The position numbers and the translations under genes were made by a program. This document shows, in pieces, positions 1-64,000 of a DNA stretch of 64,000 nt (positions within the stretch are counted from its first letter, which is position 1; each line of letters begins with the position of its first letter). Below the pieces are notes generated by a model. It had not been told where the DNA came from. It did not search any database and saw nothing but the letters and a program-made list of their open reading frames with translations. This stretch comes from a bacterium (GTDB taxonomy: Bacteria > Patescibacteriota > Saccharimonadia > Saccharimonadales > Saccharimonadaceae): the NCBI GenBank assembly GCA_027451105.1, contig DAIDKB010000044.1:1-64000 (forward strand). The letters run 5' to 3'.

Positions 1-1528
1 GTAGTGTCGCCGGACGGTTCGCGGCTATCCAAGAGCTGTCGTAGAATGCGCTTGATCGATTCTGAGGACCGCTCGTGCCTAGGCGAGTCGGATTGGGGCC
101 AGAGTTGACCCAGGTGGTGTTGCCTGTGTTGAGGGCTTTGAATTTTACATAATAAGATTGACCCGGCGCAACGTCATTTGTGTTGAGCGGTTGGCTATAG
201 GAACTATCAAGGAACGCTCCTTCGTAGACAAGGTTATAGTTTGGTGTTGGCGGAAGTGTCGCGACTGGCCAGAATTGGCCTATATCATTAGTCCAAGATA
301 TACCCTCTGCGAGAAGGTTAAAGTTTTCATTTGAAGCAATGTAGGTGGCTGGCGTGTGTACTATAAAATCGAAAGTACCATTACTGCCCGGCGCGACGCT
401 TGACTCATTCATAGTAGCGGGTCGCGAACAGCTGATCCACGAGGTATCACAGACAATACTGAGTCTATCTTGTGGTGCATTTGTGCCTATTCGTACGGGG
501 TTGGGGCCCGTATTTGACCAGGTTTGGCTCCCGATATTCTCCGCAACTAATCTGAAGTAATAGTCGGTATTAGGGCTTAAGTCATTAGTATTGACGGCTA
601 GGTTATGCGCCGCATCCGAATAGGCCTGTTGGCTCATGATTCTCCATCCGTAGTTATATGCATGTGTAGAGTAAAACCAATCATTAAATATGCGCCAATA
701 GTTCCTGTTTCCGTATGCACTACAGCTATCGCCTGATCCGTATAGGTTATTTAAGGCGGCGGTATTTGGTTGATAGGGAGTATAGTTATATAATCCGGCT
801 GTGGCGTAGTTCGCAATTGTGACAGTACTTGAGCCACAGGCTGCACTAGGATTGTAGCCAATTAAGTTAGCCTGGAACGGTAAATAACGGTAACTTAAAG
901 GACTTGTCTTATATAGATTAAATTGGCGCGCAGCATTCATAACTTGATTGTAAAAGCCCTCATACGTGGGATCACACGGTGCAGTATCGGGGCATCCATA
1001 CCCCATTGCATTTCTATATTGGCCAGGGAGCGGCCATGTATCGGTAACGAGAGGGCCTATTGATTCTTTTTGGACGATGGCAATTAGCGCCCGCGGGCTG
1101 ACGCCGTAGGTGTCAGCAGCAGTTTTAATAATTTGTGCCGCACTAATTGCGCCTGTTGGAATGATATTAGTACCGAGGTTGTTTATATCCTGATCACTTC
1201 GAGGTACTTGGTAGTAGTCCTTTAGGCATACATAAGGTGGACCTGGCCAACCCTGAGTGGCGGCATATTGGGCATCAGTCAGCCCTGTATTGGCATAAAG
1301 TTGTGTTCCGTTGGTGTCGCAAGTTGGCACTTTTGCATTTAGCACATTCTGTACATCTTGAACAGTAGGAAGATCACTGTTGTTGTAGAATACACCATCA
1401 TCGGTAATACTACCAGCCTGCCATTCACTGGCCGATACGGCGTGCGCCTGATCGACGGGCGTAAGTTCAATAATTACAGGGCTAAGCGCTACAAGGAAAA
1501 ACAAGGCTGTGTTAAGGGCCGTCTTCAT
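1..1528 (-). CDS. Secreted transglycosylase-like protein with C-terminal repeats (3' end cut by window)
   Basis: Open frame read on the minus strand from ATG at 1528 to the window edge, at least 509 residues, no stop. The first ~32 residues (MKTALNTALFFLVALSPVII..., then QAHA) look like a signal peptide. Around residues 145-157 the text ALIAIVQKES resembles the lysozyme/SLT transglycosylase helix with its catalytic Glu, preceded by AAQIIKTAADTYGVSP, so a cell-wall-cleaving domain is likely. Downstream are at least two related ~135-residue units (starting near residues 309 and 446) sharing a Trp-x-Asn-(Ser/Thr)-Gly-Pro-Asn-Pro core, a Gly-Thr element and a Trp-...-Arg-Pro-Ala end; I read these as beta-sandwich stalk or wall-binding repeats. 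The start codon lies 1 nt after the stop of the upstream gene, so the two are probably translated together. Family assignment is by motif only; function in wall remodelling or attack on host wall is inference. Confidence 0.75.
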   Translation of the reverse strand, partial: MKTALNTALFFLVALSPVIIELTPVDQAHAVSASEWQAGSITDDGVFYNNSDLPTVQDVQNVLNAKVPTCDTNGTQLYANTGLTDAQYAATQGWPGPPYVCLKDYYQVPRSDQDINNLGTNIIPTGAISAAQIIKTAADTYGVSPRALIAIVQKESIGPLVTDTWPLPGQYRNAMGYGCPDTAPCDPTYEGFYNQVMNAARQFNLYKTSPLSYRYLPFQANLIGYNPSAACGSSTVTIANYATAGLYNYTPYQPNTAALNNLYGSGDSCSAYGNRNYWRIFNDWFYSTHAYNYGWRIMSQQAYSDAAHNLAVNTNDLSPNTDYYFRLVAENIGSQTWSNTGPNPVRIGTNAPQDRLSIVCDTSWISCSRPATMNESSVAPGSNGTFDFIVHTPATYIASNENFNLLAEGISWTNDIGQFWPVATLPPTPNYNLVYEGAFLDSSYSQPLNTNDVAPGQSYYVKFKALNTGNTTWVNSGPNPTRLGTSGPQNRSSAFYDSSWIAANRPATL

Positions 1529-1529
1529 A

Positions 1530-2051
1530 TTATTGTATGTTAATATCCTTACTTGCGCTTACTTGTGTAGTGTTTGTGAAGTATCTTATAGTGAGGGTCC
1601 ATGTGCCTATGGAAGTGAAGGAATTGGCGGAGATTGTGTCTGGTCCGCACTTACCGGCCGAGTAGGTAGGCGAGAGTGTGATTGGCCTATTAATTTTACT
1701 GGTAAATACCGCCGAACAATTACCTCCGACAACAGGGTTGGTGACAGTACCGGAGTAGTTAACAGTACCGTTTTGTTCAATAAGTGTGTCTATTGAAATA
1801 GACATAGACGTAGAAACTGGTATTTGGTTGGTTGTTTTGTTGATATTTGTCGTTGGGCTACTGCCGTTTGAAGAGGACAGGCCCGTCTTTGTGGCGCTCG
1901 ACGGTTCCGTCTGTTGGGTCTTGGGCTGAGCGACGGGTGTCGCATGTCTGCCAGCAGTATAAAGTAGATAGGCGATTACGCCAGTTAATAAAACACCGAT
2001 AATTATCGTGAATATTATGGCTTTAGTGTGAGATGTTTTTTTTATATTCAT
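1530..2051 (-). CDS. Single-pass membrane protein with exported beta domain
   Basis: 173 aa. One membrane helix at about residues 11-32 with a Lys-rich N-terminus (inside), then a Ser/Thr/Asn/Pro-rich linker and a C-terminal ~95-residue domain with two cysteines (CSAV and GKCG) that could form a disulfide outside the cell; alternating hydrophobic pattern suggests an Ig-like beta fold. It is the first gene of a two-gene unit with the transglycosylase-like protein, whose ATG follows this stop after one base. No recognised family. A role as partner or anchor for the hydrolase is suggested only by position. Confidence 0.7.
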   Translation of the reverse strand: MNIKKTSHTKAIIFTIIIGVLLTGVIAYLLYTAGRHATPVAQPKTQQTEPSSATKTGLSSSNGSSPTTNINKTTNQIPVSTSMSISIDTLIEQNGTVNYSGTVTNPVVGGNCSAVFTSKINRPITLSPTYSAGKCGPDTISANSFTSIGTWTLTIRYFTNTTQVSASKDINIQ

Positions 2052-2255
2052 AGTGTCTATTTTTTATTGCCTATCTATTATAAGTATAAAATAAACAAGT
2101 CTATACAACAAGACTATATTGTAGTGGAAAATTTCTTCAAATAATTGAGATTCTAAGTTGTGGTTAATCATGATTATTGTGGGCTGAAGTTATTGAAGTT
2201 GATAAACAGTCTGAGTAGAGGTGCCTTTTTTATATATAATGGTATTATTAATAGT

Positions 2256-3317
2256 ATGATTACAGTTATTATTGCTGGCGGATCGGGTACCCGCCTATGG
2301 CCACTGTCAACTTCTGCGTATCCGAAACACCTTTTAAAGTTAGTTGGCGAGCGTACCATGCTTCAAATGGCCTATGACCGGGCGGCTCGATTGGGCAAAG
2401 AGGTCTATGTCGTTACCGAGGCTGGTCACGCCGATCACGTTAAGCGACAACTACCCGAACTATCTGATGATGCCTTTTTGATTGAACCGGGCCGACGCGG
2501 TACGGCTCATTGTATTATTTTTGCGCTTGATGCAATCGTACGGCGCCATGGCAAGGATGAGCCGGTTGCCTTTATTCACGCCGATCACCATGTTCGCGAT
2601 GTGGATGGATTTGCGCGGTCATTCGCCGTCGCGGCTAAAACCTCTAAAGCTATGGGTGAGATTACTTTGATTGGTATCGAGCCGGACTTCCCAGCAACTG
2701 GCTTTGGCTATATTGAGCGAAATGGCGTGATTGATGCCGACAGCGGCGTTTATGGTGTTCAGAGCTTTAAGGAAAAGCCCGATTACGATACGGCTCAGAA
2801 GTATGTTGAGTCTGGAAGGTACTTGTGGAACTGTGGCTATTTTGTTGGATCAGCTAGTGTGTTTTTGAATGAGATGGAACGAAGCGCGCCCGACTTGCTG
2901 GCAAGCTTTAATAAGTTAGCGGCCGTTAAAGAATTAGGCTCGGCAGAATATGATCGGGCTTACCTGTCGCTTGATAATCAAGTAATTGATATTGCTCTAA
3001 TTGAGAAGGCTAAAAGTCTAGCTGTTGTGTCGGCTAGTTTTGACTGGATGGATGTCGGTTCATTTAGGGATCTTCACGACATTGTTCCACAGGATGTTAA
3101 CGGTAATTACTTTTATGGTAAGGGTATAAACGATATCGATGTCGAGAATGTTTATGTGCGTAATGAGGAAGATAAGCCAATCGCTATAATTGGCCTAGAT
3201 AATATCGTGGTCGTTAATACACCTGACGGAATATTGGTAGCTCGAAAAGATGTTAGTCATCGAACTGGTGAGGTCGCCAAAAAGCTGAAGGCCGAGTCCG
3301 AAGGGGCTTCAAAATAG
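2256..3317 (+). CDS. manC: Mannose-1-phosphate guanylyltransferase
   Basis: About 353 aa from ATG 2256. Makes GDP-mannose from mannose-1-phosphate and GTP in the cytoplasm. The N-terminus MITVIIAGGSGTRLWPLS and PKHLL is the nucleotidyltransferase signature; HADHHV (metal/nucleotide loop), FKEKPD and WNCGYFVG, and the DWMDVGSF motif near the end all fit the ManC/GMP family. The frame is open 32 codons further upstream but that extension has no homology-like features, so ATG 2256 is chosen; TATAAT at 2235-2240 lies 15 nt ahead of it. No phosphomannose-isomerase domain is fused, so the protein is the short form. It overlaps the following sugar phosphomutase-like gene by one base (TAGTG), indicating a two-gene GDP-mannose operon that would feed the glycan genes downstream. 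Confidence 0.93.
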   Translation: MITVIIAGGSGTRLWPLSTSAYPKHLLKLVGERTMLQMAYDRAARLGKEVYVVTEAGHADHVKRQLPELSDDAFLIEPGRRGTAHCIIFALDAIVRRHGKDEPVAFIHADHHVRDVDGFARSFAVAAKTSKAMGEITLIGIEPDFPATGFGYIERNGVIDADSGVYGVQSFKEKPDYDTAQKYVESGRYLWNCGYFVGSASVFLNEMERSAPDLLASFNKLAAVKELGSAEYDRAYLSLDNQVIDIALIEKAKSLAVVSASFDWMDVGSFRDLHDIVPQDVNGNYFYGKGINDIDVENVYVRNEEDKPIAIIGLDNIVVVNTPDGILVARKDVSHRTGEVAKKLKAESEGASK

Positions 3318-4096
3318 TGAAAAAAGTTTTAGCATTTGATTTAGACGGAACACTCGCGCCTAGTAAGTCTTATTTACCTGATCGGGTCGGTGAATTGCTT
3401 GATGAATTAATGAACGACTTTAATATTTGCGTCATATCGGGTGGCAAGTTCGGTCAGTTTGAAACACAACTATTGAATGGCCTGCACGCTGACGAGAGCA
3501 AGCTTCACAAACTTCATCTGATGCCAACCTGCGGTACTCAATACTATAATTATGGAGTTGATGAAAAGTCCTGGCAGCAAGTCTATGCTGAAAACTTTAC
3601 TGATGCTGAAAAGAGGTCGATTATTGCCGCACTGAACAAGGGTATTGACCAGCTGGGCTATCGCGAGAGCCAGACGTGGGGCGATACTATCGAGGATCGT
3701 GGAAGTCAAATTACCTTTTCGGCACTTGGACAGGATATTGTAGCTGCGCTTGGCGAAGAAGGCGTTAGGTTAAAAGAAGCTTGGGATCCAGACTCATCAA
3801 AGAAGGATAAGCTTCGTGATTTTGTGGCCACACTTATACCAGATTTTGAGGTACGTGTCGGTGGTGGCACGTCAATTGATATTACAAAGCCCGGCATTGA
3901 TAAGGCGTATGGTATGAATAAATTGATGGACATTTTGAACGTAAAAAAAGATGAAATTCTTTTCTTTGGCGACCGACTGGTTGAGGGCGGTAATGACTAT
4001 CCAGTCAAAGAGATGGGCATTGACTGTCTTGAAGTTAGCAGCTGGCAGGATACGGTTTTGCGGCTTGAGACGATTAAACACTTCGTTAAAGACTAA
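3317..4096 (+). CDS. HAD-IIB phosphatase, phosphomannomutase-like
   Basis: 259 aa, GTG start overlapping the manC stop by one nucleotide. HAD motif I is at residues 7-11 (DLDGT, nucleophile D7, general acid D9); CVISGGK at ~36-42 is motif II; the end motif FFGDRLVEGGNDYPV near residue 215-229 is motif IV with the metal-binding Asp. Length, cap arrangement and the GDRL-x-x-GGND-YP motif match the eukaryote-type phosphomannomutase (PMM) branch of HAD-IIB. With ManC next door the likely reaction is mannose-6-phosphate to mannose-1-phosphate. A plain sugar phosphatase is the alternative; the context favours PMM. Confidence 0.85.
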   Translation: MKKVLAFDLDGTLAPSKSYLPDRVGELLDELMNDFNICVISGGKFGQFETQLLNGLHADESKLHKLHLMPTCGTQYYNYGVDEKSWQQVYAENFTDAEKRSIIAALNKGIDQLGYRESQTWGDTIEDRGSQITFSALGQDIVAALGEEGVRLKEAWDPDSSKKDKLRDFVATLIPDFEVRVGGGTSIDITKPGIDKAYGMNKLMDILNVKKDEILFFGDRLVEGGNDYPVKEMGIDCLEVSSWQDTVLRLETIKHFVKD

Positions 4097-4234
4097 TCTG
4101 AAGAAAAAATTACAACATTAATTTCAACTAGTAACTAAGCTGTTTTGTGACCAATAGGGTTGCTTTACGTGACACATGCTCCTATAACTAAAGCCATTCC
4201 ACCGACCATACAAACCCAAAAGGGGGTCTTGGAC

Positions 4235-4471
4235 GTGGAGACGAACACCGAAGTTTGTCACGAGCACTTTGTCATCGATTTACTGCTTGCTGCTGTGCGT
4301 GGGGCTGTGTTCGTCGTTGCGACGATCATCGCTTACGCCATGTTTTTGCCGGCAATCCTGTATGCGCTTCTGGTAGCGCTTGTGGGAGCCGTCAAGCAGT
4401 GGTCCAAGCAGAACTTCCGGATTCGTCCGGTCGCCGTTAGCCCGCACCGGACTCGAATCGCGTCAAATTGA
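4235..4471 (+). CDS. Small two-helix membrane protein, atypical composition
   Basis: 78 aa from GTG 4235, which has an AAAAGGGGG Shine-Dalgarno run at about 4217-4225; the same frame is open back to TTG 4160 (103 aa) but without an SD. Residues ~20-57 are almost wholly hydrophobic, enough for two short membrane helices (RGAVFVVATIIAYAMF and LPAILYALLVALVGAV), followed by a basic tail (KQWSKQNFRIRP...HRTRIASN). I recognise no family. Third codon positions are visibly richer in G and C than in the neighbouring genes, and a large GC-rich inverted repeat follows the stop, so recent transfer is possible. Whether the gene is expressed is uncertain. Confidence 0.5.
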   Translation: METNTEVCHEHFVIDLLLAAVRGAVFVVATIIAYAMFLPAILYALLVALVGAVKQWSKQNFRIRPVAVSPHRTRIASN

Positions 4472-4486
4472 GCCGCTACTTCGATG

Positions 4487-4539
4487 TTTGCCGGGCTGCG
4501 GCAGTGCTTGTAATGAGCGCGCCGCAGTCCGGTGACAAA
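4487..4539. repeat. Long imperfect inverted repeat
   Basis: TTTGCCGGGCTGCGGC (4487-4502) pairs with GCCGCAGTCCGG-TGA-CAAA (4521-4539): 12 pairs including one G-T, a three-base bulge, then four more pairs, around an 18-nt loop. It follows the small membrane protein gene. There is a T-rich stretch (ACTTTTTG) ~9 nt later, so it may act as a terminator, but the U-run is not directly adjacent. Much higher GC than its surroundings. Confidence 0.6.
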
Positions 4540-4557
4540 CCAAAATACTTTTTGTTG

Positions 4558-4586
4558 TTGAATTTACCCCGCTAACAGAGTAAAAT
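4558..4586 (+). promoter_or_regulatory. Sigma70-type promoter of the 1313-aa gene
   Basis: TTGAAT (4558-4563), 17-nt spacer, TAAAAT (4581-4586). The predicted transcription start falls at about 4593, three bases before ATG 4596, and no SD is present, so this mRNA would be essentially leaderless. Confidence 0.6.
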
Positions 4587-4595
4587 TATGAGCAT

Positions 4596-7500
4596 ATGCG
4601 GGTTAGGACTGGTACACGTTGGTATACCCATGCCGGCGCCAAATATGGTCGCCTATCGAAAACACGTCGTTTAATAGTTGTAGCGATTTTAGGCGCCTTG
4701 CTTATGTCTTTTCCTGTGGCGATAGGGCGTTCATCTCATGCGTCACCACCATGCCCATGCAATGTCTTTACATCTGCGCAACCTAGCACGACCCCGGGCT
4801 TATATGTCCAAACCGGTGGCATTGAGGTTGGTATGCGCTTCAAGGCCGACCAAAATGGCTATATTTCGGGTGCCCGTTTTTATAAGATAAGCGGCATGAC
4901 CGGTACACATACAGCTTCTATTTGGGATAGTATGGGAAATCGGCTTGCCCAAGCAACATTTACGAGTGAGTCGGCAACCGGTTGGCAGCAGATAAACTTT
5001 AGCCCCATAGCCGTCACGGCAAATTCACTTTATACGGTATCTGTTTTTATGGCTGACGGTAATTATGCGGCGACGTCGAATTTCTTTATGACTGATATCA
5101 ACAACTCGCCACTAATCGCGCCTAACGACGGCACGACCTATGATGGATTAGGTAATCGGGGCCAGGGTGACTACAACGACTCAGGTTCGAGCAGATATCC
5201 AACTCAAACATATAACGCGACCAACTATTGGGTTGATGTGTCGTACGTCGCTTCGCTAAGTAGCGCGGCTCCACAAATCAGCTCGCAAACACCTGTGCCC
5301 AATGCTACTAACGTATCAGTAGGTGACGTTGATATAACGGCGACTTTTGATAAGCCGATGGACGGCAATACTATTAATTCCAATACTTTCATGGTCAAGG
5401 ATGCAAGCGGCGTTCCTGTAGCTGGCACGGTCAGCTATAACAGCCAAACCTATACGGCAATGTTTAGGGCTAATACGGTTTGGCCGACCTCTTCAAAGTA
5501 CACAGCAACAATTAAAGGCGGCAATGGCTCACCGGTTGTGGCTGACATGCAGGGTATCCCGCTAGCGAATGATAGTGTTTGGTCGTTTACGACTGCCTCG
5601 ACGCCGCTGGCTTGTCCGTGTACTTTGTATAATGGTCAGAATCCAAGTGGATCATCAACGTATGAGGAAACGTACGCTAATGGAGTTGAGATTGGTACCA
5701 AGATTGTTGCCCAGGAAAATGGTTATATTACGGCATTGCGATTTTATAAGCCAATTGTGACGCCGGATACGTCACACGACGGTAATATTTGGGATGCCAA
5801 CGGTAATAATTTAGCCAATGTGACGTTTACGAATGAAAGTGATTACGGCTGGCAAGAGGCGACATTGTCAACGCCACTTTACGTTACCAGGGGGCAGGTT
5901 TATGTCATCTCATACGGCATGACAACAGGTGATTACCAGGCTTATGTGGGTGCCTTTACTGCACCACTTTCTTCACCGGGCATGATAGCCTATCCGTCCG
6001 GCGACAGCCGCAACACGACCGTGTCAACTGGTACGCTTAATAGCGTCTATTCGGCAACCAAAAATACATACCCAAGCTCAGCCGGTGCGACCAATAGCTA
6101 CTATTATATTGATGCTGTTTTTTCATTGAACGCATCCGACAAGATACCTCCAAGAATCATTGTTACTCAGCCTACCAGCAATAGTTACGGGATTGACCAT
6201 ACGAGCAGCGTTACTGCGGAGATTGATCAGCAGCTTGACGCCACGACCGTCAATGGTTCAACTGTCAAGGTTTATGATGGTGCAGGTAATTTGGTTTCAG
6301 GTACGGTATCATATGATGCTGGCAAGAAATGGATTGTATTTAAGCCGGCTGCGCCTTTTGCCTACAACTCAACCTATACCGCTCATATCGGAACTGGCAT
6401 TAAGGACCTGGACGGTGTCAGCCTTGCGGCTGGTGCTGATTGGTCATTTACGACTGGTAGTCCGGTGGTGTCTGATATGAATCAGGGTAATGGCGGTCCG
6501 ATTCTTGTACTGACGACTAGCGCTAGTGCCTACGGCAATTATTATGCCGAGATTTTAAGAACAGAGGGCTTTAATTATTTTGACGTTAAGGATATAAGTA
6601 CAATCTCGACGGCAGAGTTGGCGCAGTATCAAACAGTCTTACTAAGCTCAATGGCGCTGACTTCGGACAAGGTTAGTTTACTGACATCTTGGGTGAACGG
6701 TGGCGGTAACTTGGTGGCGATGCGCCCCGATAAACAACTGGCCGGACTACTGGGGCTGACAGATATCGGTCAATCAGTAACAAATCAGTACCTACGAACT
6801 AGCGTAGCGACGGCCGCCGGTATGGGTATTGTTGATACGCCGATTCAATTTAAGGGTACGGCCGACAAATATATGATCAATAATGCGACGATGGTAGCCA
6901 ATATTTACAGTGATAATGCCACGGCTACTGCTTTTCCGGCTGCTACGATGCGCTCGGTTGGCAGCGGTACGGCCATGGCATTTACTTATGATTTAGCGCA
7001 GTCGGTGATTGGTTTACATCAAGGTAATAAAGCCTGGGCAGCAATGGACCGCAACGGTGACGGCACGATTCGGTCAAACGACTTATTTTATGGCGCTATG
7101 ACGGGCGACGTTCAGCCCGATTGGCTAGATATAACTAAAATGGCGATTCCGCAGGCCGATGAGCAACAAAGGCTACTGGCAAATATGATTACCGAAGCTA
7201 TGAAGAAGAGCTTGCCAGCACCACGGTTTTGGTATTTGCCTAATAATCAAAAAGTCGCCTTGGTGATGGCGGGCGATGACCACAACTTGGCTAATAACTC
7301 GGGTACTGAAAAGGTCTTAAATAACTGGTTGAACGAGAGTTCAACTGGATGCTCGCTGGCTGATTGGCAATGTGTGCGGGCTAGTCATTATGTTTATCCA
7401 ACATCAGCACTGACTACCGCCAGAGCTAGTCAATATATCGGCTACGGTTTTGAAATCGGTGACCATCCGTCAGATGGTGGAGGCTGCGGCACCTACACGA

Positions 7501-8537
7501 CGCTGTCTGATTTAAATACGGCCATGGCTTATAATTTATCCAGCTGGAGGTCTGCTCATCCTGGTCTGCCACTACAAAAAACTCTAAGGTACCACTGCTA
7601 TATTTGGAACAACTGGGATATGCAACCGCTGGCTGATTTTGCAAACGGCATTCGGTATGACCTTGATACGGTTGCCTACCCATCGTCATGGATTGGTACT
7701 AATAGCCCAATGGTGACAGGGTCGGGTATGAATATGCGTCTAACTGATATAAATGGGGCTATGATCGATGTTCACCAAGGCGTAACTAACTTTGATAACA
7801 CAACGGCCGGAACGGCATCAATAACGGCAGCCTTTGATAACGCGCTTGGGCCAAATGGCTATTATGGTATTTTTGGTAGTCATTACGATATGAACGATAG
7901 TTATAACCAAACACTATTTTCAATCGCTAAGAGCCGCAACGTGCCAATTATTAGTTCGCAACAAGCATTGACTTGGCTAGACGGTCGGTCTAGCTCAAAC
8001 TTTGCTAATTTAAAGAGTTTAGGCATCGGCAGGGAGTCGTTTACGATTGACGTCGCCGAAGGGGCCATTGGTCTACAGGCGATGTTGTCATTAAATGACG
8101 CCGGCGGCGCAATTGCTAATATTAAGCTGAATGGCCAGGCGGTAACCTACCAGACAAATATAATAAAGGGTGAGCAATACGCTATTTTTGCCGCTCAACC
8201 GGGTGATTATGTAGTGACCTACAGCGACTATGCTGCACCGGTGACGACTACTGCTGCCGGCTCACCGTCGCAAGTAAAATCAGCTGACGCTAACTCAAAT
8301 ACGTCCGACTCGGTTGCTGCAACCGCTGGTAGTGCCGTCGCTGATGCGCCAAGTGATGGCCAGACCCCGTCAATTACTAGGCCGATAACTCCAGCAAAGA
8401 CATCACCAGTCAGCACGTCTGTAAAGCCGGGCTTGAGCCCGTTGGCAACAATCGCGATAGCTGCGGGCGCTGCAACGGTGGCCGGTGGCGGTGGAGCTGG
8501 CATTTGGGCTGCTATTAAGCGCTTTCGTCTTAAATAG
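4596..8537 (+). CDS. Giant secreted multi-domain protein (DUF4082, Ig-like, deacetylase-like)
   Basis: 1313 aa. N-terminal basic region then a signal/anchor helix at ~27-46. Two DUF4082-type beta domains (about 55-217 and 337-512; each has GVEIG or GIEVG-type start, ISGARFY/ITALRFY and W(D)..G strings) alternate with two Big_5/SbsA-like Ig domains (about 225-333 and 515-627; each ends WSFTT). Residues ~638-800 look like a Rossmann/ThuA-like domain (ILVLTTSASAYG...). Around 885-1140 MAGDDHN and EIGDHPSDGG resemble the Asp and His metal motifs of NodB polysaccharide deacetylases, but order and spacing are not canonical. A Ser/Thr/Pro-rich linker leads to a C-terminal helix (~1283-1305) and a basic tail: a second membrane anchor. 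It sits inside the glycan gene region, so sugar binding or modification at the cell surface is a reasonable inference. Confidence 0.8.
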   Translation: MRVRTGTRWYTHAGAKYGRLSKTRRLIVVAILGALLMSFPVAIGRSSHASPPCPCNVFTSAQPSTTPGLYVQTGGIEVGMRFKADQNGYISGARFYKISGMTGTHTASIWDSMGNRLAQATFTSESATGWQQINFSPIAVTANSLYTVSVFMADGNYAATSNFFMTDINNSPLIAPNDGTTYDGLGNRGQGDYNDSGSSRYPTQTYNATNYWVDVSYVASLSSAAPQISSQTPVPNATNVSVGDVDITATFDKPMDGNTINSNTFMVKDASGVPVAGTVSYNSQTYTAMFRANTVWPTSSKYTATIKGGNGSPVVADMQGIPLANDSVWSFTTASTPLACPCTLYNGQNPSGSSTYEETYANGVEIGTKIVAQENGYITALRFYKPIVTPDTSHDGNIWDANGNNLANVTFTNESDYGWQEATLSTPLYVTRGQVYVISYGMTTGDYQAYVGAFTAPLSSPGMIAYPSGDSRNTTVSTGTLNSVYSATKNTYPSSAGATNSYYYIDAVFSLNASDKIPPRIIVTQPTSNSYGIDHTSSVTAEIDQQLDATTVNGSTVKVYDGAGNLVSGTVSYDAGKKWIVFKPAAPFAYNSTYTAHIGTGIKDLDGVSLAAGADWSFTTGSPVVSDMNQGNGGPILVLTTSASAYGNYYAEILRTEGFNYFDVKDISTISTAELAQYQTVLLSSMALTSDKVSLLTSWVNGGGNLVAMRPDKQLAGLLGLTDIGQSVTNQYLRTSVATAAGMGIVDTPIQFKGTADKYMINNATMVANIYSDNATATAFPAATMRSVGSGTAMAFTYDLAQSVIGLHQGNKAWAAMDRNGDGTIRSNDLFYGAMTGDVQPDWLDITKMAIPQADEQQRLLANMITEAMKKSLPAPRFWYLPNNQKVALVMAGDDHNLANNSGTEKVLNNWLNESSTGCSLADWQCVRASHYVYPTSALTTARASQYIGYGFEIGDHPSDGGGCGTYTTLSDLNTAMAYNLSSWRSAHPGLPLQKTLRYHCYIWNNWDMQPLADFANGIRYDLDTVAYPSSWIGTNSPMVTGSGMNMRLTDINGAMIDVHQGVTNFDNTTAGTASITAAFDNALGPNGYYGIFGSHYDMNDSYNQTLFSIAKSRNVPIISSQQALTWLDGRSSSNFANLKSLGIGRESFTIDVAEGAIGLQAMLSLNDAGGAIANIKLNGQAVTYQTNIIKGEQYAIFAAQPGDYVVTYSDYAAPVTTTAAGSPSQVKSADANSNTSDSVAATAGSAVADAPSDGQTPSITRPITPAKTSPVSTSVKPGLSPLATIAIAAGAATVAGGGGAGIWAAIKRFRLK

Positions 8538-8569
8538 TCTGCAATCGTGGTAAGCGGCTATTTTTAGAT

Positions 8570-9694
8570 TTAAATCAGCTGATCGCCAATAATTTTACGC
8601 ATTTTAGTGACAAATAATGTCGTGTCAAATCGTCTGGCTTTGCGACGGAGCGTGGCGGGCATAAAAGTGGTTTGCTCGGCTCTTTTAATAGCCTGGACGA
8701 CATCTTCAATAGTTTGGTGGCTAAATAAAATACCGCTTTCGCCATCTTGAACGATATCTTTAGTACCGGCGCTGGCATAGCCAATCACTGGCGCGCCGGC
8801 GGCTAGGGCCTCGACGCTGACGATACCAAAGTCTTCATCGCTCGGAAAGATAAAGCCTTTGGCCTGATTCATAGCCTGCTCGACGGCCGCGTCGCTGGCA
8901 TCGCCAAACCGGTCAGTATAAAAGCTGATATTTTTGCTACCAGCGGCTAGTTGTAACAGCTGGCTATGCATCGGCCCATTGCCAAATACCTTTAACGGAA
9001 CGCCAAGCTGTTTGCAGGCGGCGACAGCCAGGTCGAAGCGTTTATTTGGTAGCTGACGGCCAAGTGTGACGTAGTAATCGGCGCGGCTGCGGGCTGGCTC
9101 GAATCGGTCAACGGCAACTGGTGGATAGACGACAGTCGATGGCTTGCCGTAATACTGCTTGATGCGGCGTTGTGTCTCGCTGCTGTTGGCGATGAAAACA
9201 TCAACATTTTGGGCGGCGGCGTAGTCTAATTTGCGTTGGCGTTTGACGAATGATGGGTAAATAAGCTTGATAATGGGATTTAAAACGCCAAAGCCGGGCT
9301 CCTTTTTATATAAGTCATAATGGCTCCAATAATAGCGGGCTGGCGTGTGGCAATAGCTGATAATCTTTTGTTCGGGACGAGTTTTTTGCACCTGATTGGC
9401 ATTTAAATAAGCGCTGGTAATGATAATGTCATAATCACTTAAATCCATCTTTTTAAAGGCATTAACTGCAAGTGTTGGAAATAAACGATGAGTTCTACGT
9501 AATAATTTAGGCAGTTTTTGTAGGTAAGACGGGCGAACATCGGCATCGTTAAAAGCTGGTACCTTAGTTGGGTTATACAGCGCGGTATAAATCGGGGCCT
9601 CGGGAAACATCTTGTGGAGTTCTAGTAGGACATTTTCGGCACCGCCCATGACTGTTAAAAATTCACAGACAATGGCAATCTTGGGACTCGGCAC
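8570..9694 (-). CDS. GT4-family glycosyltransferase (WbaZ-like)
   Basis: 374 aa, GTG start. GT-B fold retaining transferase acting on the cytoplasmic face of the membrane. N-terminal KIAIVCEFLTVMGGAENVLLEL is the acceptor-side Gly-Gly loop; ISYCHTPARYYWSHYD is typical of mannosyl/rhamnosyl transferases of this group; C-terminal YYVTLGRQLPNKRFDLAV and the E-x7-E element PSDEDFGIVSVEALAAGAPVI hold the nucleotide-sugar. The GTG overlaps the TAG stop of the upstream phosphosugar transferase by one base (TAGTG), so both are made from one mRNA and probably act in sequence on the same lipid-linked sugar. GDP-mannose from manC is a possible donor (inference). Confidence 0.9.
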   Translation of the reverse strand: MPSPKIAIVCEFLTVMGGAENVLLELHKMFPEAPIYTALYNPTKVPAFNDADVRPSYLQKLPKLLRRTHRLFPTLAVNAFKKMDLSDYDIIITSAYLNANQVQKTRPEQKIISYCHTPARYYWSHYDLYKKEPGFGVLNPIIKLIYPSFVKRQRKLDYAAAQNVDVFIANSSETQRRIKQYYGKPSTVVYPPVAVDRFEPARSRADYYVTLGRQLPNKRFDLAVAACKQLGVPLKVFGNGPMHSQLLQLAAGSKNISFYTDRFGDASDAAVEQAMNQAKGFIFPSDEDFGIVSVEALAAGAPVIGYASAGTKDIVQDGESGILFSHQTIEDVVQAIKRAEQTTFMPATLRRKARRFDTTLFVTKMRKIIGDQLI

Positions 9695-11130
9695 TATTTG
9701 GCTCCTCGGCGACGGCAGACGACGGCAATGGTTTTAAACAAGATTTTAATGTCTAGCCAAAATGACCAGTTTTGGGCATAAAACAACTCCAGTTCGATAC
9801 GCTCTTCAAATGATAATTCGCTGCGGCCTGAGACTTGCCATAGGCCGGTGACGCCAGATTTAACGCTGTGTAGCAGGGCGGTGCGACCAGAGGCCATCTT
9901 GACTTCCTGCGGCAAAATTGGTCGTGGTCCAACGAGACTTAATTGTCCCAAGAAGACATTAAAGAATTGCGGCAATTCATCCAGTGAAGTTGAGCGCAAA
10001 AAAGCGCCAAACCTGGTGATACGCGGGTCGTGATCGACTTTACGATTTTTCTCGTATTCCAGAGCCAAATCTTCGCGGCCCATAGCGCGGAACTCATCGG
10101 CAGCATCGCGACCGCCGTATTTGGCGTCCATGCTACGAAACTTAATCAGGCCGATTGGTTTGGAAAAACGGCTGAGGCGGCGGCTGACGTAAAAGGCTGG
10201 ACCTGGGTCAACAATTTTTTTAATTAGAAAAATTAGCAAATAAACTGGCGATAAAATGATAATTAATATGGTCGAGACAATTTGGTCAAAAATACGCTTG
10301 ACGATGGCTCCCCAGCCGACTAATGGCGTTTGATAAACTGTAATCATCGGATAGCCTAAGAAAATATCGATACTGTTTTTGCCAGAGTAAAACTCAGCTT
10401 CGCCCGGGATAAAACTATAGTCGATGTGGTTGGTTTGGGCGGCGCTTAAGATTCGTTGATTGCGCTCGGTTGAGTCGTATAGGTCGGTTTGGATAATGGC
10501 GTTAATCCTATTTTCTTGAATATCCTTTAAGGCGGTCTCAATTAGGGAGTAATGACGGGCGTCTAGGCCGGCTGGCATGATTTTCTTAGGCCCAGCGATG
10601 GCGACAATCTTGTAGCCACTTCTTTGTGTGTCGGCAAGGTTAAGAGCGATATCAATAGTAGTGTCTGATGTGCCGATAATCAAAACTCGCTTAATACCCA
10701 TGCCGTATCTAAACATTGTGCCGCGGATATAACGTAAGATTTCTCGCTCAACGGTGATTAGAAATAGTGAGCCAATGAATGCATACACGACAACTAGGCG
10801 GGCGGGTATGATGTTTTGGCCGCTGACGTATTGCCAGCCAATTACTAGCAAAATGCCGACAAAAGTACCAATGAGAATTTTACCCCATTCCAGCAACCGG
10901 TTTTGGTAAACACGGGGTTGATAAAGGCCAAGCGCGGCAAAAATCAATATCCAGAAAGGGATAATAACTAAGAACGAAAAGAGGTAGTCATAGGCATGAA
11001 CGTTGCTGAGTAGCGGCCTAGGGTCGTATTGGACGCGCAGGATGTAGGCGATTGTAAAGGCGGCTAGCAAGAAGAAGGTGTCGATAATAATTAAGATTAG
11101 ACTATAGAACTTAACGTTTTTAGTTGGCAT
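9694..11130 (-). CDS. Undecaprenyl-phosphate sugar phosphotransferase (WcaJ/WbaP type)
   Basis: About 478 aa from ATG 11130. Starts a lipid-linked glycan by moving a sugar-1-phosphate onto polyprenyl phosphate. Four to five N-terminal membrane helices (to ~residue 125), a central Rossmann/CoA-binding-like domain (VLIIGTSDTTIDIALNL ~150), a further helix at ~270-300, then the bacterial sugar transferase domain: KRIFDQIVS, KFRSMD, LDELPQFFNVFLGQLSLVGPRP, GVTGLWQVSGRSELSF. The frame also has ATG 11142, but that codon overlaps a TATAAT at 11141-11146, so ATG 11130 (MPTKNVKF) is preferred and the leader would be only a few bases. First gene of the minus-strand pair with the GT4 enzyme. Confidence 0.92.
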   Translation of the reverse strand: MPTKNVKFYSLILIIIDTFFLLAAFTIAYILRVQYDPRPLLSNVHAYDYLFSFLVIIPFWILIFAALGLYQPRVYQNRLLEWGKILIGTFVGILLVIGWQYVSGQNIIPARLVVVYAFIGSLFLITVEREILRYIRGTMFRYGMGIKRVLIIGTSDTTIDIALNLADTQRSGYKIVAIAGPKKIMPAGLDARHYSLIETALKDIQENRINAIIQTDLYDSTERNQRILSAAQTNHIDYSFIPGEAEFYSGKNSIDIFLGYPMITVYQTPLVGWGAIVKRIFDQIVSTILIIILSPVYLLIFLIKKIVDPGPAFYVSRRLSRFSKPIGLIKFRSMDAKYGGRDAADEFRAMGREDLALEYEKNRKVDHDPRITRFGAFLRSTSLDELPQFFNVFLGQLSLVGPRPILPQEVKMASGRTALLHSVKSGVTGLWQVSGRSELSFEERIELELFYAQNWSFWLDIKILFKTIAVVCRRRGAK

Positions 11131-11172
11131 GACTGCGCCCATTATATCATTTTCTGGGTTACAATAGGGGTA

Positions 11173-12492
11173 ATGAAAAAGTTGACCCCATTACCAATAA
11201 TTGATCGTCTATACCTGGGTATATTACTGGTCATTTTTGGCGGTATTGTCCTGCACGCCCCGCTTAGTGTCGCTCTAGGGACCTTGTTTCCACATTACGA
11301 TTTGTTAATTAAGTCCTGGAAAGAAATCTTGATGGGTGTCGCCCTGGCTTTGGTCGGAGTAATCATCTGGCGCGAAAGGCGATCCGATATATTGAAAGAG
11401 CCATTGATGGTTGGTTTGCAGATTTATGCCGGGCTGCATGTTTTATCTGCGCTGATATTTAGAGTTGGAATTGGGGCTACCTTGGCCGGAATAATGATTG
11501 ATCTGCGCTACGCTCTATTCTTTACATTAGTTTACTTAGCGGTGCGATTGTTCCCACGGTTTCGTCGACCATTTATTCGAATTGGTATTATTGGCGCCCT
11601 GATTGTGGTTGTCTTTGCACTACTACAAGTATTTATTTTGCCGGCCGACATTTTAAAATACCTTGGCTACAACACTAATAACATTGCGCCATACTTAACG
11701 GTTGATCAAAACCATCAGTATATTCGCATCAATAGTACCTTGCGTGGGCCAAATCCATTGGGGGCTTATGCGGTGATTGTTTTGGCTAGTCTGGGCGCTT
11801 GGTTGGTTGGTAAGCGGCCAAAAATAGCTCGCAAACAGGCACTAACGGCTGCTGTATTGCTACTTGGTGGCATTGTGGCATTATGGGCTAGCTATTCCAG
11901 AAGCGCTTTGATTGCGGCCCTGGCGGCGGTTATCGTTATTGTCAGCGCAACAGTTTTACCGAAATTAAGTCGACGCGCCTGGATACTGACAGGCGTAGTT
12001 GTCTTTGCGATTGTTGGCGGCCTAATCGCCAGCAGTAAAACCAGCGTCGTATCAAACGTCTTGTTGCACGAGAATCCAGCCGGCGGCAGCGGTAGCACGG
12101 TTAATTCTAATGAAGGTCACCTCAGCTCATTAAAAGATGGCATGTTGATGCTAATTCATCAACCATTCGGTAGTGGCGTCGGCAGTACTGGCTCGGCCTC
12201 ACTGATGACCAAAGCACCACTAATTATCGAAAACCAATACCTGTTTGTCGCCCATGAAGTTGGTTGGCTCGGTCTAATTCTGTTTTTGATGATATTTATT
12301 GGAGTAATGAATCGTTTATGGCAACGGCGCGGTAACTGGCTGGCGCTCGGCGTATTCGCAAGTGGTATTGGCCTAGCGATTATCGGTTTACTGCTGCCGG
12401 TTTGGGTAGATGATACGGTATCGATTGTTTGGTGGGGATTAGCGGCATTTATTATTGGAGGCGGCGAGTATGAACGACACCAGGTCAACTAG
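11173..12492 (+). CDS. O-antigen ligase/Wzy-like polymerase
   Basis: 439 aa with about eleven membrane helices. The O-antigen ligase (Wzy_C) domain is suggested by the long outside loop between ~residues 290 and 360 (GHLSSLKDGMLMLIHQPFGSGVGS...ENQYLFVAHEVGWLGLILF), which carries the conserved Gly-x-Gly-x-Gly and the H/N-E region of this family, and by YSRSALIAAL in the preceding helix. It would polymerise or ligate lipid-linked glycan outside the membrane. Divergent from the glycosyltransferase pair. TACAAT (11160-11165) ends 7 nt before the ATG and there is only a poorly spaced AGGGG, so translation may be leaderless. The 3' end overlaps the LexA-like gene by 23 nt. Confidence 0.85.
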   Translation: MKKLTPLPIIDRLYLGILLVIFGGIVLHAPLSVALGTLFPHYDLLIKSWKEILMGVALALVGVIIWRERRSDILKEPLMVGLQIYAGLHVLSALIFRVGIGATLAGIMIDLRYALFFTLVYLAVRLFPRFRRPFIRIGIIGALIVVVFALLQVFILPADILKYLGYNTNNIAPYLTVDQNHQYIRINSTLRGPNPLGAYAVIVLASLGAWLVGKRPKIARKQALTAAVLLLGGIVALWASYSRSALIAALAAVIVIVSATVLPKLSRRAWILTGVVVFAIVGGLIASSKTSVVSNVLLHENPAGGSGSTVNSNEGHLSSLKDGMLMLIHQPFGSGVGSTGSASLMTKAPLIIENQYLFVAHEVGWLGLILFLMIFIGVMNRLWQRRGNWLALGVFASGIGLAIIGLLLPVWVDDTVSIVWWGLAAFIIGGGEYERHQVN

Positions 12493-12904
12493 GCGACAAC
12501 GCGAGCTACTGACATTTGTCGATGGTTTTATTCAGGGCTATGGCTATGGGCCAAGTTACCGTGAAATTATGCGTGCCCTGGGTTATAAGTCGGTTTCAAC
12601 GGTCGCGATTCATATTGATGGTCTGATTGCCAAGGGTTATTTGCGAAAAAGTGATAATTCGGCCAGGTCGCTAACAGTTGTGACGACGCGCCTTGATGAA
12701 TCACCAGTAAAAAAGACGGCGACGCCTAGCCAAGAAAAGTGGCTGATTGATGCGATAGCGACGCGCTTTAATGAATATGATCAGACCAAAAATGAGGCAA
12801 CGCTGGACGAGATATATGTACTAATCGGTGCCCTAAAAGTCTTGGGCCTGAATGAGGCGCATCTGGCAATGAAGGCAAGGCTAAAACAAACGACGCAACA
12901 TTAA
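12470..12904 (+). CDS. LexA-type winged-helix protein without peptidase domain
   Basis: 144 aa from ATG 12470 (GGAGGCGGCG just upstream serves as SD; a longer frame starts at 12455). Residues ~7-65 match the LexA DNA-binding domain: TRRQRELLTFVDGFIQGYGYGPSYREIMRALGYKS (shown as separate parts TRRQRELLTF, GYGPSYREI, ALGYKSVSTV), ending HIDGLIAKGYLRK. The remaining ~75 residues are hydrophilic and helical and contain neither the Ala-Gly cleavage site nor the Ser/Lys dyad of LexA-like S24 proteases. So it can bind DNA but cannot undergo RecA-driven autocleavage. Translationally linked to the Wzy-like gene; a regulator of glycan or surface genes is possible, though not shown. Confidence 0.85.
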   Translation: MNDTRSTRRQRELLTFVDGFIQGYGYGPSYREIMRALGYKSVSTVAIHIDGLIAKGYLRKSDNSARSLTVVTTRLDESPVKKTATPSQEKWLIDAIATRFNEYDQTKNEATLDEIYVLIGALKVLGLNEAHLAMKARLKQTTQH

Positions 12905-12936
12905 AAGTATGGTGTAAATAGCACAACGTCGGTTGT

Positions 12937-12965
12937 TTGACTTATGCTTAGAATAGAATTAGAAT
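12937..12965 (+). promoter_or_regulatory. Sigma70-type promoter of the IPNTG surface protein
   Basis: TTGACT (12937-12942), 17-nt spacer, TAGAAT (12960-12965). The 5' leader to ATG 13013 is about 40 nt and includes an AAGGA Shine-Dalgarno at ~13000. Confidence 0.7.
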
Positions 12966-13012
12966 GACCTCATAGTTACTAAAAAATAAAAACAAAATTA
13001 AGGAAAAATAAA

Positions 13013-14680
13013 ATGAAGAGACCCGTGGGTGTTACGTTACGTCGCGTTAGCGGCGTGTTTGTGTTTGCGCTAGCGATAATTATATCGCAGTTTTCGGGCA
13101 TGCAGTTTGTGCATGCGGTATCGACCGATGTGTGGACTGGTACGGCCGGTGACGGCAAGTTCAGCACAGTGACTAACTGGCAAGGGGGTGTCGCGCCTGT
13201 TAATGGTGATACGTTAAGTTTTGATGCAACATCGCTTACTGCGTCTGCATCATTAACTAATGACCTGACCAACCTATCAGTAGGCGGTATAAACTTTACA
13301 GGTACAAATAGTGGTTATTACAGCTATACAATCGGAGGCAGTAATCTTACGGTCACTGGTAATATATCTAGAAGTGGTGCGAGTGTGAACATAAATCTAA
13401 ATATCATACTAGGTGCCGACATAACTATTATCGGAGGACCTGGATTTAATAGTTCGAATACTATAGATACCCAGGGCCATTCTATCTCCGTACAGTCAAG
13501 TGGTGATGTGTGTAGTAGGCTACCTCAACTAACGGGAAGCGGTTCACTAAGCGTAGCGGAAACTGCTAACTCGAGCCTATCCTTGTCGGCTGGCGGCACG
13601 GGATACACGGGAGCGATTGACGTCACTTCGGGTACGGTTTATGTAGTTGGTCCGACGGCTATAGGTTCAGCGAGCGGTATAACTGTATCTGGCGCAGGCT
13701 CGCTCTCGCTTGTTCCATCGGCCGACAATCAAACATGGGCAGTTCCTCTGACGCTGTCGGGAACCGGTTCACTGTCTGTTCAGCATGACAGTACGGTTGG
13801 GTGTATGGGTGGTCCTGCCACCGAGGTTTATACAGCCAATCAAACTGGTGCGGTTACACTTTTGAGCGACTTTAAATACTCTGGTATTGATAACCTTAAG
13901 GTTACCGGTACATACACCGATAACTCGCATACATTTAGCGTAGTCAGTGGGGCTAGCGGTTCTCTTATACTGCCAACCGGTACCTCGACGGCGCCTATCG
14001 TGACAAATACATATTCTGATAGTCAGCCAACAGTTGACGTAAACGTTGGCTATAACGAAACAGATACGCTTGACGGTCAAAGGCAGACTGTTTCGGTTGC
14101 TAACGGCGGTACGTTAATGGGTAACGGAACTGCTGATTCAATCTACTTGTACAGCGGTGGTATTATTGCCCCTGGTCACTCACCCGGCAAACTAACTGCG
14201 ACGCAGACCCTAACCCTTAGCGCAGGCTCGATTTATCAGGCGCAAATCCAAAACGCAACGGCTGGTGGCTATGACCAAATTCAGGTTAGCGACCCAAGCC
14301 GCACGACTGGTCAAGACGTACAGATTGATCCAGCTGCTATCTTGGACGTCTCACTATACCCAGGTTACAACATTAATAAGGGCGATAAGTTTACTATTAT
14401 TAACAACTTACAGCCAAGTACGCAGTTAGTTTTAGGTACCTTTTCAGGCATGCCCGAGGGGGCTCAATTTACAGTAGGCGGTATCACCTTTAGCATTAGC
14501 TATGTTGGTGGCGATGGCAACGATGTTGTCCTAACTGCATTAAGTACTGGTGCAGCACCAAAAATACCTAATACGGGTGCACGACCACTTAAGCTCGCTA
14601 ATCCAGCTGCTGTAGTTGGCCTTGGTATTAGCGCAGCTGCTATACTGTTTATGTTAGCTCGCCGTCGATTTAATAGCTAG
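13013..14680 (+). CDS. Sortase-anchored surface protein with autotransporter-like beta repeats
   Basis: 555 aa. Signal peptide ~1-36 (...FVHAVS). The start of the mature part (VWTGTAGDGKFSTVTNW and GGVAPVNGDTLSFD) is the opening typical of autotransporter-associated beta-strand proteins, and ~residues 360-400 (GNGTADSIYLYSGGIIAPGH, SPGKLT) match the end of those beta-helices; the middle is Ser/Thr/Gly-rich beta repeat. The C-terminus is a classical sorting signal: IPNTG at 518-522, hydrophobic helix, then RRRFNS. It should therefore be cut between Thr and Gly and joined to the wall by the sortase encoded just downstream. Strong promoter and SD ahead, rho-independent terminator behind: a single-gene transcript. 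Confidence 0.88.
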   Translation: MKRPVGVTLRRVSGVFVFALAIIISQFSGMQFVHAVSTDVWTGTAGDGKFSTVTNWQGGVAPVNGDTLSFDATSLTASASLTNDLTNLSVGGINFTGTNSGYYSYTIGGSNLTVTGNISRSGASVNINLNIILGADITIIGGPGFNSSNTIDTQGHSISVQSSGDVCSRLPQLTGSGSLSVAETANSSLSLSAGGTGYTGAIDVTSGTVYVVGPTAIGSASGITVSGAGSLSLVPSADNQTWAVPLTLSGTGSLSVQHDSTVGCMGGPATEVYTANQTGAVTLLSDFKYSGIDNLKVTGTYTDNSHTFSVVSGASGSLILPTGTSTAPIVTNTYSDSQPTVDVNVGYNETDTLDGQRQTVSVANGGTLMGNGTADSIYLYSGGIIAPGHSPGKLTATQTLTLSAGSIYQAQIQNATAGGYDQIQVSDPSRTTGQDVQIDPAAILDVSLYPGYNINKGDKFTIINNLQPSTQLVLGTFSGMPEGAQFTVGGITFSISYVGGDGNDVVLTALSTGAAPKIPNTGARPLKLANPAAVVGLGISAAAILFMLARRRFNS

Positions 14681-14709
14681 ATATAGACAACCTTAACAAC
14701 AAAACGAGT

Positions 14710-14743
14710 AAACGAGCGAGGTCCATACGGGGCTCGCTCGTTT
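14710..14743 (+). terminator. Rho-independent terminator
   Basis: AAACGAGCGAG (14710-14720) and CTCGCTCGTTT (14733-14743) pair perfectly over 11 bp around a 12-nt loop, ending in TTTAT. Lies between the IPNTG surface protein and the sortase gene and separates their transcripts. Confidence 0.85.
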
Positions 14744-14769
14744 ATCGCATCTAAAACAAATCAGATAAT

Positions 14770-15777
14770 ATGAAAAACGACTTTACGACAACTAGGGGGC
14801 AAATTCGCTCGACGCCGCGAGTAGTTTTGTCGACTCGTGAGATTGCATACAACAGGAAGATTATTACAGATCCGACAGTAGCCTCGGTTATTAACTACGC
14901 CCCTAGCCATAATTCGATTGAAGTACGGCGACTAGAGATCGCCACTGAATATACAATACCCCCACAGGTTTCAGCCCTAGCTATAGAGAAAACGGGAGTT
15001 TATCGGCGGCTAGCAAAAACCGCAAAACGTGCATCTATACTGTCACAACTCGGCAGCGTTGGCTCGACAAATAATAAAAGAAAACAGCGCTGGTTCCACG
15101 CACCGAAAGTGCGCCAGCTGACACTTGCTAGCTTAGCAATAGTTGTCTTGGCCGCTACCGGATATGTCGGTTTCGATACTTGGCAGATTAACCATCAGGC
15201 AAAGAGCCAGCTGGGCCAATCTGTAGCTGCACTCTCGAACGCAACAACAGATTCGACCGCGCGTCAGGCCGCTGAGGGCACTGATGAAGCTAAGCTGCCA
15301 GTTGATGTGCTTAAAAACTACCACGTCTCCGCCAGCCTACCGCGAGCCCTTTATATAGATAAATTGCATATTGCTGCACGGGTATTACCTATGAGCGTCA
15401 ACACTGACGGCAGTGTTCAGGCGCCATTGGGTATTTATGATTCGGGCTGGTATAACGGTAGCGTAAAACCAGGCGAAACGGGCGCGATGTTTATTGATGG
15501 CCATGCATCAGGTCCAACCAGGCAGGGTCTTTTTGGTAGCCTGTACATGTTGAACGAAGGGGATACTCTACAGGTTGAAAAGGGCGACGGCACAAGGTTA
15601 ACCTACAGGGTTGTGCACAAAGATATTGTTGACAGGGACAAGGTTGATATGAAGGCCATGCTACTGCCATATGGACATGTCTCGCGAGCGCTTAATCTGA
15701 TGACATGTGCTGGGACCTGGGTTCAGAATGACAAGACGTTATCGCAGAGAGTTTTGATTTACACTGAACAGATTTGA
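14770..15777 (+). CDS. Sortase (class E/F-like)
   Basis: 335 aa. A ~115-residue cytoplasmic N-terminal extension (basic, no family), one membrane helix at ~118-135 (LTLASLAIVVLAATGYVGF), then the sortase barrel outside. Catalytic set is complete: His ~245 (FIDGHASG), Cys ~313 (NLMTCAGTW) and Arg 327 (LSQRVLIYTE). PRALYIDKLHIAARV opens the barrel, as in single-sortase actinobacterial class E/F enzymes. The expected substrate, IPNTG protein 13013-14680, lies directly upstream. The very long cytoplasmic extension is unusual for sortases. Stops at TGA, which shows that TGA is a stop in this genome. Confidence 0.92.
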   Translation: MKNDFTTTRGQIRSTPRVVLSTREIAYNRKIITDPTVASVINYAPSHNSIEVRRLEIATEYTIPPQVSALAIEKTGVYRRLAKTAKRASILSQLGSVGSTNNKRKQRWFHAPKVRQLTLASLAIVVLAATGYVGFDTWQINHQAKSQLGQSVAALSNATTDSTARQAAEGTDEAKLPVDVLKNYHVSASLPRALYIDKLHIAARVLPMSVNTDGSVQAPLGIYDSGWYNGSVKPGETGAMFIDGHASGPTRQGLFGSLYMLNEGDTLQVEKGDGTRLTYRVVHKDIVDRDKVDMKAMLLPYGHVSRALNLMTCAGTWVQNDKTLSQRVLIYTEQI

Positions 15778-15819
15778 TCATATGGTATGATATAAGCACT
15801 AACAATATAGGGTAAGATT

Positions 15820-16866
15820 GTGCCTCACAAATATAGAATTGTTCGAGACCGTACACTATCTAGACTAACTCGGCGTTGGCGTTTTGTCGGCATATTTTTA
15901 ATTTTATTTTGTCTATTTATGGCATATGGCTTTTGGTCATTAAATGCGGCTTCAAACCTGAAGCTGGCAACTACCAAATTTAATCAAACGACTAATACCC
16001 AGGTTGACACTTTCTCGAAGCGGTTTGAGACCTATGCCGACATGCTCTATGCTGGTCGTGGTATATTTATGGTGAAAAATAACTTGACGCAATCTGATTG
16101 GGCGACCTTTTTTGGCGCGCAATCGGTCAGTGACCGCTATCCAGGCGTTAACGCGATATCCTATGTGCGTGTTTTGTCGGCGCAACGTCTAGCCCAAGAC
16201 GGTACGACTACTTCTGACTTTCCGGCATTAGGACAGATTTATCCAACACCGTTGACGGACAAGGTTGGAGTTGTGAGTTACATTGCTCCATACGAAAAAT
16301 ACAGTGGATCAATTGGCTATAACGAATTTAGTGATAGTACGCGGGCGGCCATGCTGACGCGCGCCGGTCAAGATGGTGTCGTTCGAGCCAGTGCACCTCT
16401 GGAGCTTGTCGTATCTAGCAGTGTTATTGAAAAACAAGCCGCTATATTACTGGCGCTACCTGTTTACCAATCTGATGTATCTGATCTTAGTACTCCCAAT
16501 GCCCGCCTGGCAGCTGTCCAAGGTTATGTCATGGCTTCACTTTATATTAAGCCAATGTTTGATGACTTTGTGGCTACGCTATCACCTGATAATAATGTAT
16601 CGGTAATCGTCAAAACTACCGACAACCACATAATTTACCAGAAACTAACAGACACAGGCAGCGCGTATATTGGGAAGACGACAACGATTGACGTGGCAGG
16701 GCAGAGCTGGCAACTGGATCTTAGGGCGCCATCTGACTTTGGGCTAGACGTAGCCTCTAAGGCCGCCCCATTTGTTGCATTAATAAGGGGTGTCGCCGTG
16801 GCAGTTGTAGTACTTGGATTGATGATTTATGCGTCGGGTTTGCGACTTGCGCGTCATCACAAATAG
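15820..16866 (+). CDS. CHASE-domain membrane sensor with no output domain
   Basis: 348 aa, GTG start with AGGGTAAG upstream. Helix at ~22-42, a ~240-residue outside region, helix at ~318-340, then only nine basic residues inside. The outside region has the CHASE pattern: VDTFSKRFETYADMLYAGRGIF, DRYPGVNAISYVRVL, SYIAPYEKY and LALPVYQ. CHASE domains normally sense small ligands and drive a kinase, cyclase or GGDEF domain; none is present here or in adjacent genes. It may signal through a partner, or be a degraded receptor reused as a surface binding protein. It follows the sortase by ~40 nt on the same strand. Confidence 0.85.
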   Translation: MPHKYRIVRDRTLSRLTRRWRFVGIFLILFCLFMAYGFWSLNAASNLKLATTKFNQTTNTQVDTFSKRFETYADMLYAGRGIFMVKNNLTQSDWATFFGAQSVSDRYPGVNAISYVRVLSAQRLAQDGTTTSDFPALGQIYPTPLTDKVGVVSYIAPYEKYSGSIGYNEFSDSTRAAMLTRAGQDGVVRASAPLELVVSSSVIEKQAAILLALPVYQSDVSDLSTPNARLAAVQGYVMASLYIKPMFDDFVATLSPDNNVSVIVKTTDNHIIYQKLTDTGSAYIGKTTTIDVAGQSWQLDLRAPSDFGLDVASKAAPFVALIRGVAVAVVVLGLMIYASGLRLARHHK

Positions 16867-16869
16867 ATT

Positions 16870-17382
16870 CTATAATATTACAATTACAACCAAGAATAAT
16901 ATTGCGGCGGCGCTTATAGCGATAGCCGCCGTCGTGTTTGACTTTTGTGTATTTTGCTCAAGCGCTTGTGAGGTTTGCGTCACACTTGGTTTGTTGGTCG
17001 ACGAAACAAGGGGCTGCCACATGAGTGAATAAGTTGGCTGTGATGTGCTAGATACGGCTATTGGGAGTATCGGATTGCTGTTAGAGGTAAGTGTTATAAA
17101 ACCACTAGTTTTTGCTTTTGTGACCAGTGTAACTATCGGTATGCTAACTGGTGGATTGTCTGGTTTTGTATGATCTGTCGGGGGAGTGGGCACGACAACT
17201 CCGCAAGCCTTTGGCGTAACGTAGTAAATTGTTCCCGTGCCGTCATTTATGATTTGAAATACACAGTCAAGTGGTAAAATCTTTTGAGTCAATGACGTGT
17301 CTTCTGCGTGGGCGGGGACTGCCAATGTTGTCACCGTCAATATAACAGCAATGAGGTTTAAGGAGTTTCTAGCGGTAATCAT
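16870..17382 (-). CDS. Exported protein with C-terminal membrane anchor (locus A)
   Basis: 170 aa. Signal peptide ~1-26 (VPAHA|ED), a short domain with two Cys (DCVF, KACG), a Thr/Pro/Ser-rich stalk, and a C-terminal helix at ~150-170 running to the very end of the protein. No recognised family. The ATG lies 1 nt from the stop of the upstream 412-aa surface protein, so it is the last gene of the locus A transcript (20479 to 16870). The C-terminus has no LPxTG-like motif or basic tail, so it is probably a simple membrane-anchored stalk. Confidence 0.7.
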   Translation of the reverse strand: MITARNSLNLIAVILTVTTLAVPAHAEDTSLTQKILPLDCVFQIINDGTGTIYYVTPKACGVVVPTPPTDHTKPDNPPVSIPIVTLVTKAKTSGFITLTSNSNPILPIAVSSTSQPTYSLMWQPLVSSTNKPSVTQTSQALEQNTQKSNTTAAIAISAAAILFLVVIVIL

Positions 17383-17383
17383 T

Positions 17384-18622
17384 TTAGTTAGCCACCACCG
17401 TTATCGTCATACCAAGGCTGTACGTGCCGGGCTTTTGTTCAGCCGGAATTTGTTGAGTCATTGTAATTGATGTTATGTCCCAATAACAGTTGATGTTTGC
17501 TGAGGTCGAAGCTGATGCTAGTGTGATTGCATCAGTTGTGCCTTTTGCGAAATATGCTCCGGCACCAATGCTAATGTACGAACTTGAACACCCACTGGCG
17601 GGCGTGATTAATGCTGATGGTGTGCTAATCTGAAGCTGTCCTGTGGCGCAGCCGCTTGAAGTAGCGTCATTATAGCTGTAGGCATTAGTCCCAGATGTCC
17701 AGGTGCTGGTATTGCCGGATGTTGCGGCTATACTGACCGTCCAGGCGGGGTTACCGGTCGTGTTGTTAACGCGAATTTTTTGAGCACTCGTACCTAAAGT
17801 GGCGTTAACGGTTTGACAGCTGAAGCTGGTGCTGGTGGCGGCAAAGCTAATTGAGGGCGAGGGGACTGAAACCCCTGTACCATCAACCACGTCAACACTT
17901 AATACCGGTGGGTTCTGTGGACGAAAGGCGGCGATCTGACCGCGCCAACTTGAAGACGCCGATCCGGTTGCAACGGTGGAGAAGGTACCAGTGGCGCTAG
18001 CCGTATAGTCGGCGCTGCCATATGCATACCTGGCAGTAGATTTACCACTGGAGTTTGCACCACTTAACTCTTGGGTGAATGAATTTGACCAACTGCTTAC
18101 CGTAGTACCAGTGTTTAGCACAAAACCAGCCAGTAGTATGTCGCCTGCATAAGTTGTCGTCACGCTACCAGAGGCATAGCTAGAGCTGCTTCCGGTTGAA
18201 GCTACTGTATTAGTGGCGTCAAGCGGTGTGGTTGTATTGATGCCGCTGTATTCATAGGCCTGAGAGATGACGTTGTAGCTGGTTGAGCTTGAGGTGCATA
18301 TGAATGAAGTTTCGCCACCAACGGCCACTTTGTAAAATATAGCTTGGGAGCTGGTACCGGTTTCGTTGATTGCGGCAGTGAAGCTAGGTGGTCCGGTAAT
18401 TGTCGCATTTCCAGTCACGCCACAGATCACTATCAGTACGTCGCCAGCCGTGGCAGCGGTAAGTGATGCGCCTGCGGTTTTACTAGCAGACGCAGCCGTA
18501 CTACTACTCTGAACAAGCAAGGGACTAGCATAGCTAGCGGCTGGATGGAAAACATTAATAAGTTGTGCGCAAATAATCACTGCAACGAAAGCCAGGTTTA
18601 GTCCTCGCCAATTACGCCGCAT
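17384..18622 (-). CDS. Secreted WxL-like surface protein with N-terminal beta domain (locus A)
   Basis: 412 aa. Signal peptide ~1-33. Residues ~35-220 form a Ser/Thr-rich beta domain ending WRGQIAAFRP, a pattern seen in secreted jelly-roll domains. Residues ~225-412 are clearly homologous to the 221-aa protein at 19814-20479: FSCQTVNATLGTSAQKIRV, WTVSIAAT, GCATGQL and the last strand QQIPAEQKPGTYSLGMTITV. The W-x-(V/L)-S-I element and the closing beta strand recall WxL cell-wall-binding domains of Firmicutes. The DUF916-like gene directly upstream is the usual partner of WxL proteins. SD AAGGA ahead of the ATG. Confidence 0.75.
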   Translation of the reverse strand: MRRNWRGLNLAFVAVIICAQLINVFHPAASYASPLLVQSSSTAASASKTAGASLTAATAGDVLIVICGVTGNATITGPPSFTAAINETGTSSQAIFYKVAVGGETSFICTSSSTSYNVISQAYEYSGINTTTPLDATNTVASTGSSSSYASGSVTTTYAGDILLAGFVLNTGTTVSSWSNSFTQELSGANSSGKSTARYAYGSADYTASATGTFSTVATGSASSSWRGQIAAFRPQNPPVLSVDVVDGTGVSVPSPSISFAATSTSFSCQTVNATLGTSAQKIRVNNTTGNPAWTVSIAATSGNTSTWTSGTNAYSYNDATSSGCATGQLQISTPSALITPASGCSSSYISIGAGAYFAKGTTDAITLASASTSANINCYWDITSITMTQQIPAEQKPGTYSLGMTITVVAN

Positions 18623-18630
18623 ATTCCAGG

Positions 18631-19767
18631 CTATCCTTCTTTTTTAGGTGGTATTTTAATAGTATGGCCTTCACGAAGATCGTATGGTGGCTTTAGGCGG
18701 TTGGCGGCAGCAAGTTTTTTCCATGGTAAGCTATTTTGCTCCGCGACTTTCTTAATAGTGTCACCTGATTGAATTGTATAGGCATGCCAGTGATTTTTGA
18801 CATGTCCCTTGTGGCGCAGTTTACGCATTGCTATAAAGATACCCGTTAAGATAGCCAGTAGTGTGGCTAACTCAGCGATTGCAGCTAGGGGAGCGGGGGT
18901 AATGAATACATAACCAGAGTCGCGTTTGCGGTTAATCTCAGTGGTGCCATCGGCGTGTCCTAATTGGGTATCGCCAGTACCATTGTAGGCGGTGACTACA
19001 GCTGCTTTATAAAACCCACCCCAGAAAGGTCGCGCCAGTGGCAGGTTCCAGGTGGCGGTTGATTTGGCCAGGATTGGATAGGTACCCTTGACCGATGCGA
19101 CCGTGTTGCCAAAAAGTGACACTAGAGACGTCGTTACATTTGTATCAAGTGAAACGTTGCCGTTATTAGATACAGTTGGATCGACTAGTACTTGATTGTT
19201 GCCGTCTAGCTTAATTGTAAGTTGCGTAATTGCTAGATCCTTAACAATTTTTCCAGGGATTGTGGCGACAACACGGATGGCTGATCGAAAGCTCAGGACG
19301 ACACCGTTTTGGTTTGTTGCAGCTTGCGCGTTGCTGTCCTGCATAGTGATACAGCCGTCATGCTCACCGACACTGGCGTTTGACGGGGCTGTAATTGTAA
19401 ACGGCACGACCGCGCTGCCACCAGCCGGGATGGTGGCGTTATTTGACGAAAGGCTAATCCAGGCGCCAACATCCTTTTTAGCTTCAACCTCCTGGGCACA
19501 AGAAAAGGCACCATCGCTGGATAGGGCTGAGTCAACCGCACCGACTGCGATAGTTCGGCTGGTACTGGTATTGTTATATATCCTAACAGCGTCCTGCTTT
19601 TGTTCACCAGGGTTAAGGTTATAGATAAAGATTGACTGGCTGCGCGGATTATCAGCCTGTGGATTATCAGGTTGGCCGCCGACACCACCGTATTCAACAG
19701 CGTGAGCTGTAATCGGGCTAAAGACAATGCTGATTATTGCGACAAGACTAAGAATAAATCGTTTCAT
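18631..19767 (-). CDS. DUF916-like (WxL-interacting) membrane protein with C-terminal LysM
   Basis: About 378 aa from ATG 19767 (MKRFILSLV; the in-frame ATG at 19776 lies only 2 nt after a TACAAT -10-like element). Signal peptide ~1-23, then two beta domains (IFIYNLNPGEQKQDAVRIYN..., IPAGGSAVVPFTITAPSNASVGEHDGCI split here by motif) typical of DUF916/WxL-interacting proteins, a membrane helix at ~297-315, a basic stretch (RKLRHKGHVKNH) and a LysM domain at ~330-375 (YTIQSGDTIKKVAEQNSLPWKKLAAAN). With a cleaved signal peptide and positive charges after the helix, LysM would lie in the cytoplasm, where there is no peptidoglycan; see findings. Between two WxL-like genes in locus A. Confidence 0.8.
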   Translation of the reverse strand: MKRFILSLVAIISIVFSPITAHAVEYGGVGGQPDNPQADNPRSQSIFIYNLNPGEQKQDAVRIYNNTSTSRTIAVGAVDSALSSDGAFSCAQEVEAKKDVGAWISLSSNNATIPAGGSAVVPFTITAPSNASVGEHDGCITMQDSNAQAATNQNGVVLSFRSAIRVVATIPGKIVKDLAITQLTIKLDGNNQVLVDPTVSNNGNVSLDTNVTTSLVSLFGNTVASVKGTYPILAKSTATWNLPLARPFWGGFYKAAVVTAYNGTGDTQLGHADGTTEINRKRDSGYVFITPAPLAAIAELATLLAILTGIFIAMRKLRHKGHVKNHWHAYTIQSGDTIKKVAEQNSLPWKKLAAANRLKPPYDLREGHTIKIPPKKEG

Positions 19768-19813
19768 AATGTCCATTCATTGTACAGTATGGCCGGCTTT
19801 GTCGCTACCGCTA

Positions 19814-20479
19814 TTAAGCGGCAACAACAGTTAAGGTCATTGGTAATGTGTAGCTGTCAGCGGCTTGCTCGGCAGGAATGACCTGTGAAAGGCCAATACC
19901 GGTTAGGTAGCCGCGCCATAGAGTTGCACCAACTGGTGAACTCATCAATGTAACCGGAGTACTTGTAGTCATAGCGGTTGATGTGCCTTTGTTAATAACA
20001 ACACTTGTACAAGCTGAGCTTACACAGTCGGCGGTTACAGTGGCGGCGGCTGGGTTGACGGTTAATTGACCAGTTGCACAGCCGGGGATTGAGTTAGCTA
20101 CAGTTGGGTCGTTGTAGGAATAGTTTTTAGTATTGCCGGTGTTTTGCCATTTAGTAGCTGCGCCACCGGTAGCAGCAATTGATAGTGACCAGCTTTGGTT
20201 AGAAGCAGTTGCTGATGGGTCGGTGACGTAAAGTCGTTGAGTTGAGCTACCTAATGTGCCGGTGACAGTCTGACAGTCGAATGAGAAGTTGGCGGCTGTC
20301 ATAGCAGCGGTTGGACTGGCAACAGGAGTGCGAGTACTGTCTAAGATATCGGTAGTTAGTGTGCCTGGGTTAATAGTTTGCGTTAGATTTGAGTTTGGAG
20401 CAGCATAGGCCGCGATAGGTGCAAGAACAAGCGCTACTAATGATAGCACTGCAGATGCGCCGAGACGTAACTTTTTCAT
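19814..20479 (-). CDS. Secreted WxL-like surface protein (locus A)
   Basis: 221 aa. Signal peptide ~1-27 (APIAAYA|AP). The mature part is one beta domain with FDCQTVTGTLGSSTQRLYV, a WSLSIAAT segment (a W-x-L), GCATGQL, two Cys pairs, and a final strand SQVIPAEQAADSYTLPMTLTV. It aligns with the C-terminal half of the 412-aa protein in the same locus. No membrane anchor, so it must be held by non-covalent wall or protein contacts, as WxL proteins are. Very good promoter (20516-20544) and SD AAGGGG with 8-nt spacing suggest high expression. Confidence 0.78.
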   Translation of the reverse strand: MKKLRLGASAVLSLVALVLAPIAAYAAPNSNLTQTINPGTLTTDILDSTRTPVASPTAAMTAANFSFDCQTVTGTLGSSTQRLYVTDPSATASNQSWSLSIAATGGAATKWQNTGNTKNYSYNDPTVANSIPGCATGQLTVNPAAATVTADCVSSACTSVVINKGTSTAMTTSTPVTLMSSPVGATLWRGYLTGIGLSQVIPAEQAADSYTLPMTLTVVAA

Positions 20480-20515
20480 TTGTTGAACCCCTTATTTAAT
20501 TACATTAAACACACA

Positions 20516-20544
20516 ATAATATGCTTATGTTATCAGTAAATCAA
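20516..20544 (-). promoter_or_regulatory. Sigma70-type promoter of surface locus A
   Basis: Minus strand TTGATT (20544-20539), 17-nt spacer, TATTAT (20521-20516), followed by a ~30-nt leader with AAGGGG before ATG 20479. Confidence 0.65.
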
Positions 20545-20577
20545 CAAGAAAACAAGTGATTTCCCCCTAAAACATCG

Positions 20578-20607
20578 TTGACGATTGGCGCCTAGCAAGG
20601 TTATAAT
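20578..20607 (+). promoter_or_regulatory. Promoter of tRNA-Asn
   Basis: TTGACG (20578-20583), 18-nt spacer, TATAAT (20602-20607). Predicted start ~20614, five bases before the mature tRNA end. Confidence 0.75.
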
Positions 20608-20618
20608 AGCCCTTGTAT

Positions 20619-20693
20619 TCCGGCGTAGCTCAATGGTGGAGCAAGAAGCTGTTAACTTCGAGGTTACTGGTTCGAGTCCAGTCGCCGGAGCCA
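20619..20693 (+). tRNA. tRNA-Asn(GTT)
   Basis: Full cloverleaf: acceptor TCCGGCG/CGCCGGA with discriminator G and encoded CCA (20691-20693); D stem GCTC/GAGC; anticodon loop CTGTTAA giving anticodon GTT; 5-nt variable loop; T stem ACTGG/CCAGT with loop TTCGAGT. The first anticodon-stem pair (A27-G43) is a mismatch. It has its own promoter and terminator, so it is a single-tRNA transcript between surface locus A and the cytochrome gene. Confidence 0.96.
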
Positions 20694-20700
20694 AATAATG

Positions 20701-20723
20701 ACACCCCAGCGATGGGTGTTTTT
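20701..20723 (+). terminator. Rho-independent terminator of tRNA-Asn
   Basis: ACACCC (20701-20706), 7-nt loop, GGGTGT (20714-20719), then TTTTA. Seven bases after the tRNA CCA end. Confidence 0.8.
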
Positions 20724-20850
20724 ATTTGGCTACGATGTTTCTGCTCCCCAAACCGGTAATATAAGATAACCATGAACAATATCCTATATTCAAAACTTAT
20801 AAATACTTATATAATTACAGTAAATTAACCATTAGGGGTCATAAATAAAA

Positions 20851-22245
20851 ATGTCAACAAAACGGCCACTACTAAACGCTCTGAACAATATGATGATTAA
20901 GGACGTGCCAAGCTATGGCAATAAGTTCTTTTACTCACTTGGTTTTTTGTCGATGATAGCATTCATGATATTGATTGTAACTGGTGTTGTTATGGTCTTT
21001 TTTGGACCAACCTGGTGGCTTACGAATAATATCGGCCAATACACGCGCAGCATTCATATGTGGGCTACTCAAGCCTTTGTCCTGTTTGTTATCCTGCATC
21101 TGATAATCGTTTTCTTTACCTCTGGCTTTAAAAAGCCGCGACGCCTAACCTGGGCGATAGGTGTTACTATGATGTTTATCGTTTTAGCCGAGACTGAATT
21201 TGGCTATGTCCTTCGTGGCGACTACACCTCGCAATGGCGCGGCTTGCAAGGAGCTGACTTTTATAATGGTAGTGGCATTGGCAACCTAATAAATGCACTT
21301 AACAGTAACCAGATTTATGGAATCCACATTATAGTTGTACCACTGACTATTCTGGGGCTTTTGTTCTTTCACTATCTGTTAGTACGCGTGCTTGGCATTG
21401 CAAAGCCCTACAGGAAAGATAAGGTTGTTGCAACTGTACCGGCAAACCACAAAGTACTGTTTATGCGCGGAGGTGTACTTATCGTCTTGATCTTGGGGTT
21501 GGCGGCATTTTTGCCATCACCATACATTAAACCAACGACGATACAATCAGTGGCTCAGTCTGATCCCTATCTGATGGGCAAGACTCTAATGGCGGAGTTT
21601 ACGGCTAGCTCTGACACGGCAGCCTATCTAGATAATATTGCCCCATATACGTACAACATGAGTGATGTTTATGTATCGACGCCGTACGCTCAATATGTGC
21701 AGCTTCAAAATGACAAGACTAACTATTTGTCCGTATATAATCAACAGCAGCCAGATATAAAGGCGCAGCAACTACAGGTCGTTAATGATTACTTTAGCAA
21801 AGACGTACCTGGTGCTGATAAACCACCGGTAAATTCATTAATGCGGGTTATTGACTCTTTAACCACGATGGCCCAAGCTGGGCTTTACGAACCGGCTATT
21901 GCTAGTGAGCAAAGTACTGGTCAGCTGAATGGACCAACTTATGTTTTGCGCTTCTTGTCTGACACGGGAGTGCTGGCGACGAAGGCGGTGTCGCTTAATA
22001 TCACGACTGATCAATACGGCATGGTGCACGAGGGGGCTGGCAATGCGCCTGGCGCGTGGTGGCTTTTGCCGATTGGTATACTTGATCATACAGTCCTAGC
22101 TAACGATGCTAATGGTGATCGAGACGCGGCCATTATATTTGGCTCACTCATGCTTACGATGTTGGCCTTTCCGTTCATTCCGTATGTCAATCAAATACCA
22201 GACAAGCTACAGGTATGGCGGTTAATTTGGCGCCAAAAGAAGTAA
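20851..22245 (+). CDS. b6-type cytochrome b with long external C-terminal region
   Basis: 464 aa. Residues ~1-200 match the four-helix cytochrome b/b6 N-terminal domain: haem ligands H69 and H83 (14 apart) in the second helix and H159 and H174 (15 apart, as in b6) in the fourth; GYVLRGDYTSQW at ~119 corresponds to the GYVLPWG quinol-site loop but lacks Pro-Trp-Gly. After a helix at ~208-225 comes a ~190-residue Gln/Asp-rich region likely outside, then PGAWWLLPIGILDH and a last helix (~430-447). Subunit IV helices and the PEWY motif are not evident, and no Rieske, cytochrome c1 or c gene is in the window. Likely role: quinol-linked electron transfer across the membrane; partner unknown. SD AGGGG at ~20834. 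Confidence 0.88.
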   Translation: MSTKRPLLNALNNMMIKDVPSYGNKFFYSLGFLSMIAFMILIVTGVVMVFFGPTWWLTNNIGQYTRSIHMWATQAFVLFVILHLIIVFFTSGFKKPRRLTWAIGVTMMFIVLAETEFGYVLRGDYTSQWRGLQGADFYNGSGIGNLINALNSNQIYGIHIIVVPLTILGLLFFHYLLVRVLGIAKPYRKDKVVATVPANHKVLFMRGGVLIVLILGLAAFLPSPYIKPTTIQSVAQSDPYLMGKTLMAEFTASSDTAAYLDNIAPYTYNMSDVYVSTPYAQYVQLQNDKTNYLSVYNQQQPDIKAQQLQVVNDYFSKDVPGADKPPVNSLMRVIDSLTTMAQAGLYEPAIASEQSTGQLNGPTYVLRFLSDTGVLATKAVSLNITTDQYGMVHEGAGNAPGAWWLLPIGILDHTVLANDANGDRDAAIIFGSLMLTMLAFPFIPYVNQIPDKLQVWRLIWRQKK

Positions 22246-22268
22246 AGTCTTAGACGAATAGGGCGTTT

Positions 22269-22679
22269 ATGAAGATATTTACTATCTGCAGCAAAGCTTT
22301 TTATGGCAATATTCCACCGATTAAAAGTGTGCTAGAAGACGCTGGCCATATAGTTGCGCTGTCAAATTGTTATGATGATCCAGGGACAGAGGCTCGGTAC
22401 CTGGAAATGGGTGAGTCGGAACACGCCCGTTGGAAGGCTGGTATGCTGCGCCATAGCCAAGATGTCATTTCTGAAAATGATGCCGTCCTAGTGCTGAACT
22501 TCGATAAGAATGGCCAGCAAAATTACATCGGTGGTGCGACATTTTTAGAGATGTATGTCGCCTGTCGTATGGGTAAAAAGATTTACCTTTATAACGACAT
22601 TCCGAGTGGTATGCTGACGGATGAAATTAAGGGATTTGAACCGGTGATTATTCGACAAAACCTTGAGCTGATCAATTAA
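22269..22679 (+). CDS. Nucleoside 2-deoxyribosyltransferase-like protein
   Basis: 136 aa. N-terminal MKIFTICSKAFYGNIPPIKSVLEDAGHIV, the NDAVLVLNFDKNG strand and the YIGGATFLEMYVACRMGKKIYL helix fit the Rossmann-like fold of nucleoside 2-deoxyribosyltransferase-like and related proteins, with the Glu of GATFLEM in the position of the catalytic Glu. True substrate unknown; it could work in nucleotide salvage or cleave modified nucleotides. SD AGGG before the ATG; follows the cytochrome gene by ~23 nt but no functional link is obvious. Confidence 0.65.
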   Translation: MKIFTICSKAFYGNIPPIKSVLEDAGHIVALSNCYDDPGTEARYLEMGESEHARWKAGMLRHSQDVISENDAVLVLNFDKNGQQNYIGGATFLEMYVACRMGKKIYLYNDIPSGMLTDEIKGFEPVIIRQNLELIN

Positions 22680-22725
22680 TCCTATTTGTTATAATTAAAT
22701 TAATGAATCAAGTAGCCAGACTATA

Positions 22726-22995
22726 ATGATTAATCTTAAGCGCATTTACGATGCTCCGGATCAGGCGGATGGCCAGCGGATTTTGGTTGATGGATTGTGG
22801 CCGCGTGGTGTCGGCAAAGAGCGGGCAGAAATTGATTTGTGGCTAAAAGAAGTGGCGCCGTCGGCTGAACTACGCACCTGGTTCGATCGTAAGTCTGAAC
22901 GATTTAAAGAATTTAGTACCAAGTATGCTGATGAGCTGTCTCGTAATTCGGCATGTCTAGACTTTAAACAGCAGGAGTCGGACAATGGCGATTAA
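22726..22995 (+). CDS. DUF488 protein, truncated copy
   Basis: 89 aa. Residues 1-73 align with the intact DUF488 gene at 25008 (IKRIYD, LWPRGV, DLWLKEVAPS, ERFKEFS are shared) but after DELSRNS the frame runs into unrelated text and ends 11 nt inside msrA. The missing ~40 C-terminal residues include the AAKD strand and C-terminal helix of the family. Also LVDGLWPRG replaces the conserved LVDRLWPRG, losing the Arg. I regard it as a decaying duplicate whose 3' end was replaced when msrA was joined here; its product is probably not functional. Confidence 0.7.
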   Translation: MINLKRIYDAPDQADGQRILVDGLWPRGVGKERAEIDLWLKEVAPSAELRTWFDRKSERFKEFSTKYADELSRNSACLDFKQQESDNGD

Positions 22996-23479
22996 AACTG
23001 CCTACCTAGCGGGTGGCTGTTTTTGGGGTTTAGAAGAGCTAATCCGTGACCAACCCGGTGTGGTTGATACTGAAGTTGGCTATTGCGGCGGCAGTAATGT
23101 GAGCCCAACTTATGAAAACCATCCAGGACACGCCGAAACTGTTAAGGTGACATATGATGACACCAAAATATCCTACGCTGAATTGTTAGATTTTTTCTTT
23201 CGAATTCATGATCCGACCACTAAAAATCGACAAGGTGATGATGTTGGTTCAAGCTATCGTTCGGCGATATTTTATCAAAACGATAATGAACTTGCAGAGG
23301 CAAAGCGCTTAATTGAATTAACCAATCAATCTGGATTATATAAAGACCAGGTTATTACATTGCTCGAGCCTTTTATGCAGTTTTATAAAGCAGAAGATTA
23401 TCATCAAGATTATTTGCGCAAAAATCCCGGCGGCTATACCTGTCATTTTATTCGAACTGATATATCTATGCTTAAATAG
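22985..23479 (+). CDS. msrA: Peptide-methionine (S)-S-oxide reductase
   Basis: 164 aa. Repairs oxidised methionine. GGCFWGLEEL at ~10-19 carries catalytic Cys12; GVVDTEVGYCGG, HPGHAETVKV, FFRIHDPTT, QGDDVGSSYRS and AEDYHQDYL are all family motifs. C-terminal GGYTC may supply a resolving Cys. AGGAG lies 7 nt before the ATG, inside the truncated DUF488 frame. No msrB is fused or adjacent. Confidence 0.95.
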   Translation: MAIKTAYLAGGCFWGLEELIRDQPGVVDTEVGYCGGSNVSPTYENHPGHAETVKVTYDDTKISYAELLDFFFRIHDPTTKNRQGDDVGSSYRSAIFYQNDNELAEAKRLIELTNQSGLYKDQVITLLEPFMQFYKAEDYHQDYLRKNPGGYTCHFIRTDISMLK

Positions 23480-23502
23480 TCAAACTTTTGATTATGAAGA
23501 CC

Positions 23503-24864
23503 CTAAAACAGCGATATCAGCAGAGCGACTGCGGCGACGAGCATGACAATGAAGGTTATACCAAGCAGTAATTTGGACCAGAATCGGTTCTTGTAGTCGC
23601 CCATGATATGGCTACGGCTGGATATCTGCAGGATGATAAACAGTAGCGGTACGGCTACGATTCCGTTAAAGACCGCCGTCATAACCAAGGCTTTGATTGG
23701 GTCTAGGCCTATGAAGTTTAGGGCTAGACCGATTAATGTACCGATGATAATGACAAAGTAGAATTCGCGAGCTTGTTTGAACTTGCGAAATAAGCCCTCG
23801 CGCCAGTTAAAAGTTTCGGCAATGGCGTAAGACGACGAGCCGGCCAGCACAGGAATGCTCATTAGGCCGATACCGATAACGCCAACTGCAAATATAACTT
23901 GGGCTAGGAAGCCGGCATTAGGAAATGTATGAACCAGGGGCACAAGGGCACGGGCAGCATCTGCCGCCGTTACGATGTTAGTAATGCCGGCATGATTAAG
24001 TACGACCGCGCCGACCACAATGATAAACCAGGCTGTTACGTTAGAGAACAACATACCGATGACGGTATCAATCCGCAGGCGTCGTAAGTAGCGTCGACTT
24101 AATCTTGGGACGCCGCCAGTTTGGGGTAGACGGTGGGCGGCAATTTCATCCTCGACAACATTGCTGGTTTGCCAAAAGAACAGGTATGGCGAAATCGTCG
24201 TACCAAAGATGGCGACGATCATAAATATAAATTCCTGATTGAACTCAATCTGTGGAATCACGGTGCTTCTGAGGGTGTCAAGCCAGGGTACGTTTACGAT
24301 AAAGGCAGTGATAATGTATGCAAAAAGAGCCATGGCGAGCCATTTTAAGATACGAACGTAAGTGCGGTAGGATAAAAATACCTCAAGTATCAAAATAATA
24401 ACCGCAAATCCAACGGCAATAAGTGCAAATGGTACCTGCGGTAAGAGCAGCTGGGTGCTGGCCGCCATCGCCCCGATGTCCGAACCGATATTAAAGGTAT
24501 TAGCTAGGACTACTAATAGCACAATCGGGTATAGAATCTTGCGAGGATAATTTTCACGGATAATAGCCGCTAGTCCACGACCAGTGACGGCGCCGATGCG
24601 CATCACGGCTTCTTGTACGGAAACCATTAACGGAAAGGTTAGTAGCATGGTCCAAGCAGTGCCAAAGCCAAATTGAGCGCCGGACTGCGAGTAGGTGGCT
24701 ATACCAGATGGGTCATCATCGGCAGCGCCAGTGATAATACCGGGTCCAAGAATCCGAAGGAGTCGGCCGATTCTCTTCTGGGTTTTTAATGGCCGGCGAA
24801 AGGTGCGAAAAAAGCTTTGCTTTTTTTCCGAGTCATCAACGACCTCATCGGGGAATTTAACCAT
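23503..24864 (-). CDS. Nramp-family divalent metal transporter, variant motifs
   Basis: 453 aa with ~11 helices after a basic N-terminus. TM1 carries DDDPSGIATYSQ where classical Nramp proteins have DPGN, and TM6 has TTISPYLFFWQ where they have the Met-Pro-His metal site, so the transition-metal-selecting Met is absent. The protein therefore belongs to the DPSG/ISPYLFFW side branch of Nramp-related carriers whose metal specificity is uncertain (Mg, Mn or other). TATCAT on the minus strand (24877-24872) ends 7 nt before the ATG and there is no SD. Convergent with msrA. Confidence 0.88.
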   Translation of the reverse strand: MVKFPDEVVDDSEKKQSFFRTFRRPLKTQKRIGRLLRILGPGIITGAADDDPSGIATYSQSGAQFGFGTAWTMLLTFPLMVSVQEAVMRIGAVTGRGLAAIIRENYPRKILYPIVLLVVLANTFNIGSDIGAMAASTQLLLPQVPFALIAVGFAVIILILEVFLSYRTYVRILKWLAMALFAYIITAFIVNVPWLDTLRSTVIPQIEFNQEFIFMIVAIFGTTISPYLFFWQTSNVVEDEIAAHRLPQTGGVPRLSRRYLRRLRIDTVIGMLFSNVTAWFIIVVGAVVLNHAGITNIVTAADAARALVPLVHTFPNAGFLAQVIFAVGVIGIGLMSIPVLAGSSSYAIAETFNWREGLFRKFKQAREFYFVIIIGTLIGLALNFIGLDPIKALVMTAVFNGIVAVPLLFIILQISSRSHIMGDYKNRFWSKLLLGITFIVMLVAAVALLISLF

Positions 24865-25007
24865 TTAGTACATGATATACATAAACGTTTCATAAATCTA
24901 TAGACAAGTGATTTAAGTCATGAATTTAGTTATCAAATCAAGAATATATTTGTCGATTTATAGAGGCGGGTTACACGAAATATCGCAACAGCGCATATAA
25001 TAGTTAT

Positions 25008-25355
25008 ATGATACAAATTAAGAGAATCTATGATGAGCCGGCTACAACTGATGGTATGCGAGTATTGGTAGATAGGCTGTGGCCGCGGGGTGTCAGTAAA
25101 GACCGAGCGGCCATTGATTTATGGCTGAAAGAAGTTGCTCCGTCGTCAGAGCTGCGCGTTTGGTTCGATCATAAGCCTGAACGATTTAAAGAATTTAGCG
25201 CTAAATATACTGATGAACTATCAACTAATCCAGCCGTTTACCAACTTAAAGAAATAATTCGCACCAATCCTAACACGACTCTTTTATATGCCGCCAAGGA
25301 TTCGTCCGCAAACCATGCCTTGGTTCTTTTAGGTTTTTTGAAACAAAATATATAA
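25008..25355 (+). CDS. DUF488 family protein
   Basis: 115 aa, full length for the short DUF488 (YeaO-like) family: IQIKRIYDEP, VLVDRLWPRGVSKDRA, DLWLKEVAPSSELRVWF, TLLYAAKDSSANHALVL. Function of the family is unknown. TATAAT (24996-25001) ends 6 nt before the ATG and there is no SD, which predicts a leaderless mRNA. Followed after 14 nt by the DUF1801 gene with a good SD. A truncated paralogue is 2 kb upstream. Confidence 0.88.
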   Translation: MIQIKRIYDEPATTDGMRVLVDRLWPRGVSKDRAAIDLWLKEVAPSSELRVWFDHKPERFKEFSAKYTDELSTNPAVYQLKEIIRTNPNTTLLYAAKDSSANHALVLLGFLKQNI

Positions 25356-25369
25356 CAACTGGAGGTCAT

Positions 25370-25744
25370 ATGCGAAATTATAGTGCGAAAGATGTTGATG
25401 AATATATCGACAGTATGCCGGAAGAAGCGCGAGCCAAGCTATCCGAGACCAGGATGGCCGTAAAAGCGGCGATACCTAAAGCTGACGAAAGCATCAGTTG
25501 GGGTGTACCATTTTATAAATATCAAGGCCTGCTGGCTGGATTTGGGACAGGTAATGGTTATGTCAGCTTTGGTCTGGTGTTTGCTCTTAATGCAGATGAC
25601 GTCAAAGAGCTGGAGTCTAAGGGCTATACGACTGCCAAAAAGACTTTTCGAATACGATATGACCAAAAAGTTCCGACTACGATTATTAAACGGATGTTAA
25701 AAAACCAGGCCAAACAAAACGAGCTTAAAAAAGCAGCTAAATAA
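25370..25744 (+). CDS. DUF1801 (YdhG/YjbR-like) protein
   Basis: 124 aa. VDEYIDSMPEEARAKLSETRMAVKAAIP, then ESISWGVPFYKYQG and YVSFGLVF match the DUF1801 fold (frataxin-like alpha/beta). Basic C-terminal helix (KRMLKNQAKQNELKKAAK). GGAGG-type SD (CTGGAGGTCAT) just before the ATG. Probable second gene of a unit with DUF488; molecular role unknown. Confidence 0.85.
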   Translation: MRNYSAKDVDEYIDSMPEEARAKLSETRMAVKAAIPKADESISWGVPFYKYQGLLAGFGTGNGYVSFGLVFALNADDVKELESKGYTTAKKTFRIRYDQKVPTTIIKRMLKNQAKQNELKKAAK

Positions 25745-25751
25745 ATTATAA

Positions 25752-27476
25752 TTACGGAATATGAACAATTGTGCCCGAATCTAAAATCGGCACATCAAGC
25801 GGTGTGTGATTAATGATCGCGAGGTACAGCGCCGATGGAATTGGGCCAAAATGATAGGCGTTTAAGATTGCCGTTTTTGCTTCGCTATTACTACCAATGG
25901 CGGCCTCTTCAATGGCGAGGTAGGTCCATAGTCGATTGTTTTTTGGATAAAGACTCAGACCCTTTTTTAGAAAAGCAATATTATCAGCCGGCTTGCCAAC
26001 GACAAAATTAGTAATGGCGATATTTTCATAAGTTACACCAAGCGGTGTAATTTGAAGAGCGTCTAAATACGACTGGCGAGCACCGGCATAATCATTCATT
26101 TTTTGCTGAATCACACCTAGGTTGTTGTAATTAGTGACCGACGGGAAATAGTCGATGGACTGCTTGGCGTAGACTTCGGCTTTCGCGATTTGGTTATTAT
26201 CAATGTAATATTTTGATAAGTTGTTCATGGCTAGGTAATTGCGGTCGGTCACGGCGATGTCCTTTAGGGCTAGCGTCGCTTGGTTGTGATAATCCAAGCC
26301 GCGCAGCTCACTACGTACGCCCAGGGAGATTAAAATGACCAAGCTAATTGTTAATAATACGGCTGGCTGAATGCGTGGCAGTAGTGTTTTTAGAATGACG
26401 GCTAGCATACCAAGTAGGCCGATAATCGCCACAATAAACCAGGTCTCGCAGGCCGTCATATCAAGGGCGACAATTTGCATATAGGGCGCTAGCCCCAAGA
26501 TGGTCCAGGCACTAAAAAATAGGTAAGTGATTAGGCTCTTCTTACCGGCTTTTTGGTAAATTAATTTACCAGCAAAAACCAGGCCGGCCACACAAATTAA
26601 TAAAATCAGAAGCGGCAAGATAAAGCCCTCAAAACTTGGGCTTTTATAGGTCCAATAATAACTGGTTGCCAGGTTTTCTGGGAAAATGAATTTTCGAAGG
26701 TAAAACATCAACATCGATGGAATCATCAAGATTCTTTGGCCAAAATTGAGTAGGTCAATTGGGGCGCTTTGAGTGATATTGCGCAGTCCGACGACGCTTG
26801 TTCGAATTAGAATGTAAAGAATTACTGGTAAGCTGACGATCTTAATAAAGCTCAGCAGCCGCGACTTGTGATATAAGAATAAATACAGCGCCGCTAGGCA
26901 GACAAAAACAACGGCCGTTTCTTTACTTAGAAGTGCCAAAAATAACAATGCCGTGGTGCCTACTAGACTTTTATTAGTCTGTGATTTAACTAGGACGTAT
27001 AAAGCCGATAGGCCAAACAGCAACATCAACGGTTCTTGCATTGATGGAATCGAGTAAACCACCTGCGAATTAATTGGATGAACTAAAAAGATTAAGGCCA
27101 CAAGTAGTGCCAAGGCCGGTTGAAAAAACACCTTTAGTAGCAGGAATAAGATAAAGGCGCTGGTGACATAAATTAATAGCTGCACAACATGAAAAGCGAT
27201 CGGCTGGGCGCCAAAAAAGCTATAAATCAAGGCATAAGTTGTGCTCATCATTGGCCGATAAAAGTCGCCAACCAATGCTTCGCCGTTCCAAAAAGTACTT
27301 GACCTAAAAAACAGGCCAACATTCGAGATTGAATGAACGGCGGTATTTTTGATAATTTGATCGGTATCATCGCCCTGCCAGCCGCCAGTTAAACCTGAAA
27401 AGAAGACACTAAAACCAACTAACAGAAGGATAAGGCCGACCTGCCAGGCCTTTAGGTTATCGATTTTTTTAAACAT
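25752..27476 (-). CDS. TMTC/PMT-like GT-C membrane protein with TPR domain
   Basis: 574 aa. About ten to eleven membrane helices (1-380) followed by a soluble TPR domain (~400-560: NYLAMNNLSKYYIDNNQIAKAEVYAKQSI, NNLGVIQQKMNDYAGARQSYLDAL read as separate repeats). After the first helix comes GWQGDDTDQIIKN, the acidic outside loop expected of GT-C glycosyltransferases, and later DFYRPMMSTTYAL and FLVHPINSQVVYSIPSMQEPL, which are typical of TMTC-type O-mannosyltransferase-like proteins. It would glycosylate exported Ser/Thr-rich proteins using a polyprenyl-linked sugar; the window encodes many such proteins and a GDP-mannose supply, so this is attractive but unproven. Divergent from the arc operon. 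Confidence 0.8.
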   Translation of the reverse strand: MFKKIDNLKAWQVGLILLLVGFSVFFSGLTGGWQGDDTDQIIKNTAVHSISNVGLFFRSSTFWNGEALVGDFYRPMMSTTYALIYSFFGAQPIAFHVVQLLIYVTSAFILFLLLKVFFQPALALLVALIFLVHPINSQVVYSIPSMQEPLMLLFGLSALYVLVKSQTNKSLVGTTALLFLALLSKETAVVFVCLAALYLFLYHKSRLLSFIKIVSLPVILYILIRTSVVGLRNITQSAPIDLLNFGQRILMIPSMLMFYLRKFIFPENLATSYYWTYKSPSFEGFILPLLILLICVAGLVFAGKLIYQKAGKKSLITYLFFSAWTILGLAPYMQIVALDMTACETWFIVAIIGLLGMLAVILKTLLPRIQPAVLLTISLVILISLGVRSELRGLDYHNQATLALKDIAVTDRNYLAMNNLSKYYIDNNQIAKAEVYAKQSIDYFPSVTNYNNLGVIQQKMNDYAGARQSYLDALQITPLGVTYENIAITNFVVGKPADNIAFLKKGLSLYPKNNRLWTYLAIEEAAIGSNSEAKTAILNAYHFGPIPSALYLAIINHTPLDVPILDSGTIVHIP

Positions 27477-27537
27477 ATAATTATCTTATCAAACTGGTCG
27501 TGGGCAGGATACCGTAACGCTTAATTTAAGTCGCCTG

Positions 27538-27585
27538 GCCTCCGCTATAAGCATAAGCATTGCATATTCTGAGTGGAGGCTTATA
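27538..27585. promoter_or_regulatory. Inverted repeat overlapping the arc promoter (possible operator)
   Basis: GCCTCCGCT (27538-27546) pairs with AGTGGAGGC (27572-27580), 8 of 9 bp; extending inward and outward TATAAGC (27546-27552) pairs with GCTTATA (27579-27585). The right arm abuts and overlaps the -10 of the arc promoter, so a dimeric regulator bound here could block RNA polymerase. The family of regulator is unknown; no ArgR gene is in the window. Confidence 0.5.
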
Positions 27586-27587
27586 AT
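27560..27587 (+). promoter_or_regulatory. Promoter of the arc operon
   Basis: TTGCAT (27560-27565), 16-nt spacer, TATAAT (27582-27587). Leader of ~35 nt ending in AAAAGGAC 6 nt before the arcA ATG. Confidence 0.65.
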
Positions 27588-27628
27588 GGGCTCCAGCATA
27601 GTAAAACGCTTAAAATCAAAAGGACAAA

Positions 27629-28867
27629 ATGGTGGATCCGCTGCACATTACATCAGAAATTGGGACATTAAAGACGGTCCTCGTACACCGTCCGGGCGCT
27701 GAGTTAGAAAATCTAACCCCCGACACACTACATGAGTTATTATTTGACGACATACCTTATTTAAAGGTTGCCCAGGAAGAGCATGACGCCTTTGCTGAGT
27801 TGTTACGTTCGCGTGGCATCGAGGTGCTTTACCTTGATCAAATGACGGCCGAGGCGCTTGATCATGATGACGTTAAGCGTCAATTTGCCGCTGAAATGGT
27901 GGCTGCCTCCAAGCAGGGTGAGCGCCGTGTCACTGGTGCTTTAATCGATTATTTGGCTAATATGTCGACACTTGATATGGTTCACAAAATTATGGCCGGT
28001 GTTCGTAAGGACGAGGTTCAGCTGCCGCCCGAGCACGCTCAACAGCTACACAGCATGGTACAAAAAGCGCACTATCCGTTTTATTTGGATCCAATGCCAA
28101 ACCTTTACTTTACGCGCGACCCAAATGCCACGATTGGTGGCGGTTTAACTAATAACCGAATGCACTGGCCGGCCAGGCGCCGTGAGTCGCTGTTTATGAA
28201 ATATATTATCGAGCATCACCCACGCTTTAAATCGGCCAATGTGCCAGTTTGGTATGGTCGTGATAATGACTTCTCAATGGAAGGCGGTGATGAACTGGTC
28301 CTGAGTTGCGACACCATGGCGATTGGTATTAGTGAGCGGACGACGCCAGAAGCAATTGAGTCGATGGCTGTTAAGCTATTTGCCGGTTCGGACTTTAAGA
28401 AAATTATCGCCATTGAAATTCCAAAATCACACGCCTTTATGCACCTCGATACGGTCTTTACGATGATTGATTACGACAAGTTTTCGATTCACCCCGCTAT
28501 TCGCGACAATGGTGGTCGCTTAAATATGTACATTTTGGAAAAAGTTGATGGCCAGGATTACCCGACTATTACCAAAGAAACCGATTTGGAACATGTCCTA
28601 AGGGTGGCACTTGGTAAAGATCACATTACTTTGATTGAGTGCGGCCAGGGCGACGAGATTGCATCCGCTCGCGAACAGTGGAATGACGGCAGCAACACGC
28701 TAGCGATTGGACCGGGTGTGGTTGTTACTTACAACCGTAATTATGTCACCAATCAAGCATTACGCGATCATGGTATTGAGGTGTTAGAAGTTTCTGGTGC
28801 CGAATTGGGCCGCGGTCGTGGTGGCCCACGCTGTATGAGTATGCCACTAGTTAGGGAGGATATTTAA
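27629..28867 (+). CDS. arcA: Arginine deiminase
   Basis: 412 aa. Converts arginine to citrulline and ammonia. [20 protein letters not shown] at the N-terminus, [28 protein letters not shown] (substrate Asp/Glu), [11 protein letters not shown] (catalytic His) and the C-terminal [16 protein letters not shown] with nucleophile Cys402 are all present, and length is standard. SD AAAAGGAC. First gene of arcA-arcB-arcD-arcC, the complete arginine deiminase pathway, which gives one ATP per arginine and raises pH. The arcB ATG begins directly after the stop. In host-associated Saccharibacteria this pathway is known to support both the epibiont and its host. Confidence 0.98.
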
Positions 28868-29857
28868 ATGTCACAAAGTTTACGCGGTCGTTCATTTTTG
28901 AACCTTGCCGATTTTACGGCTCAGCAGGTTCGATTAATGCTGGATACGGCCAAGGATTTTAAGTTAAAAAAGCAATTGGGCCAACCGCACCGTTTGCACG
29001 AGGGCAAGAACATCGCTTTGTTGTTTGAAAAGACTTCAACCAGGACGCGTTGTGCTTTTACGGTGGCCGCAAATGACCTCGGCGTTGCCCCTGAGTTTTT
29101 GGGTGCCAACGATATTCAGCTTGGTAAAAAAGAATCAGTTGAAGATACCGCCAAGGTTTTGGGCCGCATGTTTGATGGTATCGAATTTCGTGGCTTCGCG
29201 CACGACACTGTCGAGCAACTGGCTAAATTTTCGGGTGTGCCGGTCTGGAACGGTTTAACCGATAAATTTCATCCAACGCAGATTTTGGCGGACTTTATGA
29301 CGCTCGAAGAGCACGTTGGTCCACTAAAAGGCCTCAAGCTGGTTTTTGTCGGCGATGGTCGCAATAATATGGCCAACAGTTTAATGCTGGGTGCGGCACA
29401 GATGGGGCTTGATTTTCGAATCCTGGCACCTAATGAATTACACCCTGAGCAATCGCTAGTTGACGAAGCCCATCAAATGGCAGCCCTAAGTGGTGCCAAG
29501 ATTACAATTACTGATAATTTTGACGACGCCTTAAGTGGTGCCGACGCTATTTATACCGACGTTTGGGTTTCGATGGGCGAAGAAGACAAATACGCCGAAC
29601 GAATTGCCTTACTGAAAGGTTTTCAAGTCAATATGAACATGCTGCAGTGGACTGGTAACCCAAATGTTAAATTTATGCATTGTCTGCCAGCTTTCCACGA
29701 TTTGAACACCGATACCTCACACAAGATTCACGATGAATATGGACTAAGCGAGATGGAGGTGACCGACGAAGTCTTCCGTAGCCCAGCTAGCATCGTGTTC
29801 GATCAAGCGGAAAACCGCATGCACACTATAAAAGCCGTCATGGCTCTAACGTTATAA
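28868..29857 (+). CDS. arcB: Ornithine carbamoyltransferase (catabolic)
   Basis: 329 aa. Splits citrulline with phosphate into ornithine and carbamoyl phosphate. [12 protein letters not shown] holds the carbamoyl-phosphate STRTR loop, [14 protein letters not shown] the HPTQ motif, and MHCLPAFHD the catalytic Cys of the ornithine-binding loop (HCLP). SD GGGAGG lies in the end of arcA and the ATG touches the arcA stop. Assigned as the catabolic enzyme because of the operon. Confidence 0.97.
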
Positions 29858-29883
29858 AAGAAAAAGGGGGACAGTAAAATATT

Positions 29884-31314
29884 ATGGCTCTTAAAAAAGA
29901 AAGCAAGACGCTCGGTTTATTGCCGCTAACGGCGCTTGTGATCGGTTCGATTATCGGCAGCGGTATCTTTAATTTGATGAGCAATCTGTCGGCCGGTGCG
30001 TCGCTAATGGCGATTTTGATTGGCTGGGCGATTACCGGTATCGGTATGTTCTTTTTGGTATTGTCCTTTAGAAACCTTAATAAAAAACGTCCCGACCTCG
30101 ACGCTGGTATCTTTAGCTATGCTGAAGCTGGTTTTGGCAAGTTTATGGGCTTTAACTCAGCCTGGGGTTACTGGATTTCGGCCTGGATTGGCAACGTCGC
30201 CTATGCCACGCTGATGTTTAGCTCGCTTGGCTATTTCTTTAACGTCTTTAATGGTGGTCAAAACTTGGCATCAGTCATTGGTGCTTCGGTTGTGCTGTGG
30301 GGTGGTCATTTCTTGATCCTTCGCGGTGTTAAATCGGCTGGTTTTACGAATGTTATCGTCACTGTTGCCAAGATTATTCCAATTGCCATCTTTATTTTGG
30401 CGGCTTATGCGGCTTTCAAGCTAAATATCTTTACAGCTGACATTTGGGGTACGGCCTCAAAGGGATTTGAATTTAGTAGTGTTCTTGATCAAGTTCGCAG
30501 CACAATGTTAGTAACCGTCTGGGTGTTTATTGGTATCGAAGGTGCGGTTGTCTTCTCGGGACGCGCTAAAAAGCGTAGCGATGTTGGCAAGGCGACCTTC
30601 CTAGGCCTATTCACGGTTCTAGCAATTTACTTACTTGTCTCGGTCTTGTCACTTGGTTTAATGACCCGACCTGACTTGGCTGCACTTGGTCAACCAGCGA
30701 TGGCTTCGCTGTTGCAGTCGGTTGTTGGTACATGGGGCGCCGCACTAGTTAATGTCGGTGTGATTGTTTCAATTGCCGGTGCTTGGCTAGCTTGGACAAT
30801 GTTTGCCTTTGAGCTGCCTTACCAAGCCGCTTTGCGCGGTACTTTCCCGGCTGTGTTTAAGAAAGAAAACAAAAAAGGTACACCAGTAGTTGCACTACTT
30901 GTTACCAACCTATTGGTTCAAGCCTTTCTGTTCACCTTCCTGATTAGCAACTCGGCTTATGTCTTTGCCTATTCACTGGCGACTACAACGATTTTGATTC
31001 CATATGCCTTCACGGCGTTTTACCAAGTTAAATATTCGTTGCAAGAGAAAAAAGGTACGCCGCACCGCGCGCTTAATATTACAGCCGGTGTTGTTGCGAG
31101 CGTCTATGCCCTTTGGTTGGTTTACGCGGCTGGTCTTGATTACCTGCTGCTGACGGCGATTGTTTATGCACCTGGCATCTTGGTCTTTGCCTGGGCTCGT
31201 ATGCGCCAAAAAAAGAATCCATTTACATTTGTTGAGTCAATGATTGCCGTTGTTCTAATTGCGGTTTGTATACTGGCTATATCACGAATAATTAGTGGTC
31301 AAATTTCGATCTAG
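29884..31314 (+). CDS. arcD: Arginine/ornithine antiporter, APC superfamily
   Basis: 476 aa, 12-13 predicted helices. LGLLPLTALVIGSIIGSGIF is the first helix with the APC GSGIF substrate loop; VWVFIGIEGAVVFSGRAK is the conserved helix-6 acidic motif of basic amino acid antiporters. It would bring in arginine and release ornithine without energy cost. SD GGGGGA upstream, 26 nt after arcB. The GAxxxSGRA helix and operon position support this substrate rather than another amino acid. Confidence 0.95.
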   Translation: MALKKESKTLGLLPLTALVIGSIIGSGIFNLMSNLSAGASLMAILIGWAITGIGMFFLVLSFRNLNKKRPDLDAGIFSYAEAGFGKFMGFNSAWGYWISAWIGNVAYATLMFSSLGYFFNVFNGGQNLASVIGASVVLWGGHFLILRGVKSAGFTNVIVTVAKIIPIAIFILAAYAAFKLNIFTADIWGTASKGFEFSSVLDQVRSTMLVTVWVFIGIEGAVVFSGRAKKRSDVGKATFLGLFTVLAIYLLVSVLSLGLMTRPDLAALGQPAMASLLQSVVGTWGAALVNVGVIVSIAGAWLAWTMFAFELPYQAALRGTFPAVFKKENKKGTPVVALLVTNLLVQAFLFTFLISNSAYVFAYSLATTTILIPYAFTAFYQVKYSLQEKKGTPHRALNITAGVVASVYALWLVYAAGLDYLLLTAIVYAPGILVFAWARMRQKKNPFTFVESMIAVVLIAVCILAISRIISGQISI

Positions 31315-31320
31315 TTGTTT

Positions 31321-32268
31321 ATGACAGTAAGTAAAATTGTAATTGCACTGGGCGGAAATGCGCTGCAGAAAAAAGGTGAGGCTAGCGCCGAATCTCAAGT
31401 TAAGGTGGCCGCCCAGACAGCGCGACAGTTGGTACCCTTAATAGCCGAAGGTCATCAGATTGTGATTGTGCACGGTAATGGCCCGCAGGTGGGTGATATC
31501 TTGCTTCATGAAGAGGCTTTTAATACCGTCGAGGCGCCAACCCTACCGCTTGATAGTTGTGTGGCGATGAGCCAGGGTTCAATTGGCTACTGGTTGCAGC
31601 AGGGTCTAGGCAATGAGCTACATGCCAATGGCGGCCCAATGTCGGTGGCCTCAATTGTGACACAGGTGTTAGTTGATCAGAATGACCCCGCTTTTCAAAA
31701 TCCATCGAAGCCGATTGGGCCATTTTATGAAACCGAACAAGAGGCTCGCGATGCCGCCAGTGCTCGTAACTTTGCGATTAAGGAAGATTCAGGTCGGGGT
31801 TGGCGCCGGGTTGTGCCATCGCCACTTCCGAAGGCCATTATTGAAAAATCAATTATCAAAACACTGATTAAAGATAACTATATCGTTATTGCTGCTGGTG
31901 GCGGTGGCGTACCGGTTCTAGCAACCGATCAGGGCCTAAAGGGCGTGGCGGCAGTTATCGATAAGGATATGAGTGCGTCAGTTCTAGCTGATGGTATTGA
32001 GGCAGAGATACTGCTAATCCTGACATCGGTTGATGCCGCCAAGATACACTTTGGTACGCCAGAAGAACAGGATCTGCATGAAGTTAGCTGCGAGCAGATG
32101 CGTAAATATTGTGATGCCGGCGAATTTGCCGGTGGTAGTATGCTGCCAAAAGTTTTGGCTTCACTAGCCTTTGTCGAAAGGCATCGCGGTCACCGAAAGG
32201 CAATTATTGCCTCACTAGATACCGTGCAGGCAGCAATGGACGGTAAGAGCGGCACGATTATATCCTAA
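31321..32268 (+). CDS. arcC: Carbamate kinase
   Basis: 315 aa from ATG 31321 (an upstream TTG at 31315 directly after the arcD stop would add two residues). Makes ATP from carbamoyl phosphate and ADP. SKIVIALGGNALQ, IVHGNGPQVGDILL, AAGGGGVPV and the DKDMSASVLAD loop are signature elements of the amino acid kinase fold of ArcC; EFAGGSMLPKVLA closes the active site. Last gene of the arc operon; weak SD suggests coupling to arcD translation. Confidence 0.97.
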   Translation: MTVSKIVIALGGNALQKKGEASAESQVKVAAQTARQLVPLIAEGHQIVIVHGNGPQVGDILLHEEAFNTVEAPTLPLDSCVAMSQGSIGYWLQQGLGNELHANGGPMSVASIVTQVLVDQNDPAFQNPSKPIGPFYETEQEARDAASARNFAIKEDSGRGWRRVVPSPLPKAIIEKSIIKTLIKDNYIVIAAGGGGVPVLATDQGLKGVAAVIDKDMSASVLADGIEAEILLILTSVDAAKIHFGTPEEQDLHEVSCEQMRKYCDAGEFAGGSMLPKVLASLAFVERHRGHRKAIIASLDTVQAAMDGKSGTIIS

Positions 32269-32289
32269 TCTTTGACTTTGAGGCGGTAA

Positions 32290-32318
32290 TTGATAAGGCT
32301 TAACCCTTATGCTATGAT
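32290..32318 (+). promoter_or_regulatory. Sigma70-type promoter of the 32354 gene pair
   Basis: TTGATA (32290-32295), 17-nt spacer, TATGAT (32313-32318); GGGGGA SD follows at ~32341 before ATG 32354. Confidence 0.65.
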
Positions 32319-32353
32319 GTCTACAATGGTAAAAAATCTGGGGGATAGATTAC

Positions 32354-32890
32354 ATGGATAACGGACCGGTTCGCATAAATGACCTTGTTCCAAATGGACG
32401 TAATGTTGGTGGTGTTAATGATCCACGACGCGCAAACCTAAAAGCAAATGGCAAGAAGAAGCGTGGCAAATTACAGCGAATCTTGATAGCTGTCGCTGGT
32501 TTGGCCGTTGTTCTTGGGCTGGCGGCTGGCGGCTGGTTTTACTATAAGTCGACAGTTGCCTCTCAGATTGATGGTGGTGAATATCAAGCTGTATTTTTGA
32601 CTAACGGCCAGGTTTACTTCGGTAAACTTCAAATGCTAAGCGATGGATACATGCGCTTATCTAATATTTTTTACTTGCAAGCACAAAGCAGTTCTGCGTC
32701 ATCGTCAAGCAGTTTACAGTCGACCAGCACGAACACTTCAGATGTGCAGCTAGTTAAATTGGGTAATGAAATTCACGGCCCGACTGACCAAATGATTGTC
32801 AGCAAGAGCCAGGTTCTATTTTTTGAGAATCTTAAGAATGACGGTAAGGTATCGTCCTCAATTGTTAAGTATTTAGACACAAAGAAGTAA
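32354..32890 (+). CDS. Single-pass membrane protein of unknown function
   Basis: 178 aa. Basic cytoplasmic N-terminus (to ~45, with KKKRGKLQR), one helix at ~47-66, then an outside part: a compact beta region (YQAVFLTNGQVYFGKL, GYMRLSNIFYLQ), a Ser-rich loop of about 25 residues, and a second beta part (VQLVKLGNEIHGP, MIVSKSQVLFFENL). I do not recognise the family. Followed after one base by a second single-pass protein, so the two are probably co-translated partners. Confidence 0.75.
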   Translation: MDNGPVRINDLVPNGRNVGGVNDPRRANLKANGKKKRGKLQRILIAVAGLAVVLGLAAGGWFYYKSTVASQIDGGEYQAVFLTNGQVYFGKLQMLSDGYMRLSNIFYLQAQSSSASSSSSLQSTSTNTSDVQLVKLGNEIHGPTDQMIVSKSQVLFFENLKNDGKVSSSIVKYLDTKK

Positions 32891-32891
32891 T

Positions 32892-33383
32892 ATGAAAAAT
32901 CGCGTTGTTAAATTAGTACGTCAAGTATTAATTAGCGGCGCGATTCTTATTGCACTAATTTTTGCGGCTGGCTTTGGCTATACCTGGTACATGGAGAGGC
33001 AGGCTCCAGCAAACGTAGCTACGCCAGTAACTACAACTGCAGATGCCTATGCGCCACCAATTCAGCATGTTGAGCCAGCGGCTAATGCTAAATTTGGTGT
33101 TTCAGTGCAGATTTTAACAACACCGGTGAATCCGGGTGAAATTGCGACTATGTCAGTCCGCACCCGGCCCGACGCTACCTGTACGATTACGGCTGTCTAC
33201 AATAACGTACCCAGTAAAGATGCTGGTTTGACGCCAAAGGTTGCCGATACTTTTGGTGGAGCCAGTTGGGACTTTACGGTCGATTCGACGGCGCCAATCG
33301 GCAAGTGGCCGATAACGGTGACATGCAAATACGGTCAGCAATCAATCGTCGCAATCGGTACATTGGAAGTTAAAAAGAGTTAA
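32892..33383 (+). CDS. Single-pass membrane protein with exported Ig-like domain
   Basis: 163 aa. Helix at ~12-31, then a Pro/Thr-rich linker and a beta domain (FGVSVQILTTPVNPGEIATMSVRTRP, IGKWPITVTCKYGQQ) with two cysteines (TCTI, TCKY) that could pair; the WPITVTCKYG end resembles Ig-like domains. One base separates it from the upstream gene. Convergent with the locus B cluster. No family name recognised. Confidence 0.72.
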   Translation: MKNRVVKLVRQVLISGAILIALIFAAGFGYTWYMERQAPANVATPVTTTADAYAPPIQHVEPAANAKFGVSVQILTTPVNPGEIATMSVRTRPDATCTITAVYNNVPSKDAGLTPKVADTFGGASWDFTVDSTAPIGKWPITVTCKYGQQSIVAIGTLEVKKS

Positions 33384-33386
33384 TTT

Positions 33387-33920
33387 TCAAGAACTTGGCT
33401 TAATAGTATCTAGCGTATCGCCAATAGCCTGCCACTGATCTTGTCCAATTGATTCGCTTGGTGTCATGAAAACCACTAAGCCGTGTTCAAGCATGACGGC
33501 AAACTGTTTGTTCTGTTGTTTTGCCATTTGGCCTAGTACAATAGTTCCGCTTGATGTTGAAAGTGATGCGGTCTGTTGAATAACATCATCAAGGAATTTG
33601 CTCTTAAAATCTGGCACGTCAGTAAATTGTGATGGCTGAGGATACTCGGACACTGTGACATCAGCATTAGCTACGTGCATAATGTACGTTAAGATGTGTG
33701 TTCCGTCTTCGACTGTACTTACTTTGTAGTCAGAAGTTGTAATTGACTTAATATTGGCCGGTATCACTAATGGGATGAAGCTAACTTGTGGCGCAATTGA
33801 AGCAGGCACCGGGTTATTATTTGGCTGCATTAAGTGGGCAAGCCAAAAGCCGCCCAGTAGCAATAGCCCAACCGCGAGTACGCCTGATATGCCCAGTAAT
33901 AGCTTTTTACGAATACTCAT
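33387..33920 (-). CDS. Single-pass exported protein, end of locus B
   Basis: 177 aa from ATG 33920 (MSIRKKLLLG); an in-frame ATG at 33941 is less likely because TATATT on the minus strand (33932-33927) ends 6 nt before 33920. Signal/anchor helix ~6-26, then an outside alpha/beta domain (TILTYIMHVANADVTVSEYPQ, GLVVFMTPSE) of ~140 residues. Unknown family. Its own -10 element suggests it can be transcribed apart from the giant gene upstream. Confidence 0.7.
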   Translation of the reverse strand: MSIRKKLLLGISGVLAVGLLLLGGFWLAHLMQPNNNPVPASIAPQVSFIPLVIPANIKSITTSDYKVSTVEDGTHILTYIMHVANADVTVSEYPQPSQFTDVPDFKSKFLDDVIQQTASLSTSSGTIVLGQMAKQQNKQFAVMLEHGLVVFMTPSESIGQDQWQAIGDTLDTIKPSS

Positions 33921-33970
33921 ATGTCTAATATAGCTTAGCATAATCGATGTATGCTGGCATTGCCGTCGGC

Positions 33971-36900
33971 CTATCGAACGATGAAGTTAACATACATTGA
34001 GCCCGAACAGTTTGACGCCGATGTACAGGCCGCGAACGTTGGAGCGCCCGAACTCTGAGCAAGACCAACCGACGTACGGGTGTTACCGGCTGAGTAGTAG
34101 AAGGAGTTGTTTGGAATCGAGGTGTTAGTAGATGCATAGCCGCTTGTTAGGCTCGTTATAACAAAGCTACCGGCAGTACCAGATCGACCTTTGACCCAGG
34201 CCGGTCCGACAGTTGCGACGATGGCATTTGGAGCGCCGGCTGATGTTGGACGCGTACTATCAGCTGCAATAACTGTGCCATATAGCTTTTGGCTTGCAGA
34301 AGTTGCGGGCTGCATAGCACCGGTTGAGCCGGCGTCAACTAGCATGCCAAGCTCAACGGCGGCCGAAGTGTTGACTGGCTCTTTCAGGGTTGAACTAAAG
34401 GTACGGGTGTCATAGATAGCGGCGATTGATGATCCGCCGGTAGTTTGTAGGCGGATATCAGCCAGACATAGTATCGGGCTAGTAATGCTCCAAGTCGGCA
34501 GGTTAGCGGTTGGCGATGAACTGCCGGCCGTCAAGACTGGTGCGCCATTTGTACCGTTAAGGCAGATATGTCCCCAGTAATTAGCATTCGTTAGAACGCC
34601 GGCGACTGATATATCAGTCGCGTTGCTGACACTAACGCGTCTGCCGCCTGAGTAGGCGTTACATGGCTGAACGGTGACGGTTGTGGCATCTTTCCACGAG
34701 ACTTTACATGGTCCTGATACGCCTAGGATTGTAAGGGCCGGTAGGTCATAGGCGTTATTACCACCACCGGATGAAGGAATGACGCCAAACGTAAGCAGAC
34801 CTAGAGTATCAGGGTTTGAGATGTCCGCCCAGCTACCGTTGATACAGCCACGCAAGCTACCCATCGCGTAATTGTAATAAAGGGCGCCCTGGTTGACTGT
34901 AGTGCTACATGGTTTAGCGGCTACCTCAGCGGCGGCATCACCACTGAAAGAGCCAAGCTGGAGTAGCGTTGGAGCTGTCATATTGGACGTGTTGGTCGTT
35001 CCAATCAAGACATTGCCACTATTTGGGTTAACCGTAAAGACATCGACTCCGGCGTTTTGTACGGCGAAGCGCCCGTTGGTGCCACAACCGGTTGTACATT
35101 GGAGGTTCATCAAGATATTTGAGTCAGTTGTCGTATCGGTTGCCGTAAAGACAATATTTTTGTTATCAGTGGTGGTGATTGAGCCTGGATCGCCAGGGTT
35201 GACGCCACTGTTGTTATAAACGTCTTGCATGTTAACGTTAGCGCCAACGCCACAGTTTTGGTAATAAATGCCACCATTTGAATCAGTCTTCAGACAAGTG
35301 CCACCAACCGGTGCGGCTGATGGCAGGGTCAGGGTATATGAAACTGCCGGGTTAGTGTCTGGTCCTTTTAGAGTTACCGTGTTGGTACCACCGGCTGACC
35401 CAAAGACAATTGAACCAGTGTTGGTATTAGCCATGCCAAGTGTAATTGAGTTGTTGCCCTGAATTGCTAGTGTACCGGCCATGACCGTGTTGATGCCGGC
35501 GTGTCCGATTTGGATTGAGCCATTAGTGCTGCCACCGGAACCAACGTCAAGGATTAAATCACCAACCTTGCCCGGGTTAGCAGCGTTACCGGTCTGAATA
35601 GTTAAGTTTGAACTACTGCCAGTTGTGTTATCCTGAGTTTTTAGAGCCGTCAGCATGCCAACGCCCGAGATATTGAAGTTACCGGTTTGTTGAGTGCCCG
35701 GGGTGCTAGATTGTAATTGAACTACTGAACCGGCCGATGCCGAGTAGCCGCTACAAGTTACGGCAGTCGTACAGACATCAACAACGGCTCCACCGACAAC
35801 TGCCTTTAGGCTGTTGGTTGATGAATTATAGTACAGACCACCATTCTTATTAGCGAGTGTTGTTGGGTCGGTGTTGGTGCTATCAAGCACTAACAGAGTT
35901 GTGGCGGTGTCGCTACCGGTATTATCGCCAACCTTCAGGATATTGTCGGCAGTATCGGCTGTAAACAAAGTCTGAGCTGCGCCGGCCGACTGAATACGAA
36001 AGGCTGTTGTGCTATCGGTAGTATTAATAAAGGTATACGGCGCCGCCTTCATGTTGCGGATAAAGTTGAAATCATCAAAGTAGTAGGTGCCGGCATTGGC
36101 GTCGCTACGGACGGTTGCTGAAATGCGAGCATAAACTGCATTGGTCGGCGCAGTCGCGTTAACGGTATATTGCTTGTAGCTGCCGGTTACTAGTGCGTCG
36201 TAATTTGAGCTATAACCGAGCACACCGTGGTCCTTATCGTACCAAGTAATCTGAACACCAGCGCTACCGTTGGCACCGGATTGCTTAACGTAGCCGCCCA
36301 GGTAGTAGCTGTCACCAGCTCGCACCTCTCGATAGCTACCAGCGTAAAAGTCCATCGCTGTACCATTTGGTAGCACCGCCATGGAATAATTGCCCGTATG
36401 CGCATTCGTAGGATCATTTAGGAAGGATGCTTGAGTTGAGCCGAACCAACCCTCTTCGCCACCAGCGATTGTACCACCAGCTTCAAAACCAGGGTTGGCT
36501 ATCTCGTTATCAACTGATTGAGTGGAGTTACTAATGACATATCCATTGGCGCTGTTAACATTCAGCTGATAGTTATTGGAACTGTTGAGGACGCGGAAGG
36601 CTGAGCTTTGATCGGTCGTACCCTGAATGGTGACACGGCCTGTATTGCTAACACCAAACAAAACAGTTCCAAGTCCAGTTGGATTGCTACCATGTATATT
36701 GAAAAGATCTTGGTTAATAGATACGTCGGCGTCTTGGATGTCGATTGTGCCACGAGTACTATCGAGCTTAATCTCTGGGGTGGTGCTAGGGTTGGAGCCG
36801 TTGGCATAGGCCGCCTGCAGTGTCGTGGCGTTGCTGGCGCCACCGGCCGTCCAGTTAGTGCCGTTCCAGATCATGGTGGCTGTAGTATTTTTGCGCATTG

Positions 36901-38065
36901 CGACATTGATGGCATTAGTACCGGTATTGGTTGTTAAGGTAAAGTTTTGACTAGCATTGTCGCTGGTAATGTAGACGATACGTCCAACTGCATTGGTCCG
37001 TGATGGTGGCGGTAGCGTAATGTTAATGTCACTTGTGCTAGCGCTGACTACGACTGTGCCGAAGTTATCAACATTCGATACGTCAATTGTACAATCAGCC
37101 GAACAGGTTGTGTTGGTATTAGCGGCGTAAGCAGCGGCACTTAGAGTGACCAGTCCCTTGGTGCCAGTACCAGTGCCGCTACCACCGGTTAACGTGATAT
37201 CGCCTCCATTATTATTGCCGGTGCCGCCGGCATTACCACCCTGTAATACAAGGCTACCGCCAGCGGCACCGGTCCCGCTATTTAGGGCTGAGCCAGCGGC
37301 GACGGTCAATGCCTTGCCGGCAACGCCGGCCGAGGCGGTTGCCAGTGATAGGGTGTGGTTGGTGGTGGCGCCAAATGTTAAATCACCAGTGTTATTAATT
37401 ACAAAGACGTCCGTACCGCCAGCTTGTAGGTCGATTAGGTTGCCGCTACCAGTTTTGTTGATATAAATACTGTTGGTATTTGTGGTAGCGTCGGTTTGAA
37501 CCCCTTGGGCCAATTGTACAAACTGCGCATTTGACATGCCACCAAGTAAGCCCGAGTTAAGCGAGTATGGTGTTGAGGACAATCGCTTCATCGGTACCAT
37601 CTCGCCATCTGGCGTACAGGATGTAAAAGGCGTACAGCTGGTATTAGTGGTGCCAATATTAAGCGATAGCCATAAAGTGTTTTGATTCCAGTCGATACCC
37701 GATCCAAGGCTAGTTATTGACCCCAAATCAACTGACATAAAGCCGTTTTTGACTAGAACGCCGGTACTGTTAGCGTTAAGATGATCCTCGGTCCATTTAA
37801 GGGTACCGATTGGTGAACCGGCGGTATCTCCGACGGTTGTTCCGTCACCATCTTGGTAAATCTTAAACTCAATGTTGTAATAGCCATCAGGTACGGTGGC
37901 GCCCTGAGAGTTGAGTAAGCGACCTTGAAAGTTAATTTGTTGGTTGATGCCAGCGACAGCGTGAGCTGGACTTGTAACTAGGGTACTAAAGAGGCCTAAT
38001 AAGATACCCAATAGAATGGTATATTTAAACATTCCCCGGAAAACACCTAACCCCTTAGAATACAT
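33971..38065 (-). CDS. Giant secreted fibre-like surface protein (locus B)
   Basis: 1364 aa from ATG 38065 (a GTG at 38080 is also in frame). Signal peptide around residues 15-38 (TSPAHAVA). INQQINFQGRLLNSQGATVPDGYYNIEFKIYQDG split into parts is the usual opening of large CPR surface fibres. Many short beta repeats follow (NTGNVTFG-, GGLYYNSSTNSLK-, VLIGTTNTS-like). Residues ~525-680 form a CBM4/9-like carbohydrate module (NPGFEAGG start, YYFDDFNF end). The C-terminal ~250 residues (from about ADISNPDTLGLL) are a separate domain with AVELGMLVDAGSTGAMQPA, seen in phage-tail-like proteins. No C-terminal anchor or sorting signal. Likely an adhesin or fibre for host contact; function is inference. 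Confidence 0.78.
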   Translation of the reverse strand: MYSKGLGVFRGMFKYTILLGILLGLFSTLVTSPAHAVAGINQQINFQGRLLNSQGATVPDGYYNIEFKIYQDGDGTTVGDTAGSPIGTLKWTEDHLNANSTGVLVKNGFMSVDLGSITSLGSGIDWNQNTLWLSLNIGTTNTSCTPFTSCTPDGEMVPMKRLSSTPYSLNSGLLGGMSNAQFVQLAQGVQTDATTNTNSIYINKTGSGNLIDLQAGGTDVFVINNTGDLTFGATTNHTLSLATASAGVAGKALTVAAGSALNSGTGAAGGSLVLQGGNAGGTGNNNGGDITLTGGSGTGTGTKGLVTLSAAAYAANTNTTCSADCTIDVSNVDNFGTVVVSASTSDINITLPPPSRTNAVGRIVYITSDNASQNFTLTTNTGTNAINVAMRKNTTATMIWNGTNWTAGGASNATTLQAAYANGSNPSTTPEIKLDSTRGTIDIQDADVSINQDLFNIHGSNPTGLGTVLFGVSNTGRVTIQGTTDQSSAFRVLNSSNNYQLNVNSANGYVISNSTQSVDNEIANPGFEAGGTIAGGEEGWFGSTQASFLNDPTNAHTGNYSMAVLPNGTAMDFYAGSYREVRAGDSYYLGGYVKQSGANGSAGVQITWYDKDHGVLGYSSNYDALVTGSYKQYTVNATAPTNAVYARISATVRSDANAGTYYFDDFNFIRNMKAAPYTFINTTDSTTAFRIQSAGAAQTLFTADTADNILKVGDNTGSDTATTLLVLDSTNTDPTTLANKNGGLYYNSSTNSLKAVVGGAVVDVCTTAVTCSGYSASAGSVVQLQSSTPGTQQTGNFNISGVGMLTALKTQDNTTGSSSNLTIQTGNAANPGKVGDLILDVGSGGSTNGSIQIGHAGINTVMAGTLAIQGNNSITLGMANTNTGSIVFGSAGGTNTVTLKGPDTNPAVSYTLTLPSAAPVGGTCLKTDSNGGIYYQNCGVGANVNMQDVYNNSGVNPGDPGSITTTDNKNIVFTATDTTTDSNILMNLQCTTGCGTNGRFAVQNAGVDVFTVNPNSGNVLIGTTNTSNMTAPTLLQLGSFSGDAAAEVAAKPCSTTVNQGALYYNYAMGSLRGCINGSWADISNPDTLGLLTFGVIPSSGGGNNAYDLPALTILGVSGPCKVSWKDATTVTVQPCNAYSGGRRVSVSNATDISVAGVLTNANYWGHICLNGTNGAPVLTAGSSSPTANLPTWSITSPILCLADIRLQTTGGSSIAAIYDTRTFSSTLKEPVNTSAAVELGMLVDAGSTGAMQPATSASQKLYGTVIAADSTRPTSAGAPNAIVATVGPAWVKGRSGTAGSFVITSLTSGYASTNTSIPNNSFYYSAGNTRTSVGLAQSSGAPTFAACTSASNCSGSMYVNFIVR

Positions 38066-38103
38066 GCTGGAACTTATCACCTTTTAGGCGTAAAACTAAT
38101 TGT

Positions 38104-38140
38104 TTATACGCACGTATTTACTACGTATAAGCATATACGC
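38104..38140. repeat. TATACG inverted/direct repeats upstream of the giant gene
   Basis: TTATACG (38104-38110) is mirrored by CGTATAA (38124-38130), and TATACGC recurs at 38134-38140, between the giant gene and the upstream PKD-like gene. Looks like a set of binding sites for one regulator; the promoter itself is not clear. Confidence 0.45.
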
Positions 38141-38195
38141 TAATAGGGGTTTTTACAAGGGTTAATCAGCTAATTTTTGGTTAATAGACACGACC

Positions 38196-39137
38196 TTAAT
38201 AAGCGGCTTTGGTAAGAACTTGCTTCTCACGACGCTCACCTATGTAGAAGCTGATAATAACGGCCACAGAAGCAGCGTAGAGTGGCCACAGCACTAACAA
38301 TTTATTAATGGTAGGAACTGAAGTGGACGTGTTGCCGACGGCTGTACTAGGCTGGCCATTAACAATAGCCGCAACCGACAGGAATGCGACGTGACCAGCG
38401 GCATCACTAGCCTGAACAGAAACTTGATAGGTGCCTGGTTTTTGGTAAACATGGCTAGCGTCAACGGTTGAGTTGTCGGCGTGTGAGATGACTTTATTAT
38501 TGGAGTCGCCAAACTGAACATTCAAGGCGAATGGTGCAGTGCCGCCAATGACATCGATTGGAATATCTAGAGATTGTTGGGGAAAAGCGCCACGGAAGAC
38601 GGCGTCGGTGTTAAGTAGTAGTTGGTTACCTATGTTTAATGGCGACACTGGACCAGATTGGTTTGGCAAGACGTCGTAATAAAGCGTAATTGGGCTAGAA
38701 TCTGGCCCTGGTTGGTTAAGGGCATCATAGACTTTAGCGACAATCGTATTTTGACCATTTAAAAGGTCAACATCAATAGAGTAAATTCCAGCATCGGTAC
38801 AAGCGCTTGATCCGGCAAAAATATCATTCTTGAATAGTTCAACCAATGTATTTTGTGGACAAGTACCAGATAAAGTGACAGGTGAGGTTGTGAAGTGCTG
38901 TTGGCTAGCGGGCGATTTAATTGTCGCTGCTATTGTCGGCGCTTTGCCTGGCATGATACCGCTTAGACTGACCGAACTTGACTGTGCGGCTGGGTGTTCG
39001 GCGTAGACCGTCGAGGCAACCAGTGCCAAACCAACTACTAAAAGTAACGCTGCCAGTGAGAAGTAGGACGTGTGCTCATGTGGTCGCAAACGACCACTGT
39101 GGCGATTATGAATTAATTTTGATTTCAGTCTTGGCAT
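38196..39137 (-). CDS. Membrane-anchored protein with PKD-like domain (locus B)
   Basis: 313 aa. Basic N-terminus, helix ~27-46 (LAALLLVVGLALVASTVYA), an Ig-like domain with a Cys pair (LSGTCPQ, SACTDAG) and NGQNTIVAKVYDALNQPGPDSS, then a PKD domain at ~190-262 (FGDSN...ASHVYQKPGTYQVSVQASDAAGH), and a second helix at ~280-300 with a basic tail. Both termini may be inside, holding the domains outside. TATAAT ends 6 nt before the ATG with no SD (leaderless prediction). PKD domains bind proteins or polysaccharides; role with the fibre protein is inferred from position. Confidence 0.78.
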   Translation of the reverse strand: MPRLKSKLIHNRHSGRLRPHEHTSYFSLAALLLVVGLALVASTVYAEHPAAQSSSVSLSGIMPGKAPTIAATIKSPASQQHFTTSPVTLSGTCPQNTLVELFKNDIFAGSSACTDAGIYSIDVDLLNGQNTIVAKVYDALNQPGPDSSPITLYYDVLPNQSGPVSPLNIGNQLLLNTDAVFRGAFPQQSLDIPIDVIGGTAPFALNVQFGDSNNKVISHADNSTVDASHVYQKPGTYQVSVQASDAAGHVAFLSVAAIVNGQPSTAVGNTSTSVPTINKLLVLWPLYAASVAVIISFYIGERREKQVLTKAAY

Positions 39138-39164
39138 ATGCTAATTATAGCATGCGATTTTTAA

Positions 39165-40181
39165 CTATTTTTGCGACTTATGTTTTGGCTTAGAACCTTG
39201 GTTCTGGGCCTTGCTTATGATGTGGTTGTTGTAGCGACGGATAGCAAATCGTAGGCCGAAGAAACCACCAACAAGCACAATAATGGCGAGGGCAATTAGC
39301 TTGTAGGGTATCACCCAAAACGTAAGGCTAGAAGTGATAACTTGCTTATTAGCGCCATATGTCAGTTTTAAGTCAGCAGTATATCGTCCAAATAAGAACT
39401 TATTACCAATAACCTGGCTATCAAGCGCTTGGCTAAACTCACGAGTGCTTGACGGCAGGATGATGCGCGGTGGTAGGTTGACATTAACATTAGCGATTTT
39501 TTTACCGTACATATCACTAATGGTGATCTGGCCGCTAGGTTGTTCATGAGTGTTGCCGTTATTTTTCAGTCTCTCAATGAACTTGATCGGCGCTGACTCG
39601 TATAGCCAACTCATGCCGTCAACGGGTTCGGTCGAGAACTGGGCAACGCTTAGGTTGTCATTAATCTTACCGTTTACATTTACCAGAATAAGAGCGCCAA
39701 GGCTGGCGGCAAGCGATACGCCGGTGCCTTTTAGCTCTGGTGGTGTAGCTGTAAAGCGGACAACGCCGTAATGTCCGCCGGGCGAAGCGTTAGCTGGAAT
39801 AGTTATTGTTACCGGTAGGCTTTTAAGCTGTCTAGCTGTTAACGTTAATGAAGCAACCGGTCCAATCCAATCCTTTAATGAGTAGGGGTTTGGGGTACTG
39901 TCGTCTAGTAGTATCTTAGGCGTGCCATCTTCACCAGCAGCAACAAAGTCATTGGCCTGGGCTGTTACAACGACACTTCCGCTCGAAACGTTACGCAAGC
40001 TAATCTGAACAGTTTTTGTCTGTCCTGGATCGGCCGAGAAAGTAATAACTGGCGGCGCAATTTCTAGTGCTTGGCTGCCGGTGGTGGTTGCGGCGGAAGC
40101 AGGGCTATCGTAAACAGTCACGCCGGTAACGATGGCCAAAAGGCACAAAGCCGTAATCTTATATATGTTTCGCTTCATCAT
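39165..40181 (-). CDS. DUF916-like (WxL-interacting) membrane protein (locus B)
   Basis: 338 aa. Signal peptide ~1-30, domain one (LEIAPPVITFSADPGQTKTVQISLRNVSSG, ITIPANASPGGHYGVVRFTA) and domain two (NNGNTHEQPSGQITISDMYG), both characteristic of DUF916/WxL-interacting proteins, then one helix (~296-316) and a long basic tail rich in Lys/Gln/Ser. Same design as 18631-19767 but with a basic tail in place of LysM. It follows the tandem surface proteins 40185 and 41405 after 3 nt and is probably their wall/membrane partner. Confidence 0.82.
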   Translation of the reverse strand: MMKRNIYKITALCLLAIVTGVTVYDSPASAATTTGSQALEIAPPVITFSADPGQTKTVQISLRNVSSGSVVVTAQANDFVAAGEDGTPKILLDDSTPNPYSLKDWIGPVASLTLTARQLKSLPVTITIPANASPGGHYGVVRFTATPPELKGTGVSLAASLGALILVNVNGKINDNLSVAQFSTEPVDGMSWLYESAPIKFIERLKNNGNTHEQPSGQITISDMYGKKIANVNVNLPPRIILPSSTREFSQALDSQVIGNKFLFGRYTADLKLTYGANKQVITSSLTFWVIPYKLIALAIIVLVGGFFGLRFAIRRYNNHIISKAQNQGSKPKHKSQK

Positions 40182-40184
40182 AAA

Positions 40185-41318
40185 CTAGAAAGTCGGTGTA
40201 CAAATATACGTTAGTGTTGTGGTGTAGGTACCGGCTAACTGACTACCGGCAACGTTGACGATGTAGGATGATGTGAATATCTGGGCATTGGTTGGGCCGG
40301 CACCGCCGTTATCGCTATTGGCGATATTGCTACCGGAAACGTATTTGAAGTTGTCAACCGTGTTATAGCCAGCGGCAGCTTGGCCTTTTAGGTCAACACC
40401 ATTAGGTAGCGGCGCAACCTCACTACCGACCGCAACGGTCGATGTCAAAGTAGTATTTGCCTTTAGGTTCATACCAAATTGACTAGTGCCGCGTGTACCT
40501 AGAGCAGCGGTTGTCATGGCTGGTATGGTGATTGCGCCTGATGTCAAGGTTGGTCCATTAACAGTTATAGCGTAGCCGAAGGTCGAGTTGGTCGAGGCTG
40601 ACATTTGTGAGGTGGCCGTAGCTGTATCGGTTGGTGAAAATAGCTGGTTAAAGCTAACAGCACCAGGTGTAGCAGTCGTGCAGTCTGGAATACCACCGGC
40701 GTTAACTCCAATTGTAGCGCCAGTACAGAAAATCAAGGACTCTGGCATAACACCGGTTAGGACGATTTGAGTAGCAGTGCTAGCTGTGACGGTGCCAGTG
40801 TCAGTTGATGCACCGGTTGTATCGATGCTGCTAAAGGTAGCAATACGCACAAAGAAAGCCTGGTTTACGGTCGTCGGGTTAGTGACGGTATTCAACTGGT
40901 AGGTTACTGCAAGGTTAGCGCCAACACTAGCTGCGGCACGCGTCAAATATGGCGCACCATTGGTGGTGTTATTGAGCGTAAAACCAGTAGCACCAGTCTC
41001 ATTAGCTAGCGTTGCAGCTGTAGTTACAAGACCAGTTGGAGTAGTACAGGTTCCACTTGCGGTTGTACAGTACAAGAATTGAATTGAGCCGACGTTGCTG
41101 CCACCTGGCAAGGTAAAGCTAAACAGGTGATTGACGACACCACCAGCCTTTGAACCGCCATCAGTAGCACCTGCTAGTAGCGTTAAGCTACGGTTAGTAA
41201 TCTGTGCAGCGTAGGCACTTTGATTAACAAACGCCATATAGAATGTAGATATCGCTAATATCACAGCGTAGGCTACGATATGTATCGATCGACCCCTAAA
41301 ACTCATGTTTACCCTCAC
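40185..41318 (-). CDS. Secreted surface protein, tandem paralogue 2 (locus B)
   Basis: 377 aa. Signal peptide ~1-35 (SAYA|AQITNRSLTL). The mature sequence closely matches the next gene (41405-42526) along its whole length: TDGGSKAGGVVNHLFSFTLP, FLYCTTASGTC, FFVRIATFSS, CTGATIG, QLFSPTDTATATSQM, and the final strand AGTYTTTLTYICTPTF. It has Cys residues in conserved pairs and no anchor helix. The last ~100 residues correspond to the end of the 244-aa protein at 42656, so three paralogues share a WxL-like terminal fold. Own promoter (41332-41361) and a GAGGG SD suggest strong expression; a candidate for a major surface protein. Confidence 0.78.
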   Translation of the reverse strand: MRVNMSFRGRSIHIVAYAVILAISTFYMAFVNQSAYAAQITNRSLTLLAGATDGGSKAGGVVNHLFSFTLPGGSNVGSIQFLYCTTASGTCTTPTGLVTTAATLANETGATGFTLNNTTNGAPYLTRAAASVGANLAVTYQLNTVTNPTTVNQAFFVRIATFSSIDTTGASTDTGTVTASTATQIVLTGVMPESLIFCTGATIGVNAGGIPDCTTATPGAVSFNQLFSPTDTATATSQMSASTNSTFGYAITVNGPTLTSGAITIPAMTTAALGTRGTSQFGMNLKANTTLTSTVAVGSEVAPLPNGVDLKGQAAAGYNTVDNFKYVSGSNIANSDNGGAGPTNAQIFTSSYIVNVAGSQLAGTYTTTLTYICTPTF

Positions 41319-41331
41319 TCTCTTTATGAGG

Positions 41332-41361
41332 ATTGTAACATAAGCTTTAAATTGGCGTCAA
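41332..41361 (-). promoter_or_regulatory. Sigma70-type promoter of tandem paralogue 2
   Basis: Minus strand TTGACG (41361-41356), 18-nt spacer, TACAAT (41337-41332 reads ATTGTA on plus). Confidence 0.6.
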
Positions 41362-41381
41362 TGAAATTATTAAGTGGTTAA

Positions 41382-41390
41382 TTATCCACA
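41382..41390 (+). other. DnaA-box sequence
   Basis: TTATCCACA, a perfect match to the bacterial DnaA box, in the gap between the tandem paralogues. A mirror copy lies beyond the other end of gene 41405-42526 (42625-42633). One such 9-mer could occur by chance in 64 kb. Confidence 0.35.
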
Positions 41391-41404
41391 GCCCAGATTG
41401 AGTT

Positions 41405-42526
41405 TTAGAAGGTAGGCGTACAAATGTAAGTCAAGGTGGTGGTGTAGGTACCAGCAGGCTGGCTACCAGGCACGTTGACGATATAGGAAGCGGTGAAGAT
41501 TTGGGCGTCGGTGCCGCCGGCACCACCATTATAGCTGTCGGCGACAACATCGCCAGATGAGAACTTGAAGTTATCGACAGTATTGTAACCAGTAGACGGT
41601 TCACCTCTGTAGTTGACGGCATTAGCTAGTGGGGCAACTTCCGTACCGACGGCTGTAGTTGAGGTGGTAGTAGTATTAGCTTTTAGGTTAAGTCCGAACT
41701 GACTAACGCCGCGGACACCGGCCACCATAGTTGTCATTGGCGAGATCGTATTAGTACCAGACGTAAGGGTTGGACCATTTACGCTAATGGCGTAACCTGA
41801 GCCAGCGTTAGTAGATGCGGCCATCTGTGAGGTGGCGGTTGCGGTATCGGTTGGTGAGAATAGCTGGTTAAAGCTAACAGCACCTGGTGTAGCGGTGGCA
41901 CAGTCTGGCACGCCAGTGGTTGTTGACACGGTTGCACCGGTGCAGAAGACGAGTGATTCTGGCATAGTACCACTAACAATAATCTGGGTGGCGGTGCTGG
42001 CGGTTACCGTACCGGCATCCGTTGATGCACCGGTGGTGTCAGAGCTTGCAAAGGTTGAAATTCGAACAAAGAAAGTCTGGTTGGCGGTTGTTGGGTTGGT
42101 TATATTACCAAGTTGGTAGGTTAGAACGGCCCCGGCGCTTATTGATGCCGAAACACGTGTCAAGTAAGGCGCACCGTTGGTGGTGTTAACCATAGTAAAG
42201 CCTGAAGCACCATTCTCGCTACCGATTGTAGCAGCGGTAGTAACTAGACCGGTAGGTGTCGTACAGGCACCGGCCGCAAGAGTACAATACAAAAACTGAA
42301 TTGAGCCGACGCTGGTACTACCAACGCTCGGAACCGTGAACGTGAATAGGTGGTTGACGACACCACCTGGCTTTGAGCCACCGTCGACGGCACCAGCCTG
42401 AAGCGTTAAGCTACGGTTGGTAATTTGGGCAGCCGAAACTGATGTCATTGGTAATAACTGAGATACTAAAATTGTAGCCACCGCGACTACACTGAATATT
42501 CTCTTATATATCGTTTTTATTTTCAT
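41405..42526 (-). CDS. Secreted surface protein, tandem paralogue 1 (locus B)
   Basis: 373 aa. Signal peptide ~1-32 (SVSA|AQITNRSLTL). Near-identical architecture and high identity to 40185-41318 (DGGSKPGGVVNHLFTFTVP, LFSPTDTATATSQMAAS, SYIVNVPGSQPAGTYTTTLTYICTPTF split by motif). Most changes are conservative, so this is a gene duplication with continuing selection. It is preceded by the best promoter in the window (TTGACA-N17-TATTCT at 42598-42570). Thr- and Ser-rich, hence a good candidate for O-glycosylation. No membrane anchor. Confidence 0.78.
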   Translation of the reverse strand: MKIKTIYKRIFSVVAVATILVSQLLPMTSVSAAQITNRSLTLQAGAVDGGSKPGGVVNHLFTFTVPSVGSTSVGSIQFLYCTLAAGACTTPTGLVTTAATIGSENGASGFTMVNTTNGAPYLTRVSASISAGAVLTYQLGNITNPTTANQTFFVRISTFASSDTTGASTDAGTVTASTATQIIVSGTMPESLVFCTGATVSTTTGVPDCATATPGAVSFNQLFSPTDTATATSQMAASTNAGSGYAISVNGPTLTSGTNTISPMTTMVAGVRGVSQFGLNLKANTTTTSTTAVGTEVAPLANAVNYRGEPSTGYNTVDNFKFSSGDVVADSYNGGAGGTDAQIFTASYIVNVPGSQPAGTYTTTLTYICTPTF

Positions 42527-42569
42527 TTTGTTTTGTTTTTCTCAATCTTTGTATTGTTTGATTGCTCTC

Positions 42570-42598
42570 AGAATAGCACTAGCGCTATAGGGTGTCAA
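42570..42598 (-). promoter_or_regulatory. Strong sigma70-type promoter of tandem paralogue 1
   Basis: Minus strand TTGACA (42598-42593), 17-nt spacer, TATTCT (42575-42570). Leader ~35 nt, A-rich without a clear SD. Confidence 0.75.
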
Positions 42599-42624
42599 CG
42601 GTATATTATCTACATTTTTTAGGT

Positions 42625-42633
42625 TGTGGATAA
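42625..42633 (-). other. DnaA-box sequence
   Basis: TGTGGATAA on plus = TTATCCACA on minus, in the 129-bp gap between 42526 and 42656. Opposite orientation to the copy at 41382-41390. Confidence 0.35.
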
Positions 42634-42655
42634 AACGTGAATAACTTTTGTCTGA

Positions 42656-43390
42656 TTAATAGGTGCCTGTAATAATGATAGTTTGCTGACCGGTGTACTG
42701 AGCGGCTGGCGTTATACCCGAAACATTGACTATATAGCTAATAGTGTAGACGGTAGTACCGGAGCTTTTTGGAGCCGAGGCGATTGTCTCACCGTCGACA
42801 AGGCGATAGACATTGGCGGTATTATAATTGCTGGCGGCTGAACCAAAGCCAAACTGGCCATTATTAGGATTGGCGCCAAAGTTAATTGGCTTGGTGTTGG
42901 CTACAAGGTTGATGCCAAACTGTTCGATGCCGGTTTGCGGCGGACCAGTCGTAGCCATACCTGTGATGACGTGGCTGGCGCCTTTTAGGTTGTTGCCAAA
43001 AATCTGAACGATATAACCATAGCTGGTGTAGTCTGAAACCGAAAAGCTAGTCGTAGCTGAGGCGGTTGCAATCGGTGAGAAGCTACCGAAGTTTGCGGAT
43101 CCGTTTATGACTGCAAATGATAGTGTTGGGTCATTTGTTGTTTTTGAACCGGTATCGACTTGGTAGCCAGACGAGGCGGCGGAACCAACAGACAGATCTC
43201 CGGTTGAAGTGCTGGCTTGATAGCTGGCTGATGTCGAGTTGAGTAGGCCGTTTGACCCAATCGTGCTTTCATCGAGCCTATAATTATTGGACTGTGGTAA
43301 ATCGGCTGCGCCAACAGCCGTTGCCCCAAAAATTAGCCAGCTTGAAAAGATGACAAAAACACCCAACCACCCCATTAGCTTATTTGGCAT
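42656..43390 (-). CDS. Secreted surface protein with WxL-like terminal fold (locus B)
   Basis: 244 aa. Signal peptide ~1-28 (GATAVGAADL). NYRLDESTIGSNGLLNSTSASYQ and the later TSSGYQVDTGSKTT are typical of small secreted proteins in CPR genomes. From ~85 on it matches the tandem paralogues: FGINLVANT, YNTANVYRLVDGE, YTISYIVNVSGITPAAQYTG. No Cys and no anchor. First gene of locus B on the minus strand, divergent from 43517. Confidence 0.72.
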   Translation of the reverse strand: MPNKLMGWLGVFVIFSSWLIFGATAVGAADLPQSNNYRLDESTIGSNGLLNSTSASYQASTSTGDLSVGSAASSGYQVDTGSKTTNDPTLSFAVINGSANFGSFSPIATASATTSFSVSDYTSYGYIVQIFGNNLKGASHVITGMATTGPPQTGIEQFGINLVANTKPINFGANPNNGQFGFGSAASNYNTANVYRLVDGETIASAPKSSGTTVYTISYIVNVSGITPAAQYTGQQTIIITGTY

Positions 43391-43439
43391 ACTCTATACA
43401 TTGTTGATGAAATGGATCTAATTTGCAAGCTAATCTGGT

Positions 43440-43468
43440 TTGCTTCCGATAACTATAAGCGATATACT
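43440..43468 (+). promoter_or_regulatory. Sigma70-type promoter of the 43517 gene
   Basis: TTGCTT (43440-43445), 17-nt spacer, TATACT (43463-43468). Leader ~40 nt. Confidence 0.6.
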
Positions 43469-43516
43469 GATACTCAATTAATATTAAGCCACATAACATA
43501 AGACGCTCGACGAAAC

Positions 43517-44554
43517 ATGAACAAAAACCCAGCGCCAGATGATAAAGACAAACCTACCGATTCACCGGCAGCTGAAGCTTTGCGCCCCCAGGACGACGGC
43601 GCCCCTGCGGCCTCAACTGGATCAAAACTACCGAGGCTAAACCTTCACTTGCGCCACGCCAATTATCGACCAAGCCACAAGGCGACTTTTATAGGTATCT
43701 CGGCCGTTGTCGCCATATTGGCGATTAATGCTGGTGTTATCGCCTTTTTTCTTCGCGGTCAAGCGACATCAGGTAGTAGCGCGGCCAAGAGTGGCGTGGT
43801 AATCAGTAGTGATGTATTGGATAAGTTAGGTGTTAGTCGCAATCCGATAGCAAGTGCCGGCACGTCACTAGTGGTTAGTCCGAACGCGCGCTTTAATGGC
43901 ACGTTGACGGTTGGTAGCGATGTTAGTATTGCCGGTCAACTTAATTTAAACGGTAAGCTGTCGGCCTCTGATACTAGCTTGTCGCGACTTGTGGCTGGGG
44001 ATACGACTATTAATCAACTGAATGTAACCGGTAACGCAACAGTCCTAAATTTAAACTTGAATAAAGATCTAACTGTACTTGGTCTAACCAAACTCCAGGG
44101 TGCTGTTACTATTGCTGAGCTATTGACGGTTAATAACAGCGTGAATGTGTCTGGTAATTTGGCAGTTGGTGGGCTTTTGTCAGCCCGAAGCTTTGAAGCC
44201 GGTAGCCTGACATCGGATACGACTTTAACAATCGGTGGCCATGTGATTACACGCGGTCTGGCGACCAGTGTCAGGCCGGGTGGCTCACTCGGTAGCAATG
44301 GTACGGTCTCAATTAGTGGTAATGATGCTGCCGGCACAGTTGCGGTCAATATTGGCGTTGGTGGTGGTGGTGGTATTTTGGCTTATGTGACATTCGTAAA
44401 TCCATACAGTAATATCCCACATGTTGTTGTGACGGCAATTGGTGCTGGTGCGGGCAGTGTCTATGTAAACCGCAACGGCAACGGTTTTAATATCGGCGTG
44501 AATGGTCCAATCGGTCCTGGTTCGTACGCTTTTGACTATATTGTCATGCAATAA
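43517..44554 (+). CDS. Membrane-anchored fibre/stalk protein
   Basis: 345 aa. Cytoplasmic acidic/Pro-rich N-terminus (~1-55), helix ~57-77 (FIGISAVVAILAINAGVIAFFL), then outside: a run of short beta-helix rungs of about 12-15 residues (FNGTLTVGSDVSIAGQLNLNG-, TTINQLNVTGNATVLNLNL-, VNNSVNVSGNLAVGGLL-type) and a C-terminal ~60-residue cap with Gly-rich start (VGGGGGILAYVTFVNPY) resembling the end domains of phage tail spikes. Likely a trimeric stalk on the cell surface. It ends exactly where the minus-strand atpC gene ends, with no spacer and no terminator. Confidence 0.72.
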   Translation: MNKNPAPDDKDKPTDSPAAEALRPQDDGAPAASTGSKLPRLNLHLRHANYRPSHKATFIGISAVVAILAINAGVIAFFLRGQATSGSSAAKSGVVISSDVLDKLGVSRNPIASAGTSLVVSPNARFNGTLTVGSDVSIAGQLNLNGKLSASDTSLSRLVAGDTTINQLNVTGNATVLNLNLNKDLTVLGLTKLQGAVTIAELLTVNNSVNVSGNLAVGGLLSARSFEAGSLTSDTTLTIGGHVITRGLATSVRPGGSLGSNGTVSISGNDAAGTVAVNIGVGGGGGILAYVTFVNPYSNIPHVVVTAIGAGAGSVYVNRNGNGFNIGVNGPIGPGSYAFDYIVMQ

Positions 44555-44818
44555 TTAGATATTTACAAAAAAAGTTACTTCGTTGTTGCGGACGGTCAGG
44601 ATGCCGTTATTGATGTCAAAGTTAACCTGATCTGAGCCAGTCTCGATGATGACTTCGCCGGGATTTAAAATTGAAAAAAAGTCGGCGTGTCCCGGTAGAA
44701 TGTCAAAAACGCCAACCTTATTAGCAGCGGTGACAGATTGAGCCGGTCCTTCATAAAAAACATGAAACGGTGACCTGGCGACGACCTGTAAATCGGCATC
44801 GGTTACCGGCTTACTCAT
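44555..44818 (-). CDS. atpC: F-type ATPase epsilon subunit, beta-sandwich domain only
   Basis: 87 aa. Matches only the N-terminal barrel of epsilon: LQVVARSPFHVFYEGPAQSVTAANKVGVFDILPGHADFF (given as parts ARSPFHVFYEG, GVFDILPGHADFF) and NNGILTVRNNEVTFF. The two-helix C-terminal domain that inhibits rotation and binds ATP is missing, so regulation by epsilon is not expected. Start overlaps the atpD stop by 4 nt (ATGA). Last gene of the operon. Confidence 0.88.
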   Translation of the reverse strand: MSKPVTDADLQVVARSPFHVFYEGPAQSVTAANKVGVFDILPGHADFFSILNPGEVIIETGSDQVNFDINNGILTVRNNEVTFFVNI

Positions 44819-46143
44819 GTCTGTTTACCAATGATTTCTTCAATGCCGCTGAGGGTTTGCTCTATCGTGAAGTACTGGCCTGGCTTACCGTTTAAGTGTT
44901 CGGCGACGGCAAAATCTTGTGAAAAGAACTGGATAAGCTTTTTGGCATTCTGATAATCAGCTCGATCGGCTGGGGATAGCTCGTTTTCACCGACGATAGC
45001 GATAATGTTTTTCAGTGAATCGTACTTTTGCATAATTGACTGCACGCGGCCGGCTAGGCGATAGTGACGCTCTCCGACAATTTGTGGTGTTAGTAGAGAT
45101 GAGGTGGTTTTTAGAAGATCAACCGCTGGTCGAATACCGTTTTCGGCCACAGTACGGGACAACACCAATACCGAATCGAGCTGTTGTGAAATTGCTTGTA
45201 CGGCCGGGTCAGACAAGTCGTCGGCCGGAATATAGACGGCCTGGACGGACGTAATCGTACCCTTGTCGGTTGAGCTTAAGCGGTCTTCAAGCCGTCGCAA
45301 TTCGGCAAAGACGAGCGGCGAATAGCCACCCTCTGATGGAATTAGGCCCATGTTGGTCGACAGTTCGGTTAGGGCCTGGGTGTGTCGATAGATATTGTCG
45401 ACAAAGAACAAAATGTCGCGGCCCTCTTCATCGCGAAAATACTCGGCGGCGGTGGCTGCGGCCGGACCGACCATTGAACGAATTGCTGGCGTCGAGTCCA
45501 TCTGCCCAAAGAACATCACAGTGTTTTTAAGTACGTCAGTCTCTTTAAGTGTTTCGTACAGCTCGTTACCTTCACGAATACGTTCACCAACACCGCAATA
45601 GATGGATAAACTTTTTTCATTGCGCGTAACGTTGTGAATCATTTCCATTGTCAGGACTGTTTTACCGACACCGGCACCACCGACGATCCCAATTTTGCGG
45701 CCTTTAACGAACGGAGTTAAGAAGTCGATGACCTTAAGGCCAGTTTCGAGCATTTCTAGTTTTTGAACGCCACGGTAACTTTTGGTACCAGATGGCTCAC
45801 TGATTGGTCGGCGGTTATCCGTGATAATTGGAGCGTTATCAAGCGGCTCGCCCAGAGCATTAAAAACTCGGCCGAGCGTGGCTGGACCGACGGGTACTGA
45901 TACCTTTTTGTGACTACGAAAGATTTTTTGACCGCAGGTGAGGGCTGAGTCATTGGTTAGATTAATACAAACGGCAGTATCGGCCCTAAAAAAGTTAACT
46001 TCCAGGAATATTTCTGGGTGGCCATCGACAACTAACAATTCTTTAACTTCTGGCCGATCGCCCGAAATATCAACCTCAACAATTAAGCCACGGAGCGAGC
46101 GAATGTGGCCGACTTTTTCTAGATTTTTGGTCACGTTTTTCAT
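44815..46143 (-). CDS. atpD: F-type ATPase beta subunit, divergent
   Basis: 442 aa. Catalytic residues are kept: P-loop GGAGVGKTVL (~150-159), GVGERIREGNELY with the catalytic Glu, and Walker B ILFFVDNIYR; VQAVYIPADDLSDPA is normal. Unusual points: the torque loop DELSEED is NELSPAD (~383-389); GLIPSEGGYSP replaces the usual G-(R/M)-PSAVGYQP; and the protein stops right after TIEQTLSGIEEIIGKQT, lacking the ~30-residue tail with PEQAFYMVG found in ordinary beta subunits. So it should hydrolyse ATP but coupling to gamma is altered. Adjacent to atpG (0 nt). Confidence 0.93.
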   Translation of the reverse strand: MKNVTKNLEKVGHIRSLRGLIVEVDISGDRPEVKELLVVDGHPEIFLEVNFFRADTAVCINLTNDSALTCGQKIFRSHKKVSVPVGPATLGRVFNALGEPLDNAPIITDNRRPISEPSGTKSYRGVQKLEMLETGLKVIDFLTPFVKGRKIGIVGGAGVGKTVLTMEMIHNVTRNEKSLSIYCGVGERIREGNELYETLKETDVLKNTVMFFGQMDSTPAIRSMVGPAAATAAEYFRDEEGRDILFFVDNIYRHTQALTELSTNMGLIPSEGGYSPLVFAELRRLEDRLSSTDKGTITSVQAVYIPADDLSDPAVQAISQQLDSVLVLSRTVAENGIRPAVDLLKTTSSLLTPQIVGERHYRLAGRVQSIMQKYDSLKNIIAIVGENELSPADRADYQNAKKLIQFFSQDFAVAEHLNGKPGQYFTIEQTLSGIEEIIGKQT

Positions 46144-47010
46144 TTAATGTCCTCCGGTGGTGCGTTTGCGTTTATTTTTTAGACTAACCAGTACCTCACG
46201 TAGCCGGCGGTCACTTTCGCTTCGTTTAGCGCGGTGAAATTCAAGGTGATAATCGGCCAACAACTCTCCGGCCCGTTTTTTAGCGACGGCCATAGCGCTA
46301 AAGCGACTGGCGGCTTGGGCTAGGCTAGAATCTAGAATGGTCTGGCTGAGTGTTAATGTCATCATGGTCATTTCCATCTGCTCGGCAATCTCGTCAATTG
46401 ATGGCTCGAAGATCGTTTCGTTAATTGTCATAGCTTCACTGTCGTCCTCGACTCCTTGGCTCATACCGCGCATAGCCGCCATTAAGTCGATTGTCTTAAT
46501 CTCCTGAACACCAAGTGAGACATAATCCTCGTAATAAACCGTAATTCGACTGTAGGGCAGAATGGCCTCAATTACTGGACTGACATCAATATACTTATCG
46601 GTCTCGGGAACTTGGAAGTAGTGAATAAAGGGAATGCCGCGTTGGGTTAGCTGATTGGCGCCATGCGTTCCGAGCACGACGATATCAGTCTTGGCGGCTT
46701 CGTAACTTTGTAACATCGTTTCGATGAGACGTTGATCGATGTCGCCGCTTAGACCGGCTTCGGCCGAAATGATAACAAAAACTTGACGAGCATCCTTTTG
46801 GTCAAGACCACGGGTGGTAATGCGGCTTTTCGGATCAATTCGGATGGCGCTATAGCGTTTCCATAGGAGCTGAAAAAACTCCTCGGATAGTTCAACCTTA
46901 CTTTTAACCTTAGCCACCTGGGTACTGGCGATACTTTCAAACACACCAGTTAAATCCTCGACGGTAGTAATCTGGACGCTTTCCTTTTCAATCGAACTAG
47001 CGCGTCGCAT
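46144..47010 (-). CDS. atpG: F-type ATPase gamma subunit, divergent
   Basis: 288 aa. Recognisable by the long N- and C-terminal helices and the central Rossmann domain; VFVIISAEAGLSGDIDQRLI stands where ordinary gamma has SDRGLCGGLN, and the C-terminal helix SRFSAMAVAKKRAGELLADYHLEFHRAKR matches SRMVAMKNAT...LSYNKARQA only loosely. The usual start (REIRRRIKSVKNTQKIT) is replaced by SSIEKESVQITTVEDL. The end is strongly basic (KNKRKRTTGGH). Start overlaps the atpA end by 14 nt. Confidence 0.85.
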   Translation of the reverse strand: MRRASSIEKESVQITTVEDLTGVFESIASTQVAKVKSKVELSEEFFQLLWKRYSAIRIDPKSRITTRGLDQKDARQVFVIISAEAGLSGDIDQRLIETMLQSYEAAKTDIVVLGTHGANQLTQRGIPFIHYFQVPETDKYIDVSPVIEAILPYSRITVYYEDYVSLGVQEIKTIDLMAAMRGMSQGVEDDSEAMTINETIFEPSIDEIAEQMEMTMMTLTLSQTILDSSLAQAASRFSAMAVAKKRAGELLADYHLEFHRAKRSESDRRLREVLVSLKNKRKRTTGGH

Positions 47011-48472
47011 CAGCTGTCTCCTCGGCAGGTTTATCGGCTGGAGCAGCTTCAGCCTTAACCTTTACGGTGTGTTTCTTGAGTAAATCGGCTTCCAGACGAT
47101 CAAAATCCTTTTCATCTTTGACTTGACTGGCTAGTTTTGTAGCGTCCTCTTTGAGGCCATCAATATCAATTTCAATTTCGCCGCCACCAAGGATAACGGT
47201 TTCTAGCATTAGCTGTTGGGCGACAAGGTTGTAGCGCTTTTCTGGGGGCTGTTGTAAGACGGCATAGATTTGTTTACCAAGTTGCAAATCGATTCGTGAT
47301 TCCTTCGATAGACTCGAGCCAAAGTGCGAGAATTCTTCAGCCTGTTTGTACTGCGCTAACATCTTGAAGAGAGTGCCGGATAGCCGTTTTTGCCGAACGG
47401 TTTGAGCTTGTCCACCGACGCGCGAGACCGACAGACCGGCATTTACGGCCGGGCGGTTGCCCTGGCGAAAGACGCTTAAATCGAAAATAATCTGACCATC
47501 GGTAATCGACATGATGTTGGTCGATAGGTAGGCGGTGATATCATCACTTGGTGTCAAAACGACCGGTAGTGATGTCAAGGTTTTGCCACCGTCAAGCAGC
47601 TTACCGGCCCGCTCTAGTAGGCTGGAATGGGCATAGAACATATCACCCGGGTAAGAGTCGCGTCCCGGGTCAACCTCCTGAAGCAGCGATAGCTGGCGGT
47701 AGGCTTCAGCGTGACTACTCAGGTCGTCATAAATGATAACCACATCTTGGCCGCCGTACCACAGATACTCGGCCATGGAACAGGCGGCGTAAGGCGCTAG
47801 GTAAGATTGAGTCAGCGAATCAAAAATATCAGCCAGCACAACAATTGTGTGGTCCATTGCGCCTGATTCGCGCAGGCCCGCTAGCAACTGCTCGATATCG
47901 ACTTTACGTTTACCGATTAGCACATAGACAACAATACGGTCGGTACCGGCCTGATTGGCGCTTAACTGGCTTAAGAAGGTACTTTTTCCGGATTTGCTGT
48001 CGCCGAGCACGGCGATACGCTGGCCAAGCACCACTGGAAAGAACATATCAACGGCCGTAACACCACTCTCTAGCTGCTGATTCAACATGCTGCGGGCCAT
48101 AATACCTGGCGCTGGGTTAAAAATACCGGAGGTCGCCGTCGTTCGGATTGGTCCTTTGCCATCAAGCGGTATGCCCATCGGGTTAACGACGCGACCAACC
48201 AAGTTTTTGCCAACCGGTACACTTAAGACATCGTTTTCAACAACCGCCAAAGTACCTGGGGCTAACTTTTCAGAATCAACGTTAAACAAAATGACGCGGT
48301 CACCATAAGTTTCACGGACCATGCCGCGTTGGCCGTCTTCAAACAAGACTTGTGCGCCCAGTCGGACACCTTCAAGACCCTTTACTTCCACCAAAAAACT
48401 GTTAACGGCGGTAACTTCACCGGTTAAGTTACCGGCCTCGACAAGTCGCTGAAAAGTCGGATTATCAAACAC
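46997..48472 (-). CDS. atpA: F-type ATPase alpha subunit with altered P-loop
   Basis: 491 aa from GTG 48472 (VFDNPTFQRL; GGAGG 9 nt upstream). The open frame extends to 48568 but that part overlaps atpH. Normal features: GRVVNPMGIPLDGKGPI, IIYDDLSSHAEAYRQLSLL, RDSYPGDMFYAHSSLLERA, and the arginine finger SVSRVGGQAQT (~347). The nucleotide loop reads GDSKSGKST (~156-164) in place of the nearly invariant GDRQTGKT, losing the Arg and Gln. The C-terminus is a charged extension (KAEAAPADKPAEE). Overlaps the atpH stop by 8 nt. Confidence 0.92.
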   Translation of the reverse strand: MFDNPTFQRLVEAGNLTGEVTAVNSFLVEVKGLEGVRLGAQVLFEDGQRGMVRETYGDRVILFNVDSEKLAPGTLAVVENDVLSVPVGKNLVGRVVNPMGIPLDGKGPIRTTATSGIFNPAPGIMARSMLNQQLESGVTAVDMFFPVVLGQRIAVLGDSKSGKSTFLSQLSANQAGTDRIVVYVLIGKRKVDIEQLLAGLRESGAMDHTIVVLADIFDSLTQSYLAPYAACSMAEYLWYGGQDVVIIYDDLSSHAEAYRQLSLLQEVDPGRDSYPGDMFYAHSSLLERAGKLLDGGKTLTSLPVVLTPSDDITAYLSTNIMSITDGQIIFDLSVFRQGNRPAVNAGLSVSRVGGQAQTVRQKRLSGTLFKMLAQYKQAEEFSHFGSSLSKESRIDLQLGKQIYAVLQQPPEKRYNLVAQQLMLETVILGGGEIEIDIDGLKEDATKLASQVKDEKDFDRLEADLLKKHTVKVKAEAAPADKPAEETADATR

Positions 48473-48950
48473 GATGCAAGACCTCCGCGATCTTTTGGCG
48501 GTTACTAAATAGTTGGCGGCGGAATGACCAGTCAAAAATATGACTGCCATAACGGACCACCATTCCACCTAAGATAGTCGAATTAACCTGAAAAGCTACC
48601 AAAATATTTTGATTAATATTGCTGCGGCACCAATCAACCAGGCTATGCCTGACATCGGTCGTGACTGGGGCGGCAAGAGTGATTGTGACTTGATCGGCAC
48701 TATGCTTGAACTGCCGCAGACTGTCAACGAGGTCCTCGATATCTTGGGAGCTGGCATCGGTCATTAAATTATTGGCTAGCAGTAACTCTTTTAGACTAGG
48801 CGACAAGACGGGTGCGGCTGTGGCGCGCTTGGAACTGACTCGTTTAATATTAGCCTGATGCGATAGCCACGAGGCGTAATCTTGAGCGTCACCCAACAGT
48901 TCATTAAGATCTTGGGGCGAGGCAACAGATGATGGCAGCTTAAGCTTCAC
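48465..48950 (-). CDS. atpH: F-type ATPase delta subunit
   Basis: 161 aa. The C-terminal part is the diagnostic bit: NSTILGGMVVRYGSHIFDWSFRRQL corresponds to the I-x-GG-x-x-(I/V)-R-x-G-D...D-x-S motif of delta/OSCP, shown here as NSTILGGMVVR and IFDWSFRRQL. The N-terminal helical bundle that binds alpha is poorly conserved. TGA stop. ATG overlaps the atpF end by 11 nt. Confidence 0.88.
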   Translation of the reverse strand: MKLKLPSSVASPQDLNELLGDAQDYASWLSHQANIKRVSSKRATAAPVLSPSLKELLLANNLMTDASSQDIEDLVDSLRQFKHSADQVTITLAAPVTTDVRHSLVDWCRSNINQNILVAFQVNSTILGGMVVRYGSHIFDWSFRRQLFSNRQKIAEVLHRV

Positions 48951-49590
48951 CGGATATGCCTTTCTTTAATTCATCTTTGTGTTCATCAAGCGTCTTTAGT
49001 AGATACTGGCTCTGGGCGCCCAAGTCGACTTCATGTCCCAACGTTTCTGTCAAAAATGACATGACGGCATCAGATAGTTTAGTATCGATTTCTTGCAGGC
49101 GGCTAGCTTCCTCGGCCTTGATTTTGGCTTCTAGCTCAGCTTCCATCTCAGATTGACGCATAGCTAGTTTGACCTTTAATTCGGTTTGATGCTGGTTGAT
49201 TTCGGCTTGAGCTTTTGCGCTGGCGCCATCAGCCTGGCGACGCATCTGATCGACGTCGTATTGGTAACGACTCATTTCGGTCTTGATGATACTGCTGCCA
49301 AGTTGCTCAAGCTGCTTATTAAGGTGAGTAATTGTGGTCGCCAGTTCGCGCTGCAACTCGTTAACCGAGTGGTCGAGGGCGGTCTGAAAGTCGGTCTCGG
49401 CCTCATGCATCAGACGTTCGCGGACAGCAAGTGGCAGCGCTGGTTTGGCTGTTTGGGCATGGGCGGGTGGGTTAATCTTGTGATGATCAACCAGGTGAGC
49501 ATACAGGTGGCGGGCAGCAAACACGACAAGTGCGCCCATGATAAATACGTCAGTGAAGATGAAAATTTGTAAAATGGTAGTCTCTGACAT
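48940..49590 (-). CDS. atpF: F-type ATPase b subunit (stator), long form
   Basis: 216 aa, longer than the usual 155-175. One helix at ~8-27 (LQIFIFTDVFIMGALVVFAA), then a long alpha-helical coiled coil rich in Gln, Glu, Lys and Ala (about 55-190). The N-terminal helix contains an Asp (TDVF) but no basic residue of the usual b N-terminus. Identification rests on the shape and on position directly before atpH. It follows the 284-aa c-like protein after one base. Confidence 0.85.
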   Translation of the reverse strand: MSETTILQIFIFTDVFIMGALVVFAARHLYAHLVDHHKINPPAHAQTAKPALPLAVRERLMHEAETDFQTALDHSVNELQRELATTITHLNKQLEQLGSSIIKTEMSRYQYDVDQMRRQADGASAKAQAEINQHQTELKVKLAMRQSEMEAELEAKIKAEEASRLQEIDTKLSDAVMSFLTETLGHEVDLGAQSQYLLKTLDEHKDELKKGISGEA

Positions 49591-49591
49591 T

Positions 49592-50446
49592 TTATAACCT
49601 CGTTAATATTAAATAGATTGCAATAACGGCTACTGCTAGGATAGCTAAAACTAGGGCCGAAAGCTGAATGACATCGCGGTAAACGGCTGACTGAGCCATT
49701 GGGTTACGCCCGACCGAGATAATGCTACTTCTAATCATTGAGTAGATGATGATGCTGACAATTACGATGGTAAGGACAAAAATACCGGCGCTGATGATAA
49801 TTGGCAGGGCATTTACGGTTTTATTGGCTATTGAGTTTGCAATACTTTGAATCGCTGGTGGAATAATTGTTTTATCGGGCTGCTTATAATAATAGGTGAC
49901 GTTAACAAGGATTGAGATTTGTGATAATTTAACAGTTTGCTTGACGCCGTTACTATCGGTATAAGTCTGAACCGTAGTACTTGAGCCAATTGGGTCACTT
50001 TGGGCGACGCCAACCACCTTAGTATTGCTGGTTGCTTTCATACCGACACCGGCAATAGGTGAGGCTGTAATCTGGTCACCCTGAACAACTTCCCCATTTA
50101 TATCTGATACTAGAGCAGTGGCTAGACCACTCGTCGAGACTTGCACCTGGTTGTTGTCGCCATTCGTTAAGGTGATGAGTGAGCTGCCATCGTTAATGAC
50201 AATGCCAAGAATATCGTTCACACTATCTGTCGTGGAGGCCTCAACGGTATCCGATGAGTTATTAGCTAAGCCGACGATAGAGCCCTGGGCGATCTTAGAG
50301 GTTGTTAAATAGCCCTGTGAGATTGAGGTAACAGCGTGAGTTGGGGCTGAAATAAGGCCGACAGAAACAACTAAACCGGCTAGCAGGACGGCGTAGATAA
50401 GACCATGACGCCAGATGCGACGTCTTGTTAGACTTATCTTAATCAC
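49592..50446 (-). CDS. Exported domain fused to c-subunit-like hairpin, at the atpB/atpE position
   Basis: 284 aa, GTG start with SD GGAGGAGAGGT. Signal peptide ~14-38 (SAPTHAV), an outside beta domain 39-200 whose middle part (INGEVVQGDQITASPIAGVG, MKATSNTKVVGVAQ) looks like the G-D-x-I-x-x-S...G-x-A-x-K repeats of surface fibres, then two helices at 213-236 and 260-281 joined by a polar loop with R247-N248-P249. This hairpin and loop resemble F-type subunit c (loop R-(N/Q)-P). But the ion-binding acid expected at P+18 is Leu267, the Gly-x-Gly pattern of helix one is absent, and no other acid is in the second helix. No atpB is present. It heads the ATPase operon, so a membrane partner of F1 that does not move ions is the best reading; other interpretations are possible. 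Confidence 0.7.
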   Translation of the reverse strand: MIKISLTRRRIWRHGLIYAVLLAGLVVSVGLISAPTHAVTSISQGYLTTSKIAQGSIVGLANNSSDTVEASTTDSVNDILGIVINDGSSLITLTNGDNNQVQVSTSGLATALVSDINGEVVQGDQITASPIAGVGMKATSNTKVVGVAQSDPIGSSTTVQTYTDSNGVKQTVKLSQISILVNVTYYYKQPDKTIIPPAIQSIANSIANKTVNALPIIISAGIFVLTIVIVSIIIYSMIRSSIISVGRNPMAQSAVYRDVIQLSALVLAILAVAVIAIYLILTRL

Positions 50447-50562
50447 ACCTCTCCTCCATAACTTAATTGTTCATACATCTAATGCTTTTTAGTATAGCAA
50501 AAAAATGTCAAAGCCAAGCTAAATACTTATGCTATTATAAAGTCATAATAAAGGGATTTTCC

Positions 50563-50679
50563 ATGAAGAAGACACTTCAAAAACAAGAAGGTTTTACACT
50601 TCTAGAGCTAATCATCGTCATAATTGCTGTCATTATTCTAGCGGTTATCGTCTTGTCAATTTATCAATCACCTAAATAA
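50563..50679 (+). CDS. Mini prepilin-like peptide
   Basis: 38 aa from ATG 50563 (AAAGGGA SD, 6-nt spacing); the frame opens earlier at 50467 without support. MKKTLQKQEG|FTLLELIIVIIAVII has a complete type IV prepilin signal: basic leader, Gly before the cut, Phe+1, Glu+5, and a hydrophobic helix. After cleavage only 28 residues would remain with no globular head. Could be a helix-only minor pilin, a regulatory microprotein, or a remnant of a truncated pilin. Divergent from the ATPase operon. No pilus assembly genes are in the window. Confidence 0.6.
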   Translation: MKKTLQKQEGFTLLELIIVIIAVIILAVIVLSIYQSPK

Positions 50680-50789
50680 GCCCTCAACTGACTTACTGGT
50701 GATATTGTTGGTTGGTTTAACTTATATTTAAGCTTGGTGCGTATAATTAGTATTGAAGAACGTAATCTTAAATGAAGTAGGGGGTCGAT

Positions 50790-51629
50790 ATGGCACTAGA
50801 TGCAGGAAAAAGTGGACGAGTGGACATAGGTGATTTAATCGTTAATCGATTAGGTTTTGGAGCTATGCGTATTACCGGTAGCGGCATCTGGGGCGAGCCC
50901 GCTAATCACGATGGCGCCATCGCAGTCTTAAAGCGGGCCGCTGATTTGGGTGTCGACTTTTTTGACACAGCGGATGCCTACGGTCCAGAAGTTTCGGAAA
51001 ATCTGATTTGTGAAGCACTCTACCCGTACGACGGTCTAGTGATAGCGACCAAGGGTGGTTTAACGAGGCAAGGGCCTGGTATATGGACGCCCGATGGCAG
51101 TCCGGCGCACCTAAGAGAGGCGGTTGAGGGCAGTCTAAGGCGCCTAAAGCTGAAAACAATTGATCTTTATCAGTTTCATCGGCCAGATCCAAAAGTACCA
51201 TTTGAAGAGTCGATTCAGGCGCTAGTTGAGATTCAAAAAGAAGGCAAGATTCGTCACCTTGGCCTCAGTAATGTAACGGTTGACCAGATTAAGGTTGCCC
51301 AATCGATGACTGATATTGTCAGTGTTCAAAATCGCTACAATATCGGTATTTCAGCAGCCAGCGAAGATGTCCTGCAGTATTGTCAGTCACAGGGGATTGC
51401 CTTTATTCCATACTTTCCAATCGGTGGCGACGGTACCAATCTAGATATGCTTGAAGGTGTCGCCAAAAAGCATAACGCAACCGTTCGTCAGATTGCCCTT
51501 GCTTGGCTACTGGCACATTCACCAGTGATGCTACCAATTCCGGGCACCAGCTCAATCGAGCATTTAGAGGAAAATATTGCTGCAGCTGATATTAAACTTG
51601 ATGAGCAGGATCTGGCTGAGCTTGGTTAG
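50790..51629 (+). CDS. Aldo/keto reductase
   Basis: 279 aa. LGFGAMRITGSGIWG at the N-terminus, FFDTADAYGPE (catalytic Asp and Tyr), VIATKGGL (Lys), YQFHRPDP (His): the full AKR tetrad. ILAWLLAHSPVMLPIPGTSS-like C-terminal NADP motif is present. Most like the YdbC-type group. Substrate unknown. SD AGGGGG. The following hydrolase gene begins 16 nt after this stop. Confidence 0.92.
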   Translation: MALDAGKSGRVDIGDLIVNRLGFGAMRITGSGIWGEPANHDGAIAVLKRAADLGVDFFDTADAYGPEVSENLICEALYPYDGLVIATKGGLTRQGPGIWTPDGSPAHLREAVEGSLRRLKLKTIDLYQFHRPDPKVPFEESIQALVEIQKEGKIRHLGLSNVTVDQIKVAQSMTDIVSVQNRYNIGISAASEDVLQYCQSQGIAFIPYFPIGGDGTNLDMLEGVAKKHNATVRQIALAWLLAHSPVMLPIPGTSSIEHLEENIAAADIKLDEQDLAELG

Positions 51630-51645
51630 GCCAAGACATCCATTT

Positions 51646-52296
51646 ATGAAAAAGATTATATGTTCACACGGCTTTGGCGTCTGTGCCGATTCGTTCGGGA
51701 TGTTTCCCGAACTGGCTGAAGGTTTGCCGGGTTTTGATTTTGCAATGTTTGATTACAATCGGGTCATGCCGGGTGGTGATGTTGTCGTGATGTCAATTAT
51801 TGATCAAGCTCAAATCTTGCAACAAGTCATTGACCAGTCGGATCGGGGTAGTATTTTATTATGTCATTCACAAGGTTGTATTATTGCTGGTTTGGTTGAT
51901 TTATCGCGCATCGACCAGGTGATTTTATTAGCACCACCAGTACATACCAGTATGCGCCGTCTGATGAACCGGCTTTTACCGCACGACATCGATCATAATA
52001 TTGACCATTCCGCACATCTGACCCGGCGCGATGGCACAACGATGCACCTAACCAATGACTATATAAATAGTGTCATTGACCATAATCCAATGGAACTCTA
52101 TGAAAATATCGCCGACACCAAGCCAACGGTAATTGTCCGCGCAACTATGGATGATTTATTGGGTCCAACTGATTTTAACCATATTAAAAAAGCCAAGCAC
52201 ATTGATATTGTTGGCAATCATAATTTTAATGGTTCGGCACGCTTGGAGCTTATTGGCCAGCTAGATAAAGTTTTACAACCAGCCAAGCTGGCGTAA
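51646..52296 (+). CDS. Alpha/beta hydrolase
   Basis: 216 aa from ATG 51646 (MKKIICSHGFGV); the frame also opens at 51577 inside the AKR gene but that extension is not family-like. SHGFG is the oxyanion loop, LLCHSQGCIIAG at ~75 gives the nucleophile elbow (Ser in H-S-Q-G), the acid may be Asp in RATMDDLLGP, and the His lies in DIVGNHNFNG. This is a small alpha/beta hydrolase with unknown ester or thioester substrate. Probably co-transcribed with the AKR. Confidence 0.85.
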   Translation: MKKIICSHGFGVCADSFGMFPELAEGLPGFDFAMFDYNRVMPGGDVVVMSIIDQAQILQQVIDQSDRGSILLCHSQGCIIAGLVDLSRIDQVILLAPPVHTSMRRLMNRLLPHDIDHNIDHSAHLTRRDGTTMHLTNDYINSVIDHNPMELYENIADTKPTVIVRATMDDLLGPTDFNHIKKAKHIDIVGNHNFNGSARLELIGQLDKVLQPAKLA

Positions 52297-52355
52297 CGAT
52301 ATTTTTTTGACTTTGTGCTTGGTGTTATCACTAAGATAATGGATTAAACATTGTT

Positions 52356-52389
52356 ATACTTGACATACTTTTCATACTTCACTATACTA
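52356..52389. promoter_or_regulatory. Promoter overlapped by four ATACTT direct repeats
   Basis: TTGACA (52360-52365), 17-nt spacer, TATACT (52383-52388): near-consensus promoter. ATACTT occurs at 52356, 52365 and 52374, and ATACTA at 52384: spacing 9, 9 and 10 bp, i.e. about one helix turn. The repeats cover both the -35 and -10, so the AbrB-type product of the next gene may bind here and repress itself and the exporter. Confidence 0.65.
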
Positions 52390-52422
52390 ATTAAGTATTA
52401 GGTTTTTACAAGGAGCATACAA

Positions 52423-52659
52423 ATGCACGATAAAAAGTTGTACGGAACGGCGACGGTTGGCACTAAGGGCCAAGTTGTAATCCCGGCCGATGCCCGCGAA
52501 GAGCTCAATATTAACCCAGGTGATCACCTGTATGTTATTGGCTCGGCTCGCCATGGCTTTATTGGCCTTATCCAAGAAGGAGAGCTTGAAGACTATATCG
52601 AGCGTATGAATATCCAAGTTGAAACCTTAAAACAACTTAAAAAAGACAAAACGGAGTAA
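52423..52659 (+). CDS. AbrB/SpoVT-type transcription regulator
   Basis: 78 aa. YGTATVGTKGQVVIPADAREELNINPGDHLYVIG is the swapped-hairpin AbrB/MazE fold (parts: TKGQVVIPADAREEL, INPGDHLYVIG), followed by a short helical tail (YIERMNIQVETLKQLKK) that may form dimers. No toxin gene is adjacent, so it is more likely a regulator than an antitoxin. Strong SD AAGGAG. It precedes the MFS exporter by 13 nt and probably controls it. Confidence 0.9.
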   Translation: MHDKKLYGTATVGTKGQVVIPADAREELNINPGDHLYVIGSARHGFIGLIQEGELEDYIERMNIQVETLKQLKKDKTE

Positions 52660-52672
52660 CCACAGACAAACC

Positions 52673-54361
52673 ATGCACCATCATTTAAGTGTTCGCACAA
52701 AAGTTATTATTATGTTGTCCGTTATGGCCAGCATGTTTTTGGTCGCCCTTGACCAGACGATTATTGCCACTGCTCTTGGCAAGATTGTAGAAGAATTTAA
52801 CGCCTTTGACTCGTTAAGCTGGATTGTGACGGCCTACTTAGTTACGACAACCTTGACGGTACCGATTGCTGGTCGGTTGTCTGACCTGTTCGGACGTCGT
52901 ATTATTTTGCTGATTGGTGTAATCGTCTTTACATTGGGTTCGATGGCTAGCGGTTTAAGCGGTAATATCATGCAACTAATCTTGTTTCGCGCGATTCAAG
53001 GTATCGGTGGTGGTATTATCACGGCTAATGCCTTCACGATTATCGGTGACTTGTTTGCCGCTCGGGAACGTGGCCGTTGGCAGGGTCTTATTGGAGCAGT
53101 CTTCGGACTTAGCTCAGTGGTTGGGCCACTACTAGGCGGTTGGCTAACTGATAATCAACATATCTTGGGCCTAGTTACTAACTGGCGCTGGACGTTCTTT
53201 ATTAACGTTCCGGTTGGTATCGTTGCGCTAATACTACTAGCCGTCTTTTGTCCACCGTTGCGTCACGACAACAAGCCTGTGGTTGACTACGCCGGTGCGG
53301 GCATATTAGCCGCCACCTTGGCCTTGTTTATCTTGGCGATTGACAATACTGAATCGATTTTTGCTGGTTTTATGAGTGCTACTGGTCTAAGCTTGTTTGG
53401 TCTGCGTTTGATAATGTATACGTTAGTGGCGATAGGTGTAGGTGCATTCGTCTGGGCCGAGCGTCGTGCGGCTGAGCCGATTATTCCACTGCACTTCTTT
53501 AAAAACTACAACTTCGTTCTATTGATCACAATTGCTGGCCTCTTTGGGGCCGCCTTTATGGGTTCTATCTTGTATCTGACGCAGTTTAATCAACAGGTTT
53601 TCGGGGCCACGCCTACCCAATCCGGTTTGATGCTTTTGCCGATGGTTGGCGGTATTTTGGTTAGTAGTATTGGGGCTGGTCAAATCATATCGCACACTGG
53701 TAGATACAAAATTTTCATGCAAGTTGGCTTTGTTGTCGCCACTATCATGATGCTGATGCTAACGACTTTGACGCCAGGTAGCGGTTATGGCCAAGAGGCT
53801 TGGATTATGGCTTGTCTAGGTCTTGGTATGGGTGTGGCGATGCCGGTGCTTAACTTGGCGATGCAGAATGAGTTTGCGATGCACGAGCTGGGCGCGGCTA
53901 CTAGTTCAAACCAGTTGTTTCGTAGTCTTGGATCAACTCTTGGTACGGCTATTTTTGGTGCCATGCTAACCGCTGGTATCGTCGCTCACATTGGCAGTAT
54001 TCAGTCGACGGCTTATGTGCAGACTTTGAAACAAAGTCCGGCTGCCGCTAAGGTGGGTGACTTTAATGATGCTAATACCATGCTTAACCTTAATATGGCC
54101 GACGTTAAAAGTAAGGTGACTGATTCAGCCAACCAGGCTTTTGGTAAGTTGCCCGAGCCGATTCAGACCCAGCAAAAGGACGCTTTTAAAGCCAACCAAG
54201 CTGAATTTTCAAACAAGGTGACGAGTGCTTTCTCGGATAGCTTGCAAAGAATCTTCTATGTGGCGTCTGGTCTGACCTTACTAGCGACCGTTGGTGTGTT
54301 TATGTTGCGCGAGCGTGAACTGCAGTCAGCCAGTCCATCCGAGACACCTGGCGAGATGTAG
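52673..54361 (+). CDS. MFS multidrug exporter, DHA2 (EmrB/QacA) type
   Basis: 562 aa, 14 helices. MASMFLVALDQTIIATAL (motif D1), GRLSDLFGRR (motif A), WRWTFFINVPVG after helix 5-6 and GSGVVGPLLGG-like motif C (SSVVGPLLGGWL). A ~90-residue Gln/Lys-rich loop lies before the last helix (about 440-520). Exports drugs or metabolites with proton exchange. Forms an operon with the AbrB-type regulator; a strong terminator follows. Confidence 0.93.
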   Translation: MHHHLSVRTKVIIMLSVMASMFLVALDQTIIATALGKIVEEFNAFDSLSWIVTAYLVTTTLTVPIAGRLSDLFGRRIILLIGVIVFTLGSMASGLSGNIMQLILFRAIQGIGGGIITANAFTIIGDLFAARERGRWQGLIGAVFGLSSVVGPLLGGWLTDNQHILGLVTNWRWTFFINVPVGIVALILLAVFCPPLRHDNKPVVDYAGAGILAATLALFILAIDNTESIFAGFMSATGLSLFGLRLIMYTLVAIGVGAFVWAERRAAEPIIPLHFFKNYNFVLLITIAGLFGAAFMGSILYLTQFNQQVFGATPTQSGLMLLPMVGGILVSSIGAGQIISHTGRYKIFMQVGFVVATIMMLMLTTLTPGSGYGQEAWIMACLGLGMGVAMPVLNLAMQNEFAMHELGAATSSNQLFRSLGSTLGTAIFGAMLTAGIVAHIGSIQSTAYVQTLKQSPAAAKVGDFNDANTMLNLNMADVKSKVTDSANQAFGKLPEPIQTQQKDAFKANQAEFSNKVTSAFSDSLQRIFYVASGLTLLATVGVFMLRERELQSASPSETPGEM

Positions 54362-54389
54362 CAGCTGCTTCTTTAGGGCGCATAACCGA

Positions 54390-54428
54390 GATGCATATTG
54401 TAGTATTTACAATATGCATCTTTCTTTT
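54390..54428 (+). terminator. Rho-independent terminator after the MFS gene
   Basis: GATGCATATTGTA (54390-54402) and TACAATATGCATC (54408-54420) form a perfect 13-bp stem with a 5-nt loop, followed by TTTCTTTT. Confidence 0.9.
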
Positions 54429-54610
54429 AAAATATGTCTTGTTTATAGTATTGAATTCGATTATTATTGAAACCAATAGCGTTATTCAAATAACGCACTC
54501 TTGACGTTGTTGCCATCGATTGGTACTATAGATGATGTGTCTCGCGCCAAAACTATATTATAAAGGTCGAAGCGCGTGAGGCTGTACATAGTACAAGGAG
54601 TGAAAATCAC

Positions 54611-54703
54611 ATGCCAATAGCCATCGAATTTGTGTCGACTCGACGCAAAAAGATAGCCGTGGATGTGGTGCCTGCCGAATGGCAACTGTATATCGCACAG
54701 TAG
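54611..54703 (+). CDS. Possible 30-aa microprotein
   Basis: ATG 54611 with AAGGAG ten bases upstream, 30 codons, TAG at 54701: MPIAIEFVSTRRKKIAVDVV then PAEWQLYIAQ. Amphipathic, with a basic centre (RRKK). It ends 48 nt before a strong terminator (54751), giving a compact SD-ORF-terminator unit in the otherwise empty 435-bp gap between the MFS gene and the DsbA-like gene. No similarity known to me. The stretch 54429-54595 shows nothing else convincing. Confidence 0.4.
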   Translation: MPIAIEFVSTRRKKIAVDVVPAEWQLYIAQ

Positions 54704-54750
54704 AGTCATCTGACTCAAATCCGAGTCTCATTCTGAGGCTTACAAAAAAG

Positions 54751-54783
54751 AAAACACCCCAAGGCACCGGGGTGTTTTTGCTT
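54751..54783. terminator. Bidirectional rho-independent terminator
   Basis: AAAACACCCC (54751-54760) and GGGGTGTTTT (54769-54778) pair over 10 bp with an 8-nt loop, T-run after and A-run before. Serves the plus-strand microprotein region and the minus-strand DsbA-like gene that ends at 54797. Confidence 0.9.
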
Positions 54784-54796
54784 TTTATGAAACTTA

Positions 54797-55519
54797 TTAA
54801 GAGGCGCGGGTTGGTGGAGTGACACCAGCTTGCTTTAGTTGGGTATCAAGTGCATCTCGCAACTGATTGCCATTAGCAGTCTGTAGGTCCTCAATTATAC
54901 TGTTTGATAGCTTGACGCCATTCAGGAAGAATGACGGTGTAGAATCAACTCCAACCTTGTAGCCAATCGCTTGGTCGAATGATATTTTCTGGGCAACAGC
55001 ATCTGATGCCATATCAGTTTTAAACTTGGTCGTATCAAGTCCAAGCTGCGCCGCGTAGCTAGTAAATGTGGTTGTGCGTTGGTCAACCGATAGTGTATTC
55101 CAATCATTTTGCTTGCTATAGACTAAGTTGTGCATTTCCCAGTACTTATTCTGTAAGCCAGCCGCTTCAACGGCACTAGCGGCAGACAAGGCGTTTTGGT
55201 GAATGCTGGTCAGCGGGAAGTTGCGGAAGACGAAGGCGGAGTAGCTTTTGTAGTCGTTAATAACTTTTTCGACACCCGGCTCGGCGCTACCACAGCCTGG
55301 GCACTGAAAGTCACCATATTCAATTAAAACAACTTTGCTGTCGGCTTTACCGAAAACGTGATCGGCAATATTACCGTTTGATTTTGAGGCTGCCTGAATG
55401 CTATTTGCATCAATATTACTTGTGTCAACCTTGGTACTGTTACTGCGTGACCAGATTACTAATCCAGCCAATAGCCCGAAAATAGCTACTACGAAAATTA
55501 TCCATGCTTTCTTGCTCAC
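54797..55519 (-). CDS. DsbA-family thiol-disulfide oxidoreductase
   Basis: 240 aa, GTG start with AAGGAG SD. Signal/anchor helix ~5-23, then a thioredoxin fold with helical insert: VVLIEYGDFQCPGCGSAEPG has active-site Cys73-Pro-Gly-Cys76, and VDSTPSFFLNG the cis-Pro loop. FVFRNFPLTSIHQNALSAA is typical of DsbA/BdbD-like proteins. It would form disulfides in exported proteins; many of the window's surface proteins contain paired Cys. No VKOR or DsbB is seen nearby to reoxidise it. Confidence 0.92.
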   Translation of the reverse strand: MSKKAWIIFVVAIFGLLAGLVIWSRSNSTKVDTSNIDANSIQAASKSNGNIADHVFGKADSKVVLIEYGDFQCPGCGSAEPGVEKVINDYKSYSAFVFRNFPLTSIHQNALSAASAVEAAGLQNKYWEMHNLVYSKQNDWNTLSVDQRTTTFTSYAAQLGLDTTKFKTDMASDAVAQKISFDQAIGYKVGVDSTPSFFLNGVKLSNSIIEDLQTANGNQLRDALDTQLKQAGVTPPTRAS

Positions 55520-55600
55520 AAAAAACTCCTTATGATTACTTTATCAATTGTAGCAAAGTTGTGACTATCTGGGCAGATAGCTGTTGTACAATGGACGTAT

Positions 55601-56620
55601 ATGGTTAGTTCGCCGGTTGTTCTATGGTGTTTGATAGTCTTATTGATGCTTATTTGCGCTGGATTCAAGCCGCGCTATTCAATGATTAGCCGATATGAAA
55701 AAAATCGTCGGGTTGCGTTAGGTGATAGCGAAGCCCAAGAAGCCAGCCGCCATGATTCATTGATCGGCAGGATTTTGAGCCTCCAGCGTCTAATCTTGGC
55801 ACTATTACTGATTATTAGCGTCGCCTTATCGGTCGCAGCTTTTGGTTGGTGGCTCGGCATTATAATTTCGGTCGTCGTTGCGGCTGAATATCCAGTAGTG
55901 GCGCATTTACGGGGACTACGAAAGTTTTCGCAACGTTTCTATGATCGCTACGAGCAGCCCATCTTAAGGTATGTCGAGCGGTTTGCTGGTCTATTCAAGT
56001 ATTTAGGTACGGTTGAGCCGATTGACGAAGATGAACTGCGTCGGCTTGATTCCCGGGAAGATTTGCAACACTTAATTGATCAGTCTGTTGGTATTTTAAC
56101 GCTCGAAGAAAAAAAGTTGATCGTGCATGGCTTATCATTTGGCGACCGGCTAGTTAATTCAATTATGACGCCGCGTAGCATTATTGATTCGATCAGTAAA
56201 ACTGAGTTTTTGGGACCACTTATGCTTGATGAGCTGCATAAAACCGGTCATAGTCGTCTGCCAGTGTTTGACGGTGATATTGACCATATTATTGGGGTGT
56301 TGCATCTGCAGAGCCTGCTCGCACTCGACATCAAACGCTCGGTAACGGCCGAAAAAGCTATGGAGCCGCAAGTCTTTTATATTCGTGAAGACCAGACCTT
56401 GCAACATGCTTTGGCGGCTTTTTTAAGAACGCATCATCATCTGTTTATTGTCGTAAACCAATTTCGCGAAACGGTCGGGCTGTTAACGCTTGAAGACGTC
56501 ATGGAGGCCTTGCTTGGTCGTCAAATTATTGATGAATTTGATGCCCATGATGATCTTCGAGTGGTAGCGCTACGTAACGTTCATGCTAACAATCACCCCG
56601 AAAACCGTCAGGATGTTTAG
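55601..56620 (+). CDS. CNNM/CorC-like CBS-domain membrane protein
   Basis: 339 aa. Three N-terminal helices (~4-22, ~62-80, ~82-102; fewer than the usual DUF21/CNNM bundle), a connecting helix, then a CBS pair: LVNSIMTPRSIIDSI...GHSRLPVFDGDIDHIIGVLHLQSLL and AMEPQVFYIREDQTLQHALAAF...HLFIVVNQFRETVGLLTLEDVMEALLG (motifs MTPR, HSRLPVF, GLLTLEDVMEALLG). The acidic EEKKLIVHGLSFGD helix is typical of CorC/HlyC proteins. Probable role in Mg or other divalent ion handling. TACAAT (55587-55592) ends 8 nt before ATG, no SD: leaderless prediction. Confidence 0.85.
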   Translation: MVSSPVVLWCLIVLLMLICAGFKPRYSMISRYEKNRRVALGDSEAQEASRHDSLIGRILSLQRLILALLLIISVALSVAAFGWWLGIIISVVVAAEYPVVAHLRGLRKFSQRFYDRYEQPILRYVERFAGLFKYLGTVEPIDEDELRRLDSREDLQHLIDQSVGILTLEEKKLIVHGLSFGDRLVNSIMTPRSIIDSISKTEFLGPLMLDELHKTGHSRLPVFDGDIDHIIGVLHLQSLLALDIKRSVTAEKAMEPQVFYIREDQTLQHALAAFLRTHHHLFIVVNQFRETVGLLTLEDVMEALLGRQIIDEFDAHDDLRVVALRNVHANNHPENRQDV

Positions 56621-56686
56621 TACGTAAGCCTATTCACAGCTAGTTCGAAGTATAATCGCTTTATAAATAATTAATCGGAATATTTA

Positions 56687-57190
56687 ATGTCACAACAGAA
56701 TAAAACGAAAATCATCGGTTTGATTGTCGTCGTGTTGCTATCAACGGCTGCGACGGCTGGTGTCGTATTGGTTAAAAATGGCCATACCGACGATTCATCA
56801 CTCTCAAATGTCAGCAGTAATACGGCGGCTAGCTCATCAATAACGGCATCAACGAATAATGGCACCACGCCGGCAGCTACTTCAACGGCTACTTATAAAG
56901 ACGGCACCTACTCCGCCCAGGGAAACTTTGACACACCAGATGGCACCGAGCAAATTGGCGTCACGGTTAAGCTTAGTGGCAACAATATCGCTTCGGTGTC
57001 AATCGATGACTCATCGATATACTCGGGTACGTCATTTGCATATACCGAGCGTTTCATTAATGGTCTTAACTCGGTTGTTGTTGGTAAAAATATTGACACT
57101 GTAAATATCGGTCGCATATCTGGAGCCTCTCTGACGCCAATCGGCTTCAATGCGGCTCTTGACACCATTAAGAACGAAGCCAAAGCCTAA
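56687..57190 (+). CDS. Exported FMN-binding (covalent flavin) protein
   Basis: 167 aa. Helix ~9-29, Ser/Thr/Asn-rich linker to ~68, then an FMN_bind domain (YKDGTYSAQGNFDTPDGTEQIGVTVKLSG in parts; ERFINGLNSVVVGKNID). The motif IGRISGASLT (141-150), S-G-A-(S/T)-x-T, is the site where ApbE links FMN to a Ser/Thr (here Ser148). The next gene, 3 nt on, is apbE. So this is a membrane-tethered flavoprotein on the outer face, comparable to RnfG/NqrC and to extracellular electron-transfer flavoproteins. Confidence 0.88.
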   Translation: MSQQNKTKIIGLIVVVLLSTAATAGVVLVKNGHTDDSSLSNVSSNTAASSSITASTNNGTTPAATSTATYKDGTYSAQGNFDTPDGTEQIGVTVKLSGNNIASVSIDDSSIYSGTSFAYTERFINGLNSVVVGKNIDTVNIGRISGASLTPIGFNAALDTIKNEAKA

Positions 57191-57193
57191 ATT

Positions 57194-58027
57194 ATGGAAT
57201 TTGAGGCAATCGGAACCCACTGGTGGATTCAGCCGGGTAAGGTAGAGTTAGATGCGCCGAAAATTAAGCAGGTAATTGAAGGCATTGATCAAACCTGGTC
57301 GCGCTTTCGGGATGATTCAATAGTTGCCAAGATGGCGATAAGCGCCGGTATCTATCCGCTACTACCATCGGATATTGAATTACTCAATTGGTATCGCCAG
57401 CTCTATCTAGCGACTGATGGTTTTGTGACACCCCTAATTGGCCAGACGTTGGCGGATGCCGGCTATGATAGCGACTATTCCTTGAAGCCAAAGGCGGAAA
57501 TTGCGATTACGCCAACCTGGGATGAGGTGTTATCGCTTGGCAAAACGTCACTAACTCTAAGACGGCCCGCCTTAATTGATGTCGGGGCAGCCGGCAAGGG
57601 TTATGCGGTTGATAAAGTTGCCGAACTTTTTAAGGGTGATTATTGTATTGATGCCGGTGGTGATATTAAAGTTGGTGATATCAAGATGGACATTGGACTG
57701 GAAGACCCGCGTGACCCGACCAAGTTAATCGGTGTAGCGACGGTCAAGAATACTTCAATTTGTGGATCGGCTATTAATCGGCGGGCCTGGAAGGGTTGGA
57801 ACCATGTCATTAATCCAAAATCATCAAAGCCAGTCGATGATATTATTGCCACTTGGGTGATTTGCGACAGTGCCATGCAAGCGGATGGCTTGGCGACGGC
57901 TTTATTTTTTGTTTCACCAGATAAGTTACGGCATTTGGCCGATTTTAAATACTGTATCATGTACAGCGACGGCAGCATTAAGGTCACAGATAATAGTATG
58001 ATTAAAATATTTACGGAGAATGAATAA
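57194..58027 (+). CDS. apbE: FAD:protein FMN transferase
   Basis: 277 aa. Attaches FMN to target proteins. IDQTWSRFRDDSIVAKM at the N-terminus, LIDVGAAGKGYAVDKVAELF and YCIDAGGDIKVG are the core FAD/Mg motifs; NRRAWKGWNHVINPKSSKP matches the H-(I/V)-(I/L)-(D/N)-P segment; DSAMQADGLATALFF is the C-terminal D-A-x-x-T region. No signal peptide, so the enzyme would act in the cytoplasm unless exported otherwise, which is odd if its target domain is outside. Sits between its two presumed substrates. Confidence 0.93.
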   Translation: MEFEAIGTHWWIQPGKVELDAPKIKQVIEGIDQTWSRFRDDSIVAKMAISAGIYPLLPSDIELLNWYRQLYLATDGFVTPLIGQTLADAGYDSDYSLKPKAEIAITPTWDEVLSLGKTSLTLRRPALIDVGAAGKGYAVDKVAELFKGDYCIDAGGDIKVGDIKMDIGLEDPRDPTKLIGVATVKNTSICGSAINRRAWKGWNHVINPKSSKPVDDIIATWVICDSAMQADGLATALFFVSPDKLRHLADFKYCIMYSDGSIKVTDNSMIKIFTENE

Positions 58028-59530
58028 ATGCGACGGGCAATTGAACAATTTATAGATAGTATTACGATGTATCGCGCGGTGTTGTACGGGCTTTACCTAA
58101 TGGTCGCAACGGCCATTGGTCTTAGTCTGTTCGGTCAGCTAAGCTTTACGCCAGGCGATTTAATTATCACGGCAGCGATTCTATTGGTAGCTTCGTATCT
58201 TATAAATCGATTATTTGCCTGGACCTTTTCAGTGCCATATAACCCCGAATCTTGGCAAATTACAGCCTTAATTATCTTCTTTTTGATATTTCCACAAAGT
58301 GATTTAAAAGGTTATTTAGATGTAGTGATTATTGCCGCTATTTCAATGGCCTCCAAATATATACTGGCGATTCGGGGCCGGCATATCTTTAACCCAGCGG
58401 CTGTCGCGGTTGCCATAGGCGGTCTATTGGGAGTGCTTGGTGCAACTTGGTGGATTGGTACATTGTATCTGTTGCCGGTGGTTATGATTGTCGGCTTCTT
58501 GTTGACCTGGAAGTTGCGCCATTTTTGGATGGTTGGTCTTTATATGTTTGCCAGCTTGGTGGTGGCAGCCATCTTGGCTCAGACAAGTGGACATAGCGTC
58601 GTGGAATCAATTAAGGGTGCAATTATATCGGGCCCGATGGTCTTTGCTGGCACGATTATGCTAACCGAGCCGTTGACCTCACCGACAACCAAGCGTGCCC
58701 AGATGTTTTTTGGCCTATTTGTAGGCGCCTTAACTGGTGGCCATTTAGGTTGGATATCAAAACCAGACGTGGCAATTTTAGTTGGCAACGTCTACGCCTT
58801 TATGCTTGGCGCGCGCCGATCGATTAGTCTTAAATATGCCGGGACCAGAGAGTTAGCGCCGACAGTACATGAGTTTTTGTTTAAGCCGACACATGCCTTA
58901 AAGTTTAAGCCTGGCCAATATATCGAGTTGACCTTACCGCATAGCGGTGCCGATGACCGCGGTACGCGTCGAGTTTTTTCGATTGCTTCGCGACCAGGCG
59001 CTGAATACTTGCGACTTGGTCTTGTTATGCCTGAAGTCGACCCTAGTACATTTAAACAAGTAATGGTTGGTCTTAAACCGGGCGCCGTGGTCCGTGCCAC
59101 TCAGGTTGGTGGTAGTTTTGTGCTGCCGCATAACCCCCGGAAACCACTTGTTTTTGTAGCCGGTGGTATTGGCATAACCCCTTTTCGAGCCATGCTCGAT
59201 GAACTTATCGAGAAAAACGAAAAACGACCGATTACCCTATTTTATGCAGTCCGCCGCCAAGAAGCCGCTGTTTATACTGATATTTTAAGTCAAGCCATCC
59301 GCACGATTGGTTTGCAAGTTGTTATCGTGGTGGCTGAACCACAAGCTGATTGGACTGGTGAGGCGGGTCGCTTGACGGTCGATACGATAGCTAAATACGT
59401 TCCTGACCTACCCGATAGTAGAGTTTACATATCTGGTCCAAATGCCATGGTCCAGGATTTTCGACGTGACCTAAGTAGCTATAATGTCAGTCCTATGGAT
59501 ATTGTGACCGACTACTTTACTGGCTATTAA
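58028..59530 (+). CDS. RnfD/NqrB-like membrane domain fused to ferredoxin-NADP reductase domain
   Basis: 500 aa; ATG touches the apbE stop. Residues 1-265 hold ~9 helices of the NQR2/RnfD/RnfE family: RHIFNPAAVAVAIGG (119-133) and LTEPLTSPTTKRAQMFFG (212-229), the latter equal to the T-D-P-(V/L)-T-x-x-T-T segment where Rnf/Nqr proteins carry covalent FMN (Thr220/221 here). Residues ~275-500 are a reductase of FNR type: RRVFSIASRPG (314-324, FAD), GGIGITPFRAML (~378-389, NAD(P)), and ISGPNAMVQDF near the end with Ser in place of the usual Cys-Gly-Pro. So electrons would go from NAD(P)H through FAD to membrane FMN and then to the exported FMN protein, in one polypeptide plus partner. Confidence 0.88.
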   Translation: MRRAIEQFIDSITMYRAVLYGLYLMVATAIGLSLFGQLSFTPGDLIITAAILLVASYLINRLFAWTFSVPYNPESWQITALIIFFLIFPQSDLKGYLDVVIIAAISMASKYILAIRGRHIFNPAAVAVAIGGLLGVLGATWWIGTLYLLPVVMIVGFLLTWKLRHFWMVGLYMFASLVVAAILAQTSGHSVVESIKGAIISGPMVFAGTIMLTEPLTSPTTKRAQMFFGLFVGALTGGHLGWISKPDVAILVGNVYAFMLGARRSISLKYAGTRELAPTVHEFLFKPTHALKFKPGQYIELTLPHSGADDRGTRRVFSIASRPGAEYLRLGLVMPEVDPSTFKQVMVGLKPGAVVRATQVGGSFVLPHNPRKPLVFVAGGIGITPFRAMLDELIEKNEKRPITLFYAVRRQEAAVYTDILSQAIRTIGLQVVIVVAEPQADWTGEAGRLTVDTIAKYVPDLPDSRVYISGPNAMVQDFRRDLSSYNVSPMDIVTDYFTGY

Positions 59531-59605
59531 TCATAAATGGCTGATAGAGAACCGGGGATGATAGTCTAGATTACTAGAAAAGCATAAATGTTATACTGAA
59601 TTGTA

Positions 59606-60094
59606 ATGCAAGATAATCCATACAACGAAGTACCCGCAGTACCCGTCCAGCCAGTATTAGCTAGCCCTCAGCCGGCCGCACCCGAGCCCGCTCAGGGACG
59701 TCCATTTTTAGCCGTCTTTTTCTTTAGTTTCGTCTGGGGTGTGTTTGGAGTTGATCGATTTTACCTTGGTAAGATTTGGACTGGTATTTTAAAGTTTTTG
59801 ACCTTTGGCGGTTACGGTATTTGGGCGATGATAGACTTATCGCAAATCATGTCTGGTGCGATGCGCGATAAGCAGGGTAACGAGATGGTTGATTACCAAA
59901 AATATAAAAAACTCGCCTCAAAAACTATGAAGGTTTTCTCGCTAGTAGTCGGTATAACAGTAGTAATAGTGGGCGCCGCGTTGTTTTATGCGATCTACAA
60001 TATAGTCACACAATTAATGCAAAACGGCACACTGAACAACCTCATCCCTGGTGGCCTGCAGATGCCCAACGTCAACCAGTTGCTCGGTTTATAG
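59606..60094 (+). CDS. TM2-domain membrane protein
   Basis: 162 aa. Pro/Ala-rich N-terminus (~1-30), TM2 domain at ~32-85 (FFFSFVWGVFGVDRFYLGKIWTGILKFLTFGGYGIWAMIDL in parts: GVFGVDRFYLG, GGYGIWAMIDL), third helix ~113-135. Function of TM2 proteins is not known. TATACT (59592-59597) ends 8 nt before the ATG and there is no SD (leaderless prediction). Confidence 0.9.
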   Translation: MQDNPYNEVPAVPVQPVLASPQPAAPEPAQGRPFLAVFFFSFVWGVFGVDRFYLGKIWTGILKFLTFGGYGIWAMIDLSQIMSGAMRDKQGNEMVDYQKYKKLASKTMKVFSLVVGITVVIVGAALFYAIYNIVTQLMQNGTLNNLIPGGLQMPNVNQLLGL

Positions 60095-60142
60095 ACTCTT
60101 GTCGATTGACCAATTACCAGCTTCGTTAGATAATGGGATGAC

Positions 60143-60688
60143 ATGACTATAGCAAAAAGAGCCATTATTATATTGGGCGCGATTTTACTCGGCGTTATGA
60201 CGCCTATGAGCGTCGTTTTGGCCCAGGATACTCCAATGACCGATGCACAGATTAATCAAATCAAATCAAGTTGTGTCGGCGCCAAGACCATCATGGCTCA
60301 GCTGCACGCTAATGACGCTTTGTTGCGAGTCAATCGTGGTCAAATGTATGAGTCAATGACGACCAAATTAATGAGCCGTTTTGATGATCGGGTTGATAGT
60401 AACCATCTTAACTCTAAATATTTAGTGTCGGTCGACCAGGATTACAACGATGCCTTGACGTCTTTTCGCAATGATTACCAGGTTTACGAAGAAAGTCTGT
60501 CGTCGGCTCTTAAGATTGATTGTACAAAAGAGCCAGTCTCGTTTTATGATGCTGTAGCCGATGCCCGCACAAAACGAGCTCAGGTGCATAACGATGTGGT
60601 AAAACTAAACCAAGACATTGATCAATACAAATCGACCTTTGAATCGTTTGTGACCGGGCTTTTAAACTTCACTGGGAATAGCAACTAA
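60143..60688 (+). CDS. Exported helical protein of unknown function
   Basis: 181 aa. Signal peptide ~1-28 (SVVLAQ|DTP), then almost wholly alpha-helical (DAQINQIKSSCVGAKTIMAQLHANDALLRVNRGQMYESM split by motif; QVHNDVVKLNQDIDQYKSTFESF) with two Cys (SSCVG, KIDCTKE). GATAAT (60129-60134) ends 8 nt before the ATG. Its stop overlaps the next ATG by one base, so the two gene products are likely partners. Family not recognised. Confidence 0.75.
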   Translation: MTIAKRAIIILGAILLGVMTPMSVVLAQDTPMTDAQINQIKSSCVGAKTIMAQLHANDALLRVNRGQMYESMTTKLMSRFDDRVDSNHLNSKYLVSVDQDYNDALTSFRNDYQVYEESLSSALKIDCTKEPVSFYDAVADARTKRAQVHNDVVKLNQDIDQYKSTFESFVTGLLNFTGNSN

Positions 60689-61083
60689 TGGATGAGAATA
60701 TTAAAACCGAAGCGGTAGAGGCGGTTCAGCCAGCCTTATCATTTTGGGATCAGCATCGCTACTTATTGTTGATTGCCATCGCTATTGCCATTGCTATGTT
60801 CCTTGTAAGTATCAGCATGGCTCTTTATAACAGCAGCGGGGCTGCTCAGCTTGATTTGAGTCGTCCAGGCTATAGCGCAGTGACTAGTCAAGCAGTCAAG
60901 AACGATAGTGACTTTGCGAACTATCCGAATACCGGTACGCTCGATAAGGCAGCGATTGATGAATTTAGAGGTCTCTATGACACGCAGGCAGCCAAGGCTA
61001 AAGCGGTGGACGCCTTTAGCGGTGATCCACTTGATCCAGCAGCCCTTGAGATTAACGCCCCGGCTACTCCAGCGCAGCAGTAA
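60688..61083 (+). CDS. Single-pass membrane protein, partner of 60143 protein
   Basis: 131 aa. Acidic cytoplasmic N-terminus (~1-22), helix ~26-46 (YLLLIAIAIAIAMFLVSISM), short exported tail rich in Ala/Asp. A PNTG string (residues ~79-82) is internal and not followed by a helix, so it is not a sortase signal. Ends back-to-back with murC, no space. Confidence 0.72.
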   Translation: MDENIKTEAVEAVQPALSFWDQHRYLLLIAIAIAIAMFLVSISMALYNSSGAAQLDLSRPGYSAVTSQAVKNDSDFANYPNTGTLDKAAIDEFRGLYDTQAAKAKAVDAFSGDPLDPAALEINAPATPAQQ

Positions 61084-62343
61084 CTAATTTTCTTGACTTA
61101 GCTTGGTGCGCAACCAGCTATCAATTGCGCCAGCCCCCATACCTAGCACTAATTTGCCCTCGCTGCGCGCTTTTTGAATAACATTCCAAAGCTCATCGTT
61201 AAAGTCGGCAATGTGGACGGATGATTTGTTGGTAATATTTTTAATTAAATCTTTAGGCTGAAGAATTGCTAGTTTTGGATCTTCACGTGACAGGTAAGTC
61301 GGTAGCCAATAGACATCCTCAGCTAACTCAAACTGGTCAGTGTATTTATCGCGCAGCTCGTGTTGTCGAACGTTTTGGTGTGGTTGGTAAATTAAAACGA
61401 TATGGTCGGATTGCTCGCGAGCCATCTGCAGAGTAGCGGCAATTTCGGCTGGATGATGACCGTAATCACTGTACAAATTATCGGCAAGCCTTTCAAAGCG
61501 TCGATCGGTGCCTGGAAATCTGGATAGAATATCGGTCGTATCTTGGTTGATGTCTAACCGTTTTAAAGCAATTTGGACCAAGGTTGCATTACGTCGGTTA
61601 TGTTGGCCGCCTACCTTGATATTTTCGTTAAGCTGAATTGGCTCAATTAGGCTCACTTGATTCTGATCGTAAAAAACTTCAGCATGCTGGTCATCCCAGG
61701 CAAAGACCTGATTGCTCTGGCGAGCGAATTGGCTAAATGCCTCAAGGTATTCTTCGTCGGTTGGATAGGTATCAGGATGATCATAATCAATTGAGGTAAT
61801 TAATGATAGATAGGGATGAAAATGTAGAAAGTTGCGATCAAATTCATCACATTCATAAACAAAAAAGCGACTGGCTGGATCAAACTTACCACTTGGTCCA
61901 AAACTAATCGTTGTGCCAATCGAATAGCTAAGTGGAACGCCAAGTTGCTGTAATGTCCAAATTAACATGCCGGTAGTAGTGGTCTTACCATGTGTGCCGG
62001 CAACAGCAATCAGCTGCAGTTTTTTCTCACTAATAATGTGGGCAAGCAACTCATCACGTTTTGCAATTTTGATACCTAGTTTTTTGGCTAGTACTAATTC
62101 GGGGTGATTGGCGGGTAGGGCGGCCGTATAGATTAGCCAGTCGACCGGCTGTTTGTCGTGATAGGTCTGTAGGAACTGGCCGTCTTGATCGCCAATGTGT
62201 ATTTCAATGCCAAGGGCCATTAAATTATCGGTCATTAGGCTTGTCGAGCGGTCCGAGCCGGCGACCTTATAACCTGCATCATGAGCGATTTCGGCCAGGG
62301 GTCCGATACCGACGCCACCTATGCCCGAAAAAAATATATTCAT
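61084..62343 (-). CDS. murC: UDP-N-acetylmuramate-L-alanine ligase (MurC-like Mur ligase)
   Basis: 419 aa. Adds L-Ala to UDP-MurNAc in peptidoglycan synthesis. MNIFFSGIGGVGIGPLAEIAHDAGYKVAGSD (parts: GIGGVGIGPLAEIA, VAGSD) is the MurC N-terminal Rossmann loop; AVAGTHGKTTTTGML (~112-126) is the ATP loop; YECDEFDRNFLHFHP and SIDYDHPDTYP carry the metal-binding Glu and His; the C-terminal domain has GTDRRFERL and YGHHPAEI. Shorter than most MurC (about 450-490). Mpl (tripeptide ligase) is an alternative but less likely. AGTATA on plus (TATACT on minus, 62356-62351) ends 7 nt before the ATG: leaderless prediction. Confidence 0.88.
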   Translation of the reverse strand: MNIFFSGIGGVGIGPLAEIAHDAGYKVAGSDRSTSLMTDNLMALGIEIHIGDQDGQFLQTYHDKQPVDWLIYTAALPANHPELVLAKKLGIKIAKRDELLAHIISEKKLQLIAVAGTHGKTTTTGMLIWTLQQLGVPLSYSIGTTISFGPSGKFDPASRFFVYECDEFDRNFLHFHPYLSLITSIDYDHPDTYPTDEEYLEAFSQFARQSNQVFAWDDQHAEVFYDQNQVSLIEPIQLNENIKVGGQHNRRNATLVQIALKRLDINQDTTDILSRFPGTDRRFERLADNLYSDYGHHPAEIAATLQMAREQSDHIVLIYQPHQNVRQHELRDKYTDQFELAEDVYWLPTYLSREDPKLAILQPKDLIKNITNKSSVHIADFNDELWNVIQKARSEGKLVLGMGAGAIDSWLRTKLSQEN

Positions 62344-62417
62344 ATCAATCAGTATATCACTTGCGGCTTTGGGGTGGGATATGGTCTAATAGACTAAGCA
62401 GTTAAAAGAAAATAAAC

Positions 62418-63632
62418 ATGTTTAAACGAACTATCTACCGGCTACTTGAAAGACGACACTTCTGGCGATATGTCAGCTTTTCAGAGGTAGCCGAATTATA
62501 CGCGTCACGGACTCTGCGGATTATCGGCATCAATATTGCCTCGGGCTTTGCATCGGTTTACCTGTATCAGACCGGTTACTCGCTGCAATCAATTATGCTG
62601 TTTTGGCTGGCTTATTACGCTTCAAACGCCATCATGAATTATTTCTCGGCCCACATCATAGCTTATTTTGGGCCCAAGCACGGTACATTGTTCAGTAACC
62701 TGCTTTATATACCCGCCATGGTAGCTTTGGGGTTGGTGCCAAATTATGGTCTACGGGCCATAATTATATGGGGTGTACTAAGCTCACTGTCGGCATGTTT
62801 GTACCAATTAAGCTATTTGGTAGAATTCTCTAAAGTTAAGAGTGTTGATCATGCTGGTAAAGAAATTGGTTTTATGAATATTCTTGAAAAGATTTCAATT
62901 GGCATGAGCCCAATTATCGGTGGATTAATCGCTCTGTTTTTTGGCGCCCAGGCAGTCATGATGATTGGAGCAGTTATTTTCGCCTTTTCAGCTATGCCAC
63001 TTTTAAGGACAGTCGAACAGACCAGAGTCCGCCAGCGTATTAAGTTTCGTGATTTGCCATATCGCACCATTTATCGCAGCCTGACGTCGCAACTTGGGGT
63101 TGGTGTCGATACGGTCGCAACCGGTACGGTTTGGAGCCTATTTATCGCTGCGGTTATATTTCCGCATCTGTCAAATAAAATTTATGTTAGCCTAGGTGCA
63201 TTATCGTCCGTGACAATCCTAGCGGCCATCGGCGTCTCTTACGCATACGGCCGGCTGATTGACCGCAACCGTGGCGGTGACTTGTTAAAGATCGCTGTGG
63301 TGGTTAACGCCCTCGTACATGCCTCGCGGCCATTTGCGAGCGGTATCGCATCGGTGGTTGGTACCAATGTAACTAACGAAATCGCCACAACTGGCATTAC
63401 GATGTCTTATATGCGTGGCCAGTTTGATACTGCTGATATATCGGGTCATCGTATCGTCTATCTGTCGATGTCGCAAATATTCGCTAGCTTTGGGGCGATT
63501 ATTGCTTGTCTAATTTTGCTAGTATGCTTAATGCTGTTCGGTGACGCGCAGGGTTTGCGCGGATTTTTCTTCATCGCCTCGGCCTGTGTACTGTTAACCG
63601 GTACCGCGCATTTTCACCTCTATAGAAAATAG
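62418..63632 (+). CDS. MFS-like 12-helix membrane protein
   Basis: 404 aa. Hydrophobic throughout with about twelve helices; FGPKHGTLFSN after helix 2-3 resembles motif A (G-x-x-x-D/G-x-x-G-R/K) only loosely and GKEIGFMNILEKISIGMSPIIGGLIALFFG looks like the helix-5 motif C region. YGRLIDRNRGG lies at the start of the second half. Substrate unknown. Divergent from murC. Confidence 0.75.
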   Translation: MFKRTIYRLLERRHFWRYVSFSEVAELYASRTLRIIGINIASGFASVYLYQTGYSLQSIMLFWLAYYASNAIMNYFSAHIIAYFGPKHGTLFSNLLYIPAMVALGLVPNYGLRAIIIWGVLSSLSACLYQLSYLVEFSKVKSVDHAGKEIGFMNILEKISIGMSPIIGGLIALFFGAQAVMMIGAVIFAFSAMPLLRTVEQTRVRQRIKFRDLPYRTIYRSLTSQLGVGVDTVATGTVWSLFIAAVIFPHLSNKIYVSLGALSSVTILAAIGVSYAYGRLIDRNRGGDLLKIAVVVNALVHASRPFASGIASVVGTNVTNEIATTGITMSYMRGQFDTADISGHRIVYLSMSQIFASFGAIIACLILLVCLMLFGDAQGLRGFFFIASACVLLTGTAHFHLYRK

Positions 63633-63674
63633 TCCTTATGTTATACTAATCTTAGTATTGATGGTGGGGTTTAG

Positions 63675-64000
63675 GTGGCTGACAAACGGCGAGTAGAACG
63701 AAGTATAAAGCAACTGCAACGGATTAAAACGTGGCAGTTAGTTATTTTGTTTATCTTATCCTGCTTTGTGGCGGCTACTTTTTTGCGACTTAATAACATT
63801 GGTATGGTAGAGCGACGGGCGGCAGTAGTTAGCGCTGATGATGCTGGCGACAAGGACGCAATCGTTAATAGATTGTATGATTTACAACGTTACGTTTCGG
63901 CTCATATGAACACCGACCTGGGTAAGGGTGTCTACCTAGAGTCAAGCTACAAACGCGACTATCAGGCCGCCATTGATGCCGCTGCTAACGATAGCAATCC
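63675..64000 (+). CDS. Single-pass membrane protein (3' end cut by window)
   Basis: Frame from GTG 63675 (GGTGGGG upstream) to the edge, 108 residues seen: basic N-terminus (MADKRRVERSIKQLQRIK), helix ~20-38 (LVILFILSCFVAATFL), LRLNNIGMVERRAAVVSADDAGD, then an outside helical part (NRLYDLQRYVSAHMNTDLGKGVYLE). No family recognised. Confidence 0.7.
   Translation, partial: MADKRRVERSIKQLQRIKTWQLVILFILSCFVAATFLRLNNIGMVERRAAVVSADDAGDKDAIVNRLYDLQRYVSAHMNTDLGKGVYLESSYKRDYQAAIDAAANDSN

Follow-up and report, generated by a model that had tools for sequence, protein, structure and literature searches.

Lone cytochrome b subunits have been reported from acidophilic small archaea (PMC5864196, PMC10134863), in one case from Parvarchaeum/Acidifodinimicrobium (PMC10134863), and in the accessible sections of these reports the authors working on Micrarchaeota and Parvarchaeota twice doubted the use of such a protein without the remainder of complex III (PMC5864196, PMC10134863). 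As far as those sections extend, the orphan is treated as a complex III of doubtful function, and neither an external domain nor a flavin link is described for it (PMC10134863). Two further groups of systems bear on the locus described here. In the NQR/RNF-like flavinylation systems, according to the available part of the source, electrons follow a single path that starts at NAD(P)H and ends at an FMN domain on the extracytosolic side (PMC8238504). The flavinylation-associated cytochromes of the DUF4405, PepSY, and MsrQ types are presented, in the sections of the source at hand, as membrane haem proteins beside ApbE and FMN_bind (PMC10979944). The term "cytochrome b" is absent from the main text of both papers (PMC8238504, PMC10979944). 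For ultra-small organisms more broadly, excerpts of the relevant papers describe oxidases of the bo3 and bd types from candidate-phyla genomes, with no mention there of the present cytochrome b (PMC8407418, PMC9166423), and an NqrB/NqrF-like fusion in a soil Saccharibacterium, for which quinone scavenging was suspected (Starr et al. 2018; PMC6031116). In the open-access literature that was searched, we found no link between this cytochrome b and flavinylation.

The window, by which we mean the whole 64,000-nucleotide stretch that was analyzed, belongs to a Saccharimonadaceae genome (G000) of 919,156 bases that is 99.97% complete. On its + strand, positions 20851..22245 are a genuine open reading frame for a Rieske-less cytochrome b of 464 residues (Pfam PF13631/PF00033; AlphaFold pLDDT 92.3, pTM 0.90), and no second copy was found in G000. 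Residues 1-190 (20851..21420, + strand) make up a four-helix core of the b6 type. The N-terminal domain passes the Pfam cut-offs (PF13631, 64.5 bits versus 27; PF00033, 45.6 versus 27.2), and the closest PDB sequences to residues 13-186 are cytochrome b6 chains (1.8e-18). The haem-ligand histidines pair as H69/H83 and H159/H174 with spacings of 14 and 15, which bears out the b6-like core that the initial annotation had read from the sequence, and all four are invariant in the 67 of 67 aligned relatives that hold the N-terminal part (the alignment comprises the window protein with 61 of 83 long and 10 of 14 short cytochrome references). The two-haem four-helix core, the histidine spacing, and a predicted fold that superposes on bc1 cytochrome b with Z about 24 are shared with cytochrome b of the b6 and bc1 complexes.

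Unlike those proteins, however, the window cytochrome has other residues at both Qo motifs. PWG is the bc1 counterpart of the b6 PWD motif. In the alignment to b6 chains, the PWD site holds RGD..SQ instead, so that the motif of the quinol loop is indeed missing as first noted, and Q128, D136, and N139, close to this replaced cd1 motif, are conserved in 67 of 67 rows. The PEWY motif of the EF loop is likewise absent; a conserved PG.WW (residues 400-404) stands in its stead and may occupy the same position, in a register that is inferred. The protein contains no cysteine at all, and a serine is found where b6 has the cysteine that binds haem cn. Further departures from b6 and bc1 are the absence of a PF00032 domain and of any helix after helix F, the addition of an external domain, and the lack of a detectable Rieske or PF13442 c-type partner. 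Among named families, the best NCBIfam match is ExtP of selenite/tellurite operons (NF040969), which at 80.8 bits falls far below its cut-off of 290 and spans the four-helix core only. The DUF4405 profile gives 25.7 bits, below its cut-off of 26.7, and is passed by the split b6 of one relative (L031, 31.3 bits). In contrast to the DUF4405, PepSY, and MsrQ cytochromes, the core is of the b6/bc1 type and an external domain is present.

The C-terminal half begins with a fifth, helix-E-like membrane helix (residues 200-220, 21448..21510, + strand; 198-229 by hydropathy), continues as an all-helical domain that is predicted to be extracellular (residues 224-421, 21520..22113, + strand), and ends with a last, helix-F-like membrane helix (residues 422-442, 22114..22176, + strand; 425-447 by hydropathy). 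Since the domain sits between two membrane helices, the protein would have six in total; its placement outside follows the positive-inside pattern. A conserved P.IP..N..P follows the last helix, and the PG.WW motif lies within the external domain, for which neither Pfam nor NCBIfam returned a match. A C-terminal domain of about 190 residues and one helix had been described initially; the length holds (about 224-421), whereas the domain in fact lies between two helices, and the Gln/Asp richness ascribed to it is mild (7.6% Q and 7.1% D).

Structure prediction complicates the view that subunit IV is simply missing. The full-length AlphaFold model matches bc1 cytochrome b in structure up to helix F (VIA-align Z about 22-25); against 8ic2_Ac, the Z-score is 23.5 and the rmsd 3.0 A over 276 aligned residues, with model residues 5-458 on chain residues 8-317. 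Upstream of model residue 191 there is room for at most 186 of these residues, and at least 90 must therefore belong to the part that follows, beyond helix D. In our reading, helices E and F and part of the segment between them are retained, the external domain is an insertion, and the helices that come later in cytochrome b are missing; in the model, the two extra membrane helices hold the all-helical domain in place of the subunit-IV E-F loop. The C-terminal half, as predicted, looks like a remodeled subunit-IV segment. Comparison by sequence gave a different answer: hhalign against genuine subunit IV (L139) and cytochrome b (L138) C-terminal domains yielded probabilities below 1%, and hmmsearch of the 67-row profile against the PDB retrieved only a chance sortase match (E 0.77). 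The sequence tests for subunit IV failed, and this reading comes from the full-length model. The C-terminal half folded alone (pLDDT 83) has no convincing PDB match, although the external domain may yet prove to have a known fold. The absence of subunit IV first noted therefore stands by sequence (PF00032 in 0 of 15 genomes with the gene, and the hhalign result) and is qualified by the model, whose fit to cytochrome b extends past helix D.

The cytochrome is not unique. In the phylum sample of 379 genomes, 15 encode a relative (E <= 1e-10), and a profile scan of genome contigs recovered 304 in several candidate phyla and Micrarchaeota, of which 80 were retained for further work. Their record titles name Saccharibacteria, Parcubacteria, Kaiser-, Adler-, Doudna-, Berkel-, Davies-, and Levybacteria, and Micrarchaeota. 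Four loci that carry the gene under the titles Actinomycetes, Actinomycetota, Propionibacteriaceae, or Planctomycetota (L037, L044, L060, L113) are probably mis-binned small-genome contigs within larger bins. L079 looks archaeal from its neighboring A/V-type ATP synthase genes; there, an ATP synthase A-subunit-like ORF (L079:9543-12719) is 1058 aa long. The usual A subunit is shorter, and this ORF possibly contains an intein. The genes at L079, L090, and L108 may correspond to the published archaeal orphans. In a midpoint-rooted tree, from which L020-L026 (on the same contigs as loci already included) and incomplete short rows were omitted, the four archaeal rows group beside bacterial ones with weak support (93/63). 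Most genomes encode the cytochrome as a single chain; five (G118, G141, G182, G192, G346) have a split build, in which a b6-length ORF is adjacent to a helix-external domain-helix ORF, and in another two (G149 and G219) the N-terminus is extended. Each of the five genomes with the split build (loci L027, L029, L030, L031, L032) has, after the two cytochrome b ORFs, a third small one, which is 119-143 aa long and contains hydrophobic segments. Overall, this is a rare but widespread and conserved branch of the cytochrome b family.

No multigene neighborhood common to all of the relatives was found. An ABC ATPase family found in 22 of 96 clustered sources (94 loci and two window stretches) we read as background, and NDH-2-like genes 0.1-5.4 kb from cytochrome b in L039, L040, L042, L093, and the archaeal L101 suggest that the partners of the cytochrome vary. 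In the window itself, a tRNA-Asn gene (20619-20693) lies just upstream of the cytochrome b gene; a mobile-element origin at this site was considered and dropped, as no repeat of the tRNA end occurs in 20300-24000. Downstream, two very similar short ORFs (22726-22995 and 25008-25355), the first truncated, are likely a duplication with one decaying copy, near an ORF that we take to be methionine-sulfoxide-reductase-like.

The partner that does recur is a flavin module. At 56687-59530, the window holds a set of the NQR/RNF-like kind (PMC8238504), with an NqrB/RnfD-NAD-binding fusion clustered with ApbE. On the + strand, an FMN_bind-like protein with an N-terminal hydrophobic segment (56687..57190) is followed by the ApbE flavin transferase (57194..58027; PF02424, 2.2e-33) and by the NqrB/RnfD membrane domain fused to a NAD-binding FNR domain (58028..59530; PF03116, PF00175). 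The first of these matches an FMN_bind-like ORF of L021 (phmmer 6.7e-19), does not reach the Pfam FMN_bind threshold, and carries at position 145 an SGAS motif that is a candidate flavinylation site. A second flavin set occurs in G000 on contig C34 (L132:5932-9391), where ApbE is accompanied by an FNR reductase and by two membrane ORFs with no Pfam match; an FNR, an ApbE-like ORF, and a membrane ORF are likewise close to cytochrome b in L021.

A distance of 36 kb separates the module from cytochrome b in G000, where the two do not form an operon, and, unlike the flavinylation-associated cytochromes (PMC10979944), the window gene is not itself adjacent to apbE or FMN_bind. Adjacency of the kind that the available text of that paper describes is found in relatives. 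In L098 (Adlerbacteria) and L053 (UBA6017), cytochrome b, FMN_bind, ApbE, and NqrB-FNR follow one another on one strand, with 53 nt and 86 nt, respectively, between the first two genes, and in L055 FMN_bind alone lies 44 nt downstream on the same strand; all three FMN_bind proteins contain SGA[ST]. Parts of the module are also found no more than 7 kb from cytochrome b in L067, in L089, and in two genomes that are represented by two loci each (L021/L048 and L022/L075).

Co-occurrence points the same way. Genomes with the cytochrome are enriched in full-length NqrB-FNR (11/15 versus 49/364 without it, Fisher p 5.5e-7; counted by family, 10/11 versus 21/141, p 3e-7, with a family total of 152 assumed from the highest family number encountered), in ApbE (12/15 versus 71/364, p 1.6e-6), and in COX1 (5/15 versus 24/364, p 0.003), all of these p-values being too small because the genomes are related and the tests ignore kinship. 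The four other positives comprise three with an FNR domain only or a weak match, and G355, in which NqrB-FNR has no match. Among 50 further positive genomes (50 of the 80 retained loci, none among the first 15), the NqrB part is present in 40, a count that includes partial or broken matches in G384, G386, G400, and G405, and in 40 of 46 once the four archaea are set aside; it was not found in G383, G393, G407, G408, G415, G417, G420, G426, G430, and G432, among them all four archaeal positives. These gaps, like the 36-kb distance in G000, weigh against the coupling. The flavin link of the cytochrome is therefore well supported in bacteria, and the early conjecture of a haem conduit with the flavin module as partner gains from both the adjacency and the strong co-occurrence.

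We propose, with a probability of about 50%, that the protein is a two-haem membrane wire, a cytochrome b whose partner in electron exchange is an extracytosolic flavoprotein instead of Rieske protein and cytochrome c. A cytochrome b that lost its Rieske/cytochrome-c machinery would have been rebuilt for flavoproteins, the external domain would dock an FMN_bind carrier, with its covalent flavin, next to the outer haem, and docking would let electrons move through the two haems between the FMN outside and the inner face of the membrane. Electrons would pass from NADH through NqrB-FNR to the outside FMN carrier and thence to the outer and the inner haem, and from the inner haem to quinone or another inner-side acceptor, followed in G000 by cytochrome bd. 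Compared with true NQR or RNF, the NQR/RNF-like module has no return path, and the cytochrome would in this way provide one. The inward direction is the least certain step of the proposal, and the acceptor is hypothetical too. A larger claim, which we put forward tentatively and as less probable, is that of a Rieske-free, flavin-driven counterpart of complex III, in which covalent FMN would take over from Rieske protein and cytochrome c, a new helical domain within the E-F segment would be the dock, the NQR/RNF-like half-circuit would be closed, and the Micrarchaeota cytochrome would work with other partners.

A possible sink in G000 is cytochrome bd, whose subunit I is encoded on contig C32 (L131:7091-8952), and a 172-aa ORF directly after it has a sub-threshold match to subunit II; the whole-genome check for Rieske, quinone biosynthesis, and oxidase genes that had been suggested at the outset otherwise found no Rieske protein, no UbiA-family prenyltransferase, and no COX1 in G000. 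Five positives (G081, G118, G253, G256, G339) have the module with no match to COX1, bd, or UbiA, and such genomes, which carry the module and have no known quinol sink, argue against the inward direction. The same five, for lack of COX1 and bd matches, fit an outward conduit, in which quinol or another inner donor would reduce the inner haem and electrons would leave through the outer haem and the external domain, either onto the FMN carrier or directly onto an acceptor outside the cell, for example Fe(III). In G355, ApbE and FMN_bind lie 4-5 kb from cytochrome b and NqrB-FNR has no match, and there the cytochrome could be the feeder. NDH-2-like neighbors are compatible with this direction, as is the view, stated in the accessible part of the source, that flavinylation-associated cytochromes are membrane electron carriers for flavinylated proteins (PMC10979944). 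The sink-less positives and G355 make the outward route a serious rival. Yet it would be redundant with NqrB-FNR, the existing feeder of the FMN carrier in most positive genomes, and neither a multihaem protein nor any other acceptor on the outside was found; we consider it somewhat unlikely.

A further rival is an ordinary bc/b6f-type complex, strongly diverged, with Rieske and c-type subunits that the searches would have missed. The best structural matches of the model are bc1 cytochrome b chains, with Z about 24, and a complete PetAB is reported, in the portion of the paper at hand, from one parcubacterium (PMC5220378). The initial annotation held that a petA or petC homolog elsewhere in the genome would make the gene part of an ordinary split complex; the whole G000 genome contains no match to Rieske (PF00355), PF13442 c-type cytochrome, or PF00032. 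No ORF of the window has a CxxCH or Rieske-type motif, in agreement with what was first noted for the vicinity of the gene, and no CxxCH ORF occurs in 14 neighborhoods of relatives. No Rieske protein was found in 10 of the 15 positive genomes, the other five having only ORFs of 104-132 aa, of which those at L133-L135 look like small soluble Rieske ferredoxins, and neither PF13442 nor PF00032 was found in any of the 15 (0/15 each). Together with the different conserved residues at the sites of the Qo motifs, these results make a hidden bc/b6f complex improbable. At the level of sequence, the analysis shows a b6-type core, replaced Qo motifs, no Rieske or PF13442 partner, and a strong genomic linkage to the module in bacterial relatives.

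A haem or redox sensor, offered initially as the alternative to an electron carrier, draws some weak support from regulatory neighbors and is, to our judgment, slightly less probable still. In L062, an ORF 86 nt downstream of cytochrome b is an NAD-binding (FNR-type)-PAS-histidine kinase fusion (L062:7430-9283), possibly a redox sensor kinase, and is followed by a response-regulator-like ORF; CRP-like ORFs lie near the gene in L047, L048, L110, and L111. The cytochrome b protein itself, however, has no signaling domain by Pfam, both of its haem histidine pairs are invariant, and it is linked mainly to redox genes. Least probable of all is a functionless, decaying relict of complex III, which would suit the patchy distribution (15/379, with the same-genus genomes G209, G236, and G260 devoid of the gene) but not the intact ORFs, in which both the core and the external domain are strongly conserved over 67 rows, in fused and split forms alike.

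The flavoprotein-coupled membrane wire remains our preferred reading, and the family comprises a few hundred sequences with a previously undescribed external domain. For the bacterial relatives of the lone cytochrome b, the linkage offers a partner that can be tested, and it suggests an unrecognized route by which ultra-small cells could move electrons across the membrane. If that route is right, a b6-type cytochrome joins the flavinylation systems, and the core of complex III would be reusable, in genomes of about 1 Mb, with no need for Rieske chemistry. Should the larger claim of a flavin-driven counterpart of complex III prove true, ultra-small bacteria would possess a minimal, semicircular electron-transfer complex.

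Follow-up and report, generated by a model that had tools for sequence, protein, structure and literature searches.

What do the three closely spaced genes at positions 56687-59530 of the window (the whole stretch of 64,000 nucleotides that was analysed) encode, and could their products carry electrons of NAD(P)H out of the cell, as a sequence-only reading of this DNA had proposed? In our view, it is quite probable that this triad is a putative NQR/RNF-like unidirectional electron exporter, of which we infer the path, the direction and the acceptor. The following features are encoded in the triad:

56687..57190, + strand: exported FMN_bind-type flavoprotein, 167 aa (gene 1; ORF, profile match to 8p2a, structural model, family alignment), predicted by model and alignment to consist of an N-terminal membrane anchor (about residues 8-30), a Ser/Thr-rich linker and an FMN_bind domain (residues 73-167)
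57119..57139, + strand: predicted flavinylation site GRISGAS of the same protein ('RISGAS' residues 142/145-148, acceptor Ser148; alignments with homologues and RsxG, motif rule)
57194..58027, + strand: signal-less ApbE (FAD:protein FMN transferase) of 277 aa (gene 2; PF02424, PDB ApbE matches, N-termini)
58028..59530, + strand: fusion of an NqrB/RnfD-like membrane domain (about residues 1-262) and an FAD/NAD(P) reductase domain (about residues 266-500), 500 aa (gene 3; PF03116, PF00175, 8ahx_D, model)
58664..58690, + strand: TEPLTSPTT, residues 213-221 of the fusion, a conserved NqrB/RnfD signature and not a flavinylation site (aligns with TDPVTSP of RnfD and TDPVTASTT of RsxD)

Organization and conservation of the gene triad

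The three genes are all encoded on the + strand and, according to the ORF list, are separated by 3 nt (gene 1/apbE) and 0 nt (apbE/fusion), in agreement with the 0-3 nt spacing noted earlier. The same three-gene order was sought in other genomes and was found intact in 85 of 103 homologous loci; the remaining loci comprise some on truncated contigs and some two-gene versions lacking ApbE. As order and strand are kept in so many loci, the triad is not a chance arrangement. This order was encountered in Patescibacteria, Actinomycetota and Chloroflexota, and in one Mesorhizobium record.

Some loci depart from the common pattern. In genus g8, an FMN protein with the motif VAGASD and a fusion are encoded with no adjoining ApbE (L024, L027, L028). 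In another locus (L019, 169-648), the FMN protein reads SGDL at the usual flavinylation site and has no Ser/Thr acceptor there.

The exported flavoprotein

The Pfam model PF04205 (FMN_bind) gave no match to the 167-aa protein, and since it missed even this protein, a family profile was used in its place. Indeed, (i) a profile built from 26 homologues of gene 1 matched the solved FMN-binding domain 8p2a (E=8.7e-11), and (ii) the AlphaFold model has a folded domain at residues 73-167, whose top fold match by Foldseek is again 8p2a, although this match is weak (E=8e-3). Single-sequence phmmer searches against the PDB returned no match for gene 1 or gene 3, whereas profile searches matched both.

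The protein contains SGAS (in GRISGAS), as the sequence-only reading had pointed out, and RISGAS aligns with RVSGSS and VSGAT of homologues and with FTGAT of RsxG. The predicted acceptor is Ser148, and the site lies approximately 20 residues from the C terminus. The target motif of ApbE has been formulated as D-x-x-[S/T]-G-A-[S/T] (PMC12052999), and its leading Asp is missing here. According to the same review, replacement of this Asp by Ala has only a minor effect, and the acceptor residue is Thr or Ser, with a preference of the tested enzymes for Thr (PMC12052999).

An N-terminal hydrophobic segment is present in nearly all members of the gene 1 family, and most actinobacterial orthologues also have a lipobox cysteine (LAGC and similar). 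In the window protein, the maximum Kyte-Doolittle value of the N-terminal anchor is well above that of the ApbE. The exported subunit is thus predicted to be either a lipoprotein or a protein anchored by a transmembrane segment.

ApbE and the place of flavinylation

Gene 2 was identified as an ApbE, as expected from the earlier reading, on the basis of a PF02424 match over the cut-off (E=2.2e-33) and of matches to ApbE structures in the PDB. The core of the enzyme is intact and conserved. Its invariant residues include D129, S192, H204 and D231, which we take, by motif, to correspond to catalytic residues.

No signal peptide precedes this core. Among 80 non-duplicate triads, the distance from the stop codon of the FMN protein gene to the first conserved ApbE strand has a median of 8 aa and is below 20 aa in 76; E. 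coli ApbE, used as a control, shows a clear lipoprotein signal in the same analysis. Gram-positive genomes with the triad encode further ApbE proteins in other operons, and these lack signals as well; the triad is therefore no special case, and ApbE without a signal peptide could be a general trait of these lineages.

Since the ApbE carries no export signal and its target site is 20 residues away from the C terminus, the cytosol is the most likely place of FMN addition. The C-terminal part would be the last to leave the cytosol, and attachment shortly before export is therefore the natural reading. A more general model, to which we give about an even chance, is that the ApbE of this class would be cytosolic and would place FMN on the C-terminal Ser/Thr before or during Sec passage, with no FAD exporter needed, and that Patescibacteria lacking their own FAD synthesis would obtain FAD from a host or from neighbours. 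If this model is true, the signal-less ApbE would overturn the usual picture of surface flavoproteins being flavinylated outside.

The mismatch between a signal-less ApbE and an exported substrate would also disappear if the topology were inverted, i.e. if the FMN domain were cytosolic, enzyme and substrate shared one compartment and nothing were exported. We find this hardly credible, in view of the lipoprotein signals on the actinobacterial orthologues and of the features of gene 1 itself, namely a positively charged N terminus before the anchor followed by a long Ser/Thr linker, as in surface proteins.

It could also be argued that the operon's ApbE is a remnant with no action on the exported protein, or that it is released in some other way, and that the flavin is bound non-covalently. 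The two-gene operons with no adjoining ApbE and the member without Ser/Thr at the usual acceptor position would fit this proposal, which we nevertheless judge highly improbable: the enzyme retains an intact, conserved core, and the acceptor varies with the ApbE type, being Ser in 44/44 readable triads of the long type and Thr in 27/33 triads of the short type, an association whose statistic is inflated and whose p-value is not independent because the sequences are related. Covalent attachment of FMN by the adjoining ApbE remains the preferred reading.

The membrane-reductase fusion

The 500-aa product of gene 3 had been described as an RnfD-like domain joined to a complete FAD/NAD(P) reductase, and both halves were recovered. 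Indeed, (i) PF03116 (NQR2_RnfD_RnfE) scores 30.6 bits against a cut-off of 27.7, and PF00175 (NAD_binding_1) is present as well, (ii) the membrane half matches the Azotobacter RnfD 8ahx_D in a profile search (E=1.3e-6), (iii) the C-terminal half has fold matches to NqrF and to NAD(P)H:flavin reductase structures, and (iv) the AlphaFold model is confident throughout (pLDDT 92.4, pTM 0.88).

The suggestion that TEPLTSPTT of the membrane domain bears a flavin did not hold. This stretch aligns with the RnfD signature LTDPVT(A/S) (E. coli RsxD, 8ahx). FMN at Thr220/Thr221 was likewise rejected, as these residues are unconserved and many members read PPRR. The flavinylated Thr of RsxD (in SQATP) is carried by a loop at about residues 140-207, and this loop is absent in 69/69 aligned fusions. 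The same loss of the NqrB/RnfD flavinylation Thr has been described for the NQR/RNF-like class (Huang 2024, PMC11334425). With this loop gone from all the aligned fusions, the sole covalent FMN is expected on the exported subunit, and the covalent FMN of the pair should, as far as these alignments indicate, be confined to it.

Relation to known electron transfer systems

NQR/RNF-like systems have been defined by the same set of parts and reported from 127 genomes, chiefly those of Actinobacteria and of the candidate phyla radiation; electrons are proposed to run through them in one direction, from NAD(P)H to an FMN protein outside the cytosol (Meheust 2021, PMC8238504). The parts found here correspond exactly to that definition, which makes the triad a member of the published class. 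A protein with N-terminal PF03116 and C-terminal PF00175 is clustered with ApbE and FMN_bind genes, gene 1 carries a hydrophobic anchor, in line with a class in which one or more target genes have an anchor or a signal peptide, and the membrane subunit lacks the NqrB/RnfD flavinylation Thr. The system is thus not new (Meheust 2021, PMC8238504; Huang 2024, PMC11334425), and no basic difference exists between it and the published FMN_bind protein, ApbE and NqrB/RnfD-PF00175 fusion. By word search, the texts of Meheust 2021 and Huang 2024 do not discuss a signal-less ApbE, Ser versus Thr acceptor types or a host without FAD synthetase; as far as these searches went, the ApbE without signal, the link between acceptor and ApbE type and the host without FAD synthetase go beyond the published description. 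A literature search returned no paper on flavin-based extracellular electron transfer in Saccharibacteria.

The triad shares an RnfD-like membrane domain and an RnfG-like FMN carrier with the RNF complex (RnfABCDGE), but it lacks RnfA/E, its RnfD flavin loop is deleted, an FNR domain is fused in place of RnfB/C, and it shows no sign of a return path or of ion pumping. It also shares NqrB-like, NqrC-like and NqrF FAD-domain-like parts with Na+-NQR, from which it differs in the lack of NqrD/E, of the NqrF ferredoxin domain and of covalent FMN in the NqrB part.

Genomic context and flavin supply

The genome carrying the window has a size of 920 kb and is rated 99.97% complete. The model for RnfA/E/NqrD/E (PF02508), which matches in four control genomes, gave no match in it, and a full Rnf/Nqr set elsewhere in the genome was rejected on this ground. 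Further FMN_bind matches were also discarded, as they cover only an anchor and linker, and no second FMN_bind protein was found with PF04205 and the family profile. The absence of RnfA/E/NqrD/E and of a second FMN_bind protein lends support to the proposed two-subunit NAD(P)H-to-outside flavin relay. The statement that it replaces a six-subunit Rnf/Nqr complex is fair insofar as the genome has no such complex. No haem-copper oxidase (COX1) was found in this genome either.

The Pfam models for FAD synthetase and riboflavin kinase had no match in the genome, and FAD synthetase scores over the cut-off in only 2/151 genomes of the same family. The cell therefore seems, from its gene content, unable to make its own FAD, although a FAD synthetase of an unrecognised family might be present. 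FAD is needed twice, as donor for ApbE and as cofactor of the reductase, so that the cell presumably imports it. The bacterium itself is probably host-dependent.

A second flavin module is encoded in the same genome (L114; contig C34, 7000-24000; genes 6932-8089, 8080-9045 and 9049-9771). In brief, it includes an FAD/NAD reductase whose C-terminal part has a membrane segment and a tail rich in Ala and Ser, another ApbE that lacks a signal peptide, and a membrane protein of several helices that shows a ferric-reductase-like His pattern but matches no Pfam model. An FMN_bind target is not evident.

Proposed electron path and acceptor

In the proposed path, NAD(P)H would reduce the FAD bound by the C-terminal, cytosolic domain of the fusion, and electrons would cross the membrane via the NqrB/RnfD-like domain, probably by a flavin that is bound non-covalently, since the fusion has lost the covalent site of RnfD. 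The electrons would then reach the FMN on Ser148 of the small, N-terminally anchored exported protein, which would hand them to a diffusible acceptor outside. ApbE would attach this FMN, most likely in the cytosol and no later than the last Sec step, and its source would be FAD that the cell must scavenge. The triad would most likely serve to re-oxidize NAD(P)H, as an NAD+-regenerating sink with a diffusible outside acceptor. If this model is true, small, host-dependent cells that have no respiratory chain maintain a minimal apparatus for shedding reducing power outside, and spend scavenged FAD on electron export.

The gene neighbourhoods bear on the acceptor. When 21 neighbourhoods were clustered, nothing besides the triad recurred beyond close relatives, and conservation of the triad alone argues for a diffusible acceptor. 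A role of the triad as a ferric reductase for iron uptake, for which the occurrence of a VIT1 iron transporter in six NQR/RNF-like clusters (Meheust 2021, PMC8238504) would be a precedent, is unlikely, as no iron transporter recurs beside it in these neighbourhoods. A role in extracytosolic repair or thiol reduction, in which the exported FMN protein would hand its electrons not to a diffusible acceptor but to a DsbA-like or methionine-sulfoxide partner, is suggested by a thioredoxin-fold gene (DsbA/Thioredoxin_4, 54797-55519) two genes upstream of the triad on the opposite strand, and by the retention of this gene close to the triad in L148 and L149, two relatives. This linkage does not extend beyond the closest relatives and looks like local synteny, and the triad has no recurrent redox partner at its side in 17 further neighbourhoods from the family; both points make this role distinctly unlikely. 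Export to a diffusible acceptor is the reading retained here.

Taxonomic distribution

The full-length fusion is encoded in 38/151 genomes of the family to which the bacterium belongs, with two more cut by contig ends, and in about 60 of 380 genomes of a phylum-wide draw. Among named genomes, it was found in many CPR lineages, in Actinomycetota (Arthrobacter, Microbacterium, Aeromicrobium, Nocardioides and Herbiconiux), in Chloroflexota (Dictyobacter, Ktedonospora and Anaerolineaceae) and in one Mesorhizobium record. Within the genus of the window, the fusion is present in 3/9 sampled genomes, and genome G132 carries a distant type; such patchy inheritance points to an accessory unit. All 23 actinobacterial sequences fall into a single clade of the tree, close to several members of the bacterium's family, and the sequence from the window groups with five members of this family.

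Furthermore, in three loci of other Patescibacteria (L199, 4420-7559; L202, 4611-6761; L203, 2255-4790), a free-standing NqrB/RnfD-like protein of 262-318 aa without reductase domain is encoded divergently to FMN_bind and ApbE genes. This arrangement is, by its predicted gene content, a variant of the exporter without an NAD(P)H domain of its own.
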